Shown here: piece after piece, positions 1 through 64,000 of the stretch
How the letters are laid out: every line of letters begins with the position of its first letter
How positions within the stretch are numbered: position 1 is the stretch's first letter
Origin: Pantoea phytobeneficialis
Lineage (GTDB): Bacteria > Pseudomonadota > Gammaproteobacteria > Enterobacterales > Enterobacteriaceae
DNA: 64,000 bases
Direction: 5' to 3'
Assembly: GCF_009728735.1 (NCBI RefSeq)
Contig: NZ_CP024636.1
Span: forward strand, 639,686 to 703,685
Made by a program: the position numbers and the translations under genes
Notes under the pieces: model-generated
Seen by the model: the letters and a program-made list of their open reading frames with translations, nothing else
Databases searched by the model: none
What the model was told of the DNA's origin: nothing

Positions 1-233
1 ACGACTTCTCCGCCTGAGGTCACGGCGGTCAGTGAGCCGTCTTCATATTGCCTGCGCCACTTGAAGATCTGATTAGCATTGATACCGTGCAGTCGTGCGA
101 CGTGAGACACGGTCATGCCCGGTTCCATAGTCTGCTGAATAATGGCAATTTTTTCCTGCGGAGTACGACGCCGACGTCGCTCAGGTCCTGATAACACTTC
201 AACCATCTTATTATTCTGACTGGTGTTAAACAT
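1..233 (-). CDS. IS2-type transposase OrfA (3' part outside window)
   Basis: This is the N-terminal 77 residues of an InsC/OrfA-type helix-turn-helix protein that binds the ends of IS3-family elements. The protein begins [14 protein letters not shown]; an internal Met at 206 is an alternative start. An Arg-rich stretch ([11 protein letters not shown]) leads into the HTH ([20 protein letters not shown]), and the sequence follows IS2 OrfA closely. IS66-family TnpA proteins share this fold, but the terminal sequence beside it fits IS2. In IS2 the active transposase is made by a programmed frameshift into orfB, which lies beyond the window edge. Confidence 0.75.
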
Positions 234-297
234 AGTTCCAAGACTACCTCTTATTTTAAGAGAGGCGAAGTGTCTGGTGATCTAAGGGGCTAATCTA
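1..297 (-). mobile_element. IS3-family (IS2 group) insertion sequence, left end only
   Basis: The first 297 bases carry the start of orfA and the terminal end of an IS2-type element that runs off the left edge of the window. The tip, read on the minus strand, begins TAGATTAGCCCC and is followed by a region resembling the IS2 left end (TAGACTGGCCCC). The orfB transposase and the other end lie outside the window, so completeness cannot be judged. No target-site duplication can be checked. Confidence 0.75.
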
Positions 298-756
298 TCC
301 GCTCAACGCTCTCCAGCGCAATGAACGTGCAGGAGCATTCCAGATTCCGGCACTGATACCAGGTGTGCTTCACAACGGGGCTTCATAGGCACTGGTGCGT
401 TCAGGGCCATTATGCGCTCTCCGTCAGTCTGCTGAGGTGCTGCTGAAGGCGCAGGTGTTGTGCGGACTTGTAGCTGCCCTTGTAACTAAACGCGACAACC
501 GTAAGAACCACGCTCGTAGGTTTCTGGCAACATCTGAATGGGAAGTCTGGCTGGAATAGAAGAAGGCCGAGGCGGTGGAGTTGACAATGGTCGCAGAGGC
601 TAGGAAATTTATCTGAGTTCAGCTAAATACAAAGGGGCTGGCATGCCCCTTCTCCTGCCATACTATTTTGCACTGCTGTGATTGGACGCATTGCAATTTG
701 CAAATTTAAAAAAATGGAGCCAGTGCTAGGTTCCATCAATTCTTGCTCTTTTTACT
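298..756. other. gene-poor stretch beside the IS, with a degenerate ORF and a hairpin
   Basis: No convincing gene is present. A 54-codon plus-strand ORF at 395-559 (GTG start, ending in WEVWLE) has no usable ribosome site and no recognisable family; it may be a relic. At 632-651 there is a 7-bp hairpin (AAGGGGC, loop TGGCAT, GCCCCTT) that could terminate transcription, although the T tract is poor. The rest looks like decayed island DNA. Confidence 0.4.
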
Positions 757-3243
757 TCAAGTATGTGGACCGAGGAATCGATCACCATTCAGATGGATCA
801 TATGAGTAGGTGCATCTGCAACCCAAACTTCTGTTTCCCACGATAGATCCATAAGGTATTTAGCCATTACTTTACGGTCAGGAAACGCCGTAACATAAAC
901 CAATCCGGGTTTTGCATTCGCAAATAATTTTGCTAATTCACCATGGCGTTTTCCGTCAACTGGTCCATGAGAGGTGACTGACTCGATTAGCAGTAACCAA
1001 TTACGTTCTTCCCAATAGAGAACAACATCTGGCAGTTTTCCTTTGCGGTTAACTGTTACTCCCAGCTCAGCAAGCCGTTCCTTGCGGAAATGATCTTCTT
1101 TCGCTCCAGTGTCGCCGATATATATCACTTCGGCTTCTGGGGCGAAGCGAGGACCAAACTCAACAATGATATCCTTGATTAACTGACTGTGGGCACCAGG
1201 GCTTAAGGTGAGATCCGTTCCGTCGTTCAGCTTCAAAGGGATCATTTCCATTTTTCTTGCCATTGCATACTGTTCAACCAAGGTGGATATGTTTCCCATA
1301 TGCCCTTTGAGTGACTCATCCCATTCAGGAGTACCATACGTTAGCAGCACGGAATGCAATTCAGGTGCTATTTGGTAGCAGGCTTTGGGAGAATTAACCG
1401 CCCGGTTGGGTTCATCAGGGTTGTATAAAGCAACTCCACCATCACAAAATTGATGGAGTGTTTGTCGGCGGAATGTTTCACGAGTATTAGGGGCATATTC
1501 TTTACCGTATACGTCCCTACACCAATCCATGATCGGAGTGACACCTATCATTGGCCGTTGTATTTTTGACCAACATCCATCAGGGTGAAGGTCAAGAAGC
1601 GCGAGTAAGGTCAGTGCTGAACGTTCATTTATCTGAGGGCGTGGCATCCCCAACAAACGTAATATCTCAAGAGATTGTTCAATTTTTTCTTGAGCTTTTA
1701 GTGGATCAGTCGTTTTTCCTTCTGTCATCAGATCTAATTCCCTATTTATTATTTCATCTATTTGGTTCTGACTAAGTACTTCACTGTCTAACTCACTGCC
1801 TATTTTCCGCAAAATTTCCAGTGGCGGATAGTGGATCGACCTTAGGTCTGAGGCATTTATTTGAGTGTGCCCACCAAATTGGCGATAATATTTGTCCAAC
1901 AAAGTGCAGTTCAAATAAACATAAAGCCCACGGGCAAGATCTGCGTCCATACCAACTTTTTTAATATGAAATACATTGGTTTTATTTTCAAAACCGATTA
2001 AATCACCTGGAAGAGATGAGTCATACAAAGTTGCTACGATTCGACGTTTTTCTTCTTTACTGCTAAATCTTTTAATGATCAGAAAGTAGCCCTCATTTTT
2101 CCAAAGCCATGGGCGTGATGAATCTGAAACCCTTATAGCATTTGGCTTTTTTCCGTCGAGGGGCCAATGAACTTTCCCGTTTAAATGCTGAGGGAAAAGA
2201 AGCGGAACGGATTCTGCATCTAAAGTTTCGCGCAAGTCGTCTCGAAGTCGAAAGTTAACGACAGGTCCTGTACTGACCTGAATTTTTAGATCGTCTAATG
2301 TTGATGTGAATGGGGACAATCTTTCAACAATGTCCTGTTCACGCGGGCTTGCTGCGATATGTATGAACTTCTGTTTATCCGTAGAGTTTACTATTTTGTC
2401 GATCGAAACCTGACGCTGTGTCATGTCGGTAGCTGTTATTTGCCCGGTTTCTTCATCAAGATGAAAATCAGATGTTGGACTTGAGGTGATCGTAACTTCG
2501 CCTTGAGATACACCTTTGATGCAGTGAATGATAATATTTTCTTGAAGAACCTCATCTTCTGCAAAAGCAGTCTTTCGAGAGTCAAAAATGTGAATTTTCT
2601 TGATGGATGTTTCAGAAAGTAATTGTTCCCGGAAAGGTTGATAGTACGGGCCATTACAGAAAGAACGAGGAATGATTGCTACTAATTCCCCACCTGATTT
2701 CAACTGTTTTAACGCTAAAGCAACAAACCCCGAATATAAATTGACGGTTTCTATTCCTGCGTTGCTCATGGAGATTCTGTGAGGGCTGGAGGATAGAATT
2801 TTTTTGTATGGGGGATTCATGATTACATGACTGTACGTTTCAATCTCTTCCGGGTCGAAAAGGTTTTTTATGCGCAGGCTTGTTTCAATTATGTAGTCCT
2901 TGGTGTTGATTTTATGTGAAAATTTTTCCCCAAACTCATTTGCACATGATTTTAGTGTTTTATCCAAAAATGGCAGCATCACCTCTTCAATGTCATAGAC
3001 ATCGAGCTCTATTTTTTCAACTCCCAAGGACAAAGCTCGATCTACGAATGCAGCCGAAAGTGATCCCACTCCACATCCAGGATCAAGTAACTTAACGTCA
3101 CTTTCGATGTTGTCGAACAGACTTGCCATGAACAGACAAATCGGGCCTGGAGTCATAAATTGGCCTAGTGCTGATTTGGTCTTTGGGTTGAGTAGCTTAT
3201 TCGCTTCTTTTCTATTCTGTTCAGCCAATTCCAAAAGACGCAT
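757..3243 (-). CDS. fused type II restriction-modification enzyme: N6-adenine methylase plus PstI/BsuBI-type endonuclease
   Basis: An 828-residue protein that appears to combine both activities of a type II system. Residues 1 to about 520 are an Eco57I-like adenine methyltransferase: the AdoMet-binding motif LDPGCGVGSL is at 53-62 and the catalytic NPPY is at 143-146. From about 530 to the end it matches the BsuBI/PstI endonuclease layout: a winged-helix region (about 535-660) and then a PD-(D/E)XK-type core with PDVVLY (D739), LLLIES (E754), SHGPV and a GLVYVTAFPD strand. In PstI and BsuBI the methylase and nuclease are separate proteins. By family the target could be CTGCAG, but that is inference. 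The gene is AT-richer than the core chromosome and stands alone on the island. A sequencing frameshift is not needed to explain the fusion, since the frame is open throughout. Confidence 0.85.
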   Translation of the reverse strand: MRLLELAEQNRKEANKLLNPKTKSALGQFMTPGPICLFMASLFDNIESDVKLLDPGCGVGSLSAAFVDRALSLGVEKIELDVYDIEEVMLPFLDKTLKSCANEFGEKFSHKINTKDYIIETSLRIKNLFDPEEIETYSHVIMNPPYKKILSSSPHRISMSNAGIETVNLYSGFVALALKQLKSGGELVAIIPRSFCNGPYYQPFREQLLSETSIKKIHIFDSRKTAFAEDEVLQENIIIHCIKGVSQGEVTITSSPTSDFHLDEETGQITATDMTQRQVSIDKIVNSTDKQKFIHIAASPREQDIVERLSPFTSTLDDLKIQVSTGPVVNFRLRDDLRETLDAESVPLLFPQHLNGKVHWPLDGKKPNAIRVSDSSRPWLWKNEGYFLIIKRFSSKEEKRRIVATLYDSSLPGDLIGFENKTNVFHIKKVGMDADLARGLYVYLNCTLLDKYYRQFGGHTQINASDLRSIHYPPLEILRKIGSELDSEVLSQNQIDEIINRELDLMTEGKTTDPLKAQEKIEQSLEILRLLGMPRPQINERSALTLLALLDLHPDGCWSKIQRPMIGVTPIMDWCRDVYGKEYAPNTRETFRRQTLHQFCDGGVALYNPDEPNRAVNSPKACYQIAPELHSVLLTYGTPEWDESLKGHMGNISTLVEQYAMARKMEMIPLKLNDGTDLTLSPGAHSQLIKDIIVEFGPRFAPEAEVIYIGDTGAKEDHFRKERLAELGVTVNRKGKLPDVVLYWEERNWLLLIESVTSHGPVDGKRHGELAKLFANAKPGLVYVTAFPDRKVMAKYLMDLSWETEVWVADAPTHMIHLNGDRFLGPHT

Positions 3244-3421
3244 CGTATTTCCACTCAGTCGCTAAAAAATCAAAACTGCGTTTTGTTCTTTTTCATCAAA
3301 GTTGATCCCAAGAATCAGAAACGCGTCACAAGGGGACAATATTACTACAAATGGCTAGGGGAAAAAGGTATAGCGTGAACGTAACGGTTCATCACACTGA
3401 CAAGTGGGGCAACTTTCTCCA

Positions 3422-3649
3422 TTAGTCTGAGTCCTCTATGTCGAAGATTTTAACAAAGAGGGGAGAATACTTGCTTTGTGTGACATAGCTGAATGAGTAA
3501 ATGGAATTCTCATATTGGCAAAGCGTTTTGCCGTTGGCTATCTACTCTTGGTTAGTGAGTTGCGTCTTGATGCGGCCTGCGTGTGACGCCAATGATAGGG
3601 AAGCAAGCAGGGACAATACAGTTAAAACTGTTGCTGTACGTTTTTTCAT
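3422..3649 (-). pseudogene. small secreted protein gene interrupted by an amber codon
   Basis: Starting at MKKRTATVLTVLSL (3649), the frame encodes a clear signal peptide with cleavage after SLASHA. It then meets TAG at codon 36 (3542-3544) and continues in the same frame for 39 more residues (IANGKTLCQYENSIYSFSYV...) to TAA at 3422. A GGGGAGG ribosome site lies upstream of the start. The post-stop part has the look of a real small periplasmic protein (NGKTLCQYEN), so one base change (for example TGG to TAG) probably broke the gene. An alternative is a genuine 35-residue secreted peptide. I do not recognise the family with certainty. Confidence 0.5.
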
Positions 3650-4160
3650 CTTTACCATTCCTCCCCTGAGAGAAAGCTCTTTTGATACTGTGTCAGCAGT
3701 CTCCTGCGTTAACCCGGTATAGAACAGTGTTTAGGCCTGGTTTGCTTGCACCGACAGTTTTGTGATGTGTTCCAGTGGTGTGACGTTCTCGAATAAGATC
3801 CGACCCTTGCTTTTGCGTGGAGTATGGCCCCCACATCTTGGAACCTGCATGGCGTCTGGACCTTCCGTACTAAGTCAAAACCGCGTTTTGTGAAACTTAC
3901 TGACCCTTCATCCTCAGATCGGACATGCTGAATATGTATGATCCTAATTAAGGGCAGTCTTTGGCTTCTTCCCGGCGCCACCACAATAGAATGCATAGCC
4001 GGAGTAATAGTGACCTCGTGAAATTTCCCTGTCTTCTCCTGCTTGATTGCAACAGGCTGCCGATTTTTCTGGGTTAATTACTAACTATTTTTAATACTTC
4101 TTTTTTTATTTTCCCTATGTTTTGCTAGAGTCTTTCCAGGCATGAGATAAGGAACCGAAA
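3650..4160. other. gene-free AT-rich stretch upstream of the toxin-like gene
   Basis: About 500 bases without a convincing gene. The ORFs present (for example 3709-3996 on the minus strand) have no recognisable domain and no ribosome site. The last 80 bases (about 4080-4150) are very T-rich and probably contain the promoter for the gene at 4161. A ribosome site (ATAAGGA) lies just before that ATG. Confidence 0.4.
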
Positions 4161-4883
4161 ATGGATACTTCCCTTTTAAACTCAGTAAACAGCCAGGGAC
4201 GTGAGCAGTTTGAATCTGCCGTGAATGCGCTTCAGGGAGACATATCAGCAGCCGCTGCACGCCTGCTAATTGATCCCCGTTTGCGTCTGGAGTATTCGAA
4301 ACGCATTAAAGAGATGGCTGAAGATCTCCGCTCAAGAGCAAACATTGGTCTTATTAGCTGGGAACAGGCAGCGCAGCAGGCGCAGGAAACACGCAATCTG
4401 ATCATGGATCTGGTCAGAACGCGTAGTACCCCGCTCGGACGGGCCATGGCTCAGCAGATGAAGTCTTCGGGGAAAACGCTCAATGAATTAGTGGCTAAGA
4501 AAGCCATTTCCCTGTTCGGGCCACGTACTAATTTCAATACGCTTTCCCAGGCTCAGAAAAATCAGGTCTATGCCAGCATTGTTGAATCTGCGGGTAAATC
4601 AAATCCACAGGTTAATCTGAGAATGCTCAAGCTCTCCCGGATAGGGAAGGGGCTTGTGGTCCTTTCAATTGCCGTGTCCCTCTACGAAATTTATACCTCT
4701 GATAATAAGGTCGCAGAAACTGGACGCCAGCTGGCTATCAATGGTGCTGGTATTGCAGGTGGAGCCGCAGGAGGCATGGTGGCGGGGCTGGTGTGTGGTC
4801 CGGGAGCACCTGTTTGTGTTCTCATCGGTGGATTTATCGGTGGTGCACTTGCTGCATGGGAAATGGGATATTTTTGGAGGTAA
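4161..4883 (+). CDS. putative membrane-inserting toxin/effector with glycine-zipper C terminus
   Basis: A 240-residue protein with no signal peptide. Residues 1-155 are polar and helical (Ala/Gln/Arg-rich). A hydrophobic segment follows at about 165-183 (GKGLVVLSIAVSLYEIY), and then a long Gly/Ala-rich double hairpin (about 194-236: AGIAGGAAGGMVAGLV, VCVLIGGFIGGALAAW) typical of glycine zippers in pore-forming or membrane-disrupting proteins. The next gene starts 2 bp after the stop with its own strong ribosome site, as in effector-immunity pairs. Pore-forming type VI effectors such as Ssp6 are of similar size and plan, but I cannot show homology. No secretion genes (VgrG, Hcp, PAAR, Rhs) are in view, so the delivery route is unknown. 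It could instead be a harmless membrane protein. Confidence 0.5.
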   Translation: MDTSLLNSVNSQGREQFESAVNALQGDISAAAARLLIDPRLRLEYSKRIKEMAEDLRSRANIGLISWEQAAQQAQETRNLIMDLVRTRSTPLGRAMAQQMKSSGKTLNELVAKKAISLFGPRTNFNTLSQAQKNQVYASIVESAGKSNPQVNLRMLKLSRIGKGLVVLSIAVSLYEIYTSDNKVAETGRQLAINGAGIAGGAAGGMVAGLVCGPGAPVCVLIGGFIGGALAAWEMGYFWR

Positions 4884-4885
4884 TC

Positions 4886-5353
4886 ATGCAACAGCTCAGC
4901 ACATTATCCCTGGTCGAACTTTCCGGGCAAACCGAGTTTTCGCAGGCGCGTTCAGAGGTTTATTTTGACGGTAAACCATCCGGCATAGTGGTGCCCGGAA
5001 AGCTACTGGAAGCGGCTTTCAGGGTTGATGAGGATCGCTATTTGATCTTTACCACCGATGACGTTCTGTTCGAAGAATCGCTGACAATTACCCTGATAAG
5101 CCGTGAGCAGTGCGTTATTGAGATTGCCCATCTTGGCGGAGAATACGCTTCGGGTACATTTGAAAATGCCTCCGCAGATAAAGAGAGTGTTCATTTTCAG
5201 TTCATAGATGATGTCAGATGGACCGTAAAAATTTCCAGATCACCGCATTTGCGCATTCCTTTCCTGTCTGATCCGCGCGGCGTGAAACGTCCTTCTGGAT
5301 TAAAAACCTATATGACTTTTTCGACAGACCCTATTTCGGAAAGTGTTAAATGA
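4886..5353 (+). CDS. putative immunity protein paired with the upstream toxin-like gene
   Basis: A 155-residue soluble, acidic protein of predicted mostly beta structure, with no signal peptide, membrane segment or family I recognise. The start at 4886 is chosen because GGAGG at 4876-4880 sits 5 bases upstream; longer in-frame starts overlap the previous gene. Tight coupling to a small glycine-zipper protein, and the absence of any enzyme motif, point to a cognate immunity or antitoxin role. Immunity to an inner-membrane pore would usually be membrane-bound, so a soluble protein would have to act by binding the toxin in the cytoplasm. The function is inferred from gene arrangement only. Confidence 0.5.
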   Translation: MQQLSTLSLVELSGQTEFSQARSEVYFDGKPSGIVVPGKLLEAAFRVDEDRYLIFTTDDVLFEESLTITLISREQCVIEIAHLGGEYASGTFENASADKESVHFQFIDDVRWTVKISRSPHLRIPFLSDPRGVKRPSGLKTYMTFSTDPISESVK

Positions 5354-5364
5354 AAACGAGAATG

Positions 5365-5384
5365 CCAACATCGCTGGATGTTGG
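5365..5384 (+). terminator. hairpin after the toxin/immunity-like pair
   Basis: An 8-bp perfect stem (CCAACATC, loop GCTG, GATGTTGG) begins 11 bases after the stop codon. No T tract follows, so it may act as an mRNA 3' end stabiliser rather than a strong terminator. Confidence 0.4.
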
Positions 5385-5563
5385 GTTCGGTGCCGTCATA
5401 CGGAACCAAACTGGCTATTAGTTAGGGCGTCTATGAGGTAGGTTAAAAAGCAACTTTATCGAGTAGTCTCAGCCTTATATGCAAAATCATTTGGGGGCAC
5501 AAAAAGGGGCATAATAATATTTGTTAATTTATTTTTTGTTTAAAATTAACGAGTTAAATGTAG

Positions 5564-5586
5564 TTTCGAGTCCGGCCTTCGCACCA
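5564..5586 (+). other. attachment-site scar: 3' end of a tRNA-Leu gene
   Basis: TTCGAGTCCGGCCTTCGCA followed by CCA is the T-loop, 3' T-stem and 3' acceptor strand of a tRNA ending in CCA. The matching 5' half is absent: the left T-stem (expected GCCGG) is replaced by unrelated AT-rich sequence. The T-arm GGTTCGAGTCCGGCC is that of the leuX-type tRNA-Leu(CAA), a common island integration site. The fragment is therefore the distal att repeat left when an element integrated into that tRNA gene; the intact tRNA should lie to the left of the window. Confidence 0.75.
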
Positions 5587-5599
5587 TGATGAAGAAATT

Positions 5600-5625
5600 A
5601 AGTCGCTTAAGAGCGGCTTTTTTTG
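5600..5625 (+). terminator. tRNA terminator retained after the att scar
   Basis: A stem AGTCGCT, loop TAAG, AGCGGCT (one G-T pair) is followed by seven T residues. It lies 14 bases after the CCA of the tRNA fragment, which is where the original tRNA gene's rho-independent terminator would sit. This supports reading the fragment as a displaced tRNA end. Confidence 0.75.
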
Positions 5626-5721
5626 TGTCTGAAATCCATTCAACCGAATGTCGTAGCATTCCCCCCAAACACCCACTAGCATTCCCACCATATCCCCTAA
5701 ACCCACCACCCAGGCCACCGC

Positions 5722-6678
5722 ATGCTAACTCGCTCCCTCACCCGTGACTGGCGCATCCCCATCGCAGCACTCCTCACCCTGACATTGCTGCTGATCACCA
5801 CCACGCTCTACACCCACTGGCCCGCATTCCTGCAATGGAGTCTCGCCACGCAAATCTCGCTGCACCGCAGGCTGGTGACGTACCTGCTGCAACTCAACAG
5901 CCACGACTACACCGGTGGGATATGGTTGTTAGGCGGCGCATTTATTTACGGCGTACTGCACGCTATCGGGCCGGGGCATGGCAAATTTATCGTCACCACC
6001 TATCTCAGCACCAACAAAGAAAGCCAGCTGGCGGCGCGCGTGGTGCCGTTTCTTGGCAGCCTGATGCAGGGCATCTGTGCCATTTTGTTTGTCTATATCC
6101 TGGCAGTCGGTTTTAACCTGGCGGCTGGCGATCTCAGTACCAGCCGTTGGTATGTGGAAAAAGTCAGCGCGCTGCTGATTGGCGCGTTTGGTGCGTTTGT
6201 TATCTGGCAGACGTTGTACCAGCAGCGACCACGAAAAATAGCCATCAGTACGATCAAACCGCTGCATCAGCACCCGGAACAATGCGGTTGTGGGCATCAC
6301 GGTGTCGGCGCGGATTTAACCCACGCAGACTGGAAAACCCGCCTCGGCGTGGTGCTGGCGATTGGTGCGCGGCCATGCAGCGGTGCGATTATGATTCTGC
6401 TGTTTTCCAATACGCTGGGGATTGTCAGTTGGGGGATCGCCGCTGTGATGACGATGTCATTGGGGACGGCACTGTCCATCCTGGGGTTGTCGCTGGCGGT
6501 GCGTTATGCGCGCCATCGTACCGTGACCTTCTTCAGTCGTGACAACGAAAACTATCGCTGGTTGATTCCGGCGGTACGGATCGCGGGCGGTGTGATTATC
6601 ATCCTTTTTGCCACCGTGCTGTTCCTCACCGTTATCCCGGTCAGCGCCAACGGGGATTATATCGCCGCCGGGTGCTAG
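5722..6678 (+). CDS. NicO-family nickel/cobalt efflux transporter (RcnA/ZevB-like)
   Basis: A 318-residue inner-membrane protein of the NicO family, which exports Ni2+ or Co2+ (or, in ZevB-type members, supports zinc uptake). It has an N-terminal membrane segment, the hallmark HAIGPGHGK motif at about residues 80-88, a cytoplasmic His-rich loop (HQHPEQCGCGHHG, about 183-195), and a second signature GARPCSGA (about 215-222), with about six membrane segments in all. It is the first chromosomal gene after the island scar. Related genes often follow a DUF1007 gene, which is absent here, so island insertion may have changed its upstream context. The ribosome site is weak. Substrate preference cannot be settled from sequence. 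Confidence 0.85.
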   Translation: MLTRSLTRDWRIPIAALLTLTLLLITTTLYTHWPAFLQWSLATQISLHRRLVTYLLQLNSHDYTGGIWLLGGAFIYGVLHAIGPGHGKFIVTTYLSTNKESQLAARVVPFLGSLMQGICAILFVYILAVGFNLAAGDLSTSRWYVEKVSALLIGAFGAFVIWQTLYQQRPRKIAISTIKPLHQHPEQCGCGHHGVGADLTHADWKTRLGVVLAIGARPCSGAIMILLFSNTLGIVSWGIAAVMTMSLGTALSILGLSLAVRYARHRTVTFFSRDNENYRWLIPAVRIAGGVIIILFATVLFLTVIPVSANGDYIAAGC

Positions 6679-6748
6679 CCAAACTCAGCAAGATCCGTCA
6701 GGCCAAACGCGCCACCGCTCAGGCATAGTTAATGGCAAGGAGAATGCC

Positions 6749-7618
6749 ATGCCCGTCAACAAAACTGAGGTTTACCATCAGCGCTTTAACAAGGTGTTTG
6801 ATTATATCGATCAACACCTTGACGATCCGCTGCTGCTGGAACAACTGAGCGAAGTCGCCCATTTTTCGCCCTACCATTTCCACCGGCAATTTACCGGTTA
6901 CTGCGGTGTCGCGCCGGGGCGCTACATTCAGTTGATGCGTCTGAAACGTGCGTCATACCGGCTGGCATTCAATCCGTCCGAGAAGATTATCGATATTGCG
7001 CTGGATGCAGGCTTTCAGCATGCGGAGTCGTTCAGTCGTGCGTTCAAGCAGATTTTTGCGATGACGCCGAGTGAATTTCGTCAGCAGCCCGCCTGGGTCA
7101 GTTGGCACCAGCGTATGCCGCAGTTACAGACCAAACGGAGAGAAACGATGCCGGTCACTATCATCAATTTTCCCGCCACCCAGGTGGCGATGTTGTCACA
7201 TTACGGCCAGCCCGAACGCATTATGGAGACGGCGGCGCGTTTTATCACCTGGCGCAAAACCACCGGCTTATCACCGATTGTCAGCAGCCAGACATTTGGC
7301 ATTGCCCACCATGACCCGGCCAGCACCCCCGCAGAGATATTCAGCTTTGATATCTGCGGCTCGATAACAGCCCCAATCCCGGAAGACAATGCGTTTGGTG
7401 TGGTCAATGCGCTTATCCCCGCCGGTCGCTGTGCGCTGTTGCGTCATCATGGTTCGCACGATGCCATTGCCGCAAGCGCGCGCAGGCTTTATAGCGACTG
7501 GCTGCCAGCCAACGGTGAGGAGCTGCGAGATTTTCCACTGTTCTTTCATTATCAGAACTTTATTCACGATGTGCCGGAACACCAACTGATCACTGACATC
7601 TATCTGCCATTGAAATAG
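6749..7618 (+). CDS. AraC-family regulator with GyrI-like effector domain
   Basis: A 289-residue transcription regulator. Two helix-turn-helix motifs of the AraC/XylS domain occupy residues about 10-110 (LEQLSEVAHFSPYHFHRQF and IIDIALDAGFQHAESFSRAF). A GyrI-like small-molecule-binding domain fills about 130-289 (DICGSITAPIPE, the YSDWLP region and a DIYLPLK end). This is the same order as Rob and related multidrug-sensing regulators. The start at 6749 follows AAGGAGA with 5-base spacing; a longer in-frame start would overlap the NicO gene. Its target is unknown. Confidence 0.85.
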   Translation: MPVNKTEVYHQRFNKVFDYIDQHLDDPLLLEQLSEVAHFSPYHFHRQFTGYCGVAPGRYIQLMRLKRASYRLAFNPSEKIIDIALDAGFQHAESFSRAFKQIFAMTPSEFRQQPAWVSWHQRMPQLQTKRRETMPVTIINFPATQVAMLSHYGQPERIMETAARFITWRKTTGLSPIVSSQTFGIAHHDPASTPAEIFSFDICGSITAPIPEDNAFGVVNALIPAGRCALLRHHGSHDAIAASARRLYSDWLPANGEELRDFPLFFHYQNFIHDVPEHQLITDIYLPLK

Positions 7619-7619
7619 C

Positions 7620-7655
7620 AGAAACTCCCGACAGCGTTTGCTGGCGGGAGTTTCT
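7620..7655 (+). terminator. terminator after the AraC-type regulator
   Basis: An 11-bp perfect stem (AGAAACTCCCG pairing with CGGGAGTTTCT) encloses a loop of about 14 bases, starting directly at the stop codon. The strong stem without a long T run probably ends the regulator transcript. Confidence 0.65.
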
Positions 7656-7725
7656 CGACACAGCGCGCCCATATCGTGGCAGAATAGCCGCCCGACCCAT
7701 CAGAATCGTGCAAGAGAGAGACGAT

Positions 7726-8055
7726 ATGTCAGGTGATATCGAGCAGCGCATCTATGAACTTGTCCGTCGTTATGATGGCGTTTATCTGTTTAAGCAAAAA
7801 ACGCTGTCGCCGCAGATTGATATCGATAGCGATCTCAATTTTGACGCCGATGAAGCGGCCGCGCTGATGGAGGAGTTTTTCTCCGAGTTCAACGTGGCGC
7901 GCGGTACCTTTTCTATCGCGGCCTACTATCCTCCTGAACCATCGCTGGGCGCGATCCTCAATCCTTTCAACAAACGCCAGGTACCGGTGGTGCCGGATTT
8001 CACGTTGGGTATGTTGATTGAATCGGCTAAGGCCGGGCGCTGGTTGTATGAATAA
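7726..8055 (+). CDS. DUF1493 family protein (acyl-carrier-protein-like)
   Basis: A 109-residue acidic protein of the DUF1493 family, thought to resemble acyl carrier proteins in size and charge. The start at 7726 (MSGDIEQRIYELVRRY) is preferred because AGAGAGA precedes it; the upstream GTG at 7708 lacks a ribosome site. Visible landmarks are the acidic stretch IDIDSDLNFDADEAAALMEEFF (about residues 31-52) and the C-terminal FTLGMLIESAKAGRW that is typical of the family. It is a single-gene unit between two terminators or convergent genes. Its function is unknown. Confidence 0.75.
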   Translation: MSGDIEQRIYELVRRYDGVYLFKQKTLSPQIDIDSDLNFDADEAAALMEEFFSEFNVARGTFSIAAYYPPEPSLGAILNPFNKRQVPVVPDFTLGMLIESAKAGRWLYE

Positions 8056-8835
8056 TTAGCGTTTCTGATGCACGCCAAAGCCGCTTTGCCCTGGCGCAAT
8101 GTCCTCCCTGAGCGTCAGCGCCGGGATGACATAATCACCACCATTTTGCCGCCGAAACGCAATCGGTTCGCAGGTCGCTAAGGTATCCAGTCGGGTAGCC
8201 AGCGTATCGCACCAGCTGGCGAAACGCGCGTCCGCCGCTTTCTGCACCTGATACAACACCACCGGTGGCAGCACGCTAAAGCCCGGATAGAACAACATGC
8301 CATGCTGGATGGGGAACAACAGATCGTCGATGGGACCATTGATGCCACGCGGGCTGTAATGTGATTCCCAGCCGCCAGTGGTGACCACCAGCATCGCCCG
8401 TTTACCCGCCAGGTTACCTTCACCGTAGCGTTCTCCCCAGCGGCTTTCGTTATGTTCACCCACGCCATAAGCGAAGCCACAGGCATAGACGCGGTCAAAC
8501 CAGCCTTTCATGATGGCGGGCATGGAGAACCACCACAGTGGGAACTGGAAAATCACCGCATCGGCCCAGCGCAATTTTTCCTGTTCTGCGGTGATATCCG
8601 CCGCCTGTTGCTGATGTTCATAGGCGAACCGGGAATCCAGCGAAGCGTGAAAATACTCGCCCACCAGCGGAGCCTGCGTATCCGCAGCATCCAGTTGCGC
8701 TTTCCAGTTCATGGCATAGAGATCTGACACCTGCACCTGATGCCCGGCGTTTTTTAGCTGCTGTACACTGAAATCTTTTAACGATCCGTTCAGTGAATGG
8801 GCTTCCGGGTGAGCGAAGACAATCAATACATTCAT
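8056..8835 (-). CDS. NAD(P)H-dependent quinone oxidoreductase (flavodoxin-like fold)
   Basis: A 259-residue FMN enzyme of the NQO1/KefF/MdaB superfamily, which makes two-electron reductions of quinones and so limits redox cycling. It opens with the phosphate-binding strand-loop MNVLIVFAHPEAHSLNGSL, and has WADAVIFQFPLWWFSMPAIMKGWFDRV (about 85-111) around the flavin and TTGGWESHYSPRGINGPIDD (about 148-167) lining the active site. The start at 8835 follows AGGATT at good spacing; the longer ORF start lacks support. It is divergent from the LysR gene at 8926, its likely regulator. Confidence 0.85.
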   Translation of the reverse strand: MNVLIVFAHPEAHSLNGSLKDFSVQQLKNAGHQVQVSDLYAMNWKAQLDAADTQAPLVGEYFHASLDSRFAYEHQQQAADITAEQEKLRWADAVIFQFPLWWFSMPAIMKGWFDRVYACGFAYGVGEHNESRWGERYGEGNLAGKRAMLVVTTGGWESHYSPRGINGPIDDLLFPIQHGMLFYPGFSVLPPVVLYQVQKAADARFASWCDTLATRLDTLATCEPIAFRRQNGGDYVIPALTLREDIAPGQSGFGVHQKR

Positions 8836-8925
8836 GGTGTAATCCTGTGAGAACAAAGTGGATGCAGGCTACGTCATGGCTGGATATAGTAGAAATCAAT
8901 TACTGATATCTCAGGTATAGACACG
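8836..8925. promoter_or_regulatory. divergent promoter region, quinone reductase / LysR regulator
   Basis: This 90-bp gap holds both promoters. An imperfect dyad around ATATCTCAGGTAT (about 8907-8919) and the T-N11-A spacing nearby are candidate LysR-type binding sites. No operator can be proven from one copy. Confidence 0.4.
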
Positions 8926-9816
8926 GTGAATATCGGAGCGCTGGATTTAAATCTACTCCTCACACTCGATGTGCTGCTGGCCGAACTGAATGTGACGCGA
9001 GCGGCACAGCGCCTCAATCTGTCGCAACCCTCGGTGAGTGCGCAACTGGCGCGGCTGCGCAGCATCTTTAACGATCCGCTGTTGCTGCCTGGACCGCGTG
9101 GTATGTTGCCGACGTCACGGGCGGAAGCGCTGCGCGAGCCGCTACGGCTGGCGCTGGAGTCGCTGCAACGGGCGATTGCCCCTCCGCAGGCTTTTGAACC
9201 TGATAAGGCAAACCTGACCTGGCGTATCGCCGCCACCGATTACATGTCCTCGGCGATCATGCTGCCGGTGATCGGGACGTTGCGGGTCGCAGCACCGGAT
9301 TGCCGTGTGGCGGTGTTTGGTCTTAATCCGCCGCTGGTGGCGCAGCAACTGGAGAAAGCCGAACTGGATTTGATTTTCCATACTGGCGATCGCGCGCCTG
9401 AGACGTTGCATCAGCGCAAATTGTTCAGTGAGCGTTACATGCTGGCCGGACGTATTGGTCATCCGCATTTACATCCGGGCCTGACGCTGGATACGTTCTG
9501 TCAGCTGGAACATCTCATCGTCTCGCCGGACGGTGGTGGATTCAGCGCCGCTACCGACAGCGCGCTGGCCAGGATCGGACGCGCGCGGCGCGTGGTGTTA
9601 TCGGTGCCACATTTTCTTTTTATGCTGGAGGTGCTGGCGAGCAGCGACATGGTCGCGGTGCTGCCGGAGCGGCTGGTACGCCGCTCAACGCAATTGCAGG
9701 TTATCGAGCCGCCGCTTGATGTGCCGGGGTTTGATATTTTAATGATGTGGCACGAACGTATGCAGCGCGATCCGGCCCATCAGTGGTTAAGGCAACAGAT
9801 TATGGCCGCAGTGTAA
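8926..9816 (+). CDS. LysR-family transcriptional regulator (NodD/LeuO-like subgroup)
   Basis: A 296-residue LysR regulator starting at GTG. The winged helix-turn-helix is at residues about 6-65 (LNLLLTLDVLLAELNVTRAAQRLNLSQPSVSAQLARLR), followed by a periplasmic-binding-like effector domain (about 90-296). It is transcribed away from the quinone reductase at 8835, the usual arrangement for a LysR protein controlling its neighbour. Its last 17 bases overlap the end of the convergent helicase gene. Confidence 0.85.
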   Translation: MNIGALDLNLLLTLDVLLAELNVTRAAQRLNLSQPSVSAQLARLRSIFNDPLLLPGPRGMLPTSRAEALREPLRLALESLQRAIAPPQAFEPDKANLTWRIAATDYMSSAIMLPVIGTLRVAAPDCRVAVFGLNPPLVAQQLEKAELDLIFHTGDRAPETLHQRKLFSERYMLAGRIGHPHLHPGLTLDTFCQLEHLIVSPDGGGFSAATDSALARIGRARRVVLSVPHFLFMLEVLASSDMVAVLPERLVRRSTQLQVIEPPLDVPGFDILMMWHERMQRDPAHQWLRQQIMAAV

Positions 9817-12800
9817 CTTCGTACACTGGCGGATTTTTGGCTGCCATTGCGCCTAATTTCTCGTCGGCAACCTGAAATCCGGGACAGCTCGCCCAAATGT
9901 TTTTGCTGCCAATGATATAGACGCGTTTTTGTGCGCGGGTCACCGCGACATTAAGCAGGTTAGGTTTGGCGGAAGCCCATTTAGCGGCTCCCCGGGTACG
10001 GGTATCCAGTCCGAGCACGATAATCACATTTTTCTCTTCTTTCCCCTGGAAGGTATGTACCGTTCCCACCCGGTCATCTAACCAGCGTTTAATCCCTTCT
10101 ACGTGACCAAGTTCGGTACGGAGCAACGACTTCAATTGGTTTTTGACCTGGCGGAAAGGCGAAATGACATACACATCCGGCAGATTGTCATGAGCGTCTA
10201 ACCATGATGTCACCATTTGCAGCACCCGCTGTCCCTGGGCAGGCACATAGTGTTTTCCCTGAACCTCGCCGCCAATGTCCAGCCAGCGACTGGCTCCCCA
10301 AACGCTACTGTCCCTGGGCCAGCGTTGATCGCGGCCATGCAGCATTTTGTTGTTATACGCAATGGTATTCGCAATGCTAAACATCGGTTCATCGCAACGT
10401 CGATGGACACGTAACGGGCTGCCAAGCCAGTTATTCTTCGCGATTTGCGCAGTACCATAAGGGTTGACGCGGTCAGCCAGATTTTGCACCGATTGGGTGG
10501 TTGGCGACCATTCTAGCCATTCAGCACCAAAGGCGCGTTCGGCGAGGGTTTCGACAAATGCCGGCGGGATAGTAAACACGGGCTCGATTTGCAGTGGATC
10601 GCCAACCACCACGGCCCGTCTGGCTCGCCACAGCGCACCAGCAGCCTGTTGTGGCGTAGCCTGTCCTGCTTCATCAATAAATAGCCAGCCAATCTCTGCA
10701 AAGCTGAAATGTTTAAACTGTCGATGGACCGAAGCAAAGGTAGATGACACCACCGGCACAATCATAAATAACAGCTGCCAGAGCGCCAGGCTTGCTCGTC
10801 GATCGGTGATGCTGCCATTGATTGCATCACTTAACGAGAACAAAACCTCTTTTAAATTGCACTTACGGTAAGACGCTTTCAGCCAGGCCTGATGCAGGTC
10901 CAGTGCGCATGCCATCAGCTGGCTGCGCGCGGCATTTAACACTGCACCCTGACCAAACGCGCTGCGCTGCACCTGTTCCGCTTCGATATCGGTATCCGCG
11001 CCAGCAAACATCACATCCGGGTACTGCCGCTCTAGCTCGTCGCAATGCTGCTGCGCGGCTTCCAGTTCTGCAAGCAGCTGTTTTGCCCGTTGTTCTTCAA
11101 GATTTAGCGTTGCCTGCGTGGCGACCAGGCGACGATGTAATCCCGCACAAATGGCTTTTTCCCGACAAATTTTTTCAATACGTAATGTCCACCAGCCAGG
11201 AATACGTAAAGCGCGTTTAGCGATGACGGCCTGAAGTTGGTAAAGACGCAGGTTTAATTTTTCCCGCTTGCGCAGCTGTTGCTGGTGGGCGTTGCGCCGA
11301 TCATTTTGTGTTTCAAGCAACTGAAGATCGCGCAAAATATCCTGATAGTGCTTTTCGGCATGCTTAAAGGCGAGCTTCGCTTCTGCGAAGGTTGTTATAT
11401 TGGCACCATTGATGGCAGAGAAAAGATTGCGATATTCATCTGCTGGCGCCGGGGCAATGGCGGATTTATGGCTCTGAGTAAAAGCCCGCTCCTTAAATTG
11501 TTCGCGATTTTTCTGTTTCCCCAACGCGACCGCGATAAGTCCCCAGCAATCTTCTTCCGCTGACAGCGGATCAATGGCAAATGTTTTGCCTTGTTGCTTT
11601 TCGCCTGGAGTGAGATGGCGCGAGGTTGCTGCAACTTTACGTGCTGAGGGTTTTAAATAATCAACCTCTTTCCAGTCATCGCCGAGGCTTTTAATTTGTG
11701 GCAACTCGCGTGAGATATTTTCTACCGCGGTATTGTTACTTGAAACCACCACCATCTCGAAGCCGGTAAGTTCATCACGCAGGCAGGGAATCATGCGGGT
11801 TTCATTATTTACTCTTAACGGGATGCTACAGGAAAAGGCATCTTCAACCTGGTGGAGATTCGCCAGCATGCCAGCGCGTTTCACCAGATTATTGGCAATC
11901 ACATCACGTAATAAAGTGGTTTTCCCGGTGCCCGGCGGCCCATTAACGGAAAAAAGCCCGGTCTCCGTCAGTTCATCTGCAAGCGTATTAATGGCAAATT
12001 GCTGCATCAGACTCATATTGTGTTGAGCATCGGACAACCAGCGTCCGGGAGGCAGTTTATTTAACCGGAGATGATCAACCAGCAGCGCTCGCCCTTCCGG
12101 TAACAGCAAATCCGCTTTTCGCTGGCGATCTCCCGTCAGATAGCGACCCAGAGGTGAGGCCGCATCCAGCCCATGCTGGCGGATATATGTCATCGCCTGC
12201 TCAATATCACGCAGATAAAAACTGTTCAGAATGCTGATGTCACCTGAGCGATCTGCTGCGGATAAGGCATGATGACTGCCAGTTATCAGGGCTTGTTGCG
12301 TTATTTGGCTCAGTTCCGGTAGGCGTCGGGGATCGATTGTTTCCCCAGGTTGTTGCTGATTCCTCACTTCTCTTAATTTAATAAATAATGCAGGAACCTG
12401 GATTTGCGGCTGGAAAGATGTCCACTCGGCCATTGCCTGCAAAAACTCGATAATCTCAAAGGTCGTCAGAACTTTAGGTAAGTTGTGTTGCTGCTTAATA
12501 TTATTCGCAACGGTAATAATACTTTTAAAGCGGTCGTGAAGTTTTTTCGTGCTCAGTTCATAGTTTTCAAACCGCAGATTATCCAGGCTGCCTTTTTTTA
12601 ATTGTCCTAATGCCCAGGTCACGGTAGAAAATTCAAAGCTATCGCTGTCTATAACGCCATGCGGATCAACCACACATTTTATCGAGCAAGTACGCCCGTC
12701 ATCGCCAATCTTTTCAACATCAATATCGCTGATTGTCGGAAAGGATTGCTGTGCTTGTTGGAATATTTCCTGACGATCAAAAATACCGAAAAAAAGCTCA

Positions 12801-13033
12801 TAGCGATATTTTTTAGTGGGAGAGTAGCGGTGGCCAGCCCGCCTCACTTGCTCAGGATTGATCCACGGGAGGATAGTCAGCGATTGCAGGGCTTCCATCT
12901 CAATTTGCAACACGCCATCGGCATTATCTTCAAGATCTTTAATATCTGTCGATTCGAAGAATTCAATTTTGTGCCAATACTCGAGAATATGAATGGCCTG
13001 GTGCGTTGCGGAATTTGAGTTATGGCTGTCCAT
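9800..13033 (-). CDS. large SF1 (Upf1/DNA2-like) helicase, possible defence gene
   Basis: A 1077-residue cytoplasmic ATPase. The N-terminal 350 residues are unlike any domain I know. The helicase core starts with Walker A GPPGTGKTT (365-373), followed by a motif Ia-like SSNNTAVENIS. A long charged helical insertion, probably coiled coil, occupies about 540-680. Walker B LFIDEAGQATPQ leads into motif III (VVVGDPLQIEPV), and the C-terminal RecA lobe contains GTVHTFQGKEEKNVI and NVAVTRAQKRVYIIG, the Upf1-like signature. No nuclease (such as PLD) domain is fused and none is adjacent. GC content is visibly lower than in flanking genes, and it sits alone between core genes, which suggests horizontal gain. 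Helicases of this group occur in antiphage systems such as Mokosh, but a lone member may equally act in RNA or DNA metabolism. Confidence 0.8.
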   Translation of the reverse strand: MDSHNSNSATHQAIHILEYWHKIEFFESTDIKDLEDNADGVLQIEMEALQSLTILPWINPEQVRRAGHRYSPTKKYRYELFFGIFDRQEIFQQAQQSFPTISDIDVEKIGDDGRTCSIKCVVDPHGVIDSDSFEFSTVTWALGQLKKGSLDNLRFENYELSTKKLHDRFKSIITVANNIKQQHNLPKVLTTFEIIEFLQAMAEWTSFQPQIQVPALFIKLREVRNQQQPGETIDPRRLPELSQITQQALITGSHHALSAADRSGDISILNSFYLRDIEQAMTYIRQHGLDAASPLGRYLTGDRQRKADLLLPEGRALLVDHLRLNKLPPGRWLSDAQHNMSLMQQFAINTLADELTETGLFSVNGPPGTGKTTLLRDVIANNLVKRAGMLANLHQVEDAFSCSIPLRVNNETRMIPCLRDELTGFEMVVVSSNNTAVENISRELPQIKSLGDDWKEVDYLKPSARKVAATSRHLTPGEKQQGKTFAIDPLSAEEDCWGLIAVALGKQKNREQFKERAFTQSHKSAIAPAPADEYRNLFSAINGANITTFAEAKLAFKHAEKHYQDILRDLQLLETQNDRRNAHQQQLRKREKLNLRLYQLQAVIAKRALRIPGWWTLRIEKICREKAICAGLHRRLVATQATLNLEEQRAKQLLAELEAAQQHCDELERQYPDVMFAGADTDIEAEQVQRSAFGQGAVLNAARSQLMACALDLHQAWLKASYRKCNLKEVLFSLSDAINGSITDRRASLALWQLLFMIVPVVSSTFASVHRQFKHFSFAEIGWLFIDEAGQATPQQAAGALWRARRAVVVGDPLQIEPVFTIPPAFVETLAERAFGAEWLEWSPTTQSVQNLADRVNPYGTAQIAKNNWLGSPLRVHRRCDEPMFSIANTIAYNNKMLHGRDQRWPRDSSVWGASRWLDIGGEVQGKHYVPAQGQRVLQMVTSWLDAHDNLPDVYVISPFRQVKNQLKSLLRTELGHVEGIKRWLDDRVGTVHTFQGKEEKNVIIVLGLDTRTRGAAKWASAKPNLLNVAVTRAQKRVYIIGSKNIWASCPGFQVADEKLGAMAAKNPPVYEVTLRP

Positions 13034-13261
13034 GTTAAGTTGCAGTCCTTATGGAAAAGTACGCAGTTTTGGACATACTACTGCGTTGAATGATACTTGT
13101 TCAATGATTAGCAACGTTGCTTAATTTTCTGCGGATTTAGTCGGAAATTCGAAGTCGTTCTCATGGCTATGATTGGACCCATCTTATATCGCTAAAAATT
13201 CACTTCTCCCGGCCTGAAAAACTGCGCACACTATCCACCTTTATCATTATGGAGAGATGGT

Positions 13262-14311
13262 ATGACATCCCGAAACCTGCTGGCGATCGCGCTGTTTGCC
13301 AGCATGGCCGCGCCGCTGTTGGCTGATGACAGCGGTATTTCCTTCAGCCATAAAGACTGGGAGCTGGCGTGTGATAACACCCTGACCTGTCGGGCGGCAG
13401 GCTACAGCACCGAAGAGGGGGCGGGTGGTTCGGTACTGCTGACACGCCAGGCCGGGGCAAATACCCCGGTAAGTGGCGAGGTAGTGCTGGCAGATGCAAT
13501 GGAGGATGAGCCGAAACCCGTGGCGATGCTGTCGTTATGGATCGATGACAACTCACTGGGTGAGTTGCAGAAAGCCGATAACGACGAATGGCGTTTAACG
13601 GAGGCCCAGACACAGGCGGTGATCCGCGCAGTGAAAGGCAATGGCACGGTCGAGTTTCGTGGTGGTGAAGAACCGTTTGAACTGTCGGATAATGGCGCCT
13701 TTGCGACCTTGCTAAAAATGGATGATGCGCAGGGGCGTCCCGGCACGCCAGGGGCGCTGGTCAGAAAAGGCGATAAGCCGGAAAGTAGCGTGTTGGTCGC
13801 GGTTGCTGCGCCAGTCATTCAGCAGGTTAAAGTGATGCAAGCCCAGCCGCGCGCGCTCACTGCCCAGGAGTTGTCATCGGTTAAACCGCAATTGATTGAG
13901 TCTCTTACCGATGATGACAGCTGCGATAATTTGCAACCGTCCGATGACCAGCCAGAAGAGGGGGCTGAGCCAATCACCCTGACGCCCGTGGATAAAACGC
14001 ATGTGCTGATCTCCGCACTGTGCTGGCGCGGTGCCTACAACGAAGGCTATGGCTTTTGGTTGATGGACAAGCGATTACAGCAAAAACCCGAACTGATTAC
14101 CGATTCCGCCTCTGACTACCACGACGGCGTGATTTCGCTGGCGCAGAAGGGGCGGGGCATCGGTGATTGCTGGAGTACTGCCGCATGGGTGTGGGATGGC
14201 AAAGACTTCCAGCAAACCAGCGAGGCCACCACGGGCATGTGTCGTGCTATCCGGGCAGGTGGCCCCTGGCAATTGCCCACGCTGGTGACCAATGTGAAGC
14301 CAGCGCGATGA
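13262..14311 (+). CDS. DUF1176 family periplasmic protein
   Basis: A 349-residue exported protein with a signal peptide (residues 1-21, cleaved near PLLADD). It has the DUF1176 pattern: an N-terminal module with paired Cys (LACDNTLTCRAAGY), a central acidic linker, and a C-terminal module with Cys in LISALCWRGAYNEGYGFWLMD and GRGIGDCWSTAAWVWDG. The family is common in Enterobacterales and Pseudomonas; its function is unknown. GAGAG at 13253-13257 is the ribosome site. The gene is monocistronic, convergent with the SEC-C gene, with a REP-like palindrome between. Confidence 0.8.
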   Translation: MTSRNLLAIALFASMAAPLLADDSGISFSHKDWELACDNTLTCRAAGYSTEEGAGGSVLLTRQAGANTPVSGEVVLADAMEDEPKPVAMLSLWIDDNSLGELQKADNDEWRLTEAQTQAVIRAVKGNGTVEFRGGEEPFELSDNGAFATLLKMDDAQGRPGTPGALVRKGDKPESSVLVAVAAPVIQQVKVMQAQPRALTAQELSSVKPQLIESLTDDDSCDNLQPSDDQPEEGAEPITLTPVDKTHVLISALCWRGAYNEGYGFWLMDKRLQQKPELITDSASDYHDGVISLAQKGRGIGDCWSTAAWVWDGKDFQQTSEATTGMCRAIRAGGPWQLPTLVTNVKPAR

Positions 14312-14327
14312 GATGGTTTTGCCTGAT

Positions 14328-14350
14328 GCGCGATAAATCGCGCCGCGACG
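14328..14350. repeat. single REP-like palindrome (family A)
   Basis: GCGCGATAAATCGCGC (7-bp arms, AA centre) followed by CGCGACG lies between two convergent genes. It is the same family as the elements at 43857-43928, 48414-48468 and 52133-52180 and the core of the tandem array at 51112-52132. Confidence 0.8.
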
Positions 14351-14357
14351 CCAGGTA

Positions 14358-15032
14358 TTATTTCATGCAGCACTGCTTATATTTTTTGCCACTGCCGCAC
14401 GGACAGGGATCGTTACGTCCAATCTTCTCACCGGCAAAATAGGGCACCTGGGGGGCTGGTTCAGGCTGTGACAGGCGCTGCTCCTGCCAGTAATCATGTA
14501 GCTGCAAGGCCGCCGGTCGAATCGCTGCGATACTGGCTTCAAACTGTTCCGGGGTGAAGCCGTCCAGTTGGGCAAAATTTTCTTCGCTGCCGTGTAAGGC
14601 AATGGCGTCGAGTGCCGGTTGCTGGGCTTCCGGCAGGGCTGACCAGTCATCCTGTGCCACGCCGCGCATATAGCCAAAGCACCACTCTTCCACCACGGTA
14701 AACTCCTGACCTTCCATCTCACGAGTGCCGAACAGCGGATCAAACTGGTCCGGGAACTCGCTCAGGCGCTCGGCGATATCGTTCATATGCTGGAAGGTCA
14801 GGGTCATAAAGCGATCCATTTCACGTTCGCTCGACCACTTCGGAATGTATTTCTGGCCGCCCCACATCGCCACCAGCCATGCGCTTGGCTCGATATCATT
14901 GGGGCCGGAAAGCAGCGCAGTCAGCATGCCATCCAGTTCAGCAACATCCACCACGGAGTGCTCAGTGCCGTATTTCTCCAGCATCTCTTCAAGCCAGTTC
15001 AGCTCTTTTTCGGTTAACGGGCCGTGGTTCAT
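14358..15032 (-). CDS. YecA/UPF0149 family protein with C-terminal SEC-C zinc motif
   Basis: A 224-residue cytoplasmic protein. Residues 1-170 are the all-helical YecA/YgfB (UPF0149) domain ([45 protein letters not shown]). The last 20 residues are a SEC-C zinc finger, [16 protein letters not shown], as at the SecA tail. The start at 15032 ([10 protein letters not shown]) follows AGGAGA; the longer ORF start at 15059 has no ribosome site. Members are thought to bind ribosomes or SecA; the role here is not established. Confidence 0.85.
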
Positions 15033-15265
15033 ACGGTATCTCCTGCGATCGCTGCTCATTGACGGGCACGTTGCCCGACGTCGATAACGCGCGATTATAG
15101 CGGGAAGCGGAGGGATTCAGCCATCAATTGCCACTTTTCAGCTATCCATTGCTGAACCTTTCCTAAAAATCATTTCCCATAACATATTTCGCAACATTAT
15201 TGGCTCTGATTCGCGACCAATGTCAGCGTAAACACTGAACTTGCTGCATTAAGGACGCAAATATC

Positions 15266-16285
15266 ATGAGTGTTGGCACTTTGCCGGTACTGGACTTAGG
15301 GCTGCTGGAGTTACCCGGCGCTGCGCAGGCAGAACATCTCACTGAGTTACGCGAAACGGCACGCGATGTCGGTTTCTTTTACCTGGTGAATCACGGCGTC
15401 AATGCGCAGCTGCTGCAAAATGTGCAGAGCATCACCCGCGCTTTCTTCGCCCTGCCAGAGGCGGAAAAACAACGGGTGTCGATGATCCATTCACCCCATT
15501 TTCGCGGTTACAACCGTGCCGGGGTGGAATATACCCGCGAGCAACGTGACCAGCGTGAACAGTTTGATATCGGTGCCGAGCGTGTCGCGTTAACGCTACA
15601 ACCTGGCGATCCGGCATGGAAGCGATTGCAGGGACCCAATCTGTGGCCGGAGGCATTGCCGCAGTTGCGTCCGGTGATCCATGCATGGCAGCAGGAGATG
15701 ACCGGTGTGGCGCTGCGTCTGCTGCGTGCATTTGCCCGCTCGCTGTCTCTGCCTGCTAATGCCTTCGATGCCCTCTACGGCACCCATCCAAACGAACATG
15801 TGAAGCTGATTCGCTACCCTGGCCAGGCGGCACATGAGAGCCAGCAGGGTGTCGGGGCGCATAAGGATTCCGGCTTTCTCACCTTTTTGTTGCAGGACGA
15901 ACAGCGGGGATTGCAGGTAGAGGTCACGCCGGGCAATTGGGTTGATGCGTTACCGAAACCTGGTGCTTTCGTGGTGAATATTGGCGAATTGTTGGAGCTG
16001 GCGACCAATGGCTATTTACGTGCCACCGTGCATCGTGTGGTTTCTCCCCCGGCACGTAAAGAACGCATTTCCATCGCCTTTTTTCTTGGCGCGCAACTGG
16101 ACGCACAAGTGCCGCTCTATCAATTGCCGGCATCACTGGCGGCAGAGGCGGCCGGGCCAACCAGCGATCCGGCAAATCCACTGATTCGTGACGTTGGCTG
16201 GAATTACCTGAAAGGACGTTTGCGATCCCATCGTGACGTGGCTCTGCGTTATTACACCGATGCACTCAATACCGTTAAATCATAA
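15266..16285 (+). CDS. 2-oxoglutarate/Fe(II) oxygenase, isopenicillin N synthase family
   Basis: A 339-residue oxygenase. The N-terminal DIOX_N region (about 6-120: LPVLDLGLLEL, GFFYLVNHGV) precedes the double-stranded beta-helix with iron ligands H199-x-D201 and H256 and the 2-oxoglutarate-binding R267-x-S269. The substrate is unknown. It is followed 14 bp later by a MetQ-like binding protein gene, so both are probably one transcript, suggesting that the oxygenase acts on, or is supplied with, an imported compound. An AAGGACG ribosome site precedes the ATG. Confidence 0.85.
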   Translation: MSVGTLPVLDLGLLELPGAAQAEHLTELRETARDVGFFYLVNHGVNAQLLQNVQSITRAFFALPEAEKQRVSMIHSPHFRGYNRAGVEYTREQRDQREQFDIGAERVALTLQPGDPAWKRLQGPNLWPEALPQLRPVIHAWQQEMTGVALRLLRAFARSLSLPANAFDALYGTHPNEHVKLIRYPGQAAHESQQGVGAHKDSGFLTFLLQDEQRGLQVEVTPGNWVDALPKPGAFVVNIGELLELATNGYLRATVHRVVSPPARKERISIAFFLGAQLDAQVPLYQLPASLAAEAAGPTSDPANPLIRDVGWNYLKGRLRSHRDVALRYYTDALNTVKS

Positions 16286-16299
16286 GAAAAGGGAAACTC

Positions 16300-17082
16300 A
16301 TGGACAAAAAAGTGATAGCAGCACTGGCTTTATTTTCTCTGGCGAGCAGTTACGCTTCCGCGGCCGCACTGCGTGTGGCTGCCGATCCGGTACCGCACAG
16401 CGAAATTCTCAATCAAATCAAGCAAACCGATAAAAAGCTCGATTTGCAGGTGATTGAACTGAACGGCAACCTGAATGCCAACGAGCTGCTGGCGCGGGGG
16501 GATGTTGATGCTAACTATTTCCAACATGTGCCGTACCTGCGTGACCAGGAAAAGGCGCTGGGCGAGAAGTTCGCCGTGGTGGCAACGGTCCATATCGAGC
16601 CATTGGGGATTTATTCGCACAAAATCAAATCCTTGAAAGATGTGCCTCAGGGGGCGCAGGTAGCGGTACCCAATAACGTGACCAATTTGAGTCGTGCGTT
16701 GTATCTGTTGCAGGCTAACGGGTTAATCAAACTGAAAAGTGGCAGTGCCGGTTCGTTGGTCACCACTGCGGATATCAGCGATAACCCACATCAGTTGAAA
16801 ATTATTGAAATCGAAGCACCGCAACTGCCTCGCGCGCTGGATGATGCCACGCTGGCGATTATTAACGGTAACTATGCGTTGCAGGCAGGTCTGGTACCGT
16901 CAAAGGATGCGCTGGGACTGGAGCAGGCGAAAGACAACCCGTATGCCAATGTGTTGGTAACAACACCGAAGCTGGCACACGACCCACGTATTCTGGAACT
17001 GGCGAAAGATCTTGAGTCAAAGCAAACTGCTGAATTTATTAACCAGCAGTACAAAGGTTCGGTGATCCCGGTGCACCAATAA
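16300..17082 (+). CDS. MetQ/NlpA-family substrate-binding protein without a lipobox
   Basis: A 260-residue periplasmic binding protein of the NlpA group (methionine or related ligands). The signal peptide is residues 1-21 (MDKKVIAALALFSLASSYASA) and the mature protein begins near AALRVAADPVPHSEIL. Family landmarks are ANYFQHVPYL (about 69-78), EPLGIYSHKIKS and VAVPNNVTNLSRALYLLQ. Unlike MetQ, there is no Cys at the cleavage site, so it should be soluble rather than lipid-anchored. No MetN ATPase or MetI permease is nearby. It shares a transcript with the upstream 2OG oxygenase. The ligand is not predictable, but a substrate or product of that enzyme is an attractive guess. Confidence 0.85.
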   Translation: MDKKVIAALALFSLASSYASAAALRVAADPVPHSEILNQIKQTDKKLDLQVIELNGNLNANELLARGDVDANYFQHVPYLRDQEKALGEKFAVVATVHIEPLGIYSHKIKSLKDVPQGAQVAVPNNVTNLSRALYLLQANGLIKLKSGSAGSLVTTADISDNPHQLKIIEIEAPQLPRALDDATLAIINGNYALQAGLVPSKDALGLEQAKDNPYANVLVTTPKLAHDPRILELAKDLESKQTAEFINQQYKGSVIPVHQ

Positions 17083-17091
17083 TTCCTGCCA

Positions 17092-17117
17092 CCACCTGTA
17101 TCTGACGGGTGGTGTTC
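17092..17117 (+). terminator. probable terminator after the oxygenase/binding-protein unit
   Basis: A 7-bp stem (CACCACC pairing with GGTGGTG) starts about 10 bases after the stop codon. The downstream T content is modest, so efficiency is uncertain. Confidence 0.4.
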
Positions 17118-17226
17118 CCCTCTATCTGTGTTATATTTCGCCGGATATTTCACGGTCTGTTTTGTTCTAATTTATTGATTTAACTTAAATCAGCTGTGGT
17201 TCCTTTCTGACATCCGGGGTTTTGTG

Positions 17227-18408
17227 ATGCAACATGGCATCGTCACCTGTTGCTTGCGTCTGTTAACGGTAGCAACGGCGGTTTTTTTGCTCAGTAGCTG
17301 TGGCACGCTCTCGCAGACATCGGCCCCGGTCAGTGACAATATTTACCTTTCGCATGCGTCATTCGAGGATAATGTCGATGACATGGTGCGGCATTACATG
17401 CAGCAAAAGCAGGTCTCCGGCATCAGCATCGCCATTATTCATCAGCGTGGTGAACCCCAGTTTTACAGCTATGGCGTCACTGATGCTGTGCATCGTTATC
17501 CCATCACACCGGATACCTTGTTTGCCCTGGGATCGCTGAGCAAAGGGATCACCGCAGAGGTGATTATCCAGTTAGTCAATCGTGGCGAGCTGCACTGGAC
17601 GGATACCCTGGCGACGTTGCTGCCCACGTCTGTGCCACTCAGCGCTGATGCCAGGCGCATAACCTTGCTACAACTGGTGACGCACACCTCAGGCCTGCCA
17701 CGTCAGGACATGGATTTGTCGATGTTTATCAAATTCATGCGCTACCTCTCCAGCGGCGAGAATTTTTACGGCAATTTAGATAGCGATGAGGTGCTGGACT
17801 ATCTGGCGGATTTCCGTGCACCAGGCAATCCACAGGCACAATATTCCAACCTGGGTTACGCCCTGCTTGGCTATATCCTGCAATATCACTTTCATCAGAG
17901 CATCGAAGTCCTGGCCCAACATCATTTATTTATTCCACTGGGCATGACCAGCACCAGCTTTGCTGCCTCTCATCTACGCAATTTCCCTTACCGTGCACTG
18001 GGCCATGCTGGCGATCAGCCAAAGTTGATTCCGCGAGGTCAACTGACACCTGACTGGCAATTTCGTCACAATATGGTGGCCGCGGCGAGCCTGTACAGCA
18101 ACGCGCGGGATCTCATCCGCTATCTCGGTGCGCATCTCAGCGCCACGCCTGATGAGGCCATTAATCAGGCTTTTGCCCAGGTCGGGCAGGGCTATCAGCA
18201 GCACGGAAATCAGTCACAAAATATTGCCTGGGTTACCGACAGCTACGGCGATCAGCGCATTACCTGGCAGGTAGGCTATATTGGCGGTTACTCCAGCTTT
18301 ATCGGGTTTGATCAGGCCAACGGCAATGCCATCGTGGTGCTGCAAAATGCGTTTAACTGGAGTAATTACCTTGGCATTGCGTTATTGAGGGATTGGGTGC
18401 GGCAGTAA
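17227..18408 (+). CDS. serine hydrolase lipoprotein, class C beta-lactamase/esterase fold
   Basis: A 393-residue beta-lactamase-family hydrolase. The N terminus is a lipoprotein signal peptide with lipobox LLSSC (Cys25), so it should be membrane-anchored. The nucleophile motif S-x-x-K is SLSK (S103, K106), and the second motif Y-x-N is YSN (Y206). The family includes AmpC, AmpH and esterases; nothing here marks an antibiotic resistance enzyme, and a peptidoglycan or ester hydrolase role is more likely. ATG at 17227 is chosen over the GTG one codon earlier. Monocistronic. Confidence 0.8.
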   Translation: MQHGIVTCCLRLLTVATAVFLLSSCGTLSQTSAPVSDNIYLSHASFEDNVDDMVRHYMQQKQVSGISIAIIHQRGEPQFYSYGVTDAVHRYPITPDTLFALGSLSKGITAEVIIQLVNRGELHWTDTLATLLPTSVPLSADARRITLLQLVTHTSGLPRQDMDLSMFIKFMRYLSSGENFYGNLDSDEVLDYLADFRAPGNPQAQYSNLGYALLGYILQYHFHQSIEVLAQHHLFIPLGMTSTSFAASHLRNFPYRALGHAGDQPKLIPRGQLTPDWQFRHNMVAAASLYSNARDLIRYLGAHLSATPDEAINQAFAQVGQGYQQHGNQSQNIAWVTDSYGDQRITWQVGYIGGYSSFIGFDQANGNAIVVLQNAFNWSNYLGIALLRDWVRQ

Positions 18409-18479
18409 CACGGTTGCTTGCAATTAAGCCTTGCAGAATTGCGTGGCGGCTGTTGTATGCTGTCCGGCGAAATTTGACG

Positions 18480-18535
18480 CGCAGGACGCGGTGCAAAGCG
18501 CACCGGGGAACCTTCTGCGTGCCGCAATTGTCAGT
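18480..18535 (+). other. structured leader upstream of the RcnB-like gene
   Basis: The 5' region can fold into a hairpin (CGGTGC, loop AAAGC, GCACCG) nested within a weaker outer pairing (CGCAGGA with TTCTGCG). It lies about 40-95 bases before the ATG. It does not match a riboswitch I know, and metal sensing is only a guess from the downstream gene. Confidence 0.3.
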
Positions 18536-18574
18536 AAATTGAACATTGAATAATTAACCAGAGTGGACATCACC

Positions 18575-19021
18575 ATGCGCAGGACTCACGCCGTACTTCT
18601 TTCTGCAGGACTTTTTCTGGGCTCGTTAACCCTGACGCCCGCCGCGCTGGCCGAAGGCGAGCAAACTGATAACGTGCCACCGCCGCCGCAGGTTGAGCAA
18701 ACCGCGCCAGACGCACAGGCCCAGGCACCGGTAGTGGCAACCCCGGCGCAACCGCAGGATAACGCCGCACAGCCTGTCGCACCGAACAACTACGATCTCA
18801 CCACTATCGTGATTGATTACAAAGAATATAAAGTCGGCGATGTGGTGCCGGATGAGTATCGCGGTAAATCCTACATCATTAGCGAATGGCAGCCGCGTCA
18901 CCTGCCAGCACCGCAGGAAGATACCCATTGGGCATATATCAACGCTAACTACATCCTGATCACCAATGACACCGGTAAAATCGTGATGGCGAAATCCGGT
19001 GACATCTTCTTTAAAGGTTAG
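18575..19021 (+). CDS. RcnB-family periplasmic protein
   Basis: A 148-residue exported protein. The signal peptide ends at PAALAEGE (about residue 27), followed by a Pro/Ala/Gln-rich linker (about 30-68) and an RcnB-type C-terminal domain (YKVGDVVPDEYRGKSYII, WAYINANYILITNDTGKIV). E. coli RcnB modulates Ni/Co export by RcnA; this protein has an added linker and could have another role. The start at 18575 (MRRTHAVLL) gives the proper signal peptide. Its end overlaps the convergent MocR gene by 4 bases. Confidence 0.8.
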   Translation: MRRTHAVLLSAGLFLGSLTLTPAALAEGEQTDNVPPPPQVEQTAPDAQAQAPVVATPAQPQDNAAQPVAPNNYDLTTIVIDYKEYKVGDVVPDEYRGKSYIISEWQPRHLPAPQEDTHWAYINANYILITNDTGKIVMAKSGDIFFKG

Positions 19022-20466
19022 CGATTAATCAGGCGCGCCAACTGCGCCACCGCATTGCTGATTTGACTGGTGCTGGTATTACCGTATCCCAGCACCAGTC
19101 CTTGTTGTTTGTGCTCTCCCAGATAAAACCCTGACAGTGCGCCGGGCGCGCAACCTGACTGAATCAGTTGGTCTGCCAACGCGATATCCTGTATTGCGGG
19201 TGGGAGCTGTAATACCAAATGCATGCCACATTCCCCACCGAGCAATGAAACCTTTTCACCCAATTGTTGGATGAGTGCGTTGCGCAATGCGGTCTGACGT
19301 TGTCGGTACAGGCGACGCATTTTGCTCAGATGACGACTGAAATCGCCATTGCGGAGAAAAGCCGCCAGCGCCTGCTGCTCCAGGCGATTACCGCCGCGCA
19401 GCACTTCATGCAGTGCCGGGCGCAGACGCGGTAACAACTGGGGCGGCAACACCATAAAACCCAGACGCAATGCAGGAAACAGGGTTTTGCTGAATGAACC
19501 CACGTAAATCACCGGGGCGTGCTGCGCCATCCCCTGCATTGCCGCGATGGGTTCGCCGCTGTAACGAAAATCACTGTCGTAGTCATCTTCAATAATCCAC
19601 GCCTGATGCTCCCGCGCCGCCGCCAGTAACGCCAGACGGCGTGGCGCACTCATCACCACGCCAGTGGGATACTGATGGGTCGGTGTGGTGTAAATCAACC
19701 TTGGTGGACGTTGTTGCCAGTCTTGCGGCTGCGGTGCCAGCCCGTGAGTGTCTACAGCGATAGGCTCGATGTGCAGGTCTCCTGTGCGCATCGCGGCTTT
19801 CGCCCCGCGATAGCCCGGTTCTTCCACCCAACCGATGTCACCCGGATTGCTGAGGAGCAACACACATAATGACAGCGCCTGTTGTGCGCCTTCGGTGATG
19901 ACAATTTGCTCCGGGGTGCAGCGTACCCCGCGTGCCAGAGCAAGATGTTGGGCCAAGGCTTCACGTAATGCACCTTCCCCAAGCGGATCGCCATAGCCCA
20001 GCAACTGGTGGGGCTGATGTTGCATCACGCGATTAAATGCGCGTCGCCACTGGGCGAGTGGAAAGTGCGACAGCGCTGGCACGCCTGGCCTCAGCGCCAT
20101 TTCCTGACTGAACGGACGGTGTGATGAATTTAACTGGGCCACGCGAGTTGCCAGCCGTGGCTCGCTGTCATGTTCTGCCATAGCAGCAGGGGCGGGGAGC
20201 TGTGCAACCGGCGTGACGCGGCTACCCTGGCGATCGCTCACCAGAAAACCTTCTGCCTGTAGCTGTGTCCAGACGGCGATCACCGTATTACGCGAAACCT
20301 GAAGTTCAAGTGCCAACTGGCGCGTGGCGGGCAGTCGGGTGCCTGCGGGGAGTTTGCCAGCCAGAATCGCCTGCCGGATACGCTGGAACAACTGCTGCTG
20401 TAGCGTCAAAGGGTGATGGTTTGCCAGCGGTGCCGTTAGCAGGGTGCTGAGGTCGAAGTCGTTCAT
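19018..20466 (-). CDS. MocR/PdxR-type regulator (GntR HTH fused to aminotransferase fold)
   Basis: A 482-residue chimeric regulator. A GntR winged helix-turn-helix occupies residues about 15-80 (LFQRIRQAILAGKLPAGTRLPATRQLALELQVSRNTVIAVW), then a fold-type-I aminotransferase domain that binds PLP (IIEDDYDSDFRY; the Schiff-base Lys is in GSFSKTLFPALRLGF). Such proteins usually regulate vitamin B6, GABA or amine metabolism and their divergent neighbour. Here that is a GNAT acetyltransferase at 20570. The start at 20466 (MNDFDLSTLL) is preferred. Confidence 0.85.
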   Translation of the reverse strand: MNDFDLSTLLTAPLANHHPLTLQQQLFQRIRQAILAGKLPAGTRLPATRQLALELQVSRNTVIAVWTQLQAEGFLVSDRQGSRVTPVAQLPAPAAMAEHDSEPRLATRVAQLNSSHRPFSQEMALRPGVPALSHFPLAQWRRAFNRVMQHQPHQLLGYGDPLGEGALREALAQHLALARGVRCTPEQIVITEGAQQALSLCVLLLSNPGDIGWVEEPGYRGAKAAMRTGDLHIEPIAVDTHGLAPQPQDWQQRPPRLIYTTPTHQYPTGVVMSAPRRLALLAAAREHQAWIIEDDYDSDFRYSGEPIAAMQGMAQHAPVIYVGSFSKTLFPALRLGFMVLPPQLLPRLRPALHEVLRGGNRLEQQALAAFLRNGDFSRHLSKMRRLYRQRQTALRNALIQQLGEKVSLLGGECGMHLVLQLPPAIQDIALADQLIQSGCAPGALSGFYLGEHKQQGLVLGYGNTSTSQISNAVAQLARLINR

Positions 20467-20569
20467 GCCGTGCTCGCGTGGATCTAACAATAATCATGAT
20501 TGTGGCGCTTTTTACAGGGCCAGCAAAGTGGCAAATTACCTCTACCCAATCCAACGGCAGGGAAACACG
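20467..20569. promoter_or_regulatory. divergent promoter region, MocR-type regulator / GNAT
   Basis: A gap of about 100 bp between divergent genes, AT-rich around AACAATAATCATGATTGT. MocR regulators usually bind direct repeats in such gaps, but I see no clear repeat pair here. Confidence 0.35.
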
Positions 20570-21280
20570 ATGTCTCAGAACACCAATACCTGGGGGCAAC
20601 CCGTGGGGTTTGCATTACCCGACTGGCAATCGCGTCCACGACCGGAATTTATCCCCTTTACCGGCGACTATTGCTTCCTCGAACCGCTCAGTGCCGAACG
20701 TCATGGTCGCGAACTCTATGCTGCCTATGCGCTGGCGGAAGATGGCCGGGACTGGACCTATATGTTTGCGCAACCCTTCAATGATGAAGCGGCCTATCTG
20801 GCGTATGCGCGGCAGATTGAGAATGGGCACGATCCCATGCATTTCGCGGTGATTGATAAAGAAAGCCGGCGTGCTGTCGGAACGCTGGCGTTGATGCGCA
20901 TCGAACCTACGCATGGCGTGATGGAGATTGGACATGTGGCGTTTTCTCCGCTTTTAAAGCAAACGCGCATGGCAACCGAGGCCCATTATCTCCTGATGCG
21001 CTATGCCTTCGAACAACTTGGCTACCGCCGCTACGAGTGGAAATGTGACAGCTGCAATCAGCCATCACGTAATGCGGCACTGCGACTGGGGTTCCAGTTG
21101 GAAGGGATTTTCCGTCAGGCCATTGTCTACAAAGGCCGCAGCCGTGATACCTGCTGGTTTTCGATTATTGATAGCGAATGGCCGCAGGTAAAACTGGGCT
21201 TTGAACGCTGGTTGTCAGCGGATAACTTCGACGCCGGGGGAAGGCAGCGCTACCGACTGGAAGCGCTGCGTCAGGGTTAA
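20570..21280 (+). CDS. GNAT acetyltransferase (RimJ/RimL-like)
   Basis: A 236-residue acetyltransferase of the RimL-like group. It shows LEPLSAERHGRELYAAYALAEDGRDWTYM (about 30-58), the central strand AVIDKESRRAVGTLALMRI, and WKCDSCNQPSRNAALRLGFQLEGIFRQAIVYKGRSRDTCWFSII, typical of enzymes that N-acetylate small amines or ribosomal proteins. It is divergent from the MocR regulator, which probably controls it. The start at 20570 is selected because upstream in-frame codons lie in the promoter gap and lack GNAT sequence. The substrate is unknown. Confidence 0.85.
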   Translation: MSQNTNTWGQPVGFALPDWQSRPRPEFIPFTGDYCFLEPLSAERHGRELYAAYALAEDGRDWTYMFAQPFNDEAAYLAYARQIENGHDPMHFAVIDKESRRAVGTLALMRIEPTHGVMEIGHVAFSPLLKQTRMATEAHYLLMRYAFEQLGYRRYEWKCDSCNQPSRNAALRLGFQLEGIFRQAIVYKGRSRDTCWFSIIDSEWPQVKLGFERWLSADNFDAGGRQRYRLEALRQG

Positions 21281-21747
21281 GTGAGAAAGATATATTTGCT
21301 GGCGGCAAGCACGATGGCGCAGGTTGCTGCCATCATGACCCGCTTCAGCCATTGCAGCTCTTTCTTCATCCCGACAATGTCGAGATTCATGCCACTGATA
21401 CGGGAATCCGTGTGATCAAAACGCGCTTCAAGTTTTTCGAAGCGCTTATCAACCCGGTCGAAACGTTGATCAACTTGTGCAAAACGCTTATCAACGTGTT
21501 CAAAGCGCTCATTCACGTTCTTTTCAAACTGGTCAATCCGATCTTCAAGGCGGTCAACGCGTGTTTGTAGAGCCTGTTGTCCTTTTACCACTCCCTCCAT
21601 CGCCTGGGATAAATCGGCTTTGGTCAGTGAATGTTCCTGCTGCATTTCGGCGAAGATCTCGACCAGCACTTCTGCCTGGCGTTCGTCCACACCTGCCTGC
21701 TGCAACGATTTGTACGCTTTATGGGTATTCATCATCGTCAGTATCAT
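21277..21747 (-). CDS. membrane-anchored coiled-coil protein with 7-residue repeats
   Basis: A 156-residue protein resembling the DUF1640/CCDC90-like coiled-coil group. After a helical N terminus (AGVDERQAEVLVEIFAEMQ), residues about 60-120 form a coiled coil with a nearly exact 7-residue repeat (ERFEHVD, KRFAQVD, QRFDRVD, KRFEKLE, ARFDHTD). The end is one membrane helix (about 136-154). GGGAGA before the ATG supports the start at 21747. Its stop overlaps the convergent GNAT gene by 4 bases. The role is unknown, probably a membrane-tethered oligomer. Confidence 0.7.
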   Translation of the reverse strand: MILTMMNTHKAYKSLQQAGVDERQAEVLVEIFAEMQQEHSLTKADLSQAMEGVVKGQQALQTRVDRLEDRIDQFEKNVNERFEHVDKRFAQVDQRFDRVDKRFEKLEARFDHTDSRISGMNLDIVGMKKELQWLKRVMMAATCAIVLAASKYIFLT

Positions 21748-21920
21748 CCCTGTTCTCCCTGAATGGTTTTCTCCTGGGGAGAAACCTGTCTGGGATGTGA
21801 TAGTTGCGCCATGTGACAGTATGTATTTTGCGCGCTATCTCGAAAAAAATCAATTAGGACAACGAGTAACGAGATTTTCAGGGGCAGGCCGCCTGTGCCG
21901 TGGCACAGGCGGGTGGGGGA

Positions 21921-23522
21921 TTAATTATGTGCGTATTTACCGCTAATTTTTTTGCCGGAAGTTGGGGTTTCATCCTCTTCATCGGTGATGGCGGGAACGG
22001 ACAGGCTGGCTTTTACGCCCCAAAAGTAGCAGACCAGTGAAGCAACGATGGCGAGGATCATATCCAGTGGTGCACCAATCACACCGCTGCCGCCGTAGGT
22101 GCCGAGCATGGAAATCACCATAACGGCGATGTAGTAGGCCAGTAGCCACCATGCGCACTGCAAATCCTGACGGAACTGGCTGTTTTTCTTGCCAAAAATG
22201 GCATAGCCAATCCAGGCGACGATCAGGATCGGGATGAGGATCTCATTCACTGACCAGCCACTCCAGTAGATCAGCAGAGTACTGGCAACAAAGGCCAGAG
22301 GGCTGAGGATCGCGGCAATCGGTAAACGGAACGGGCGCTGCATATCTGGCAAGTGGTTACGGAACGCGCCCAGGGTAATTGGACCGGGCATATAGGTAAA
22401 CACCGTTGCGGAGGTTACTGCACCAATCAAGCCACCCCATACCTGAAACTCTGATGGCAGCGTCCAGACGATCGCCAGCAGCAATGACAGCCACAATGCG
22501 CCACGAGGCACACCGGATTTCGCATCCACTTCACCAAACACCTTGAACAGATGGCCGTTGCGCGCCCACGCGAAAAGTACGCGTGCGGCCCCAGCCAGAT
22601 AGATGTTACCGGTCCCGGCCGGTGAAATGACGGCGTCGATCAAGATCAGGTTAATTAACCAGGTAAGACCAAGGCTGCGTGCCAGGTCAGCATAGGGTGA
22701 CTGGAATACCTGCTTCAGACCAGCCCAGCCGTGTTGCGACAGTAAATCTGTCGGCACTGCACCCATAAAGGCGTATTGCAGTGCCAGATAAATAACGAAA
22801 CTGACGGCGATAGCGATACCAATCGCCAGCGGCACGTTGCGCTGTGGGTTTTTGGCTTCGCTGGCAAAATCCACCGCCTGACGAAAACCGAGGTAGGCAA
22901 ACACGATCCCTGCGCCGGTCAGTGAACTGAACACGCCATGAGCTCCGCCCGGAGGTGCCGGTGGCACCTCAAGATTTGGCGCATGGAAGTAGAGCAGCAG
23001 GGTGACAATGGTCAGCAGCGGCACGATAAATTTAAAGGTGGTGACAATGGTGTTAACGCGGCCAAAGAAACTGACGCTCCAGTAGTTAAGCAGGAAAAAC
23101 ACCACCAGCAGCCCAATCTGCACGGCAAAACCCAGTCCGGTCGGGCTGCCATCAGCATGTCCCAGCGCTGGCCACCAATAAATGGCGTACTGACGCACGG
23201 CTTCAACCTCCACCCCGGCCGTGCTGGTGTAGGCGAGCAGTGAACTCACGCCAATAACAAAACCGACGATATTGCCGTGTGAATAGTTGGGGTAGCGCAC
23301 AAAGCCGCCCGCGCGCGGCAGCGCCGATGAAAGCTCGGCATACACCAGGCCAATCAGCAGCACGATCACTGCCCCTAATACCCACGCCCAGCCAGTATGG
23401 CTGCCCGCATAGCCGGAACTATTGAGTGCGGCATATAACCAGCCCGACCCAATCATCGATCCAATGCCAAGTAACGACAGATCGACCAGCCCTAATTTCT
23501 GTTTTAGCCCACTTGACGCCAT
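21921..23522 (-). CDS. APC-superfamily amino acid permease
   Basis: A 533-residue inner-membrane transporter with about 12 membrane segments. The N-terminal signature GIGSMIGSGWLYAA (about 19-32) is the unwound TM1 of APC permeases; GIVFAYLGFRQAVDFASEAKNPQRNVP (about 210-236) is the conserved TM6-loop region. The substrate is an amino acid or a related amine; more cannot be said. The gene stands alone, with about 290 bases upstream before the opgB end. Confidence 0.85.
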   Translation of the reverse strand: MASSGLKQKLGLVDLSLLGIGSMIGSGWLYAALNSSGYAGSHTGWAWVLGAVIVLLIGLVYAELSSALPRAGGFVRYPNYSHGNIVGFVIGVSSLLAYTSTAGVEVEAVRQYAIYWWPALGHADGSPTGLGFAVQIGLLVVFFLLNYWSVSFFGRVNTIVTTFKFIVPLLTIVTLLLYFHAPNLEVPPAPPGGAHGVFSSLTGAGIVFAYLGFRQAVDFASEAKNPQRNVPLAIGIAIAVSFVIYLALQYAFMGAVPTDLLSQHGWAGLKQVFQSPYADLARSLGLTWLINLILIDAVISPAGTGNIYLAGAARVLFAWARNGHLFKVFGEVDAKSGVPRGALWLSLLLAIVWTLPSEFQVWGGLIGAVTSATVFTYMPGPITLGAFRNHLPDMQRPFRLPIAAILSPLAFVASTLLIYWSGWSVNEILIPILIVAWIGYAIFGKKNSQFRQDLQCAWWLLAYYIAVMVISMLGTYGGSGVIGAPLDMILAIVASLVCYFWGVKASLSVPAITDEEDETPTSGKKISGKYAHN

Positions 23523-23776
23523 AACATGCCCCTGTCTGATTATTAGATGTTGTGAGAGGGGAATAAAGCATATTGCGTGCCAGTAATATTTTACGGATGT
23601 GAAGGTTTAGCGATGAAATAAATATTCTGGCATCACCTGGAGAATGGGCGGTTCAGGTAAATGCCTGACATGGAAATAGGGGATTCAATATATTCGGGAA
23701 CTATCTGAACCTATGGATTCGCGGTGCAGGACGCACCGCGATGATCCGAAATATACATTATGCATGTAGTTGAAAC

Positions 23777-23809
23777 ATTATGTCATCCCTGCAACAGGAA
23801 TGACATAAT
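23777..23809. terminator. hairpin at the 3' end of opgB
   Basis: A 15-bp stem with one C-A mismatch (ATTATGTCATCCCTG, loop CAA, CAGGAATGACATAAT) begins 5 bases beyond the opgB stop. It is the only clear structure in the roughly 290-base gap between opgB and the permease gene. Confidence 0.6.
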
Positions 23810-23814
23810 TCCCG

Positions 23815-26112
23815 TTAACCCTGCGGTTGTGGAATAATTTTAATATCCACCATGCCAATACCTAATTTACGGGGGTCCTGGCCGATGATATTTCCCACAT
23901 TGGAGAGCTGGGGTTCCGGCGGGGCAATAATTAAATTATGGCTGCCGCCGGGATTGGTGAAATGCAGCGTGGTGGTCGATACATCGTCACCCAAGGTTAA
24001 TTCCTGCTGCTGATCGCCAACGCGAACCGGAATTGGCCGATGCGCATTGGGGCCAAATGCACGGGCGGTGATCACCACATCAAAACTTCCCGGCAGCGGA
24101 TCGACATATTCGATGTTCACTTCCGGTGCCAGATTGGCGTTGGACCAACGTCCCCACAGCTCCGGGCGCGAAATGCCGGTGAAGCTTTTCACGCTTTGCG
24201 GTGCACCGGGCACGTTGAGCATAAAGCTGTCAGCGCTATAGCGAATGGCGTTGTCTTCAATACGGATCTGCTGCTCATTGTGCTGATATTGCGCATCGCT
24301 GAGGGTGGTTAGCGGGAAGATCGCTTTTCCCTTCCACACCGGTTTATCAATACGCGTAACCGTTGGCTGACCGCCCATCTGCCCCATTGCGAGACAGAGG
24401 TCGCTGGAAAGTGCCAGATCAGGCTGCCACAGGCGCGCCATCTTAAAGCAGCGATCCACCCAGACGAACTTCTCCGCAGCGGTAAAGTCTGCCAGCTGAT
24501 AACGCAGCGGCGCGGAATACTCACCTTCTGGCAGCGGTTCCACGCGTTTATCGCCCACGCGGAACAGAATCGGCAGCTTGAAGGTGGTACCTGAGAAGCT
24601 GAAAGTGTTCTTCTGCTGGTCGATGGTGAAGGCATCGAGCTTGCTGGGGAAATTCCACAGCTGGATGATATCCGGTTTCCATGACAACACCTTCTGCGTC
24701 ATGTTATCAAACTGCGCGGAAAGCGAAGGGGAACTGAGGCCGCTGCGGCCAAGGCCAATGGCTTTATCGCCACCGAGAATATCCAACACGGTGGCACCGT
24801 TATCCAGCGTGCTGCGCTTGCCATCCAGCACCTTCGCTTCAGGCTGATCGCCACGGATCACCATAAACAGGTCATGGCGTGGTTGCTGGATCAGATATTG
24901 ATGCGCGGTGTTATTCATCGCCAGGTGATCGGACGTCACCACAATGATGGTGTTTTTAAACCACGGCGAGGCTTTAATACGTTCAATCAGTCGCGCCACA
25001 TGTTCCTGAGAGCAGGCCACCGCACTGAATGACTGATTTGGTTTGCCATCATAGCTGTAGCTTTTATGTTGGCAGGTACGGGAAATAAAACCGTCCGGGT
25101 GGTGGGTATCGACGGTGAGGGTAAAGAGCGCAAAGCGTTTCTGCTGCCGCGACAGTTCCTCATACTTCTTAAACACTTCATCCATCACGGTATCATCGTA
25201 ATAACCCCAGTTGTTGCGATAGTCAGGGTCAGCCACGCGATCTTTCAGTTCCTGCGCACCGTACATATGTGCCGGGTCAAAACCATGCGATTTCAGGAAG
25301 GTATCTTTACCGGCAAAGCGCAGGTCGGCACCCTGAATAAACCAGTTCTCGTAGCCGGAATTCTTCAGGATATCGCCGAGACAGATATTTTGTGGGAAGA
25401 AGCTGGACAGTGCGGCCGACGCATTGTCCTGGAACGGAGCAAACAGCGGAATCCCACATTGTGAGCCGACCATACCGGCGATGGTGTAATCCGTGCCGGG
25501 CAGTTGTTCGGTGTTGCTGAAATCCAGGCTTTGATCTTTTTCACGACTCAGCTCGGGTGCCAGGCCGGGGAACGTTTTTTCGTTAAAGTAGGTTCGCTCC
25601 AGACTTTCGCCATAGATATAGACCAGGTTGAGCTTTGGCTCGCTAATCACCGATTTTGGCGTCTTGTAGTAAGTCTCGAAATCGGAATCCGCCAGTCGAT
25701 TATGGGAAGCAATTAAATCCTTCACCTGACGAAATGCCGGAGTGGTTTGCACTGAGCCCGCAGCACAGGCAATAGCCAACAGACTCCAGCCAAGATGGTG
25801 TTTCTGTTTGCGACGACGTAGCAGCCATGTGAGCAGACAGAACAGGAGAAATAAGGCAATGATGATACCGATCGCCGGCACCACGTATTTGCTGACGCCC
25901 GCACCGGTCAGGCTGTTAGTCAGGGTATAGAGCACCGCGTCATTAATCCCGTCGCCAGTAAAATAGTTGCTGGCAAACAGCGTGATGTTGAGCACGATGA
26001 ACAGGGTAAGAAGAAGCAAAATCACACCAAACCAGAACTTATTACGTCCGGCTTTGTGGGAATAGACTGCAATCGCAGCTAAAAAAAGTACAACCGATAA
26101 TACTTCGGACAA
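23815..26112 (-). CDS. opgB: phosphoglycerol transferase I (osmoregulated periplasmic glucan modification)
   Basis: At 765 residues it matches E. coli OpgB (MdoB, 763 aa), which transfers phosphoglycerol from phosphatidylglycerol to osmoregulated periplasmic glucans. Membrane segments at about 1-20, 26-48 and 80-105 anchor a large periplasmic sulfatase-fold domain with [16 protein letters not shown] (about 163-178), [20 protein letters not shown] and the metal-binding TVDTHHPDG and [15 protein letters not shown]. The C-terminal 230 residues are a beta-rich extension. Monocistronic here. Confidence 0.93.
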
Positions 26113-26327
26113 GGTCGGATCCTCAGGCTGATTGAATACGCAATCCGTGCGTAACCACCCTCTTTGGGGGTTTTTGCGTCAATCTATATTGGCTGTCACA
26201 TGTCTGCAACACGACCAGTCAGATTTGTGCGGCTGATTTGACTTTGTTTAAAGCGGGTTTAGGCAGGCTATGGTTTGCACTGGCAGCAATCAAAGATCGC
26301 TGCCAGATAAGGGGGAAGAGAAGAGGA

Positions 26328-26717
26328 TCAGAGTTTGCCGGTCAGGTACTGCGCTTCGCCATCGGCAAAGCTCCAGTCACCTTTATTATTGGTAATAAAA
26401 CTGATCATCAGGTCATTGCCCTGCACGCCACAGTTTTCCTGTAACTCGCGTGCTAACTCTGCCATGAAGAGCGTTTTCTGTTCTTCACTTCTCGGGCTGG
26501 TGTAGACCCGTACCATCACCAGATTGTCACTGCGCTCAAAACCGAGGCCGGTATCCTGAAAAACCATCTGGTATCTTTTGTTTTCGTGAACAATCTGATA
26601 ACGATCGCGGGGTGGGACTTTAAAAGCAGTCAGAACGGCGCGATGAGCCGCATCCAGCAGAGTACGTAATTCTGATTCAGAACGGCCCTGAATCACGTCA
26701 AATTGCAGTAACGGCAT
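26328..26717 (-). CDS. tautomerase family protein
   Basis: A 129-residue protein of the 4-oxalocrotonate tautomerase/MIF-like superfamily. After Met removal the N-terminal residue is Pro, the catalytic base (MPLLQFDVIQGRSESELRTLL). The C-terminal half holds VMVRVYTSPRSEEQKTLFMAELARELQENCGV. Starting at 26717 puts Pro in position 2; the longer ORF start at 26741 would bury it. Divergent from the LysR gene at 26838, its probable regulator. The substrate is unknown. Confidence 0.85.
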   Translation of the reverse strand: MPLLQFDVIQGRSESELRTLLDAAHRAVLTAFKVPPRDRYQIVHENKRYQMVFQDTGLGFERSDNLVMVRVYTSPRSEEQKTLFMAELARELQENCGVQGNDLMISFITNNKGDWSFADGEAQYLTGKL

Positions 26718-26837
26718 AAATAAACCCTCGTTTTTGCTCACATGGAAAGAGTAGGATGTGGTGCTATGCTGCCGTGTACCGTTGCAAAGAAAAAGCGCGC
26801 TGCCTGAAATGATTATTTATTATTTTGAACAATCATC

Positions 26838-27761
26838 ATGAAAGAGATTAAAACCGATGCACTTTGGGTGCACCTGCACTGGCTGACCGTACTGGCTGAG
26901 TTGGGGAGCTTTACCCGTGCGGCTGAACGGCTGGACGTCAGTAAGGCGGCGATGAGTCAAAAGATTAAAGAGCTGGAAGAGATGGCGGGCGTCGCGCTGG
27001 TGCAACGCACCACCCGCAGCGTACGCCTGACATCTGCCGGAGAAAAGCTGGTGGATGAGCTGCGAGATCCCTTTGCGCGTATTGAGCAGAGTTTTTTCAG
27101 CGTGCGTGATGAGGCGGGCCCGGTACGCGGCATGGTTCGTGTCAGCGCCCCCGTAGCCTTTGCCCGGCAGCAATTGGTGCCGATTATCGGCGATTTTTTG
27201 CGTGAATATCCGCAGGTGCGTATCCAACTGGATGTGACCGACCGCTTAGTCTCGCTCGGCAGTGAGGGTTTTGATTTGGCGATTCGTCACAGCCAGCAGT
27301 TGCCGGAAACGCATGTCGCATTGCCGCTGTGTGAAACCCAGACCTTATTGGTGGCGTCCCCCGCTTACCTGGCGGAGCAGGGTACACCACAAACCCCACA
27401 GGCATTGCAGCAGCATAATTGCCTGTACTATCCGCGCGGGCTGGAGTCACCACAGTGGCGTTTCCGTCAACTGAACGACGCCAGCGAAACGGTGCTGGTC
27501 AGAATCCAGGGGAATTTTGCCACCAACAATAGCGAATCGATTCGCGATGCGGCGTTGCAGGGGCTGGGCATTGCTATGCTGCCAGATTTCAGCGCCAGCG
27601 CGGCGCTGGCGGCGGGTACGTTACAACGGGTTTTACCGCAATGGCAGTCGGTGGACGCCTTCGCCGATCGTTTATGGGTGGTGCGCCCTTATGCGGCCCA
27701 GGTGCCACGGGCGGTCACCACCTTTATTCACTGGCTACGCGCGCGCTTTGTTGATGGCTGA
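26838..27761 (+). CDS. LysR-family regulator (CrgA-like subgroup)
   Basis: A 307-residue LysR protein. The HTH lies at residues about 8-65 (LTVLAELGSFTRAAERLDVSKAAMSQKIKELEEMAGVALVQRTTRSVRLT) and the effector domain at about 95-300. The TRSVRLT motif and overall plan match the CrgA/YafC-type subgroup, often regulators of oxidoreductases or tautomerases next door. It is divergent from the tautomerase at 26717, and its 3' end overlaps the convergent glycosyltransferase gene by 27 bases. Confidence 0.85.
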   Translation: MKEIKTDALWVHLHWLTVLAELGSFTRAAERLDVSKAAMSQKIKELEEMAGVALVQRTTRSVRLTSAGEKLVDELRDPFARIEQSFFSVRDEAGPVRGMVRVSAPVAFARQQLVPIIGDFLREYPQVRIQLDVTDRLVSLGSEGFDLAIRHSQQLPETHVALPLCETQTLLVASPAYLAEQGTPQTPQALQQHNCLYYPRGLESPQWRFRQLNDASETVLVRIQGNFATNNSESIRDAALQGLGIAMLPDFSASAALAAGTLQRVLPQWQSVDAFADRLWVVRPYAAQVPRAVTTFIHWLRARFVDG

Positions 27762-28754
27762 GGGCGACACCAGCGCAACCGGTGCATGGGGTTGCATCAT
27801 TTGTCCCAGCAGGCTGGTGCGATTGTAGTTGCCAAGGCGCAGGTTGAAGTCGAGATGCTGACGTTCATTACCGCTTAATTTAATCACCGGTGGCGGGGTG
27901 TGCGGGCGCTGCTGAAATAACACCGATTTAGCAAACGCCGCGCTATTCCAGCCGCTCAGGCGTTGATAAAAGTAGGCATTCGCTTCGCCCTTGCGCAGAT
28001 AGATATTCGCCCGGCGATATTCACGCATCGCCGCCTGTTGCGCCAGGGAGCAAAGTTGCTGCTCTGGCTCGGCAATTTTTTGCGCCAGCAGGGTAAAATC
28101 ATCGCGCTTATTCAATTCACTGAAGAAACGTTGCGCCCCAAGATGTTTAATCGGCGCGTACTGCTTCTGCCATTCGCGGATAAAAGGATTATTGGGGCTG
28201 GCGGCGAGAAACCAGTTTTCCATCACCGGCGACAGGTAATTCATGGTTGAGACTTCGCAATAAAAACCAATCACATCCATAGGACGTTCCTGATGCACAC
28301 GATGTACCCAGGCGAGATCTTCAAACAGCAGAGTGCTGCAATCAATGGCGATGCCGCCGTAGCGTAATAATAATTCCAACCGAATGGCATCACTTTTTTG
28401 TTTCAGCGTTAATTCTGGTGAAGTGAAGATAAAATCGGGCAAGACTTCTTTTACCGTCTGACGATTTAACAAATGCACCTGATGATCGGGATTATCCTGG
28501 CGGATTTTTTGAATATTTAACGCCATTGATTTCGGTAAATATTCATCGTCCCAATACATCCAGACTATTTTAGGGATATCTGCCAACTCTTTTTCGGCAG
28601 AAATCAACACCACGTTATCCTCTTCGCTCGGATCGTATTCCGGAGCGACAAGGCTATTTTGCTGCTTTTTTTGCAGTAACATCTGGCCGGTAAAAGCAAT
28701 TTTCTGCCAGTTGTGCCACAGCATACGGGCAGTTTGGAGGCGTTTTTTTGTCAT
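27735..28754 (-). CDS. orphan glycosyltransferase, capsular polysaccharide synthesis family
   Basis: A 339-residue enzyme of the Caps_synth / DXD-sugar-transferase superfamily. Key segments are ADIPKIVWMYWDDEYLPKSM (about 58-77), the donor-binding KQKSDAIRLELLLRYGGIAIDCSTLLFEDL (about 117-146), where D-x-S replaces the usual DXD, and a C-terminal basic region. It is probably cytoplasmic or membrane-associated and adds a sugar to a surface polysaccharide or lipid acceptor. No other polysaccharide genes flank it. GC is somewhat lower at its 5' end and upstream. Confidence 0.75.
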   Translation of the reverse strand: MTKKRLQTARMLWHNWQKIAFTGQMLLQKKQQNSLVAPEYDPSEEDNVVLISAEKELADIPKIVWMYWDDEYLPKSMALNIQKIRQDNPDHQVHLLNRQTVKEVLPDFIFTSPELTLKQKSDAIRLELLLRYGGIAIDCSTLLFEDLAWVHRVHQERPMDVIGFYCEVSTMNYLSPVMENWFLAASPNNPFIREWQKQYAPIKHLGAQRFFSELNKRDDFTLLAQKIAEPEQQLCSLAQQAAMREYRRANIYLRKGEANAYFYQRLSGWNSAAFAKSVLFQQRPHTPPPVIKLSGNERQHLDFNLRLGNYNRTSLLGQMMQPHAPVALVSPSAINKARA

Positions 28755-29155
28755 GGTGCACCTGATTATTGTGATTATCGCGGTTGGGGATTCCCTGATG
28801 CTGGCGCGTGGGCGCGCTCTTGTTTCCTCACGGCTGTGTGTAAAAGACTACCCTTGCTTAATAAAACATTCCTGCGCGCGAGACCATCATTTTCTTTATC
28901 TTTCAGATAAACCGGAAAATGAATGAGCCACTCAAGTTAAAATTATCATTAAATAATTTTGGTAATCGGTGTTTGTTTAATTAAGTATGGATAAGACTAT
29001 TCCTAATAAAATAGAATTTCGCTGTGGTTTGATGCGGGCAGGATTAAAAAACGTGAGTCAAATGATGGGTTAACCGTACTGGATTTTTCACTGGCCTACC
29101 CAACGCTGATCCGCGTTAGCTACGCTTAAAGGACGTTGTTAAAAAAGGAGACGCT
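28755..29155. other. 400-base gene-free gap
   Basis: AT-rich in its second half (about 28900-29060), without a convincing ORF or RNA gene. It should contain divergent promoters for the glycosyltransferase and the beta-propeller gene. AAAAAAGGAG at 29142-29151 is the ribosome site for the latter. Confidence 0.5.
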
Positions 29156-30106
29156 ATGCAGCCTGATAACCGCGGATTACTGGCAGTCGATAAACAGGGC
29201 AATCGCGTGTTGTTTCTCAACCCGGACACTTTTGCAGTGCAACAGGAACTGAATGCCTTTCCACCCCGGCCACATGAGTTGTTGATGCTGTCGCAGTGGG
29301 AGAAAGCCTATGTCCCGATTTATGGTGATGGCATCCACGGCGATAATCCCCATCCGGGCCACAAAATCGCGGTGATTAATCTGCGTCAGCGGGTGATCAG
29401 TGGTTTTATCGATGTTACGCCCTTGCAGGCGCCACACAGCGGGCAACTGGGGCGCGACGGTAAAGTGTATCTCTGCTGCGAAAACAGCGCCACCGTGGCG
29501 GTGATTGATCCGCTTACCGATCGGCTGGAGAAAACCATTCCCCTGCCGTCACATAACGCCCACCGGCTGGCACTGTCACCCAGTGGGCGCAAGTTGTTCA
29601 CTGAAAACGAAGAAGATGCCAGCATTACGGTGGTTGATCTTTGTGAGGCTGAAGGGCGGGTTATCGACACCATTCTGATGCCAGGACCGATTGCCGGTAT
29701 CGCCGCCTCGCCAAAACATCCTTATCTGGTCGCCAGCGCGGCCGATGCCCCCTTACTTTATGTGGTGGATCGTCAGAGTCATCGCATTCGCCAGCGGTTA
29801 CGTTTAGCGGGTCATCAGCAACCTTGTCAGGTCGTTCGTTTCAGCGCTGACGGCGAGCGTCTGGTGGCGATTGGCGATCATGAGGCAGTGATTACGCTGT
29901 TCGACGATCTTCTCAATCCCTTGGGTGATATCGCCGTGGGTGATAAACCGATGGATGGCTGTTTCAGTGATGACAAACGCACGTTGTTGATTGCCAATGA
30001 AGGCGAGGGGTCATTGAGCGTGATCGATTTGGCGCAGTTGAGGGTGGTTGCCACGCCGCAGGTTGGGACGGGTTGTGAGGTGCTGAGTTATTTCACCCTC
30101 AAATAA
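29156..30106 (+). CDS. YVTN/lactonase-like beta-propeller protein
   Basis: A 316-residue protein built of repeating four-stranded blades of the YVTN/lactonase type (for example VDKQGNRVLFLNPDT, VAVIDPLTDRLEKTI, ITVVDLCEAEGRVIDTI, LSVIDLAQLRVV). There is no signal peptide, so it should be cytoplasmic, unlike E. coli YncE. It may be a lactonase or a binding scaffold; no catalytic residues can be assigned. It has a strong AAGGAG ribosome site, and its end overlaps the convergent phosphatase gene by 8 bases. Confidence 0.75.
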   Translation: MQPDNRGLLAVDKQGNRVLFLNPDTFAVQQELNAFPPRPHELLMLSQWEKAYVPIYGDGIHGDNPHPGHKIAVINLRQRVISGFIDVTPLQAPHSGQLGRDGKVYLCCENSATVAVIDPLTDRLEKTIPLPSHNAHRLALSPSGRKLFTENEEDASITVVDLCEAEGRVIDTILMPGPIAGIAASPKHPYLVASAADAPLLYVVDRQSHRIRQRLRLAGHQQPCQVVRFSADGERLVAIGDHEAVITLFDDLLNPLGDIAVGDKPMDGCFSDDKRTLLIANEGEGSLSVIDLAQLRVVATPQVGTGCEVLSYFTLK

Positions 30107-30653
30107 AGGGGCGATGATAAATGGCGCTACTCCAGTGGCGGCTGCTGGCGTGTTTTTCTGCCTGCCAGCCGCGCTTGCGCAGTTCGCGTGCAATCAGTTT
30201 GTTCATAATGCCGTGGCCAACCAGCAGCACGGTGCCACGGTTTGATAGCAAAATCAGTTTGTCGGCAGCCTGTTGGGCGCGCTGGCGCGCATGCTGCACC
30301 GATTCCACATGCCCGGAATAGCCACATAGCCACAACAGGCGCAGCAGCGCCAACCAGACATTGAGCGGCAAATGTAGCCTTGCGTAGGGCAAGAGCGGCA
30401 TTGCCACTTCGCTGAAGACTTCATCCACTGCATGTGGCTGTAGCCCCAGGCGTGTCAGTGAGGATCGGGCACGCGGTAACGGGCTGGAGGCGATGACACT
30501 GGCCTGGCTGGCGATCGCCATGCTGCGAGGTGGTGGTGAATCACAGATATCCGCCTGGTCGTAACCTTCACACCAGTCAGCCAGCGCTCGCGCCGTAAAG
30601 CGCCCGCTCACCGGATGGTTGGGTTTGCCATGTCGCATAAGAATGATGGTCAT
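30099..30653 (-). CDS. histidine phosphatase family protein
   Basis: A 184-residue member of the phosphoglycerate-mutase-like superfamily. The catalytic MRHGKP motif is at residues 6-11, and the second His is in TVLLVGHGIMNKLIA (about 140-154). SSPLPRARSSLTRLGL matches the family substrate-pocket segment. The start at 30653 (MTIILMRHG) is preferred. The substrate (a phosphate ester) is unknown. Confidence 0.8.
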   Translation of the reverse strand: MTIILMRHGKPNHPVSGRFTARALADWCEGYDQADICDSPPPRSMAIASQASVIASSPLPRARSSLTRLGLQPHAVDEVFSEVAMPLLPYARLHLPLNVWLALLRLLWLCGYSGHVESVQHARQRAQQAADKLILLSNRGTVLLVGHGIMNKLIARELRKRGWQAEKHASSRHWSSAIYHRPFI

Positions 30654-31237
30654 AACGCCTCGCAATGAATTTCTCCAGTGTAATGCAGCCGGTTGGCAAC
30701 CTGGGAGAGTGGCAAGATTTCAGACAAATTCTCATCTGTCATCAAAACTTAACTGAATTATGCGACAAGTGGCGCGATGCAGGTTCAATCGCCACTTTGC
30801 TAATGATAAGCAGAAATCGTCAGTCTGGTGCATTTTTGACGTTTTTTTGCGCGCTCGCATTGCATTGTAATGTCATGAATTGACGCCATTTTTATCGATA
30901 ATCCCTGAGAAATAGTAAAGATAAATTAATTGTTTTTACTGAAATCACTTGATTTATCTACGCGCGTAGATAGACTGATTACACAGTGATAGCTCACGGT
31001 GCCAAAGACGAAGTTGGCCTTGAGATGACGAAGTTACATTTGCCTTGTTAATGCGATCGGTGAAAAAAACATCGGCGAAGTCTGGCAAATCAGAGAATTC
31101 CAACACCAGGGAATCCTTTATTGACCTTGCATCCAGGTTTGCCCACTAAACGTCGCCACCGGGGCGTTCCGCTTGTTGCAAGGGAACCAGACCACGGAAG
31201 GGCGTTTGCTCGATCCTCATCTATCAGGGAAATGGTT
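30654..31237. promoter_or_regulatory. 580-base regulatory region upstream of the MFS/LacI/nucleoside hydrolase unit
   Basis: No gene is apparent. A plausible promoter is TTGATT (30949-30954) and TAGACT (30971-30976) with a 16-base spacer filled by a palindrome. If this is used, the leader to the MFS start at 31238 would be about 250 bases long. Two near-repeats GACGAAGTT (about 31009 and 31027) follow. Confidence 0.4.
30955..30972. promoter_or_regulatory. 18-bp perfect palindrome, candidate LacI-family operator
   Basis: TATCTACGCGCGTAGATA is a perfect dyad with the central CG typical of LacI/GalR operators. It fills the spacer of a predicted promoter upstream of a transporter-LacI-hydrolase cluster, so the LacI protein at 32686 is the obvious candidate repressor. 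Confidence 0.55.
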
Positions 31238-32632
31238 ATGACGGTACATCACTCCGTTTCGCAACAACGCGCACTGTCTTCTTCTTCGGCCGCCGATGCG
31301 CGGCTCGAAACTTCCTCTGGCCGCAAAGATTTCTGGCGCGCCACCTTATCCTGCTGGTTGGGTACGGCAATGGAGTATGCGGATTTCGCGCTCTATGGCC
31401 TTGCTGCCGGCATCATTTTTGGCGATGTATTCTTCCCCGAAGCCAGTCCGACGATGGCGCTGCTCTCCAGTTTTGCCACCTGGTCGGTAGGGTTTATTGC
31501 CCGTCCGATTGGCGCGCTCCTGTTCGGCTGGATTGGCGATCGTAAAGGCCGCAAGGTGGTGATGATCACCACCATCATTTTGATGGGTGCCTCTACCACG
31601 CTGATTGGTTTAATCCCCTCCTACGCCAGCATTGGTTTGTGGGCACCCGCCTGCCTGGTCCTGTTGCGCTTTACCCAGGGGTTAGGGGCGGGGGCTGAGT
31701 TGTCTGGCGGTACGGTGATGCTGGGCGAGTATGCACCGGTGCAACGTCGTGGCCTGGTCTCGTCGGTGATTGCGCTCGGTTCCAACAGCGGTACGCTGAT
31801 CGCGTCACTGGTCTGGCTGGCGGTGGTGCAGATGGACCAGCAAAGCCTGCTTGCCTGGGGCTGGCGCATTCCGTTCCTCAGTAGCGTGCTGATTGCGCTG
31901 GTGGCGTTGTGGCTTCGTCGCCATCTGCGCGAAACCCCGGTATTCGAACGCCAGCAGGCGGAGCTGAAAGCGGAACGTGACGCGAGCCTCGCCATCCATG
32001 CCGCACCCACCGATACCCGCAGTTTCTGGCAGCGTAGCCGTGCCTTCTGGACCATGGTTGGCCTGCGTATTGGCGAAAATGGACCATCGTATCTGGCGCA
32101 AGGTTTTATCGTGGGTTATGTGGCGAAAGTGCTGATGGTGGACAAATCGGTGCCCACCACTGCGGTTTTTATCGCCTCGATTCTGGGTTTCCTGATCATT
32201 CCTTTGGCCGGCTGGCTCTCTGACCGCTTTGGCCGCCGCATTACCTACCGTGGTTTCTGTCTGTTGCTGATGTTCTACGCCTGGCCTGCGTTCCACCTGC
32301 TCGATAGCCGTGACCCGGCCATTGTTATTCCAGTGATGGTGGTGGGGATGGCGCTGGCGTCACTCGGTATCTTTGGCGTACAGGCGGCGTGGGGCGTTGA
32401 GTTGTTCGGTGTGAAGCATCGTTACACCAAAATGGCGGTGGCAAAAGAGCTGGGGTCTATCCTTTCAGGAGGTACTGCGCCATTGGTGGCTGCGGCGCTG
32501 CTGTCGTTTACCGGCCACTGGTGGGCGATTGCTATCTACTTTAGCGCCATGGCAACCATTGGGTTTCTGACCACCTTTGTGGCACCGGAGACGCGCGGGC
32601 GTGACCTCAATCTGCCGGATGATGCGATCTGA
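31238..32632 (+). CDS. MFS transporter, metabolite:H+ symporter (MHS) family
   Basis: A 464-residue, 12-segment permease. The signature LFGWIGDRKGRKVVMI (between TM2 and TM3), FTQGLGAGAELSGGTVMLGEYAP (TM4-5) and WGWRIPFL (TM6) are characteristic of the MHS family (citrate, alpha-ketoglutarate, shikimate, proline/betaine). The start at 31238 (MTVHHSVSQQ) follows CAGGGA; the longer ORF has no site. The gene precedes a LacI regulator and nucleoside hydrolase, suggesting import of a nucleoside-like or ribosyl compound, though MHS members usually carry organic acids. Confidence 0.85.
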   Translation: MTVHHSVSQQRALSSSSAADARLETSSGRKDFWRATLSCWLGTAMEYADFALYGLAAGIIFGDVFFPEASPTMALLSSFATWSVGFIARPIGALLFGWIGDRKGRKVVMITTIILMGASTTLIGLIPSYASIGLWAPACLVLLRFTQGLGAGAELSGGTVMLGEYAPVQRRGLVSSVIALGSNSGTLIASLVWLAVVQMDQQSLLAWGWRIPFLSSVLIALVALWLRRHLRETPVFERQQAELKAERDASLAIHAAPTDTRSFWQRSRAFWTMVGLRIGENGPSYLAQGFIVGYVAKVLMVDKSVPTTAVFIASILGFLIIPLAGWLSDRFGRRITYRGFCLLLMFYAWPAFHLLDSRDPAIVIPVMVVGMALASLGIFGVQAAWGVELFGVKHRYTKMAVAKELGSILSGGTAPLVAAALLSFTGHWWAIAIYFSAMATIGFLTTFVAPETRGRDLNLPDDAI

Positions 32633-32685
32633 CGTGCATCTGCCGCTACGGTTGGGTGCCAGGAACAGAATTCGAGGTAAAAGTA

Positions 32686-33708
32686 TTGGCTAAATCGTCG
32701 TCCGGAAATGTCACGCGTAGTGACGTCGCCAAAGCCGCAGGCACCTCTGTGGCGGTGGTGAGTTACGTCATCAACAACGGACCTCGCCCGGTGGCAGAAG
32801 CTACACGTCAGCGGGTGCTGGAGGCGATCAAACAAACCGGCTACCGGCCAAATGCCGTGGCGCGTGCGCTGGCATCGGGCAGCACCAAAACCTTTGGCTT
32901 GATTGTGCCCAATATTGCCAACCCGTTTGTCGCATCGATGGCGCATCTGTTGTTACAGGAGTCGCTAAACCACGGGCACGTCATGTTGCTGGGCGATGCT
33001 GGTGATGATCGTCAGCGCGAGCTGGAGTTGATTCAGGGACTGCTGAATCGTCAGGTCGACGGCCTGTTTTATAACAGCGTCGATCGCCACCCTTATATCG
33101 ATGTGATCAAAGCCAGTGGGACACCGTTTGTCATGCTCGATCGCGTTGAGCCACAACCCGGCGTCAGCATGCTGCGGGTGAATGAGCGCGAAGCGGCACG
33201 TCAGGTGACAGCGCATCTGCTCAGTCACGGTTATCAGCAGGTTGGGATGATCAGTGGTCCACTGGAAATGTTGAATACGCAGGATCGTATTCAGGGCTGG
33301 CGTGATGCGCAGGCCGAGTATGGCTTGCAGGTGGATGAGGCGTTGATCTTCCCCACCAGTTATACGCGACAGGGCGGCTACGATGCCGCATGGCGGATGA
33401 TGAACAGCAACCGGGTGCCGCGTGCGCTTTTTGCCAGCAATGAAGGGCAGGCGATTGGCTGCATTCGTGCCTTTGCTGAATCTGGCTTACGCGTGCCGCA
33501 CGATGTTGCGTTGGTCTGTTTTAACGGTACTGAGCAGTCGGCCTTTCATGTGCCGACGCTGACAACAGTACGCCAGCCGCTGCGTGAAATGGCGCAGCGC
33601 GCAATTGCCATGCTAAAAAACTGGGATGGCGAGGCGGAGCTGGCGGAATTTCCTCACCATCTGGAGATCGGTGAGTCCTGTGGTTGCCAACTAACCAGCC
33701 GAAAATAA
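32686..33708 (+). CDS. LacI-family transcriptional repressor
   Basis: A 340-residue LacI/GalR regulator. The helix-turn-helix is at residues about 8-30 (VTRSDVAKAAGTSVAVVSYVINN), followed by the hinge helix (PNAVARALASG) and a sugar-binding-type effector domain with the usual IVPNIANPFVASM and GCIRAFAESGLRVPHDVALVCFN. A TTG start at 32686 is chosen because GAGGT lies 7 bases upstream; GTG at 32656 is the alternative. It sits between the MFS and hydrolase genes and probably represses the unit through the palindrome at 30955. Confidence 0.85.
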   Translation: MAKSSSGNVTRSDVAKAAGTSVAVVSYVINNGPRPVAEATRQRVLEAIKQTGYRPNAVARALASGSTKTFGLIVPNIANPFVASMAHLLLQESLNHGHVMLLGDAGDDRQRELELIQGLLNRQVDGLFYNSVDRHPYIDVIKASGTPFVMLDRVEPQPGVSMLRVNEREAARQVTAHLLSHGYQQVGMISGPLEMLNTQDRIQGWRDAQAEYGLQVDEALIFPTSYTRQGGYDAAWRMMNSNRVPRALFASNEGQAIGCIRAFAESGLRVPHDVALVCFNGTEQSAFHVPTLTTVRQPLREMAQRAIAMLKNWDGEAELAEFPHHLEIGESCGCQLTSRK

Positions 33709-33716
33709 ATAACACC

Positions 33717-34700
33717 ATGAAAAGATTGATTATTGATTGTGATCCGGGGAATGGCATTGCCGGTGCAAACACCGACGATGGGTTGGCTTTAGCCTTAGCG
33801 CTGGCGTCACCTGCTTTGTCAGTGGAATTGATTACCACCGTCACCGGTAATACCCCTTGTGCGGTGGGAACCCAGGTGGTGAAGGATCTGTTGCAGCGAC
33901 TGGGCCTGAATATTCCGGTGGTGCAGGGTGCCCAGCAGGCATTACGCGAAGACCCGGCACCGTGGCGCGCGCGTCTTGATGGTGTCGAGGACAAAAAACT
34001 GGCCGAACTGTGGCGCGGCGTACGTCAGCCACAGCTGTTGCCAGCCGATGGCAATGATGCCGCAGGCGTGATGGGCCAGCTGATTTGTGACAATCCGGGC
34101 GAGTTTACCCTGGTGGCGATCGGTCCACTTACCAATGTGGCACAGGCGCTACAACGTTATCCGCAGATGGCGGAAGCGGTGGCGGAGATTGTCATCATGG
34201 GCGGCGTATTTGCGCTGGACGATTATATCAAAGACACCAATTTTGGCCTCGACCCGGAAGCGGCGCATCAGGTGCTGCACAGCGGGGCGACGGTGACGCT
34301 GGTGCCAATGGATGTCACCACGCAAACGTTGCTGACGCATCAGGATCTCAGCCGTCTTACCCACCATCAACATACACTCACCCAGTTTGTCCGGGAAACG
34401 CTGCGACCGTGGATTGATTACTCCATCCGTACCCGCCATTTGCCGGGCTGTTGGATCCACGATGCTTTGGTGGTCGCCTGGCTGTTGAATCAACGTGTCG
34501 CCGACGGCATGGATTATCATGTCGATGTGGAATTACGGCCTGGTGCCACGCGGGGTAAAAGTTGGCGTTATCGCACGCCGCTGCGTCTGGATGTGGGCAT
34601 TCCGCACGATGCCGGCGCGCTGGTACATGTCCTGCACAGCGTCGATAACCCCTTGTTGCTGGACATCATCGAGCAGGCATTTAACGGCCTGAACAACTAA
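33717..34700 (+). CDS. nucleoside hydrolase (IunH-like)
   Basis: A 327-residue Ca2+-dependent N-ribohydrolase. The N terminus DCDPGNGIAGANTDDGLALA (residues 7-26) is the metal-binding motif with a few extra residues between the Asp pairs compared with the standard DTDPGxDD. The rest follows the fold: TTVTGNTP, LVAIGPLTNVA, IVIMGGVFA, NFGLDPEAA and CWIHDALVVAWLL. It should split a nucleoside into base and ribose. The gene starts 8 bases after the LacI gene and ends at a strong terminator, so it closes the transport-regulator-hydrolase unit. Confidence 0.85.
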   Translation: MKRLIIDCDPGNGIAGANTDDGLALALALASPALSVELITTVTGNTPCAVGTQVVKDLLQRLGLNIPVVQGAQQALREDPAPWRARLDGVEDKKLAELWRGVRQPQLLPADGNDAAGVMGQLICDNPGEFTLVAIGPLTNVAQALQRYPQMAEAVAEIVIMGGVFALDDYIKDTNFGLDPEAAHQVLHSGATVTLVPMDVTTQTLLTHQDLSRLTHHQHTLTQFVRETLRPWIDYSIRTRHLPGCWIHDALVVAWLLNQRVADGMDYHVDVELRPGATRGKSWRYRTPLRLDVGIPHDAGALVHVLHSVDNPLLLDIIEQAFNGLNN

Positions 34701-34740
34701 AAAAAGCCCGGTCATCGCGCTGGCGATGACCGTATTTCAC
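34700..34740 (+). terminator. strong terminator after the nucleoside hydrolase gene
   Basis: A 10-bp perfect stem (CGGTCATCGC, loop GCTG, GCGATGACCG) at 34709-34732, preceded by seven A residues. Confidence 0.75.
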
Positions 34741-34917
34741 CTGACATGCTTCCTTACACCGGGACGCACTCGCTGACAATTCCGCGTCACAGCCTGCCTT
34801 TCTGACATGCTATATACAAATAGTTAACAAAATAGTAACCGATGCAATCATTCGCACGGTAACGTTCACAATAATGTCCGGCCAACGATCCGGGCGCTGT
34901 CAGACAGGATACCCCCT

Positions 34918-36138
34918 ATGTTTAACTGGACTGCGACGCAGCGAAATGTGGCTTTTGCCAGTTTCGCCAGCTGGACGCTGGATGCGTTCGACTTTTTTAT
35001 TCTGGTGTTTGTACTCAGCGATCTTGCCCAGTATTTCCACACCAGCGTTTCTGATGTTTCTATCGCGATTATGCTCACGCTGGCAGTGCGGCCAATTGGT
35101 GCGCTGCTGTTTGGTCGTCTCGCGGAAAAATATGGGCGTCGCCCGATTCTGATGCTCAATATTGTGTTGTTCTCGCTGTTTGAGCTGCTGTCAGCCTGGT
35201 CACCGAACTTTGCTGCTTTCCTGACGTTCCGCGTGATTTACGGCGTGGCAATGGGGGGCATCTGGGGCGTGGCCTCGTCGCTGGCGATGGAAACCATCCC
35301 GGATCGTTCGCGGGGTTTGATGTCCGGAATTTTCCAGGCGGGTTATCCCTGTGGCTACCTGCTGGCGTCGATCATCTTCGGTTTGTTCTTCGAGAGCGTG
35401 GGCTGGCGCGGAATGTTTATGATTGGTGCGCTGCCGATTTTGTTGCTGCCCTTTATCTATTTCAAGGTGCCGGAATCCCCGGTGTGGCTGGCGGCGCGAC
35501 AGCGTAAAGAGAGTACCGCCTTGCTGCCGATTATTCGCCAGCACTGGAAAATCTGTATTTACATGGTGCTGTTGATGGCCTGCTTCAACTTCTTCAGCCA
35601 CGGTACCCAGGATCTCTATCCCACCTTCCTGAAGGTACAACACCAGTTTGATCCGCACACCGTAAGCATTATTGCGATTAGCTACAATATCGCGGCGATG
35701 CTGGGCGGTATCTTTTTCGGTTCGCTGTCGGAGCGTATCGGGCGTAAGAAAGCCATTATGCTGGCGTCGTTTCTGGCGCTGCCGGTGCTGCCGTTGTGGG
35801 CGTTTTCCAGCGGTTCCTGGATGATTGGCATCGGTGCGTTTCTGATGCAGTTTATGGTGCAGGGCGCATGGGGTGTGGTACCGACCTATCTCACCGAGCT
35901 GGTGCCTGCCAATGCGCGTGCGGTGCTGCCGGGGTTTGTGTACCAGTTGGGGAACCTGATTGCCTCGGTTAACGCCACCTTACAATCGCGTATTGCGGAG
36001 GCACACGGCGGTAACTATGGCTTAGGGATGGCGATTGTTGCCGGGACGGTGGCGGTGTTGATATGCGTGTTTGTCGCATTTGGACGGGAAACGCGTGGCA
36101 TTGAAATATCCGGTGCCGTGGCGCGCGAGTCGCATTAA
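34918..36138 (+). CDS. MFS transporter, sialate/aromatic acid:H+ symporter type
   Basis: A 406-residue 12-segment permease resembling the SHS (NanT) and AAHS groups: SWTLDAFDFFILVFVL (TM1), RPIGALLFGRLAEKYGRRPILM (TM2-3), VASSLAMETIPDRSRGLMSGIFQAGYPCGYLLAS (TM4-5) and FGSLSERIGRKKAIM (TM8-9). The substrate is probably an organic or sugar acid. It is not clearly co-transcribed with the nucleoside hydrolase, from which a terminator and about 200 bases separate it. Its end overlaps the convergent YbaK-like gene by 4 bases. Confidence 0.8.
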   Translation: MFNWTATQRNVAFASFASWTLDAFDFFILVFVLSDLAQYFHTSVSDVSIAIMLTLAVRPIGALLFGRLAEKYGRRPILMLNIVLFSLFELLSAWSPNFAAFLTFRVIYGVAMGGIWGVASSLAMETIPDRSRGLMSGIFQAGYPCGYLLASIIFGLFFESVGWRGMFMIGALPILLLPFIYFKVPESPVWLAARQRKESTALLPIIRQHWKICIYMVLLMACFNFFSHGTQDLYPTFLKVQHQFDPHTVSIIAISYNIAAMLGGIFFGSLSERIGRKKAIMLASFLALPVLPLWAFSSGSWMIGIGAFLMQFMVQGAWGVVPTYLTELVPANARAVLPGFVYQLGNLIASVNATLQSRIAEAHGGNYGLGMAIVAGTVAVLICVFVAFGRETRGIEISGAVARESH

Positions 36139-36587
36139 AACGACTCGCAGACGTCAATCCATTTTGCCGCAGTGAGATCCGCCATACGCTGCGGCGAAAT
36201 GCGCACCGCATTGTAAATTGAACCCGCCGCAGGCAGCACCTCATCGTAGCTACGCAATGAGACATCGCAATAAACGGTCAGCGGATTTTCCAGGCCGAAT
36301 GGGCTGACTGCGCGGGCGGGATGGCCTGTCAAATTCACCACCTCATCGACGCACAACATACGTACTTTCCTGCCAAGTGTCGCTTTTAATTTGTCATTAT
36401 CAAGACGCGCATCACCGCGCGTGACAATCAGCACGATTTTATCTTTTACTTTAAAAGACAGGGTTTTAGCGAGTTGTCCTGGCTCCACGTCATGCAGGCG
36501 TAGGGCCAGTTCAGCGTCCGGCATCTCGATGATATCGACATCCGGTGCATGTTCGGCAAAGAAGTGCCGTACCGACTCCAGGCTCAT
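36135..36587 (-). CDS. YbaK/EbsC-type aminoacyl-tRNA deacylase
   Basis: A 150-residue protein of the prolyl-tRNA editing (YbaK/ProXp) superfamily, which hydrolyses mischarged tRNAs. Landmarks are AKTLSFKVKDKIVLIVTRGDARLDNDKLKATLG (about 42-74) with the catalytic-region Lys, and LTGHPARAVSPFGLENPLTVYCD (about 86-108), the substrate pocket with GxxxP. The start at 36587 follows GGAG; the longer frame at 36608 lacks a site. Exact tRNA specificity is unclear. Confidence 0.85.
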   Translation of the reverse strand: MSLESVRHFFAEHAPDVDIIEMPDAELALRLHDVEPGQLAKTLSFKVKDKIVLIVTRGDARLDNDKLKATLGRKVRMLCVDEVVNLTGHPARAVSPFGLENPLTVYCDVSLRSYDEVLPAAGSIYNAVRISPQRMADLTAAKWIDVCESF

Positions 36588-36672
36588 TTTTTTCTCCGGC
36601 AAAATCAAGCGCTAAAACTGCCATAAGCCCTCTCAACTGTAAACGAGAATGCAGGAGAATCTGTAACAGAAT

Positions 36673-37476
36673 TTACTGAGCACACACCGCTGTTAATGTG
36701 CAGTTACCACAGCGTTCAACGTCGGGAATGCGGTAACGCTGGCAGCAACTACGTCGTTCCATCACGCCATTGCGTGGGATCATAGTGCGGTAAAGCGGGT
36801 TATCGCTGCCATCCAGCAGGGTACGGCTGAAGAACAACGCCTGCTCCAGCTGTGACACCACATCTGCGGGCAACAGCGTTTTTAACTCTCCAAGGAACCA
36901 CCAGAAGGAGAATCCCATGTTGTTCCAGATCAGTTTGGCGTTGATATCACCGTGCTGCGCCATGCCATTTACGGCTGGAATCAGGTAGTACTGGATCAGG
37001 CGATCGAGACGCTGCTGTGCGTTGAGGTAACGAGCATCCTCATCCTCCTGCACATCAATCCAGAAAGCGCAGGGATGGCCATTTTCATGGAATTCAACGT
37101 GAATCAGATGGGGAGCGCAGTTAAGCGCGCGTGGTTCCAGCAGCAGTGCCAGCATCAACGGTGACAGCAACAGGCCGAAGTACCATTGCGCCCAGAGCGA
37201 CTGGAGGGGCTTCGCCTCATGCGGGACATCAGGATGATTGCGATACAAATAATCGCTGTAGCGCTGGGTGAGGCGGCGGTAATGCTGGGGTTGGGACCAT
37301 TCGGTAAGTGTTAAGGTGCCTGATGGCGCAGGCTGGCCGAGGTGTATTGTTTCCAGCATGTAGCTGCGCTGTTCACGCATCAGATCTTCCAGTGCGCTCG
37401 CCAGCGTGCGGTCGCTTTGGATAAAGATCAGTGGATGTTCGCTGAAGCGATGATCCTGACGGGTGATAGTAGCCAT
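36673..37476 (-). CDS. fhuF: ferric siderophore reductase FhuF
   Basis: A 267-residue cytoplasmic iron-sulfur protein that reduces Fe(III) in hydroxamate siderophores. The diagnostic C-terminal motif is present: C244-C245-x10-C256-x2-C259, ligands of an unusual [2Fe-2S] cluster. Residues 100-200 include the HVEFHENGHPCAFWIDVQ core. The start at 37476 (MATITRQDH) is preferred. A Fur-type sequence lies just upstream. Its neighbours (DUF1435 gene and tRNA-Leu cluster) match E. coli. Confidence 0.92.
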   Translation of the reverse strand: MATITRQDHRFSEHPLIFIQSDRTLASALEDLMREQRSYMLETIHLGQPAPSGTLTLTEWSQPQHYRRLTQRYSDYLYRNHPDVPHEAKPLQSLWAQWYFGLLLSPLMLALLLEPRALNCAPHLIHVEFHENGHPCAFWIDVQEDEDARYLNAQQRLDRLIQYYLIPAVNGMAQHGDINAKLIWNNMGFSFWWFLGELKTLLPADVVSQLEQALFFSRTLLDGSDNPLYRTMIPRNGVMERRSCCQRYRIPDVERCGNCTLTAVCAQ

Positions 37477-37507
37477 GCCGGTCCTGAATGAAAACGGGAA
37501 GCGAAAA

Positions 37508-37527
37508 ACAAATGATAATCGTTCCCG
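37508..37527 (-). promoter_or_regulatory. Fur box upstream of fhuF
   Basis: ACAAATGATAATCGTTCCCG contains the Fur core AATGATAATCGTT and lies about 35-50 bases before the fhuF start. Iron repression of fhuF is established in E. coli. Confidence 0.65.
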
Positions 37528-37589
37528 CTTCAGCTCACAAGACAACCCGGCGTTGGATTCACCGTCATGGCACCCGTGAATCCAACGTT

Positions 37590-38684
37590 TCAGGCGAGAT
37601 CTTTGGTATCCAGCGGCGCTTTGGGTAAATCATCCCACGCCAGGATGGTATTACGTCCCTGATTTTTCGCCACATACAGGGCACGGTCAGCATTCGCGAC
37701 CGCCTGATCAAAATCATCATCAAAAATCGGGGCGATACCTGCACTGATGGTGACGTGGGTCGAAACCTTCTCATTAAAGCGATGGGGAATTTCCAGATCG
37801 ACCACGTACTGGCGAATGCGCTCGGCCAGTTTCATGGCAATTGAGGCGTTAACGTTCGTCATCAGTACCAGAAACTCTTCACCGCCGTACCGTGTCACCA
37901 CATCGCGCGAGCGTACGGCATCGCGAATGGCGACCGAAACCCGTGCCAATGCCTGATCGCCCATCGCATGGCCGTAGTTGTCGTTGTAGGCCTTGAAATG
38001 GTCGATATCCAGCAGTAAGACGAAGTGGCTGCCTGCGTGATTTTCCAGAATGGTATCCAGACGGTTTTTCAGCCCCCGGCGGTTATACAAACCGGTTAAC
38101 GGGTCCAGCATGCTTAAGTCGCTGAAACTCTCTTTCTCTTCATATAGCTGCCGCACCAGACGGCGGGTGAAATGATCGAAGCGGCGACGCATCAGATGGT
38201 GTAATGAAAAACCAATCAACGGCAAGGTGATGGTAAACAAAATCATCATTAAATGCTGGCCATCATCCAGCAGTAAAACAGTGAATACCGGCGGCGTGAT
38301 GTGTAAACAGAAAGCAACTAAATAATCACTTAGCGCAATGGCACTGACAAAAAATACGCTCAACAGACTGATTATTAAAAAACTACCATCAAAATAGAAA
38401 ACCAGATGGTATTTGTGGTTTATGTGCCATGCCCATAATGCACCAAATAACAATGCCACAGGATTTAATAGCGGTAATTTTAGTTTTGGGCTGATTAAAC
38501 AAAGTGTAAGTAAAGAGATGCTAAAGCCTGCCACCAGTACTGCTGGCAGTGAGTGGATGCTGGATGCCTCCCCTAAAAATGGTAACAAAGAAAATAGTGA
38601 AACAGCGACATTCAAAAACAGAAAAAGCATCAGTGAGAGCCGATATTTGCTGTGTTTCAATTCATCGTAAGATTGTAATTTCAT
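37590..38684 (-). CDS. diguanylate cyclase with membrane N terminus
   Basis: A 364-residue enzyme making cyclic di-GMP. Residues 1-185 contain about six membrane segments of a MASE-like sensor. The GGDEF domain (about 190-350) includes DPLTGLYNRRGLKNRL and the active site GGEEF (267-271). An inhibitory I-site RSRD (258-261) stands exactly five residues before the active site, so product feedback is expected. The signal is unknown. Monocistronic between fhuF and the Fur-regulated DUF1435 gene. Confidence 0.88.
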   Translation of the reverse strand: MKLQSYDELKHSKYRLSLMLFLFLNVAVSLFSLLPFLGEASSIHSLPAVLVAGFSISLLTLCLISPKLKLPLLNPVALLFGALWAWHINHKYHLVFYFDGSFLIISLLSVFFVSAIALSDYLVAFCLHITPPVFTVLLLDDGQHLMMILFTITLPLIGFSLHHLMRRRFDHFTRRLVRQLYEEKESFSDLSMLDPLTGLYNRRGLKNRLDTILENHAGSHFVLLLDIDHFKAYNDNYGHAMGDQALARVSVAIRDAVRSRDVVTRYGGEEFLVLMTNVNASIAMKLAERIRQYVVDLEIPHRFNEKVSTHVTISAGIAPIFDDDFDQAVANADRALYVAKNQGRNTILAWDDLPKAPLDTKDLA

Positions 38685-38865
38685 TATTATTACTCGTAAC
38701 AGCCCTGAAATATCAAAGCGCTACCCGACCGGAATATTCTCCCTGCCAGGGTAATGAGCACATTATTGCTGTGTTATCAAAATAGTTATCGGCGGCAATT
38801 TAGCATTTTCCAGTAGTACTGTCATCCGCAGGGCTTTTTCGATAAAAAAAATCCGCTGCACAATG

Positions 38866-38904
38866 AGAAATATTATCATATGATAATACGAATACTTATC
38901 ATTT
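38866..38904 (+). promoter_or_regulatory. tandem Fur boxes upstream of the DUF1435 gene
   Basis: TATTATCATATGATAATA (38871-38888) is a perfect 18-bp palindrome made of ATTATC/GATAAT units, and AATACTTATCATTT (38891-38904) adds a second half. Overlapping Fur sites of this kind control iron-repressed genes. Confidence 0.7.
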
Positions 38905-38916
38905 GAGGGTTGCGCG

Positions 38917-39201
38917 ATGATCATGGCGATATTGGCTGCCTGCGGCTTATGGGGTGTGAGCTGGATTATGGGTAAACGCCTGGATAGCGGCTGGGGTGTG
39001 CTGTTGCCCTGTGCGGCGATGCCGGTCTTCGCACTATGGGAACCCAGTTTCAGCCAGTGGCGGTTGGTGATGATTGTGGCGTTGTTGCTGACAATAGTGA
39101 TGTTGTTTCATCATCGTCTGCGTCATTACCTGCTGTTGCCTTCCTGCCTGGCGCTGGCGGGCGGATTAGCGGCGGTGTCAGTGAATTTTCATCTGATCTG
39201 A
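38917..39201 (+). CDS. DUF1435 family small membrane protein (YjjZ-like)
   Basis: A 94-residue protein with three or four hydrophobic segments (residues about 3-18, 27-41, 49-65 and 71-90), of the DUF1435 family. E. coli carries a DUF1435 gene (yjjZ) next to fhuF. GAGG at 38905-38908 supports ATG at 38917 (a second ATG is 6 bases on). With Fur-type boxes immediately upstream, it is probably induced by iron starvation. Its function is unknown. Confidence 0.75.
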   Translation: MIMAILAACGLWGVSWIMGKRLDSGWGVLLPCAAMPVFALWEPSFSQWRLVMIVALLLTIVMLFHHRLRHYLLLPSCLALAGGLAAVSVNFHLI

Positions 39202-39285
39202 ACGACAGAAATGACAAAATCACGCATAAGCGTGAGCAGAAGCTGTAAACATGATGGATGAGATAACCGGGAAGGATGACAACGT

Positions 39286-39372
39286 TGGTGCGAAGAGAGG
39301 GACTTGAACCCTCACGTCCGTAAGGACACTAACACCTGAAGCTAGCGCGTCTACCAATTCCGCCACCTTCGC
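39286..39372 (-). tRNA. leuV: tRNA-Leu(CAG), copy 3
   Basis: An 87-base class II tRNA with CCA encoded. The acceptor is GCGAAGG/CTTCGCACCA, the D-loop GAATTGGTAGAC, the anticodon stem-loop CTAGCTTCAGGTGTTAG (anticodon CAG), followed by a long variable arm and T-arm GGTTCAAGTCC. It is the last of three near-identical tandem copies, as in the E. coli leuQPV operon. Symbol assigned by position. Confidence 0.95.
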
Positions 39373-39401
39373 ATCGTAGTTGTCTGTTCATATCACCGCA
39401 T

Positions 39402-39488
39402 TGGTGCGAAGAGAGGGACTTGAACCCTCACGTCCGTAAGAACACTAACACCTGAAGCTAGCGCGTCTACCAATTCCGCCACCTTCGC
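39402..39488 (-). tRNA. leuP: tRNA-Leu(CAG), copy 2
   Basis: Same sequence as copy 3 except for one base in the variable arm (TTCTTACGG rather than TCCTTACGG). 87 bases, anticodon CAG, CCA encoded. 29-base spacer to copy 3. Confidence 0.95.
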
Positions 39489-39520
39489 ATTGTGCAGTGC
39501 GATATGAACTACGTGGTTTT

Positions 39521-39607
39521 TGGTGCGAAGAGAGGGACTTGAACCCTCACGTCCGTAAGGACACTAACACCTGAAGCTAGCGCGTCTACCAATTCCGCCA
39601 CCTTCGC
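39521..39607 (-). tRNA. leuQ: tRNA-Leu(CAG), copy 1
   Basis: First gene of the three-copy operon (transcribed leftward). 87 bases, anticodon CAG, CCA encoded, identical in body to copy 3. A promoter with a GC-rich discriminator lies immediately upstream. Confidence 0.95.
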
Positions 39608-39647
39608 GTACCTGCAATACCTTAAGTATTGCTAACCACGGAGGCGC

Positions 39648-39675
39648 ATTTTAGAGATTTTACTCAATGCGTCAA
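39648..39675 (-). promoter_or_regulatory. promoter of the tRNA-Leu operon
   Basis: On the minus strand TTGACG (39675-39670) and TAAAAT (39653-39648) are spaced by 16 bases and followed by the GC-rich discriminator GCGCCTCCG. This is the form of a stringently controlled stable-RNA promoter. A short palindromic leader (CAATACTTAAGGTATTG) lies between it and the first tRNA. Confidence 0.75.
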
Positions 39676-39749
39676 CACATATTTCGCGGCGGTGAAACGA
39701 TTGCTGGAAAAAGCAACGTTTCTGCCGCCGCGTCAGCAACATCGCTGAA

Positions 39750-40781
39750 TTAACGTGCTTTCGCGCCGCGGCCGTAAACCGCACGGTAAACTTTAAAGCG
39801 TCCGGTTTGCGCCAGCACTTCATGGTTTCCGAAAGTCTCATCCAGCACCTGCGGATAGGGCAGGAAGGCGTTGGCGACGATACGCAGTTCGCCGCCACTG
39901 TTGAGATGTTTTGCCGCGCCACGAATCAGCGTATGTGCCGCATCGAGGCTGGTTTGCAGGCCATCATGGAACGGCGGGTTGGAGATGATCAGGTCAAAAC
40001 GACCGGTGACATCGGAGAAGACGTTGCTGGCAAAGACTTCACCTTCAAGGCCATTAGCCGCCAGCGTGGCTTTACTCGCTGCTACTGCGGCGGCATGCAC
40101 ATCACACAGCCACAGACGGACTTTCGGCGAATGTTGCGCCAGCACGGTTGCCAGTACGCCACTGCCACAGCCAATATCCAGCACCTTACCTTTGGTGTGC
40201 GGCGTCAGCGTCGAGAGCAGCAGCGCGCTTCCGGCATCAAGGCCGTCACGGCTGAATACGCCAGGCTGGGTGTGAATGGTCAGGCCATCCAGCATATAAC
40301 TGTCGTTGAAGGCGTCGGCATCGAAGATGGGCTGCTGTTCCAGTTGCCCGTGGTACAGGCCACAGCGACGTGCGCTGTCGATCTTTTCCAGTTTGGCCCA
40401 CGACTCCACCATGCCTTCCGCGCTACGGACACCGCTACGGTTTTCGCCTACGACAAAAATATCGCTACCAACCGGCATCAGCGAGAGCAGGTTTTGCAGT
40501 TGGAACTGCGCTTCCGGTTTATTCTTCGGCCAGAAGTAAACCAGGGTATCGCAGCCTGCCACATCCGCCGCACTTGCGACCAGGCCATAGACCGCGCGCT
40601 CCGCGAGGCGGCGGCTAAGGTTCTGCCAGTGATGATATTGTTGGGTATGCACGCGTGTTGACGCGGTTTCCAGCTGAGCGGGCAGGTCATCCTGCAAATC
40701 GCCAGCAAACAAAACATGGCGGGCGGTAAATTCATCACTGTGGCGCAGAATCACTTCACTGGCCGGGGTAAAAGCAGACAT
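39750..40781 (-). CDS. rsmC: 16S rRNA (guanine-1207-N2)-methyltransferase RsmC
   Basis: 343 residues, the length of E. coli RsmC, which methylates G1207 of 16S rRNA in the 30S subunit. It has a degenerate N-terminal methylase domain (1-165) and an active C-terminal one, with AdoMet motif [10 protein letters not shown] (201-210) and catalytic NPPF (268-271). Divergent from holD, as in E. coli. Confidence 0.93.
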
Positions 40782-40887
40782 GGATGGCTCCTGTTAAATC
40801 AGAGCGGGGATTATAGTGCTTTGTTGGCGCATGTTCGATGGGTTTGCTAGCATAGCGTCGCATTCTGGCAGCACAACGGGTAATAGC

Positions 40888-41298
40888 ATGACATCAAGGC
40901 GCGACTGGCTTTTACAGCAAATGGGGATTACGCAGTATCAACTGCGGCGTCCACGCGTGTTGCAGGGAGAGATTGCCGTTCGGCTTACGCCAGAGACTCG
41001 TCTGGTCTTGGTGGCGGAACACGCCCCGGCGTTGCATGAGCCGTTAGTTCGCGATGTGCTGCGTACCTTAAACCTGCAACCCGCGCAGGTAATGACGCTC
41101 ACGCCAGAACAGCTCCAGATGCTACCGGAACAGGTGGATTGTGCGGGCTGGTTGCTGGGTGTCGATAGCTCGCATCCTTTTAATGGCGTCACTTTTGCGA
41201 CCGCCGCTTTCAATGAATTAATCAGTAGCGGTGCGGCGAAACGCGCCCTCTGGCAACAGATGTGTAACCATGACAGCCATCTCTTTAGTCACCCCTGA
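40888..41298 (+). CDS. holD: DNA polymerase III psi subunit HolD
   Basis: 136 residues; psi subunit of the polymerase III clamp-loader, which links chi (HolC) to the gamma/tau complex. The N terminus MTSRRDWLLQQMGITQYQLRRPRVLQGE matches the family; the N-terminal tail contacts the clamp loader. The start at 40888 gives the family length; the longer frame is unsupported. Overlaps rimI by 29 bases, the conserved arrangement. Confidence 0.92.
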   Translation: MTSRRDWLLQQMGITQYQLRRPRVLQGEIAVRLTPETRLVLVAEHAPALHEPLVRDVLRTLNLQPAQVMTLTPEQLQMLPEQVDCAGWLLGVDSSHPFNGVTFATAAFNELISSGAAKRALWQQMCNHDSHLFSHP

Positions 41299-41710
41299 AG
41301 ACCAACCACAGCTGCTGGCGATTGAGCGCCGCAGCCATGCGTTTCCCTGGAGCGAACAGACGTTTGCCAGCAATCAGGGGGAACGTTTTTTAAATTTTCG
41401 CATTGAGGCGGAAGGCCGTCTGGTCGGTTTTGCCATCACCCAGGTGGTGCTGGATGAAGCTTCGCTGTTCAATATCGCTGTCGATCCTGATTTTCAACGC
41501 CGTGGCTATGCCCGCCAGTTATTGCAGCATCTGATTGCTGAACTGGAGAAGTGCGAGGTCATGACGCTGTGGCTGGAAGTTCGTGCCTCCAATCTGGCGG
41601 CGATAGCGCTGTATGAACAGCTGGAGTTTCACCAGGTAAGCCGCCGCCCCAATTACTACCCCACTGCCAGCGGAAGAGAAGACGCCATTATCATGGCATT
41701 GACGCTGTAG
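41270..41710 (+). CDS. rimI: ribosomal protein bS18 N-alpha-acetyltransferase RimI
   Basis: 146 residues, GNAT fold. The acetyl-CoA loop is [22 protein letters not shown] (about 64-85, with RRGYAR), followed by [19 protein letters not shown]. It acetylates the N terminus of ribosomal protein S18. Translationally coupled to holD by overlap and followed 20 bases later by yjjG. Confidence 0.92.
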
Positions 41711-41730
41711 CGTTTTGGCTGAGGAGATCT

Positions 41731-42414
41731 ATGTTAAACGACTGGGACTGCATTATTTTTGATGCGGATGACACGCTATTTCACTTCGACGCCTATGCCG
41801 GTTTGCAACGAATGTTTGCCGGTTATGACGTGCAATTCACCGATCAGGATTACGCCGATTACCAGGCGATCAACAAACCGCTGTGGGTCGATTATCAGAA
41901 CGGAGCGATTTCGGCGTTGCAACTACAGACACGCCGCTTCACCGGTTGGGGCGAAAAACTCAGCGTGGCCCCGGAAGTGCTCAACAGCGGCTTTCTGAAC
42001 GCAATGGCGGAAATCTGCCTGCCTTTGCCGGGGGCGGCCCGTTTGCTTGACGCGCTGCACGGCAAGGTGAAGATCGCCATCATTACCAACGGCTTTACCG
42101 CGTTGCAGCAGGCGCGTCTCGAACGTACCGGCTTCCGTGATTATTTTGATGCGCTGGTGATTTCGGAGCAGGTCGGCGTACCCAAGCCCGATCGTGCCAT
42201 CTTTGATCACACGCTGGCGCTGCTCGGCAACCCGGCGCGTGAACGGGTATTGATGGTGGGGGATACGCCGGAATCGGATATCCTCGGCGGCATCAATGCC
42301 GGATTGAAAACCTGCTGGTTCGATCACGGTACGCGCCCGTTGCCTGAGCACATCATCCCGGACTGGCAGGTCACCTCGCTGTCTGAGTTGGAAAACTTAC
42401 TGACGCAGCGTTAA
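41731..42414 (+). CDS. yjjG: pyrimidine 5'-nucleotidase YjjG
   Basis: 227-residue HAD-family phosphatase active on dUMP, dTMP and noncanonical pyrimidine nucleotides. The nucleophile motif is [11 protein letters not shown] (about 9-19), motif II TNGF (about 114), and motif III/IV region [11 protein letters not shown] and [13 protein letters not shown]. Last gene of holD-rimI-yjjG; prfC, its neighbour in E. coli, is absent, and a terminator follows. Confidence 0.92.
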
Positions 42415-42450
42415 AAGTATCTATTCATCATTGAGATGATTATGCGTCTG

Positions 42451-42476
42451 AAGGCCCGCTGAGCGGGCCTTTTTTC
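42451..42476 (+). terminator. terminator after yjjG
   Basis: AAGGCCCGCT-GA-GCGGGCCTTTTTT: a 9-bp GC stem followed by six T residues, a textbook rho-independent terminator. Confidence 0.9.
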
Positions 42477-42484
42477 ATGCTAGA

Positions 42485-42508
42485 ATCTATTCATAAATCT
42501 ATTCATCA
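42485..42508 (+). promoter_or_regulatory. direct repeats ATCTATTCAT upstream of yjjJ, candidate operator
   Basis: ATCTATTCATA (42485-42495) and ATCTATTCATCA (42497-42508) are adjacent 12-bp-spaced repeats just before yjjJ (start 42520). A third copy, ATCTATTCATCA, lies at 42419-42430 on the other side of the terminator. They could bind the HTH domain of YjjJ itself or overlap the promoter. Confidence 0.45.
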
Positions 42509-42519
42509 ACGAGGGCGCG

Positions 42520-43848
42520 ATGGCGGATATCACGACACAGCTGTTGGATGGCCCATTAGGTGCGGCAGAGCTGTTGCGCCGTCTTGGCATCAGCCAGGCG
42601 ACGCTTTCGCGCCAGTTACGTCAACAGGATCAGGTCGTGCGTTGGGGCAAAGCCCGCGCCACGCGCTATGCTCTGCTGCGCCCGTTGCGCGGTGAAAGCC
42701 GTTTTCCTCTTTATCGGGTGCTGCCGTCGGGTCAGACGGTACAAGCAGGCTGGCTGGTACGTACCTGGCCGCAGGGCAGTTGTTTGCATCTGGATGAACA
42801 GGAGAACGGGACGTTCTACGATGGATTGCCGTGGTTCCTCAGCGATATGCGTCCCCAGGGGTTCCTCGGACGGCTGTGGGGAAGAGAGAATGCGCATGCA
42901 CTAGGGTTAACCGAGGATCTCCGTGTCTGGAGCGATGAGCAGTGCCTGATGGCATTGACGGTAACGGGCATGGACATGCCGGGCAACTGCCTGCTCGGTG
43001 CGACGGCGTATCAGCGCTGGTTGCAGCAATCTGCCCCCGTGCTGCTGAGCGCCGGGCAAAAAATTATGCGCTATCCGCAACTGGCACAACAGGTGCTGAA
43101 CGGTGATGAGGTGGGGTCATCGGCGGCGGGTGAGCAGCCAAAGTTCCTGTGTTATGCCGAAACCGCCCACGGCGAACATCACTGCCTGGTCAAATTCACG
43201 GTGCCGCGTCAGAGCGAAAACAGCCAGCGCTGGCGTGATTTACTGCGGGCGGAACATCTGGCACTACGACAATTGGCCGAGACAGGGCTGGCGGCAGCAC
43301 GTAGCCAGATTATTGAACAAGGCGGCCAGTTGTTCCTCGAAGTTGAGCGCTTCGATCGTGAAGGCGAACGAGGACGGCGTGGGATGTGTTCGCTGGAAGC
43401 GGTTAGCGCGGAATTTTTGGGGCGACAGCAGCACTGGCCGGATGCGTTGCGCGAACTGGCGCGCCAGCAACGGCTGGATGAAGCATCAAAGCAGCGTGGG
43501 ACGCTGCAATGGGCCTTTGGTCGCCTGATCGCCAACAGCGATATGCACGCCGGGAACCTGTCGTTTTTTACCGACGGGGAACAACTGCAACTGACCCCGG
43601 CCTACGACATGCTACCGATGGCGTTGGCACCGAACTCGCTCGGTCATATGCGTGACGAGGTGAATTTAACCCTCGACTTTTCGCTTTCCGGTGAGGTGTG
43701 GCGGACGGCCAGCGCAATGGCGAAAAGCTATTGGCAGACCATTGCAGCAGAAGGGGCGTTTAGTGAAGGGTTCCGGTTGATTGCGCGCCAGGCACAGCAG
43801 CAACTGGCTGCGCTGGACCTGACGCTGGAAAAGATGACGGAGAAATGA
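42520..43848 (+). CDS. yjjJ: HipA-like kinase-fold protein with fused HTH (YjjJ)
   Basis: A 442-residue protein of the HipA family (serine/threonine kinase-like toxins). Unlike HipBA, an HTH domain (residues about 10-45: GAAELLRRLGISQATLSRQLRQQ) is fused to the kinase, so the same chain may act as toxin and DNA binder. Kinase landmarks are SSAAGEQPKFLC (about 200-211, the P-loop-like region), LIANSDMHAGN with catalytic N339-x-D341, and the metal-binding D363 in TPAYDMLP. E. coli YjjJ has the same plan and is also near serB. The repeats upstream suggest autoregulation. Confidence 0.85.
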   Translation: MADITTQLLDGPLGAAELLRRLGISQATLSRQLRQQDQVVRWGKARATRYALLRPLRGESRFPLYRVLPSGQTVQAGWLVRTWPQGSCLHLDEQENGTFYDGLPWFLSDMRPQGFLGRLWGRENAHALGLTEDLRVWSDEQCLMALTVTGMDMPGNCLLGATAYQRWLQQSAPVLLSAGQKIMRYPQLAQQVLNGDEVGSSAAGEQPKFLCYAETAHGEHHCLVKFTVPRQSENSQRWRDLLRAEHLALRQLAETGLAAARSQIIEQGGQLFLEVERFDREGERGRRGMCSLEAVSAEFLGRQQHWPDALRELARQQRLDEASKQRGTLQWAFGRLIANSDMHAGNLSFFTDGEQLQLTPAYDMLPMALAPNSLGHMRDEVNLTLDFSLSGEVWRTASAMAKSYWQTIAAEGAFSEGFRLIARQAQQQLAALDLTLEKMTEK

Positions 43849-43856
43849 AATACGCT

Positions 43857-43928
43857 GTAGCGGCGCGATTTATCGCGCGGGTTTTACCGACAGCGTACAC
43901 GGAAATGCGCGATAAATCGCGCCGCTAC
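43857..43928. repeat. inverted pair of REP-like elements (BIME-like) between yjjJ and smp
   Basis: The element starting GTAGCGGCGCGATTTATCGC (43857-43878) is followed after 28 bases by its reverse complement (43907-43928). The second copy supplies the smp stop codon (CTA on the plus strand at 43925-43927). The pair separates two convergent genes. Confidence 0.9.
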
Positions 43929-44578
43929 GGTTTACCGTTTTCCGCCTCTTCTTCTTTATCCTCTTTCACCGGTGTACTGGCGGTGAGCAGGAACGGCGAC
44001 TGCTGCCAGCGGGTGCGGCGGTCGCGCAGCAGGGTACGGGTCAGGATGATGCCAATCGCCAGCGCCAGCAGCATCATCAGACGCAGAATGTTGGTGGTGT
44101 TATCTACCTGGCGCGATTCGGTGACCAGTACGTGGGTGTCCAGCGTGATACGCAGAAAACCCAGCGGGCCGTCTTTACCATTGAGCGGCTGCACAATCTG
44201 ATGATTGAAATAGCTACCGGCGCGCTTGCCATCGAGGGCGAGGCGGTCGCGCACATCGATGCTTTCGCCGCTGTGCGCCACCAGGCTGCCATCATCAGCA
44301 TAGACAGAGGCATCCAGGATGCGGCTGTTCTCCGTGAGCTGATTCAGCACCGCTTCAATTTGCGTGCGATTATCGTCGCTGTTATCCATCAAGGGTTGCA
44401 GGCTGAATGCCACCTGTTTGGTCAGGGTGCGGGCCAGCTCCTCCACCTGTTCGGAGCGCGCCATTTGGTGCCCGAGACTAAACCAGGATGCTCCCTGCAT
44501 CAGCACCACTAACAGGGCCAGCGAGATAAGAACAATCACCGTGCGGTGCAGGCGAAATTTCAGTGCGGTTTTAACCAT
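43925..44578 (-). CDS. smp: Smp (YtjB) inner-membrane protein
   Basis: 217 residues matching E. coli Smp: VKTALKFRLHRTVIVLISLALLVVLMQGASWFS at the N terminus, one membrane segment, a periplasmic domain of about 130 residues (HSGESIDVRDRLALDGKRAGSYFNHQI), a second membrane segment near 165-185, and the tail RTRWQQSPFLLTAS. Its function is not settled; a role in periplasmic sensing or envelope has been suggested. Divergent from serB, the conserved arrangement. The start at 44578 is chosen by homology. The stop codon lies inside a REP element. Confidence 0.92.
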   Translation of the reverse strand: MVKTALKFRLHRTVIVLISLALLVVLMQGASWFSLGHQMARSEQVEELARTLTKQVAFSLQPLMDNSDDNRTQIEAVLNQLTENSRILDASVYADDGSLVAHSGESIDVRDRLALDGKRAGSYFNHQIVQPLNGKDGPLGFLRITLDTHVLVTESRQVDNTTNILRLMMLLALAIGIILTRTLLRDRRTRWQQSPFLLTASTPVKEDKEEEAENGKP

Positions 44579-44685
44579 CAGAAACCCGTGTGACATAACA
44601 GCAGAAAGGCTGGCAATTATGTTGCCAGAACCCGCGCAGACAAGGTAGCCTCTTGCGTGGTTTTGTTGTCCCTACAGGAGCTGTA

Positions 44686-45663
44686 ATGCCAAATCGTCTT
44701 ACCTGGTGCGATCTGCCCGCCGATGTATCCCTTTGGCCGGGTCTACCCCTTTCCCTCAGCGGTGATGAAGTGATGCCGCTGGATTACCGTGCTGGTCGGA
44801 CTGGCTGGCTGCTGTATGGGCGCGGGCTTGATAAACAAAAGCTGACTGACTATCAGCATCAGCTGGGCGCAGCGATGGTGATCGTCAGCGCCTGGAATGT
44901 TGATGAGTACCAGGTGATTCGTCTGGCTGGCTCTCTGACGCCGCGAGCGACCAAACTGGCGCATGATGCCGGTTTTGATGTGGCACCGCTTGGCAAAATT
45001 CCCCACCTGAAAACCCCGGGTTTGCTGGTGATGGATATGGACTCCACGGCGATTCAGATCGAATGTATTGATGAAATCGCCAAACTGGCGGGCAGCGGCG
45101 AACGCGTGGCGGAAGTGACCGAACGCGCGATGCGTGGCGAACTGGATTTCAAAGCCAGCCTGCGCGAACGAGTCGGCACGCTGGCCGGTGCCGATGCCAA
45201 TATCCTGAAGCAGGTGCGTGATACGCTGCCTTTGATGCCGGGCCTGACCACGCTGGTGCAGAAATTACAGGCGCTGGGTTGGCAGGTGGCGATCGCCTCT
45301 GGCGGCTTTACCTATTACGCTGACTATCTGCGCGACACCTTGCATCTGGCAGCGGCCGTGGCTAACGAACTGGAAATCCGCGACGGCAAACTGACCGGCC
45401 AGGTGCTGGGCCAGATTGTCGATGCACAATTTAAAGCCGATACCCTGAATAACCTGGCGCAGCGTTTTGCCATTGCCCCGGAGCAGACCGTGGCGATTGG
45501 CGACGGAGCCAATGACCTGCCGATGATTAAAACCGCCGGTCTGGGTATCGCCTATCATGCTAAACCCAAAGTGAATGAGCAGACGGAGGTCATTATCCGT
45601 CACGCTGACCTGATGGGGGTGTTCTGCATCCTGAGCGGCAGCCTGATTCACGAAGAACGTTAA
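44686..45663 (+). CDS. serB: phosphoserine phosphatase SerB
   Basis: 325-residue HAD-family enzyme for the last step of serine synthesis. An ACT-like N-terminal region precedes the catalytic DMDST (D117, D119), then IASGGF (motif II) and GDGANDLPMI (motif IV). AGGAG precedes ATG at 44686, giving the N terminus MPNRLTWCDLP like E. coli. Followed by radA 13 bases on. Confidence 0.95.
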   Translation: MPNRLTWCDLPADVSLWPGLPLSLSGDEVMPLDYRAGRTGWLLYGRGLDKQKLTDYQHQLGAAMVIVSAWNVDEYQVIRLAGSLTPRATKLAHDAGFDVAPLGKIPHLKTPGLLVMDMDSTAIQIECIDEIAKLAGSGERVAEVTERAMRGELDFKASLRERVGTLAGADANILKQVRDTLPLMPGLTTLVQKLQALGWQVAIASGGFTYYADYLRDTLHLAAAVANELEIRDGKLTGQVLGQIVDAQFKADTLNNLAQRFAIAPEQTVAIGDGANDLPMIKTAGLGIAYHAKPKVNEQTEVIIRHADLMGVFCILSGSLIHEER

Positions 45664-45676
45664 TTAAGGAACGGAT

Positions 45677-47059
45677 TTGGCCAAAGCGGCAAAACGCGCT
45701 TTCGTTTGTAATGAATGCGGAGCTGACTATCCGCGCTGGCAGGGGCAATGCAGCGCCTGCCATGCCTGGAATACCATCACCGAGGTGCGCATTGCCGCCT
45801 CGCCAGCCGCTGCGCGCAACGAGCGCCTGAGTGGTTACGCCGGAAGCGCCGGTACCAGCCGGGTGCAGAAGCTGTCGGAGATCAGCCTTGAGGCCCTGCC
45901 GCGTTTCTCCACCAGTTTTAAAGAGTTTGACCGTGTGCTCGGCGGCGGCGTGGTGCCGGGCAGCGCGATTCTGATTGGCGGCAACCCCGGTGCCGGGAAA
46001 TCAACGCTGCTGTTGCAGGTGATGTGTAAGCTGGCGGAGGGGATGAAAACCCTGTACGTCACTGGCGAAGAATCGCTGCAACAGGTGGCCATGCGCGCCC
46101 ATCGTCTGGGATTACCCACCGAAAATCTGAATATGCTGTCGGAAACCAGCATCGAGCAGATCTGCCTGATCGCCGAGCAGGAACAACCGAAACTGATGGT
46201 GATCGACTCGATCCAGGTGATGCATATGGCGGAGATCCAATCTTCGCCGGGTAGCGTAGCGCAGGTGCGTGAAACTGCCGCTTATCTGACGCGTTTCGCA
46301 AAAACGCGTGGCGTGGCGATTGTGATGGTGGGACATGTCACCAAAGATGGCTCACTGGCTGGTCCAAAAGTGCTGGAGCATTGCATCGACTGTTCCGTGT
46401 TGCTGGATGGTGACGCCGATTCACGTTTCCGTACCCTGCGCAGCCACAAAAACCGTTTTGGCGCGGTGAACGAATTAGGGGTGTTCGCTATGACCGAGCA
46501 GGGGATGCGTGAAGTCAGCAATCCCTCGGCCATCTTTCTGTCTCGCGGTGATGAAATCACCTCGGGCAGCTCGGTGATGGTGGTGTGGGAAGGTACACGC
46601 CCGCTGCTGGTGGAGATTCAGGCGCTGGTGGACCACTCCATGATGGGCAATCCACGTCGCGTGGCGGTGGGGCTGGAGCAGAATCGCCTGGCGATCCTGT
46701 TGGCGGTGCTGCATCGTCACGGAGGATTACAGATGGCGGATCAGGACGTGTTCGTCAACGTGGTGGGTGGCGTAAAAGTCACGGAAACCAGTGCCGACCT
46801 CGCGTTGCTGCTGGCGATGGTCTCCAGCTTGCGCGATCGTCCTCTGCCACAGGATCTGGTGATTTTCGGCGAAGTCGGGTTGGCCGGTGAAATTCGCCCG
46901 GTGCCCAGTGGTCAGGAACGTATTTCCGAAGCCGCCAAGCATGGTTTCAAGCGCGCGATAGTGCCCGCAGGCAATGCACCGAAGAAACCGATTGAGGGGA
47001 TGAAGGTTTACAGCGCGAAGAAGCTGGCGGATGCGCTGGCGATTCTGGACGAGCTGTAA
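45677..47059 (+). CDS. radA: DNA repair protein RadA (Sms)
   Basis: 460 residues; branch-migration helicase for homologous recombination. The N-terminal zinc finger C-x2-C...C-x2-C (CNEC, CSAC), RecA-like Walker A GGNPGAGKST (about 96-105), the RadA-specific KNRFG (about 257-261) and a C-terminal Lon-protease-like domain are all present. TTG is the only plausible start giving AKAAKRAFVCNECG. Same transcript as serB. Confidence 0.95.
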   Translation: MAKAAKRAFVCNECGADYPRWQGQCSACHAWNTITEVRIAASPAAARNERLSGYAGSAGTSRVQKLSEISLEALPRFSTSFKEFDRVLGGGVVPGSAILIGGNPGAGKSTLLLQVMCKLAEGMKTLYVTGEESLQQVAMRAHRLGLPTENLNMLSETSIEQICLIAEQEQPKLMVIDSIQVMHMAEIQSSPGSVAQVRETAAYLTRFAKTRGVAIVMVGHVTKDGSLAGPKVLEHCIDCSVLLDGDADSRFRTLRSHKNRFGAVNELGVFAMTEQGMREVSNPSAIFLSRGDEITSGSSVMVVWEGTRPLLVEIQALVDHSMMGNPRRVAVGLEQNRLAILLAVLHRHGGLQMADQDVFVNVVGGVKVTETSADLALLLAMVSSLRDRPLPQDLVIFGEVGLAGEIRPVPSGQERISEAAKHGFKRAIVPAGNAPKKPIEGMKVYSAKKLADALAILDEL

Positions 47060-47091
47060 TGCCTCAGCCTGACTAACATTTTGCACACCTT

Positions 47092-47128
47092 CCTCTCCCG
47101 TCTTGTGGGAGAGGGCCGGGGTGAGGGC
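47092..47128. repeat. family B stem-loop repeat between radA and nadR
   Basis: CCTCTCCC and GGGAGAGG (47092-47099 and 47107-47114) form an 8-bp stem, followed by CCGGGGTGAGGG. The same family occurs three times at 60011-60165. Confidence 0.85.
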
Positions 47129-47161
47129 AACCAGCCGCACTTTCCATGCAGGAGGCACATC

Positions 47162-48400
47162 ATGTCATCATTTGACTACCTGAAAACCGCCATTCGCCAG
47201 CAGGGCCATACGCTGCAACAGGTGGCGGATGCCAGCGGGATGACCAAAGGCTATTTAAGCCAGTTGCTGAATGCCAAAATCAAAAGCCCCAGCGCCGCTA
47301 AACTGGAAGCGTTACATCGCTTTCTCGGTCTGGAGTTTCCGCGTCGCGAGAAGACCGTCGGCGTGATATTCGGTAAGTTCTACCCGCTGCACACCGGTCA
47401 TATTTATCTGATCCAGCGCGCCTGTAGCCAGGTTGATGAACTGCATATCATCATGGGACATGACGATCCGCGCGATCGCGAATTATTTGAAAACAGCGCC
47501 ATGTCGCAGCAGCCGACGGTCAGCGATCGCCTGCGCTGGCTGCTGCAAACCTTCAAATACCAGAAAAACATCCGTATTCACTCCTTCAACGAAGAAGGCA
47601 TCGAGCCTTATCCGCACGGCTGGGATGTGTGGAGTGAAGGCGTTAAAGCGTTTCTGGCGCAGCAGGGCATTGAAGCGGATTGCGTCTACACCAGCGAAGC
47701 ACCGGATGCGCCGATGTATCAGCAGCACCTCGGTATTGAAGCGGTGGTGCTCGATCCCAATCGATCCTTTATGAGCATCAGCGGCGCGCAGATTCGCCAG
47801 GATCCGTTTCGCTATTGGGAATATATTCCGACTGAGGTCAAGCCGTTCTTTGTGCGCACCGTGGCGATCCTTGGCGGTGAGTCGAGCGGAAAATCGACGC
47901 TGGTCAATAAGCTGGCGAACATCTTCAATACCACCAGCGCGTGGGAATATGGCCGCGATTATGTGTTCTCCCACCTTGGTGGTGACGAGATCGCGCTGCA
48001 ATATTCGGACTATGACAAAATCGCCCTTGGTCAGGCGCAGTACATCGATTTTGCCGTCAAGTACGCCAACAAAGTGGCCTTTATCGATACCGATTTCATC
48101 ACCACCCAGGCGTTTTGCCTCAAGTATGAGGGGCGCGAACATCCGTTTGTGCAGGCGCTGATTGATGAATACCGCTTCGACCTGGTGATTCTGCTGGAGA
48201 ATAACGTGCCGTGGGTGGCGGATGGGTTGCGTAGCCTGGGCAGTTCAGTGGATCGACGCGAGTTTCAGTCGTTGCTGATCACCATGCTGCGTGAGAACAA
48301 TATCGACTTCGTCCATGTGAAAGAGGACGACTACGACACGCGCTTCCTGCGCTGTGTCGAGTTGGTTAAACAGATGCTGGGGAACGGCGTCCCCCGTTAA
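47162..48400 (+). CDS. nadR: trifunctional NAD regulator NadR
   Basis: 412 residues. The HTH repressor domain is at 1-60 (LKTAIRQQGHTLQQVADASGMTKGYLSQLLNAK), NMN adenylyltransferase at about 62-225 (GKFYPLHTGHIYL, SISGAQIR), and ribosylnicotinamide kinase at about 230-412 (Walker A GGESSGKST). It represses NAD synthesis genes and salvages nicotinamide riboside. The start at 47162 (MSSFDYLKTAI) follows AGGAGG; the longer frame is spurious. Confidence 0.95.
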   Translation: MSSFDYLKTAIRQQGHTLQQVADASGMTKGYLSQLLNAKIKSPSAAKLEALHRFLGLEFPRREKTVGVIFGKFYPLHTGHIYLIQRACSQVDELHIIMGHDDPRDRELFENSAMSQQPTVSDRLRWLLQTFKYQKNIRIHSFNEEGIEPYPHGWDVWSEGVKAFLAQQGIEADCVYTSEAPDAPMYQQHLGIEAVVLDPNRSFMSISGAQIRQDPFRYWEYIPTEVKPFFVRTVAILGGESSGKSTLVNKLANIFNTTSAWEYGRDYVFSHLGGDEIALQYSDYDKIALGQAQYIDFAVKYANKVAFIDTDFITTQAFCLKYEGREHPFVQALIDEYRFDLVILLENNVPWVADGLRSLGSSVDRREFQSLLITMLRENNIDFVHVKEDDYDTRFLRCVELVKQMLGNGVPR

Positions 48401-48413
48401 ACATGCCTCTGGC

Positions 48414-48468
48414 GTAGCGGCGCGATTTATCGCGCAATGTTTTTGGCGCGTGTAAATCACGCCGCTAC
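48414..48468. repeat. inverted REP-like pair after nadR
   Basis: Family A element GTAGCGGCGCGATTTATCGC (48414-48433) followed by a degenerate inverse copy (about 48446-48468, centre CGTGTAAATCACG). Located between the convergent nadR and MFS genes. Confidence 0.85.
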
Positions 48469-48479
48469 GTATTTCCGCC

Positions 48480-49766
48480 TTAATGCGACGCCAGTGCGCG
48501 CAGCGTATTAACCCCTTTCTGCCGTACCAGCAGCGCCAGCAATAGCATTCCCGTCAAAGCCAGTACGCTCGCCAACACAAAGGCGGTGTGATAGCCGCCG
48601 CCGTACTGGATAAGGAAGCCAGTAATCCCCGGTGACAGAATGCCCGCCAGATTCGCCAGCAGATGAACAAACCCGCCTGCCGTACCAATTCGTCCTGCCG
48701 GAACGATATCCTGCAACAATGACCAGCAGGCTTGCGGCGTCATATAAGCAAACACGCTCGCCAGGGTAATCAGGGTGACGGCCGCAGCCAGGCTCTGGCT
48801 CCAGGCGGTCAGCAGCACGCATAACGCGGCGACGGCCAGTCCGACAAAAATCACCAGCTTACGAGACAGCAGGAAATTCTGCGTGCGGCGAAACAGCATG
48901 TCGCACACCACGCCACCACCGAGAAAACCAACGGTGGCACCGAGCCACGGCAGAATACCGATGATGCTCATGCTTTTGATATCCAGATGCTGGAAGTCGG
49001 TCAGGTAACTCGGTAGCCAGGAGAGGAAGAAATACTGGATGTAGTTGAAGCAGAAGAAGGCGCTGGCGACGCCTAACACCGGCAGTGAGAAGACGTAGCG
49101 CCACAGCGAGTGCTGATCCTGCTGCGGGGTGCTGGCGCTCTGGCTGGCCGGACGTTGCTGCATAATCAGCTGACTTTCCTCGCGGCTGACGCGCGGATGC
49201 TGCTCTGGCTTATCACGGAACAGCAGCAGCCAACTGGCGACCCAGATAAAGCCCAGCGCGGCAATCACGATGAAAGCAATACGCCAGCCAAAATTCAGCC
49301 CAACCAGACCAACAATCGGTGCGGCAATGGCTGCACCCAGCGGCTGTCCGGCATTGGTAAAACCGACTGCCCGGCCAACTTCCTGACGCGGGAACCAGTT
49401 AGCAATCGATTTGTTGGTGGTGGTACCCATCGGCCCCTCGCCGATACCAAACAGCATACGCACAATCAACAGATGACCGAAGCCAGTGACCAGCGCGGTG
49501 GCACCGCAAAACAGCGACCAGATCGAAGCCGCCCAGGCATAGACACGACGTGGGCCAAAGCGGTCAGCCCCCCAGCCGCCAAGAAAACAAAACAGGCAAT
49601 AACCAATAAAGAAGCAGCTAAACAGGATGCCCATCTGTGCATCATCAATGCCGAGATCTTTTTTCACCAGTGGCGCCATGACCGACAGTGCGGCGCGATC
49701 GAGATAGTTGAGCATCCCGGCGCAGAACAGCAGCAGGGCAATGACCACACGATAATTTTTAAACAT
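48480..49766 (-). CDS. MFS transporter, ACS family (sugar acid importer type)
   Basis: A 428-residue 12-segment permease of the anion:cation symporter group that includes ExuT, GudP and DgoT. Features are LNYLDRAALSVMAPLVKKDLGIDDAQMGILFSCFFIGY (TM1-2), GGWGADRFGPRRVYAW (TM2-3), and GPMGTTTNKSIANWFPRQEVGRAVGFTNAGQPLGAAIAAP (TM4-5). Its start overlaps the stop of the upstream dehydratase-like gene by 8 bases, so it should import that enzyme's substrate, probably an aldonate or uronate. Confidence 0.85.
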   Translation of the reverse strand: MFKNYRVVIALLLFCAGMLNYLDRAALSVMAPLVKKDLGIDDAQMGILFSCFFIGYCLFCFLGGWGADRFGPRRVYAWAASIWSLFCGATALVTGFGHLLIVRMLFGIGEGPMGTTTNKSIANWFPRQEVGRAVGFTNAGQPLGAAIAAPIVGLVGLNFGWRIAFIVIAALGFIWVASWLLLFRDKPEQHPRVSREESQLIMQQRPASQSASTPQQDQHSLWRYVFSLPVLGVASAFFCFNYIQYFFLSWLPSYLTDFQHLDIKSMSIIGILPWLGATVGFLGGGVVCDMLFRRTQNFLLSRKLVIFVGLAVAALCVLLTAWSQSLAAAVTLITLASVFAYMTPQACWSLLQDIVPAGRIGTAGGFVHLLANLAGILSPGITGFLIQYGGGYHTAFVLASVLALTGMLLLALLVRQKGVNTLRALASH

Positions 49767-50913
49767 GATGCACTCCCTGTTGATCCACCCGTTGATGGGT
49801 TATCCGATACTCGCGTAACACCTGCTCGTCGGGCTGATAACCGAGGCCAGGACGATCGCTCAGGGTAAAGTGCACGTCGTGGGGCAGATCGGGGTAAAGA
49901 TCGACGGCGAAGTCGATCCACGGGATCTCCATTTTGACGCTGTCTGGCAGCAACGCGACCAGATGAGCGGTAGCCAGCATCCCTGCGCCGTAATAGAAGC
50001 AGTGCGGCACCACGCGTACGCGATATTGCTGCGCCAGGTCGAAGACATGCAGGGCGGCGGTGATACCGCCGACTTTGGTGACGCTGGGTTGCACCACATC
50101 GACCGCGCCACTTTCCAGCAGATTGACGAAACCGAAATCACCATCGACGTTTTCACCGGCGGCCAGCGGTACACCGACGCGACGCAACTGCGCCAGACCG
50201 TCAAAATCATCCGGTGGCCAGATCGGCTCCTCCAGCCAGCCCAGCTCCAGCGCACGCAGTTCAAAAGCGTGCTGGCTCGCCTGCGCACGCGTCCACGGAC
50301 AGTTAACGTCCACCATTAACTGCGCGTCAGCAGGTAGTGCAGCACGGGCAGCAGCGATAGCGGGGCTGGCTGTTTCATGCAGCTTCATGGTGCGGAATCC
50401 CTGCTGATAAGCGCGCTGCACCTGGGTGGCGACTTCTTCGGGATCATTGGCGTAGCTTACCAGGCTGGCATAGCGCTCGATCTGATGACGCGTTGCTCCC
50501 AATAGTTGCCACAGCGGTTGCTGGTGCTGCTGGCCGAGCAAATCCCACAAGGCGATATCAAGAGCGGAAAGGGCGTAGCGCACCGGGCCACTGCGGCCAA
50601 ACGCATGCAGAGCCTGCTCGGCGTTCTGCATTAATGACGCGATTGCCGGTTCGCTGTCGGGGAGTGGCTGTTGCAGGAAAAAGGGGGCGACCAGGCTGCA
50701 CAGTGCCTGCTCCGTGACCGGGTTAGCCAGATGCCCGAAGGCTTCTCCCCAACCCACCAGTCCGTTGTCGCTGGTGACTTTAACCAGCAGGGTTTCCATC
50801 CGGCTCAACGACGGCGAGGCCGCGTTAAACGTGGTTTCTTGCTCCGCTGGTGGACGTCGATGAGCATCAAAGGGGATCGCGATGCGCATCACTTCAATCG
50901 TAGATATCTTCAT
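49759..50913 (-). CDS. enolase-superfamily dehydratase/racemase (mandelate racemase subgroup)
   Basis: A 384-residue enzyme: N-terminal capping domain (1-130) and C-terminal (beta/alpha)7beta barrel. Predicted metal ligands are D202, E228 or E229, and E254; the catalytic dyad is D272/H304 with E329. The second-strand base motif reads K177-x-H179, where most MR-type members have K-x-K. Such enzymes dehydrate sugar acids. The start at 50913 (MKISTIEVMR) is preferred. It is co-transcribed with the MFS gene, forming a two-gene sugar-acid unit; the 44-bp tandem array lies directly upstream. Confidence 0.82.
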   Translation of the reverse strand: MKISTIEVMRIAIPFDAHRRPPAEQETTFNAASPSLSRMETLLVKVTSDNGLVGWGEAFGHLANPVTEQALCSLVAPFFLQQPLPDSEPAIASLMQNAEQALHAFGRSGPVRYALSALDIALWDLLGQQHQQPLWQLLGATRHQIERYASLVSYANDPEEVATQVQRAYQQGFRTMKLHETASPAIAAARAALPADAQLMVDVNCPWTRAQASQHAFELRALELGWLEEPIWPPDDFDGLAQLRRVGVPLAAGENVDGDFGFVNLLESGAVDVVQPSVTKVGGITAALHVFDLAQQYRVRVVPHCFYYGAGMLATAHLVALLPDSVKMEIPWIDFAVDLYPDLPHDVHFTLSDRPGLGYQPDEQVLREYRITHQRVDQQGVHHV

Positions 50914-51111
50914 GCCATAGACCTCAAAAGGGTGCGCCCGGCGTGAGTAGTTATGAAAAATGCCGGGACGGATAGGGATACATCGGGTCAATAGCGAGTA
51001 TAAAAAGCAGGCAAAACGGGAACATCGGGCAACAGCCCAGGAGTGAAAGCGGATTCAGGCGGGTTTTTGTGCTGATTAACGGCGCGTGGTGCAGGGGATC
51101 ACAAATATGAT
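50914..51111. promoter_or_regulatory. upstream region of the dehydratase-like gene
   Basis: About 200 bases between the start of the enolase-superfamily gene and the tandem array. It should contain that gene's promoter. No clear operator was seen. Confidence 0.4.
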
Positions 51112-52132
51112 GGAAATATCATAACTGCACGATAAATCGTGCCGCTACGGGTTGGGTAAATATCATCACTGCACGATAAATCGTGCCGCTACGGGTTGGG
51201 CAAATATCATCACTGCACGATAAATCGCGCGGCTACGGGATGGGCAAATATCATCACTGCACGATAAATCGTGCCGCTACGGGTTGGGCAAATATCATCA
51301 CTGCACGATAAATCGTGCCGCTACGGGTTGGGCAAATATCATCACTGCACGATAAATCGTGCCGCTACGGGTTGGGCAAATATCATCACTGCACGATAAA
51401 TCGTGCCGCTACGGGATGGGCAAATATCATCACTGCACGATAAATCGTGCCGCTACGGGATGGGCAAATATCATCACTGCACGATAAATCGTGCCGCTAC
51501 GGGTTGGGCAAATATCATCACTGCACGATAAATCGTGCCGCTACGGGTTGGGCAAATATCATCACTGCACGATAAATCGTGCCGCTACGGGTTGGGTAAA
51601 TATCATCACTGCACGATAAATCGTGCCGCTACGGGTTGGGCAAATATCATCACTGCACGATAAATCGTGCCGCTACGGGTTGGGCAAATATCATCACTGC
51701 ACGATAAATCGTGCCGCTACGGGTTGGGCAAATATCATCACTGCGCGATAAATCGTGCCGCTACGGGTTGGGCAAATATCATCACTGCGCGATAAATCGT
51801 GCCGCTACGGGTTGGGCAAATATCATCACTGCACGATAAATCGTGCCGCTACGGGTTGGGCAAATATCATCACTGCACGATAAATCGCGCGGCTACGGGA
51901 TGGGCAAATATCATCACTGCACGATAAATCGTGCCGCTACGGGTTGGGCAAATATCATCACTGCACGATAAATCGTGCCGCTACGGGTTGGGCAAATATC
52001 ATCACTGCACGATAAGTCGTGCCGCTACGGGTTGGGCAAATATCATCACTGCACGATAAATCGTGCCGCTACGGGTTGGGCAAATATCATCACTGCGCGA
52101 TAAATCGCGCGGCTACGGGATGGGCAAATATC
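51112..52132. repeat. tandem array: about 23 copies of a 44-bp REP-containing unit
   Basis: The palindromic core starts at 51127 and recurs every 44 bases to 52095, about 23 cores in strict head-to-tail order. A typical core is GCACGATAAATCGTGC (7-bp arms around AA), with the head CGCTACGGG and the linker TTGGGCAAATATCATCACT. Variants include GCGCGATAAATCGCGC cores, GGGATGGGC linkers and one AAG centre; many are single-base, and several keep or restore arm pairing. The period is not a multiple of three and no gene spans it. The core belongs to the same family as REP-like elements elsewhere in the window, so the array looks like expansion of one REP plus its flank. Confidence 0.93.
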
Positions 52133-52180
52133 TGTAGCGGCGCGATTTATCGCGCGAGCCGTTTCAGGATTTATCGCGCA
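52133..52180. repeat. inverted REP-like element closing the tandem array
   Basis: GTAGCGGCGCGATTTATCGC (52134-52153) stands in opposite orientation to the array. A partial copy, ATTTATCGCGC, follows at about 52170-52180. The inverse orientation resembles a BIME boundary. Confidence 0.8.
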
Positions 52181-52183
52181 AAA

Positions 52184-52212
52184 AAAAGCGCCGGTTAAGG
52201 CGCCTTTTATTA
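52184..52212 (-). terminator. probable ettA terminator
   Basis: On the minus strand GGCGCC, TTAACC, GGCGC is followed by eight T residues, about 15 bases after the ettA stop. Confidence 0.75.
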
Positions 52213-52226
52213 TCGCGTTAGCGCAA

Positions 52227-53894
52227 TTACTTCGCCATACGCTTGTACTTGATACGCTTCGGCTCCAGCGCTTCTGCGCCGAGGGTGCGTTTTTTGTACT
52301 CTTCGTATTCGGTGAAGTTACCTTCAAAGAACTCCACTTTACCCTCATCCTGGTAATCGATGATGTGGGTAGCGATACGGTCAAGGAACCAACGGTCATG
52401 CGAGATAACCATCGCACAGCCAGGGAATTCCAGCAGGGCGTTTTCCAGGGCGCGCAGGGTTTCGATGTCGAGGTCGTTGGTCGGTTCATCGAGCAGCAAC
52501 AGGTTGCCGCCGACCTGCAACAGTTTCGCCAGGTGCAGACGACCACGCTCACCACCAGACAGCTCGCCCACGCGTTTGCCCTGGTCGGTGCCTTTGAAGT
52601 TAAAGCGACCAACGTAAGCGCGGCTTGGCATTTCGGTGTTGCCGATACGCATGATGTCCTGACCGCCGGAAACTTCTTCCCACACGGTTTTGCTGTTATC
52701 CATCGCATCACGGAACTGATCGACGGACGCCAGTTTCACGGTTTCGCCCAGCTCGATGGTGCCTGAGTCCGGCTGCTCCTGACCGGACATCATACGGAAC
52801 AGGGTAGATTTACCCGCGCCGTTCGGTCCGATAATCCCGACAATCGCGCCTTTCGGCAGCGAGAAGGAGAGATCGTCAATCAGCACGCGATCGCCGTAGG
52901 ATTTACGCAGGTTAGCGACTTCCAACACTTTGTCACCGAGGCGTGCGCCTGGCGGAATAAACAGTTCGTTGGTTTCGTTACGTTTCTGGTATTCGGTGCT
53001 GTTCAGTTCTTCGAAGCGAGCCAGACGGGCTTTGCCCTTCGACTGACGGCCTTTCGCGCCCTGACGCACCCATTCCAGCTCTTTCTCAATGGACTTGCGA
53101 CGTGCCGCTTCGGCAGAGGCTTCCTGCGCCAGACGCTGATCTTTCTGCTCCAGCCAGGAAGAGTAGTTACCTTCCCACGGAATACCCTCGCCACGGTCCA
53201 GTTCCAGAATCCAGCCCGCCACGTTATCGAGGAAGTAGCGGTCGTGGGTGATCGCCACGACAGTACCTTCGAAGTCGTGCAGGAAACGCTCCAGCCAGGC
53301 CACGGATTCTGCATCCAGGTGGTTGGTGGGTTCGTCGAGCAGCAGCATGTCTGGCTTTTCCAGCAGCAGACGGCACAGCGCAACGCGGCGGCGTTCACCA
53401 CCGGACAGGTTAGCGATTTTGGCATCCCACTCTGGCAGACGCATGGCATCCGCCGCACGGTTCAGCTGGGTTTCCAGGTTGTGACCATCATGGGCCTGGA
53501 TCACTTCTTCCAGACGGCCCTGCTCAGCGGCCAGTTTGTCGAAATCGGCATCCGGGTCAGCGTACAGCGCATAAACTTCGTCGAGGCGCTTCAGCGCACC
53601 GACCACTTCAGACACCGCTTCTTCTACGGATTCACGCACGGTGTGTTCCGGGTTGAGTTGCGGTTCCTGCGGCAGATAGCCGACTTTGATACCCGGCTGT
53701 GGGCGGGCTTCCCCTTCGATATCTTTATCGATGCCCGCCATGATACGCAGCAGGGTTGATTTACCCGCACCGTTCAGGCCGAGGACACCAATTTTGGCTC
53801 CAGGGAAAAAGCTGAGAGAGATATTCTTCAGAATATGACGCTTCGGCGGAACCACTTTGCCGACGCGATGCATGCTATAGACGAATTGAGCCAC
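52227..53894 (-). CDS. ettA: energy-dependent translational throttle protein EttA (YjjK)
   Basis: 555-residue ABC-F ATPase that binds the ribosomal E site and gates the first translation elongation step according to ATP/ADP ratio. The two ATPase domains have Walker A GLNGAGKST (about 39-47) and GPNGAGKST (about 356-364), with signatures LSGGERRRVALCRLL and LSGGERGRLHLAKLL. The interdomain linker (about 245-320) carries the charged PtIM region. Monocistronic with its own terminator. Confidence 0.95.
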   Translation of the reverse strand: MAQFVYSMHRVGKVVPPKRHILKNISLSFFPGAKIGVLGLNGAGKSTLLRIMAGIDKDIEGEARPQPGIKVGYLPQEPQLNPEHTVRESVEEAVSEVVGALKRLDEVYALYADPDADFDKLAAEQGRLEEVIQAHDGHNLETQLNRAADAMRLPEWDAKIANLSGGERRRVALCRLLLEKPDMLLLDEPTNHLDAESVAWLERFLHDFEGTVVAITHDRYFLDNVAGWILELDRGEGIPWEGNYSSWLEQKDQRLAQEASAEAARRKSIEKELEWVRQGAKGRQSKGKARLARFEELNSTEYQKRNETNELFIPPGARLGDKVLEVANLRKSYGDRVLIDDLSFSLPKGAIVGIIGPNGAGKSTLFRMMSGQEQPDSGTIELGETVKLASVDQFRDAMDNSKTVWEEVSGGQDIMRIGNTEMPSRAYVGRFNFKGTDQGKRVGELSGGERGRLHLAKLLQVGGNLLLLDEPTNDLDIETLRALENALLEFPGCAMVISHDRWFLDRIATHIIDYQDEGKVEFFEGNFTEYEEYKKRTLGAEALEPKRIKYKRMAK

Positions 53895-54080
53895 GTTGTA
53901 ATGAGCCTCTTGGTCTGTGGAGGTGGACGTCAGATGCTGAAGTTTAGCCGTTTTCCCGATCCAATCACAGCGACACAGCGGGGAAACTTCTGGAGCTGGC
54001 GCGATAAACGGATAACTGTTTGATTCTCACTCAGCCATCGGACTATGCTGGCTTTTTGCCTTAAAACGGGAGGAGGTGCG

Positions 54081-55028
54081 ATGAGAGTGCTGATTGCTGC
54101 GGATGAACAGGCCTGGGGCGGTTTAATCCCGTCGATTCGTCAGATGTTACCCGATGTGGAGTTTGTTGCGTCAGCGGGTCATGCGGCCGAGAGCCTCGCC
54201 GGGTTTGATGCATTGGTGCCCGGTATGTGCCGGGTCGATGCGCGGCTACTGGCGACGGCTGATCGCCTGAAGCTGATTCAGCAGGCAGGCGTCGGGCTGG
54301 AAGGCGTTGATATCGCTGCGGCCAAGAAGGCCGGCATCATGGTGGCGAATGTCCCCTCTGATCACTCCGGCAACGCCGATTCTGTCGCAGAGCTGGGTAT
54401 CTGGATGATGATCGGCCTGGCGCGCCGTCAGCAGGAAATCGCGCAGTGCCTGGCGCAGCAGTTGCTCGGACAGCCGATCGGCATGGGGTTGATGGGCAAA
54501 ACCGTCGGCCTGGTCGGGTTGGGCGGTATCGGTAAAGCGCTGGCAAAACGCCTCGCGCCTTTTGGTATGCGGATGATTGGTGTGAAACGGGAAGCGGATG
54601 AAGCCTTTGCCCGTGAGCATCAGCTCGACTGGGTAGGCAGTATCAGCCAGTTGCCGCAACTTTTGGCCGAGTCTGATTTTGTGGTGTTAAGTCTGCCGCA
54701 CAGCGCGGAAACCCATCAGATTATTGATGCGGCGGCACTGGCGCAGATGAAGTCCACCGCTTTCCTGGTAAACCTTGGGCGTGGCGGGCTGATCGACAAA
54801 GCGGCGTTTCTCTCCGCGCTAGAGAATCAAACGCTGGCCGGTGCCGGTTTAGATGTGTTCTGGCAGGAGCCGCCTGATCCCAACGATGCGGTGTTTCAGC
54901 ATAACGTGATTGCCACACCGCATATTGGCGGCGTCACCGATATCTCGCTGGCAGGGAATATCAAAGGCGTGTGCGATAACCTGCGCCGTCTGCGTGACGG
55001 CGAGGCGGTGATTGATCGCTGGGCCTAA
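54081..55028 (+). CDS. D-isomer 2-hydroxyacid dehydrogenase
   Basis: 315-residue NAD(P)-dependent oxidoreductase. The dinucleotide motif is GLVGLGGIGKALAKRL (about 146-161). Catalytic residues are Arg in NLGRGG, Glu in DVFWQEPP and His in TPHIGG. The nearest types are phosphoglycerate-dehydrogenase-like or glyoxylate/hydroxypyruvate reductases; the substrate cannot be fixed. The start at 54081 follows GGGAGGAGG. Its end overlaps the convergent deoR gene by 4 bases. Confidence 0.87.
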   Translation: MRVLIAADEQAWGGLIPSIRQMLPDVEFVASAGHAAESLAGFDALVPGMCRVDARLLATADRLKLIQQAGVGLEGVDIAAAKKAGIMVANVPSDHSGNADSVAELGIWMMIGLARRQQEIAQCLAQQLLGQPIGMGLMGKTVGLVGLGGIGKALAKRLAPFGMRMIGVKREADEAFAREHQLDWVGSISQLPQLLAESDFVVLSLPHSAETHQIIDAAALAQMKSTAFLVNLGRGGLIDKAAFLSALENQTLAGAGLDVFWQEPPDPNDAVFQHNVIATPHIGGVTDISLAGNIKGVCDNLRRLRDGEAVIDRWA

Positions 55029-55789
55029 CCGCAGCACAGCTTAACCCCGGCCACCTGCATCACCTTCAACAACGCAGGTGGCGGCGGGCTGTCGCTCAGC
55101 AGAATATCGAATAACGAGAAATCGCCGATCCGGGCGGGCAGCACCTTGCCATATTTGCTGCTGTCGCCCACCACGATACATGTCTGCGCCCGTTGCAACG
55201 CCAGATGTTTAATCGGTAACTCATTCAGGTTGTAGCAGGTGGCACCCTGACGTACATCCATTCCGGCGGCAGAGATAAAGGCCTTGGTCGGACAAAGCGC
55301 GTCCAGTACCGTCACTTGTTCCAGTGGCGTGAATACCGCGTTGTCGGCATGAAACTCCCCACCCGATAAAATCACCCGGCAGTTAGGCTTCTCTTTCAAC
55401 GCCAGAAAGGTATTGATGGCGCTGCAAATGGCGGTGAATGGCAGCTCGTCATCAATGGCATCAATCACCAGCGGCAGCGTGGTGCCACAGTCAAAAAAAA
55501 CCGTGTCGTTGGCCTCAATCAGGGCCGCCGCATGCTGTGCCAGCTGCTGTTTTTTGCTGACGTTGAGATTTTGCTGGTCGCTGACAAAGTAATGCGCGAT
55601 GTTCTGACGCGGATCGCGCATGATGTAGCCGCCCAGCAGCACCACGCCGTTTGCCGGTTCGGTCAGATCGCGGCGGATGGTCATCTCGGACACGCCCAGC
55701 AGCTGTGCCGCTTCCTTCAGATGCAGTTTATCGGTGCGTTTCAGCGCCAGCGCCAGGCGGGTGATACGATCAAAGCGGCGGGTTTCCAT
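55025..55789 (-). CDS. deoR: deoxyribose operon-type repressor DeoR
   Basis: 254 residues with the N terminus METRRFDRITRLALALKRTDKLHLKEAAQLLGVSEMTIRRDL, close to E. coli DeoR. The HTH at about 22-42 is followed by a sugar-phosphate-binding domain (FFDCGTTLPLVIDAID, FNLEELP-like YNLNELPIKH, GDSSKYGKVLPARIGD). E. coli DeoR represses deoCABD and nucleoside uptake genes in response to deoxyribose-5-phosphate. No deo genes are adjacent here; it follows urtE by 50 bases on the same strand, which may be only positional. Confidence 0.85.
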   Translation of the reverse strand: METRRFDRITRLALALKRTDKLHLKEAAQLLGVSEMTIRRDLTEPANGVVLLGGYIMRDPRQNIAHYFVSDQQNLNVSKKQQLAQHAAALIEANDTVFFDCGTTLPLVIDAIDDELPFTAICSAINTFLALKEKPNCRVILSGGEFHADNAVFTPLEQVTVLDALCPTKAFISAAGMDVRQGATCYNLNELPIKHLALQRAQTCIVVGDSSKYGKVLPARIGDFSLFDILLSDSPPPPALLKVMQVAGVKLCCG

Positions 55790-55839
55790 CTCTCGGTTTT
55801 TCCTGGAAAAAACATGCGCCATGTTAACCAGAAATCACC

Positions 55840-56538
55840 TCAGATCGCCACCAGTCCACGCACCCCATCCGCTTCCATTGTTTCCCCACGGCCACGCTGC
55901 ACGATTTCACCGCGTGACATGACGAGGTAGTTGTCGGCCAGCTCAGCGGCGAAGTCGTAAAATTGCTCCACCAGCAGGATCGCCATATCACCGCGTTGTG
56001 CCAACTGACGGATCACCGCGCCGATCTCTTTGATCACCGACGGCTGGATCCCTTCGGTGGGTTCATCAAGGATCAGCAGTTGTGGTTTGGCGGCGAGGGC
56101 GCGGCCAATCGCCAATTGTTGCTGCTGTCCTCCGGAAAGATCGCCGCCGCGTCGCGCTTTCATCTCCTTCAGTACCGGGAACAATTGATAAATCTCCTCC
56201 GGCACCGCTTTGGCCTGTGCACCTGAGAAGCGCGCCAGTCCCATTAACAGATTCTCTTCTACCGTCAGACGCGGAAAAATTTCCCGTCCCTGGGGAACGT
56301 AGGCGATGCCAGATTGCACCCGCTGATGCGGTTTGCGCTGGTTGATCACCTTATCTTGCCAGCGGATCTCGCCGGACTTAGCTGGTATCAATCCCATCAG
56401 GCACTTCAGCAGCGTGGTTTTGCCTACGCCGTTACGTCCCAGCAGGCAGGTGATTTCGCCGGGTTTGGTTTCAAACGACAAGCCGCGCAGAATGTGGCTG
56501 CCGCCATAATATTGATTCAGATCCGATACCTGTAACAT
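55840..56538 (-). CDS. urtE: urea ABC transporter ATPase UrtE
   Basis: 232-residue ABC ATPase of the LivF type. Walker A is GRNGVGKTT (about 33-41), signature LSGGQQQQLAIGRAL, Walker B LLILDEPTEGIQPS. Last gene of urtABCDE; starts 1 base beyond the urtD stop. Confidence 0.9.
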   Translation of the reverse strand: MLQVSDLNQYYGGSHILRGLSFETKPGEITCLLGRNGVGKTTLLKCLMGLIPAKSGEIRWQDKVINQRKPHQRVQSGIAYVPQGREIFPRLTVEENLLMGLARFSGAQAKAVPEEIYQLFPVLKEMKARRGGDLSGGQQQQLAIGRALAAKPQLLILDEPTEGIQPSVIKEIGAVIRQLAQRGDMAILLVEQFYDFAAELADNYLVMSRGEIVQRGRGETMEADGVRGLVAI

Positions 56539-56539
56539 C

Positions 56540-57331
56540 TCAGCGCCCCAGATAAACGTCGATTACCCGATCGTCGGCCTGTACTTCGCGCAACGATCCC
56601 TCGGCCAACACCTGGCCCTGATGCAATACCGTCACATGGTCGGCAATGGTTTCGACAAACCCCATATCGTGTTCCACCACCATCAACGAATGCTGACCGG
56701 CGAGGCTGCGGAACAATTCTGCGGTGTACTCGGTTTCCGCATCGGTCATGCCCGCTGCCGGTTCATCCAGCAACAACAGGTGCGGGTCCTGCACCAGCAA
56801 CATGCCAATCTCCAGAAACTGTTTTTGTCCGTGTGACAGCAGACCGGCTTTGCGCTGACGTTCGCCGCCCAAACGCAGCAGCTTCAGCACCTCGTCGATG
56901 CGATCCTGCTGCTCACCGTTGAGACGGGCGCGCAGGCTGGCCCACACCGATTTGTCATTTTTTAGGGCGATCTCGAGATTTTCGAACACCGTCAGCGCTT
57001 CAAATACTGTCGGCTTCTGAAATTTACGGCCAATCCCGGCGCGGGCGATCTCCACCGGAGACAGGGCGGTCAGGTCGGTGTCCTGATCGTAAATCACTCG
57101 TCCATTATCGGGTCGTGTTTTACCGGTGATCACATCCATCAGCGTGGTTTTACCCGCGCCGTTAGGGCCGATGACGCAACGCAATTCGCCAACGCCGATC
57201 TGTAACGACAGGTCGGTCAGCGCGCGAAAACCGTCAAACGACACATTAATATTTTCCAGCAGCAGCACCGGATCACGTTGATCGCGATGGCGATCCGCCG
57301 GATGCGGTTGGGTAAACAGTTGTTCAGTCAT
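56540..57331 (-). CDS. urtD: urea ABC transporter ATPase UrtD
   Basis: 263-residue ABC ATPase of the LivG type. Walker A GPNGAGKTT, with Walker B-like LLLLDEPAAGMTDAE. The signature reads LSHGQKQ (LSHGQKQFLEIGML), as usual in UrtD. Start at 57331 (MTEQLFTQPH), overlapping the urtC end by 8 bases. Confidence 0.92.
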   Translation of the reverse strand: MTEQLFTQPHPADRHRDQRDPVLLLENINVSFDGFRALTDLSLQIGVGELRCVIGPNGAGKTTLMDVITGKTRPDNGRVIYDQDTDLTALSPVEIARAGIGRKFQKPTVFEALTVFENLEIALKNDKSVWASLRARLNGEQQDRIDEVLKLLRLGGERQRKAGLLSHGQKQFLEIGMLLVQDPHLLLLDEPAAGMTDAETEYTAELFRSLAGQHSLMVVEHDMGFVETIADHVTVLHQGQVLAEGSLREVQADDRVIDVYLGR

Positions 57332-58400
57332 CTTTCCTCCGGCGCAGCAGGCCAATCACGCCACGCGGCAGGAACAGCGTAACGAGGATAAACATCAGTC
57401 CCAGGAAGAACAGCCAGTACTCCGGGAAGGCGACGGTGAACCAGCTTTTCGCGCCGTTGACAATCGCCGCGCCGAGCAAGGGACCAATCAGGGTGCCACG
57501 CCCACCCAGCGCCACCCAGATAGCGGCTTCGATGGAGTTGGTGGGGGACATTTCGCTTGGGTTGATGATGCCGACCTGCGGGACGTAGAGCGCACCCGCC
57601 AGCCCACACAGCACGGCGGAGAGGGTCCAGACGAACAACTTAAAACCACGCGGATCGTAGCCGATGAACATCAGGCGGTTTTCTGCATCGCGCACCGCCG
57701 TCAGCACCCGACCAAACTTGCTGCGCGCCAGGGCAAAACCGACGCCGATGCTGGCCAGCAACAACAACACGGTGGCGACAAACAATCCGATGCGCGTACC
57801 GGTGGCGGTGACGTTAAAGCCGAGCAGGGTGGTGAAGCCGGTGAAGCCGTTGTTGCCGCCAAAGCCGGTTTCGTTGCGGAAAAACAGCAGCATGCCTGCG
57901 TAGGTCAGCGCCTGCGTCATGATCGAGAAATAGACACCTTTGATCTTCGAGCGGAAGGCGAAGAAACCGAACACCAGCGCCAACAGGCCTGGCACCAGCA
58001 CGATCAGGCATAGTGCCCAGGCGAAGTGTTGTGTCCCGGCCCAGAACCACGGCAATTCATTCCACGACAGGAACGACATAAACGCAGGCAGGCCATCGCC
58101 GGACGCCTGACGCATCAAATACATCCCCATCGCATAACCGCCGAGGGCGAAAAACAGGCCGTGGCCGAGCGACAGCAGCCCGGCATAACCCCACACCAGG
58201 TCAAGCGCCACCGCGACAATGGCATAGCAGAGGATCTTGCCGACCAGCGTCAGCGTATAGGTCGAGAGCGCCAGCGGATGGCTGGCGGGCAGCAGCGCAA
58301 AGAACGGCATGATCAACAGCAGCAGCGCGATAAGCACGCCCAGGCTGAGGGTCAGACGCGGCGCTTTGCGCGCGGCGGTTAAGGTCAGTGGCTGGCTCAT
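57324..58400 (-). CDS. urtC: urea ABC transporter permease UrtC
   Basis: 358-residue inner-membrane permease of the LivM type with about 9-10 membrane segments; characteristic GYAGLLSLGHGLFFALGGYAMGMYLM and LGGRGTLIGPLLGAAIVNGAKSWF. Starts at the last base of the urtB stop, so the two are coupled. Confidence 0.92.
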   Translation of the reverse strand: MSQPLTLTAARKAPRLTLSLGVLIALLLLIMPFFALLPASHPLALSTYTLTLVGKILCYAIVAVALDLVWGYAGLLSLGHGLFFALGGYAMGMYLMRQASGDGLPAFMSFLSWNELPWFWAGTQHFAWALCLIVLVPGLLALVFGFFAFRSKIKGVYFSIMTQALTYAGMLLFFRNETGFGGNNGFTGFTTLLGFNVTATGTRIGLFVATVLLLLASIGVGFALARSKFGRVLTAVRDAENRLMFIGYDPRGFKLFVWTLSAVLCGLAGALYVPQVGIINPSEMSPTNSIEAAIWVALGGRGTLIGPLLGAAIVNGAKSWFTVAFPEYWLFFLGLMFILVTLFLPRGVIGLLRRRKDD

Positions 58401-59965
58401 CAGTCAATCACCCTCCCTTTAAAGGCAAACAGGCCCTGGGGACGTTTCTGAATAAACAGAACGATCAACACCAGAATCAGGATCTTACCGAGCACCGCAC
58501 CAATCTGCGGTTCCAGCACCTTGTTGAGAATGCCCAGCCCGAACGCGGCCACCACGGTGCCTGCCAACTGGCCGACGCCACCCAGCACCACCACGAGGAA
58601 GGAGTCGATAATGTAACCCTGACCGAGTTCAGGGCCGACGTTACCCAGTTGCGACAACGCCACGCCGCCCAGCCCGGCGATACCGGAACCCAGGCCAAAC
58701 GCCAGCATATCGATGCGCCCGGTAGGAACGCCGCAGCAATCTGCCATCGCCCGGTTTTGCGTCACGGCACGCACGCTGAGGCCGAGGCGGGTTTTGTTCA
58801 GCAGCAGCCAGGTCAAACCCAGCACGGCGAACACGAACACGATGACCGCGATACGGTTATACGGCAGCACCAGGTTTGGCAGCAGCTGCATCCCGCCGGA
58901 GAGCCAGTCCGGGTTGGCGACTTCCAGGTTCTGCGCGCCGAACAGCATCCGCACCAGTTGAATCAACATCAGGCTGATGCCCCAGGTGGCGAGCAGGGTT
59001 TCCAGCGGGCGACCGTACAGATGACGGATAATGGTACGTTCCAGCACCATCCCCATCACAGCGGTGGCCAGGAAGGCGACTGGCAGCGCCAGCAGCGGAT
59101 ACCACGCCAGCCATTGCGGCGCGAACTGCTGAAACAGGCTTTGTACCAGCCAGGTGGCGTAAGCACCCAGCATCAGCATTTCACCGTGCGCCATATTGAT
59201 CACGCCGAGCAGGCCATAAGTGATCGCCAGGCCGAGCGCCGCCAGCAGCAGGATCGAACCGAGCGACAGGCCGGTAAAGGCCTGGCCGAGCAGGTCGCCC
59301 CACATCAGGCGATGCTTGATTTGTTGCAGGCTGTCGCTGGCGGCGGCCCGTACCTGCGCATCGGGTTCGTTCGCCGCTTGCGTCAGCTGTTGCAGGCTGG
59401 CCTGCATATTAGGATCGCTGGATTCTCCCAACAGTTTTACCGCTTTCAGGCGTACCTGCGCATCGGGGCTGGTGAGTTGCAGGTTGGCGGCAGCCATCGC
59501 CAGGGTGGCGTGCACCTTGCTGTCTTTTTCGCTGACGAGACGTTGTTCAATCAGCGGTAATTGGTCGGCAGCGCCGTCGTTTTGCAGTTGCTGCGCGGCG
59601 CGCAGGCGAATGGCGGGGTCGGCACTGACCAGCTGATGTGCGGCGAGCGCACTGGCGATCAACACGCGCAGCCGGTTGTTCATAAAGAGTTTTTTGGTTT
59701 CGCCACTCGGCTGTTGTGCGCTGTCGAGCGGCTGGAATTTATCGTCCTGTTTACTGAACGGTTGTTTGTGTTCATCAATGACCACGGTTTCATTGCGCAG
59801 TGCCTCCAGCAGCGGCAGGCGACTGGCCTGTGGCGCGGCGGCCCATTGCTGGAGCAGCGTGGCCTGCTGCGTACGACTGGCGGCAGCGAAATCTGCGCCA
59901 TCGCCCGCCTGGGCCAGCCAGGGCAGGAGCAACAGCAGACAGCAGAGATAGCGGCGAATTGTCAT
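58400..59965 (-). CDS. urtB: urea ABC transporter permease UrtB
   Basis: 521 residues. A signal-like N terminus (MTIRRYLCCLLLLLPWLAQA) and a periplasmic helical-repeat extension of about 200 residues (LLQQWAAAPQASRLPLLEAL and similar) precede a LivH-type permease (GLSLGSILLLAALGLAITYGLLGVINMAHGEMLMLGAY). The extension is typical of urea-type UrtB. The start at 59965 is chosen to give the signal sequence; the ribosome site is weak, which with the upstream repeats may lower permease translation relative to UrtA. Confidence 0.9.
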   Translation of the reverse strand: MTIRRYLCCLLLLLPWLAQAGDGADFAAASRTQQATLLQQWAAAPQASRLPLLEALRNETVVIDEHKQPFSKQDDKFQPLDSAQQPSGETKKLFMNNRLRVLIASALAAHQLVSADPAIRLRAAQQLQNDGAADQLPLIEQRLVSEKDSKVHATLAMAAANLQLTSPDAQVRLKAVKLLGESSDPNMQASLQQLTQAANEPDAQVRAAASDSLQQIKHRLMWGDLLGQAFTGLSLGSILLLAALGLAITYGLLGVINMAHGEMLMLGAYATWLVQSLFQQFAPQWLAWYPLLALPVAFLATAVMGMVLERTIIRHLYGRPLETLLATWGISLMLIQLVRMLFGAQNLEVANPDWLSGGMQLLPNLVLPYNRIAVIVFVFAVLGLTWLLLNKTRLGLSVRAVTQNRAMADCCGVPTGRIDMLAFGLGSGIAGLGGVALSQLGNVGPELGQGYIIDSFLVVVLGGVGQLAGTVVAAFGLGILNKVLEPQIGAVLGKILILVLIVLFIQKRPQGLFAFKGRVID

Positions 59966-60010
59966 GGTTCTGGCCCTGTGGTTGGGGTGGGTAATGGGGG
60001 GAAGGTGCGT

Positions 60011-60165
60011 GCTGTTACCCTCACCCCGGCCCTCTCCCATAAGGGAGAGGGAGGTGTGCTACATGCAAACGCTTGCTCGATCTGTCCCCTCTCCCTAAGG
60101 GAGAGGGAGGTTTGTGAACTCGATCTGTCCCCTCTCCCGCTTGCGGGAGAGGGTTAGGGTGAGGG
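60011..60165. repeat. three stem-loop repeats (family B) between urtA and urtB
   Basis: Three copies of a CCCTCTCCC/GGGAGAGGG hairpin occur (about 60028-60052, 60085-60108 and 60128-60152), with CACCCCGGCC or GGTGAGGG tails at the outer ends. ATCTGTCCCCTCTCCC is a direct repeat of copies 2 and 3. They fill most of the 213 bases between urtA and urtB. Confidence 0.88.
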
Positions 60166-60178
60166 CCCAGGCCGCACC

Positions 60179-61447
60179 TTACTGCGTTGATTTCACCGGA
60201 TAATCAGGCTTCTTATCGTTACCGGCGATATACGGGCTCCACGGCTGGGCGCGAACCGGTTTGTCGGTCTGCCACACCACGTTGAACTGACCGTTCTCTT
60301 CGACTTCACCGATCATCACCGGCTTATGCAGATGGTGGTTGGTTTTGTCCATGGTCAGGGTGAAACCGTCCGGCGCTTTAAAGGTTTGTCCGGCCATGGC
60401 GGCACGTACTTTATCCACATCGGTGGTACCGGCTTTCTCTACCGCCTGCGCCCACATATGGATGCCGACATAGGTCGCTTCCATCGGGTCGTTGGTCACT
60501 ACGGTGTTGGCGTTCGGCAGGTTATGCGCTTTGGCATAGGCTTTGTAATCGGCGACAAACTTCGCGTTGGTCGGGTTATCGACTGACTCAAAGTAGTTCC
60601 ACGCCGCTAACTGACCCACCAGCGGTTTGGTATCGATACCGCGCAGTTCTTCCTCGCCCACCGAGAAGGCGATCACCGGAATATCGGTGGCTTTGATGCC
60701 CTGGTTCGCCAGCTCTTTGTAGAACGGCACGTTGGAGTCGCCGTTGATGGTGGAGATCACCGCAGTTTTGCCACCCGCAGAGAATTTCTTAATGTTGGAG
60801 ACGATGGTCTGGTAATCGCTGTAACCAAACGGCGTATACACTTCCTGGATATCTTTGTCCTGTACCCCTTTCGAATGCAGGAAGGCGCGCAGGATCTTGT
60901 TGGTGGTGCGCGGGTAGACGTAGTCGGTGCCCAGCAGGAAGAAGCGTTTAGCGCTGCCGCCGTCTTCGCTCATCAGATATTCCACCGCCGGAATCGCCTG
61001 TTGGTTCGGTGCCGCACCGGTGTAGAACACGTTCGGCGACATCTCTTCCCCTTCGTATTGCACCGGATAGAACAGCAGGCCGTTCAACTCTTCAAACACC
61101 GGCAGCACCGATTTACGCGATACCGAGGTCCAGCAGCCAAACACCACCGCGACTTTGTCCTGCGTCAGCAGCTGACGGGCTTTCTCGGCAAACAGCGGCC
61201 AGTTGGAGGCCGGGTCAACTACCACCGGTTCCAGCTTTTTGCCCAGCACGCCACCTTTGGCGTTAATTTCATCAATGGTCATCAGCGCAACATCTTTCAG
61301 CGGTGTCTCCGAAATGGCCATGGTGCCGGAGAGCGAGTGCATAATCCCCACTTTGATGGTATCGGCAGCCTGGGCACCAAAGGCAAAGCCCATGCTGACA
61401 ACGGTAGCGGAGAGAGCGAAAGCCTTAAGCAACGAACGTCTTTTCAT
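60179..61447 (-). CDS. urtA: urea ABC transporter substrate-binding protein UrtA
   Basis: 422-residue periplasmic binding protein with a Tat-like signal peptide (MKRRSLLKAFALSATVVSMGFAFGAQA). Urea-specific family features include GIMHSLSGTMAISETPLKDVALMTIDEINAKGGVLG, FGCWTSVSRKSVLPVFEE, LFYPVQYEGEE and NHHLHKPV. First gene of the transporter set; about 30 bases downstream of the GntR gene. Confidence 0.94.
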   Translation of the reverse strand: MKRRSLLKAFALSATVVSMGFAFGAQAADTIKVGIMHSLSGTMAISETPLKDVALMTIDEINAKGGVLGKKLEPVVVDPASNWPLFAEKARQLLTQDKVAVVFGCWTSVSRKSVLPVFEELNGLLFYPVQYEGEEMSPNVFYTGAAPNQQAIPAVEYLMSEDGGSAKRFFLLGTDYVYPRTTNKILRAFLHSKGVQDKDIQEVYTPFGYSDYQTIVSNIKKFSAGGKTAVISTINGDSNVPFYKELANQGIKATDIPVIAFSVGEEELRGIDTKPLVGQLAAWNYFESVDNPTNAKFVADYKAYAKAHNLPNANTVVTNDPMEATYVGIHMWAQAVEKAGTTDVDKVRAAMAGQTFKAPDGFTLTMDKTNHHLHKPVMIGEVEENGQFNVVWQTDKPVRAQPWSPYIAGNDKKPDYPVKSTQ

Positions 61448-61477
61448 CGTTTAAACCCCTAAATGTGTAATGTGTTG

Positions 61478-62179
61478 TTATTCAATGGGTTGAAGCCGGG
61501 CCTGCTGTAACATGTGTAAAGTGATTTTTCTGACCTCTGCTTTGCTGACGGCGATATGGTCGGTCAGAATGCGCTGTGCCTCCTCGGTATGTTGCTGAAA
61601 TATCGCCCGTAAAATCTGAGCGTGCTCGCGGTACGTGGCATCGACCCGGTCGTCGCGCGTGAAGTCGAGACGACGGATGATGCGAATTTTTTCGGTCAGT
61701 TCGGCGTGCACACGGGCCATTTCCCGGTTGCCAGTGGCGCTGACCAGCGCCATATGAAAGGCTTCGTCGTGCAGTGACACGGTTTTGCCATCTTCCAGAC
61801 GCGGGTTATCGATCCAGAAAATTTTCAGCTCGGTCAGGGTTTCCGCGCACTGCAACGGCGGCAGCGAGCAGAGACGGCGCACCGCTTCGCGTTCCAGCAC
61901 GGTGCGGAAATCGTATAGCTCCTCGAAGTATTCAAAGTTGAACGGCTTAACCTGCCAGCCGCTGCGGAACCACACCTCGACATAACCTTCCCGCTCCAGC
62001 CAGAAAAGCGCCTGACGCACCGGCGTGCGGCTGACCTCCATCCGTTCGGCGATTTCGCTTTCGCTAAAGCGGTCGCCGGGCATCAGGCGAAACTCGAAAA
62101 TATCGTTCTTCAGCGCCTGGTAGACTTTCTCTGCCAGCGCTTCCGGACGGCCTTTGCTGCGTTGCGGGCTGGTACTCAT
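61478..62179 (-). CDS. GntR-family regulator (FadR/FCD subgroup) of the urea locus
   Basis: 233-residue regulator. The winged HTH is at about 14-75 (LAEKVYQALKNDIFEFRLMPGDRFSESEIAERMEVSRTPVRQALFWLEREGYVEVW), then an all-helical FCD metal/effector domain with the His residues in SLHDEAFHMALVSATGN and TDHIAVSK. The start at 62179 has AAGGA 6 bases upstream; ATG at 62185 is too close to it. Sits 9 bases after the urea carboxylase stop, so it is co-transcribed and probably regulates the operon. Confidence 0.87.
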   Translation of the reverse strand: MSTSPQRSKGRPEALAEKVYQALKNDIFEFRLMPGDRFSESEIAERMEVSRTPVRQALFWLEREGYVEVWFRSGWQVKPFNFEYFEELYDFRTVLEREAVRRLCSLPPLQCAETLTELKIFWIDNPRLEDGKTVSLHDEAFHMALVSATGNREMARVHAELTEKIRIIRRLDFTRDDRVDATYREHAQILRAIFQQHTEEAQRILTDHIAVSKAEVRKITLHMLQQARLQPIE

Positions 62180-62188
62180 GGGCATTCC

Positions 62189-64000
62189 TTATTCCAGCCA
62201 CAGCAGGGTGTCGCCCGGACTCACCGGACGCCCCGCCTGGCAGGCGATACGTTTCACGCGACCCGCCTCGGGTGCGACAATAGCCAGCTCCATTTTCATC
62301 GCCTCGACGATGATCAGCGTCTGACCGGCGGCCACTTCATCACCCGGCTGCACCAGCACTTTCCAGATGTTGCCGTTCATATCGGCGCTCACCGCCAGTG
62401 CGGAGTCGTCCTCTTCCGCCACCACCAGCGTCTCTTCACTGGTCAGCGGTGCGTTCTGCTCCTCCTGCGCCCACAGCGTCACTTCCTGTTCAAAGGCGGC
62501 GGCCTGGCGGGCACGGAACTCAGCGATCGAGTCGGCGTGCTCAACCAGGAATTGCTGATGGGCGGCGAAGTCGAACAGCGTCTCCTCGATGCGGATACGT
62601 GCGCGACCTTCGCGGAAGTCGTCGCGTAACTGTGTCAGTTCTGCTTCGCTTACCGGGTAGAAACGCACCTGATCGAAGAAGTGCAGCAGCCAGGGTTCGT
62701 CGGCCGCGAACTGATCGTTTTTCAGGAATTTATTCCAGATGGGCAGCGTGCGGCCGACCAACTGGTAGCCACCGGGGGAGTCCATGCCGTAGATACACAT
62801 GTACATGCCGCCAATGCCTACGGTGCCTTCAGCGGTGAAGGTACGCGCCGGGCTATATTTGGAACTCAGCAGGCGATGACGCGGATCGACCGGCACCGCG
62901 CAGGGCGCGCCGAGATAGACATCGCCCAGACCGAGGATCAGGTAGCTGGCATCGAAAATGGTATCGCGCACCGCTTCACGGCTCTCCAGGCCATTAATAC
63001 GCTGAATAAAGTCGACGTTGTTCGGCAGCCACGGGGCAGTGGCGCGCACGGTTTCTTTGTAGCGTTCCACCGCGCCGAGCGTGGCGCTATCTTCAAATGC
63101 CATCGGCATCCAGACAATGCGCGACGGTACTTTCAACTGGCTGACATCACCCAGTCCGGCTTCCAGTTCCAGCAGCAACGCCATCAGTTGCGGCTGGCTG
63201 AGGATCAGGCTGTCGTAGCGCACCTGCAACGAACGCACGCCGGGTGACAACTCTTCCACACCAGGCACGGCGCGATCCCGCAGTGCTTGCATCAACAGAT
63301 GCACGCGCAGGCGCAGTGCCAGATCCAGCACGTTGTCGCCGTACTCAATCAGCACGTATTTATCACCGGCCTGGCGATATACCACTGCCGGGGTGCTGGT
63401 GGTGGCGGGTAATGCCGCCAGCAGCGTCGCCGAGCCGATGTCGCTGGCCGCCAGTGACGGTACGTCAAACGCAGGTGCATGGGCAGAACGCAGGGTCGCG
63501 ACGCTATGGGCCTGGGCTTTCTCCAGCGCCACCGCTTCGTCGGCGCTGATGGGGTGGAATCGGATACGATCACCCGGCTTCACCTGACCAACTTTCCACA
63601 GCTCGGCTTTGGCGATGGTGACCGGGCAGACGAAGCCGCCGAGGCTTGGGCCGTCATGGGTAAGGATCACCGGGAAGTCACCGGTGAAGTTCACCGCGCC
63701 GATGGCATATTCACAGTCGTGCACGTTGGAAGGATGCAACCCGGCTTCGCCACCGTTGGCACGCGTCCAGCTCGGTTTCGGACCTACCAGACGCACACCA
63801 AGACGGTTGGAGTTGTAATGTACCTGCCAGTCGCTGGCGAAGAATTCATCGATAGCGGCCTGGGTGAAGAAATCCGGTGCGCCGTGCGGTCCGTAGAGTA
63901 CGCCGATACGCCATTCGCTGCCGTAGTGCGGCACCAGAGCGTGATCGAGCGCCTGGGGTTCGCTGACTGGCGCAGGCGTGGTGCAGGCCGCAAGCAGAGG
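62189..64000 (-). CDS. urea carboxylase, C-terminal half (5' part outside window)
   Basis: 604 codons, open to the window edge, of a protein usually about 1200 residues (urea carboxylase, EC 6.3.4.6, biotin-dependent, first step of the urea amidolyase pathway with allophanate hydrolase). Present here are the KipI/KipA-like carboxyltransferase domains (about the first 500 residues; GSEWRIGVLYGPHG, PVILTHDGPSLGGF, GVRSLQVRYDSL, GIGGMYMCIYGMDSPGGYQLVGRTLPIWNK) and a C-terminal biotinyl domain with the biotin-attachment EAMKME. The biotin carboxylase half is off the window. With urtABCDE downstream it forms an import-and-degradation unit. Confidence 0.9.
   Translation of the reverse strand, partial: PLLAACTTPAPVSEPQALDHALVPHYGSEWRIGVLYGPHGAPDFFTQAAIDEFFASDWQVHYNSNRLGVRLVGPKPSWTRANGGEAGLHPSNVHDCEYAIGAVNFTGDFPVILTHDGPSLGGFVCPVTIAKAELWKVGQVKPGDRIRFHPISADEAVALEKAQAHSVATLRSAHAPAFDVPSLAASDIGSATLLAALPATTSTPAVVYRQAGDKYVLIEYGDNVLDLALRLRVHLLMQALRDRAVPGVEELSPGVRSLQVRYDSLILSQPQLMALLLELEAGLGDVSQLKVPSRIVWMPMAFEDSATLGAVERYKETVRATAPWLPNNVDFIQRINGLESREAVRDTIFDASYLILGLGDVYLGAPCAVPVDPRHRLLSSKYSPARTFTAEGTVGIGGMYMCIYGMDSPGGYQLVGRTLPIWNKFLKNDQFAADEPWLLHFFDQVRFYPVSEAELTQLRDDFREGRARIRIEETLFDFAAHQQFLVEHADSIAEFRARQAAAFEQEVTLWAQEEQNAPLTSEETLVVAEEDDSALAVSADMNGNIWKVLVQPGDEVAAGQTLIIVEAMKMELAIVAPEAGRVKRIACQAGRPVSPGDTLLWLE

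Follow-up and report, generated by a model that had tools for sequence, protein, structure and literature searches.

Probable origin of a 44-bp head-to-tail REP array of Pantoea phytobeneficialis in one arm of a REP dimer

A head-to-tail array of 23 REP units with a period of 44 bp lies between ettA and a sugar-acid dehydratase-like gene in the window, the 64,000-nucleotide stretch of Pantoea phytobeneficialis DNA that was analysed. The array probably originated when one arm of a REP dimer was amplified locally in tandem, by a microhomology duplication followed by slippage or unequal exchange. It has the appearance of local stuttering within a known repeat family and not of a new system, because related species carry at most two REPs at the junction that here holds 23 units with their neighbouring DNA.

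Structure of the tandem array

Tandem Repeats Finder assigned a 44-bp period to positions 51114-52132, with 23.2 copies, 97% matches and 0% indels. Together with unit-by-unit reading, this defines 23 full units on the minus strand (51114..52125). Each unit, read on the minus strand, is formed of a 22-bp GTAG-tagged REP, GTAGCGGCACGATTTATCGTGC, followed by a 22-bp linker with the consensus AGTGATGATATTTGCCCAACCC. The consensus is present without change in 13 of the 23 units, and the pairwise identity of units has a mean of 0.968 and a minimum of 0.864. All of the array REPs are within three mismatches of the dispersed 22-mer. The linker is nearly constant and the 23 REPs point the same way, as expected from the original prediction that one REP plus its linker had been multiplied head-to-tail. 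A CRISPR was ruled out, since the linkers are nearly identical instead of being different spacers.

The two ends of the array differ. The period continues on the ettA side for seven bases beyond unit 23 as the partial copy GATATTT (minus strand, 52126..52132), whereas it continues for zero bases before unit 1 (P ~0.0004 for random flanks). The GATATTT motif is also found at 51114-51120, at the opposite end of the array. The array is closed by an inverted REP with the exact sequence GTAGCGGCGCGATTTATCGCGC (plus strand, 52134..52155). The REP of unit 23 (minus strand, 52095..52116), which adjoins this inverted copy, forms with it a tail-to-tail dimer that has its GTAG ends inside and a 17-bp spacer. 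Thus, 23 of the 24 REPs of the locus have one direction and one is inverted at one end, which bears out the claim of a strict tandem array with an inverted copy at its end. A core pattern search also identified an incomplete REP core at 52164..52179, which reads GCGCGATAAATCCTGA on the minus strand. With up to two mismatches, the core pattern has 56 matches in the two strands of the window, compared to 0.29 expected from shuffles. Identical variant units are adjacent more than in shuffles (two such pairs, P 0.02); over all unit types, the eight pairs of identical neighbours are at chance level (P 0.36).

A 7-bp hairpin had been predicted for each core. The stem is fully Watson-Crick in 18 of the 23 units, whereas the remaining five contain a G-T pair at stem position 3 (units 15 and 16), A-C at the same position (units 3 and 18) or G-T at the innermost stem pair (unit 21). 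The GCGCGAT/ATCGCGC stem occurs in the array only in unit 23. It is taken as ancestral because the REP pairs of relatives have it, and GCACGAT/ATCGTGC, which fills the rest of the array, would be derived. The proposal that pairing had been restored by compensatory change was given up, as the form in question is confined to unit 23, is shared with relatives and reads as ancestral.

The search of positions 50600-52600 against Rfam found no family above its gathering score, and six lower matches (E 0.012 to 0.33) were taken as chance. The reading frames in the array, which are repeated 42-aa plus-strand frames with GTG starts and one of 59 aa, were judged spurious as candidates for a coding role. 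The same applies to a minus-strand frame of 221 aa (52046-52711), which shares the 3' part of ettA but is read in a different frame.

REP family and cognate RAYT

The genome that contains the window (G000, 5.7 Mb in 5 contigs) has 593 copies of the REP core, 22 of them inside the array, in agreement with the prediction that the core is common to dispersed REP-like elements. REP cores were found in 26 of 61 genomes of the genus. The exact inner-core pairs of G000 with gaps of 16-46 bases comprise 134 head-to-head pairs, 28 tail-to-tail pairs with GTAG inside and 40 head-to-tail pairs. Half of the head-to-tail pairs (20) belong to the 51114-52125 array and six to a second array, described below.

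The array REP is a GTAG tetranucleotide followed by a short palindrome, as is characteristic of GTAG REPs. A search for a RAYT gene, which had been suggested as a check, found one in G000 (C1:3527190-3527639). The gene encodes a 150-aa protein that matches NCBIfam NF047646 with 62.5 bits, below the cut-off of 80, and is bordered on both sides by tail-to-tail pairs of the array-type REP. The Pfam Y1_Tnp search for a transposase gave no match, the 150-aa protein is without any Pfam match, and phmmer found no relative of it with a solved structure. The GTAG and palindrome, the high scattered copy number and the RAYT gene bordered by array-type REPs together place the repeat among RAYT-associated GTAG REPs. 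A GTAG tail and a short stem-loop are also features of the GTAG-tagged REP clusters of Di Nocera and others (2013, PMC3733652), in the main text of which Pantoea is absent.

Relatives of the RAYT are encoded in 11 of the 61 genus genomes at E 1e-10 or better. The four RAYT loci with at least 60% identity adjoin GTAGCGGCGC-type REPs, and the seven with 47-51% identity adjoin GTAGGG-type REPs. This co-variation of RAYT type and REP type makes a good case for a cognate RAYT-REP pair. Many cores are present without a close RAYT in G022 (320 cores) and G034 (220), and G006 combines 407 cores with a RAYT that belongs to the other REP type. The numbers suggest that the RAYT gene may have been lost while its repeats persisted in G022 and G034 and, for the cognate type, in G006. 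The RAYT relative of G023 (L135, G023:C5:605994-609431; 60% identity) contains one in-frame TAA. It adjoins a regular alternating REP array with a period of ~174 bp, unlike the head-to-tail arrays.

The junction in related species and the origin of the array

The 241-bp flank of the array matched 12 of the 61 genus genomes; the match in G050 covers 39 bases only and was left out of the junction reading. Among the genomes read, the array is present at the junction in G000 and in the second strain of the species, G030, and in none of the nine others. The junctions of G034 (locus L014) and G006 contain one tail-to-tail (GTAG-inside) REP dimer each. A single REP is present in the closest other species, G022 (flank match of 95%). 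Six genomes have no REP there (G029, G007, G009, G041, G014 and G042). In the last of these, the junction lacks a core and has ~0.8 kb of additional sequence that contains other frames, where an apparent small gene pair replaces the REP (L120, G042:C1:700500-703500); the second gene of the pair encodes what we take to be a Fic-like motif, HPYREGNGR, read by eye. Around the dehydratase gene, the core is present in 2 of 22 loci (L013 and L014; L013-L034 were read, of 80 fetched). REPs at the ettA/dehydratase junction are so restricted to one branch. By reading, both the ettA terminator-like stem and the leader of the dehydratase gene are kept with or without REPs.

The earlier state of the locus would be a tail-to-tail REP pair, placed between the dehydratase gene and the terminator of ettA. 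In the lineage of the window, the inner spacer AGATATTTGCCC and the outer flank AGTTATGATATTTCC of this pair both contain GATATTT, bracketing one REP at a distance of 44 bp. G034 has GATACTT in the spacer and GATTTTT in the flank, and the window has GATATTT in both. A duplication between the two 7-bp repeats probably produced the initial direct repeat of 44 bp, with its chimeric linker. Such a duplication across one REP would explain both the 44-bp unit and the 7-base overrun of the period. The composition of the linker can be read directly: AGTGAT from the outer flank, GATATTT, and GCCCAACCC from the dimer spacer. The amplified unit is a REP plus 22 bp, as the original prediction had it, with the amendment that outer flank and dimer spacer are joined in a chimeric linker. 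The probable route of the founding duplication is replication slippage eased by hairpins, and later growth may have occurred by slippage or unequal exchange.

A single unit, as folded DNA, has a 6-bp main stem and a 4-base loop and is only weakly better than shuffles (z -1.8). In contrast, REP dimers as single strands fold far beyond shuffles, with z -6.0 for the window and z -8.1 for G034. The dimer is therefore a plausible site for replication to stall. It speaks against the dimer origin that the closest species, G022, has one REP, and the dimer stage would have to be deduced from more distant species. An ordinary satellite at many loci was ruled out, because a 19-base piece across the linker has 22 matches in the genome with up to two mismatches, all within the 51114-52125 array. 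The outcome that was to refute the prediction, an array at many loci without a link to REPs, was thus not observed: the linker is confined to this locus and the core is a REP.

Other head-to-tail arrays and the role of the RAYT

The array of the window (array 1) is not the only one of its kind. The 40 head-to-tail pairs of G000 sit in 13 places, of which seven were read, and the list of arrays is a lower bound, as arrays with variant cores escape the exact-core pattern. Array 2 has a period of 48 bp and contains 10 REPs in G000 and 12 in G030, and G022 has a degenerate REP pair there (by reading); ~20 bp of its linker cannot be derived from either flank. Array 3 (L161:740-1057, equal to G000:C2:384739-385056) has a 47-bp period and six REPs with a variant core, the stem of which is GCGTGAT. 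Its linker resembles, by reading, the dimer spacer joined to the beginning of the inverted arm, suggestive of template switching at half-stems. Array 4, from G023, has a period of 52 bp and eight REPs. Array 5 (L144/L145, 98% alike over 924 bp) has a period of 46 bp, with two REPs in G000 and at least four in G030, where it is at a contig end. A further locus, at 632 kb, has three head-to-tail REPs in one strain and two in the other, and runs of two to three REPs occur elsewhere as well. Copy number thus differs between G000 and G030 at array 2, array 5 and the 632-kb locus, the flanks of which are 94-98% alike; L149/L150, one locus in the two strains, has two head-to-tail REPs in each and shows no difference. 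Linkers and periods (33-55 bp) differ between the arrays read, and the REP alone is common to all of them.

In each of the arrays with at least six units and readable ends (arrays 1, 2, 3 and 4), an inverted REP stands at the tail side and none at the other side. Array 5, which in G030 starts at a contig end, is outside this count. Given 28 tail-to-tail and 134 head-to-head pairs in G000, tail closure of four out of four arrays has a chance probability of 0.0009, for a pattern that was noticed post hoc in four arrays from two species. The short runs L128, L129, L130, L145, L147, L149 and L150, in which L128/L147 and L149/L150 are each one locus in two strains, have no inverted REP on the GTAG side; L130, L149 and L150 have one on the non-GTAG side.

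It is an unlikely possibility that tail-to-tail REP pairs seed head-to-tail arrays via the cognate RAYT, directly or by nicking. If true, RAYT-REP systems would have a second amplification route, with growth in place rather than dispersal. The explicit form of this idea, in which the RAYT nicks beside one REP of a tail-to-tail pair and the head-to-tail copies then arise by rolling-circle-like synthesis, is slightly less probable still. It is in line with the presence in G000 of a RAYT flanked by the array-type REP and with the tail closure of the long arrays despite the excess of head-to-head pairs. In a comparison of the seven genomes with more than 150 cores, arrays of at least four exact cores occur in three of the four genomes with a RAYT of at least 60% identity (G000, G030 and G023, not G042) and in none of the three without such a RAYT (G006, which has a 51% RAYT of the other type, G022 and G034). 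However, the numbers are small, two of the three array genomes belong to one species, the RAYT match of G023 is interrupted by the in-frame TAA, and the exact-core pattern overlooks arrays with variant cores. Furthermore, the break in array 1 is a plain 7-bp microhomology, which requires no enzyme, and the post hoc association with tails is absent from the short runs.

Neighbouring genes and possible selection on the array

The array is flanked by ettA (minus strand, 52227..53894), which encodes the energy-dependent translational throttle ABC-F protein (NF008775, 1010 bits, cut-off 599), and by an enolase-superfamily sugar-acid dehydratase-like gene (minus strand, 49759..50991) with Pfam domains MR_MLE_C and MR_MLE_N, for which every NCBIfam match is under its cut-off. 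The latter coordinates are those of the open reading frame as listed, and relatives keep an ATG at 50913. The leader of the gene (50914..51113, minus strand) is alike in relatives with and without REPs. The dehydratase-like gene is followed by a gene for an MFS transporter (48480..49766, minus strand) related to D-galactonate transporters (TIGR00893, 317 bits, cut-off 395; MFS_1). The intrinsic terminator of ettA was recognized by reading at 52180..52203 (minus strand; stem 52188-52203, with eight T in a row on that strand); in the terminator scan, this stem is placed on the plus strand only. The predicted position of the array, between the ettA terminator and a sugar-acid promoter, is correct with respect to the genes and, by eye, to the terminator, but the promoter scan of 50600-52400 found no promoter-like site. 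Elsewhere in the window (39286-39607), three tRNA-Leu(CAG) genes are arranged in tandem with a spacing of ~117 bp.

The placement between two co-directional units would suit a transcription block, and the array is present in both strains of the species. It could accordingly be imagined as a selected regulatory or structural element, the 24 REPs of which would be bound by gyrase, by a nucleoid protein or by the RAYT, or would block transcription between ettA and the sugar-acid pair. In the consulted portions of the literature, BIME-2 clusters are described as strongly binding gyrase and BIME-1 as interacting with IHF (PMC2817692), and Bertels and Rainey regard ordered tandem REPs as a hint at specific functional roles (PMC3116915). 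A selected array is nevertheless improbable. It is missing from all nine other genomes at the junction, the ettA terminator-like stem and the dehydratase leader are kept regardless of REPs, and the sister arrays share neither linker nor period with it. The IHF consensus has no site in 51001-52230 with up to one mismatch. The array is taken as a by-product of REP biology, and ettA and the sugar-acid genes are probably affected by it slightly at most.

The array in a second strain

Comparing the copy number in another strain, as had been recommended, was possible in part. G030 has the array at the same locus, and its dehydratase-side and ettA-side contigs both end within it. Four full units and 38 bases are visible on the dehydratase side and six full units on the ettA side, its own variants included, so that the G030 array has at least ten full units if the two contig ends do not overlap. 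The first four full units from the dehydratase side have 0, 1, 2 and 0 differences, in order, from those of the window; the ettA-side units agree with the window less regularly. Because G030 has the array at the same locus with matched unit order, it probably predates the divergence of the two strains and is no quirk of one assembly. Its length probably still varies between strains. An assembly artefact with a much lower real copy number is very improbable: the assembly of G030 does break at the locus, but the array of G000 sits inside a 4.33-Mb contig and G030 has units with its own variants at both contig ends.

Relation to known repeats and implications

Variable-number tandem repeats (VNTRs) are composed of head-to-tail units and are used for strain typing. 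The REP arrays resemble them in having head-to-tail units and, at the sister loci (array 2, array 5 and the 632-kb locus), a strain-dependent copy number; the difference is that the unit of the array is a transposase-linked REP. The locus of array 5 (L144/L145) is a likely marker for strain typing, and the Pantoea species of the window has several candidate loci for this use.

As an intergenic tandem REP cluster in a genome with a RAYT gene, the array is similar to BIME-2 of Escherichia coli. However, BIMEs, as presented in the portions seen of PMC2817692 and PMC8266576, alternate or invert the orientation of their REPs, and alternation is not found in the Pantoea array, where 23 of 24 REPs point one way. 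The predicted contrast to the BIME layout therefore stands, but the layout is not unique, as other tandem arrays exist in the genome, in the genus and in print. The constant spacing and the repeated flank identify 51114-52125 as a tandem REP array, in which a REP is reiterated with flanking DNA. This kind of array is already in print: the tandem REPs of Pseudomonas fluorescens SBW25 (Bertels and Rainey 2011, PMC3116915) are, in the excerpt available, evenly spaced REPs of one type at a few loci, accompanied by many dispersed REPs and by RAYT genes, as here. According to the same excerpt, they differ from the Pantoea array in REP family and genus and in that same-type arrays are at two positions. 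It describes no pre-array state in relatives, whereas the Pantoea relatives have candidate states. Among the titles and abstracts listed in the literature search, none mentions this array or describes tandem REPs for Pantoea.

The present analysis adds a probable base-level origin of a tandem REP array and strain variation at its sister loci. The possible steps, from no REP to a REP dimer and to an array with its founding 7-bp repeat, are legible across species and two strains. This legible origin makes the formation of tandem REPs directly testable.
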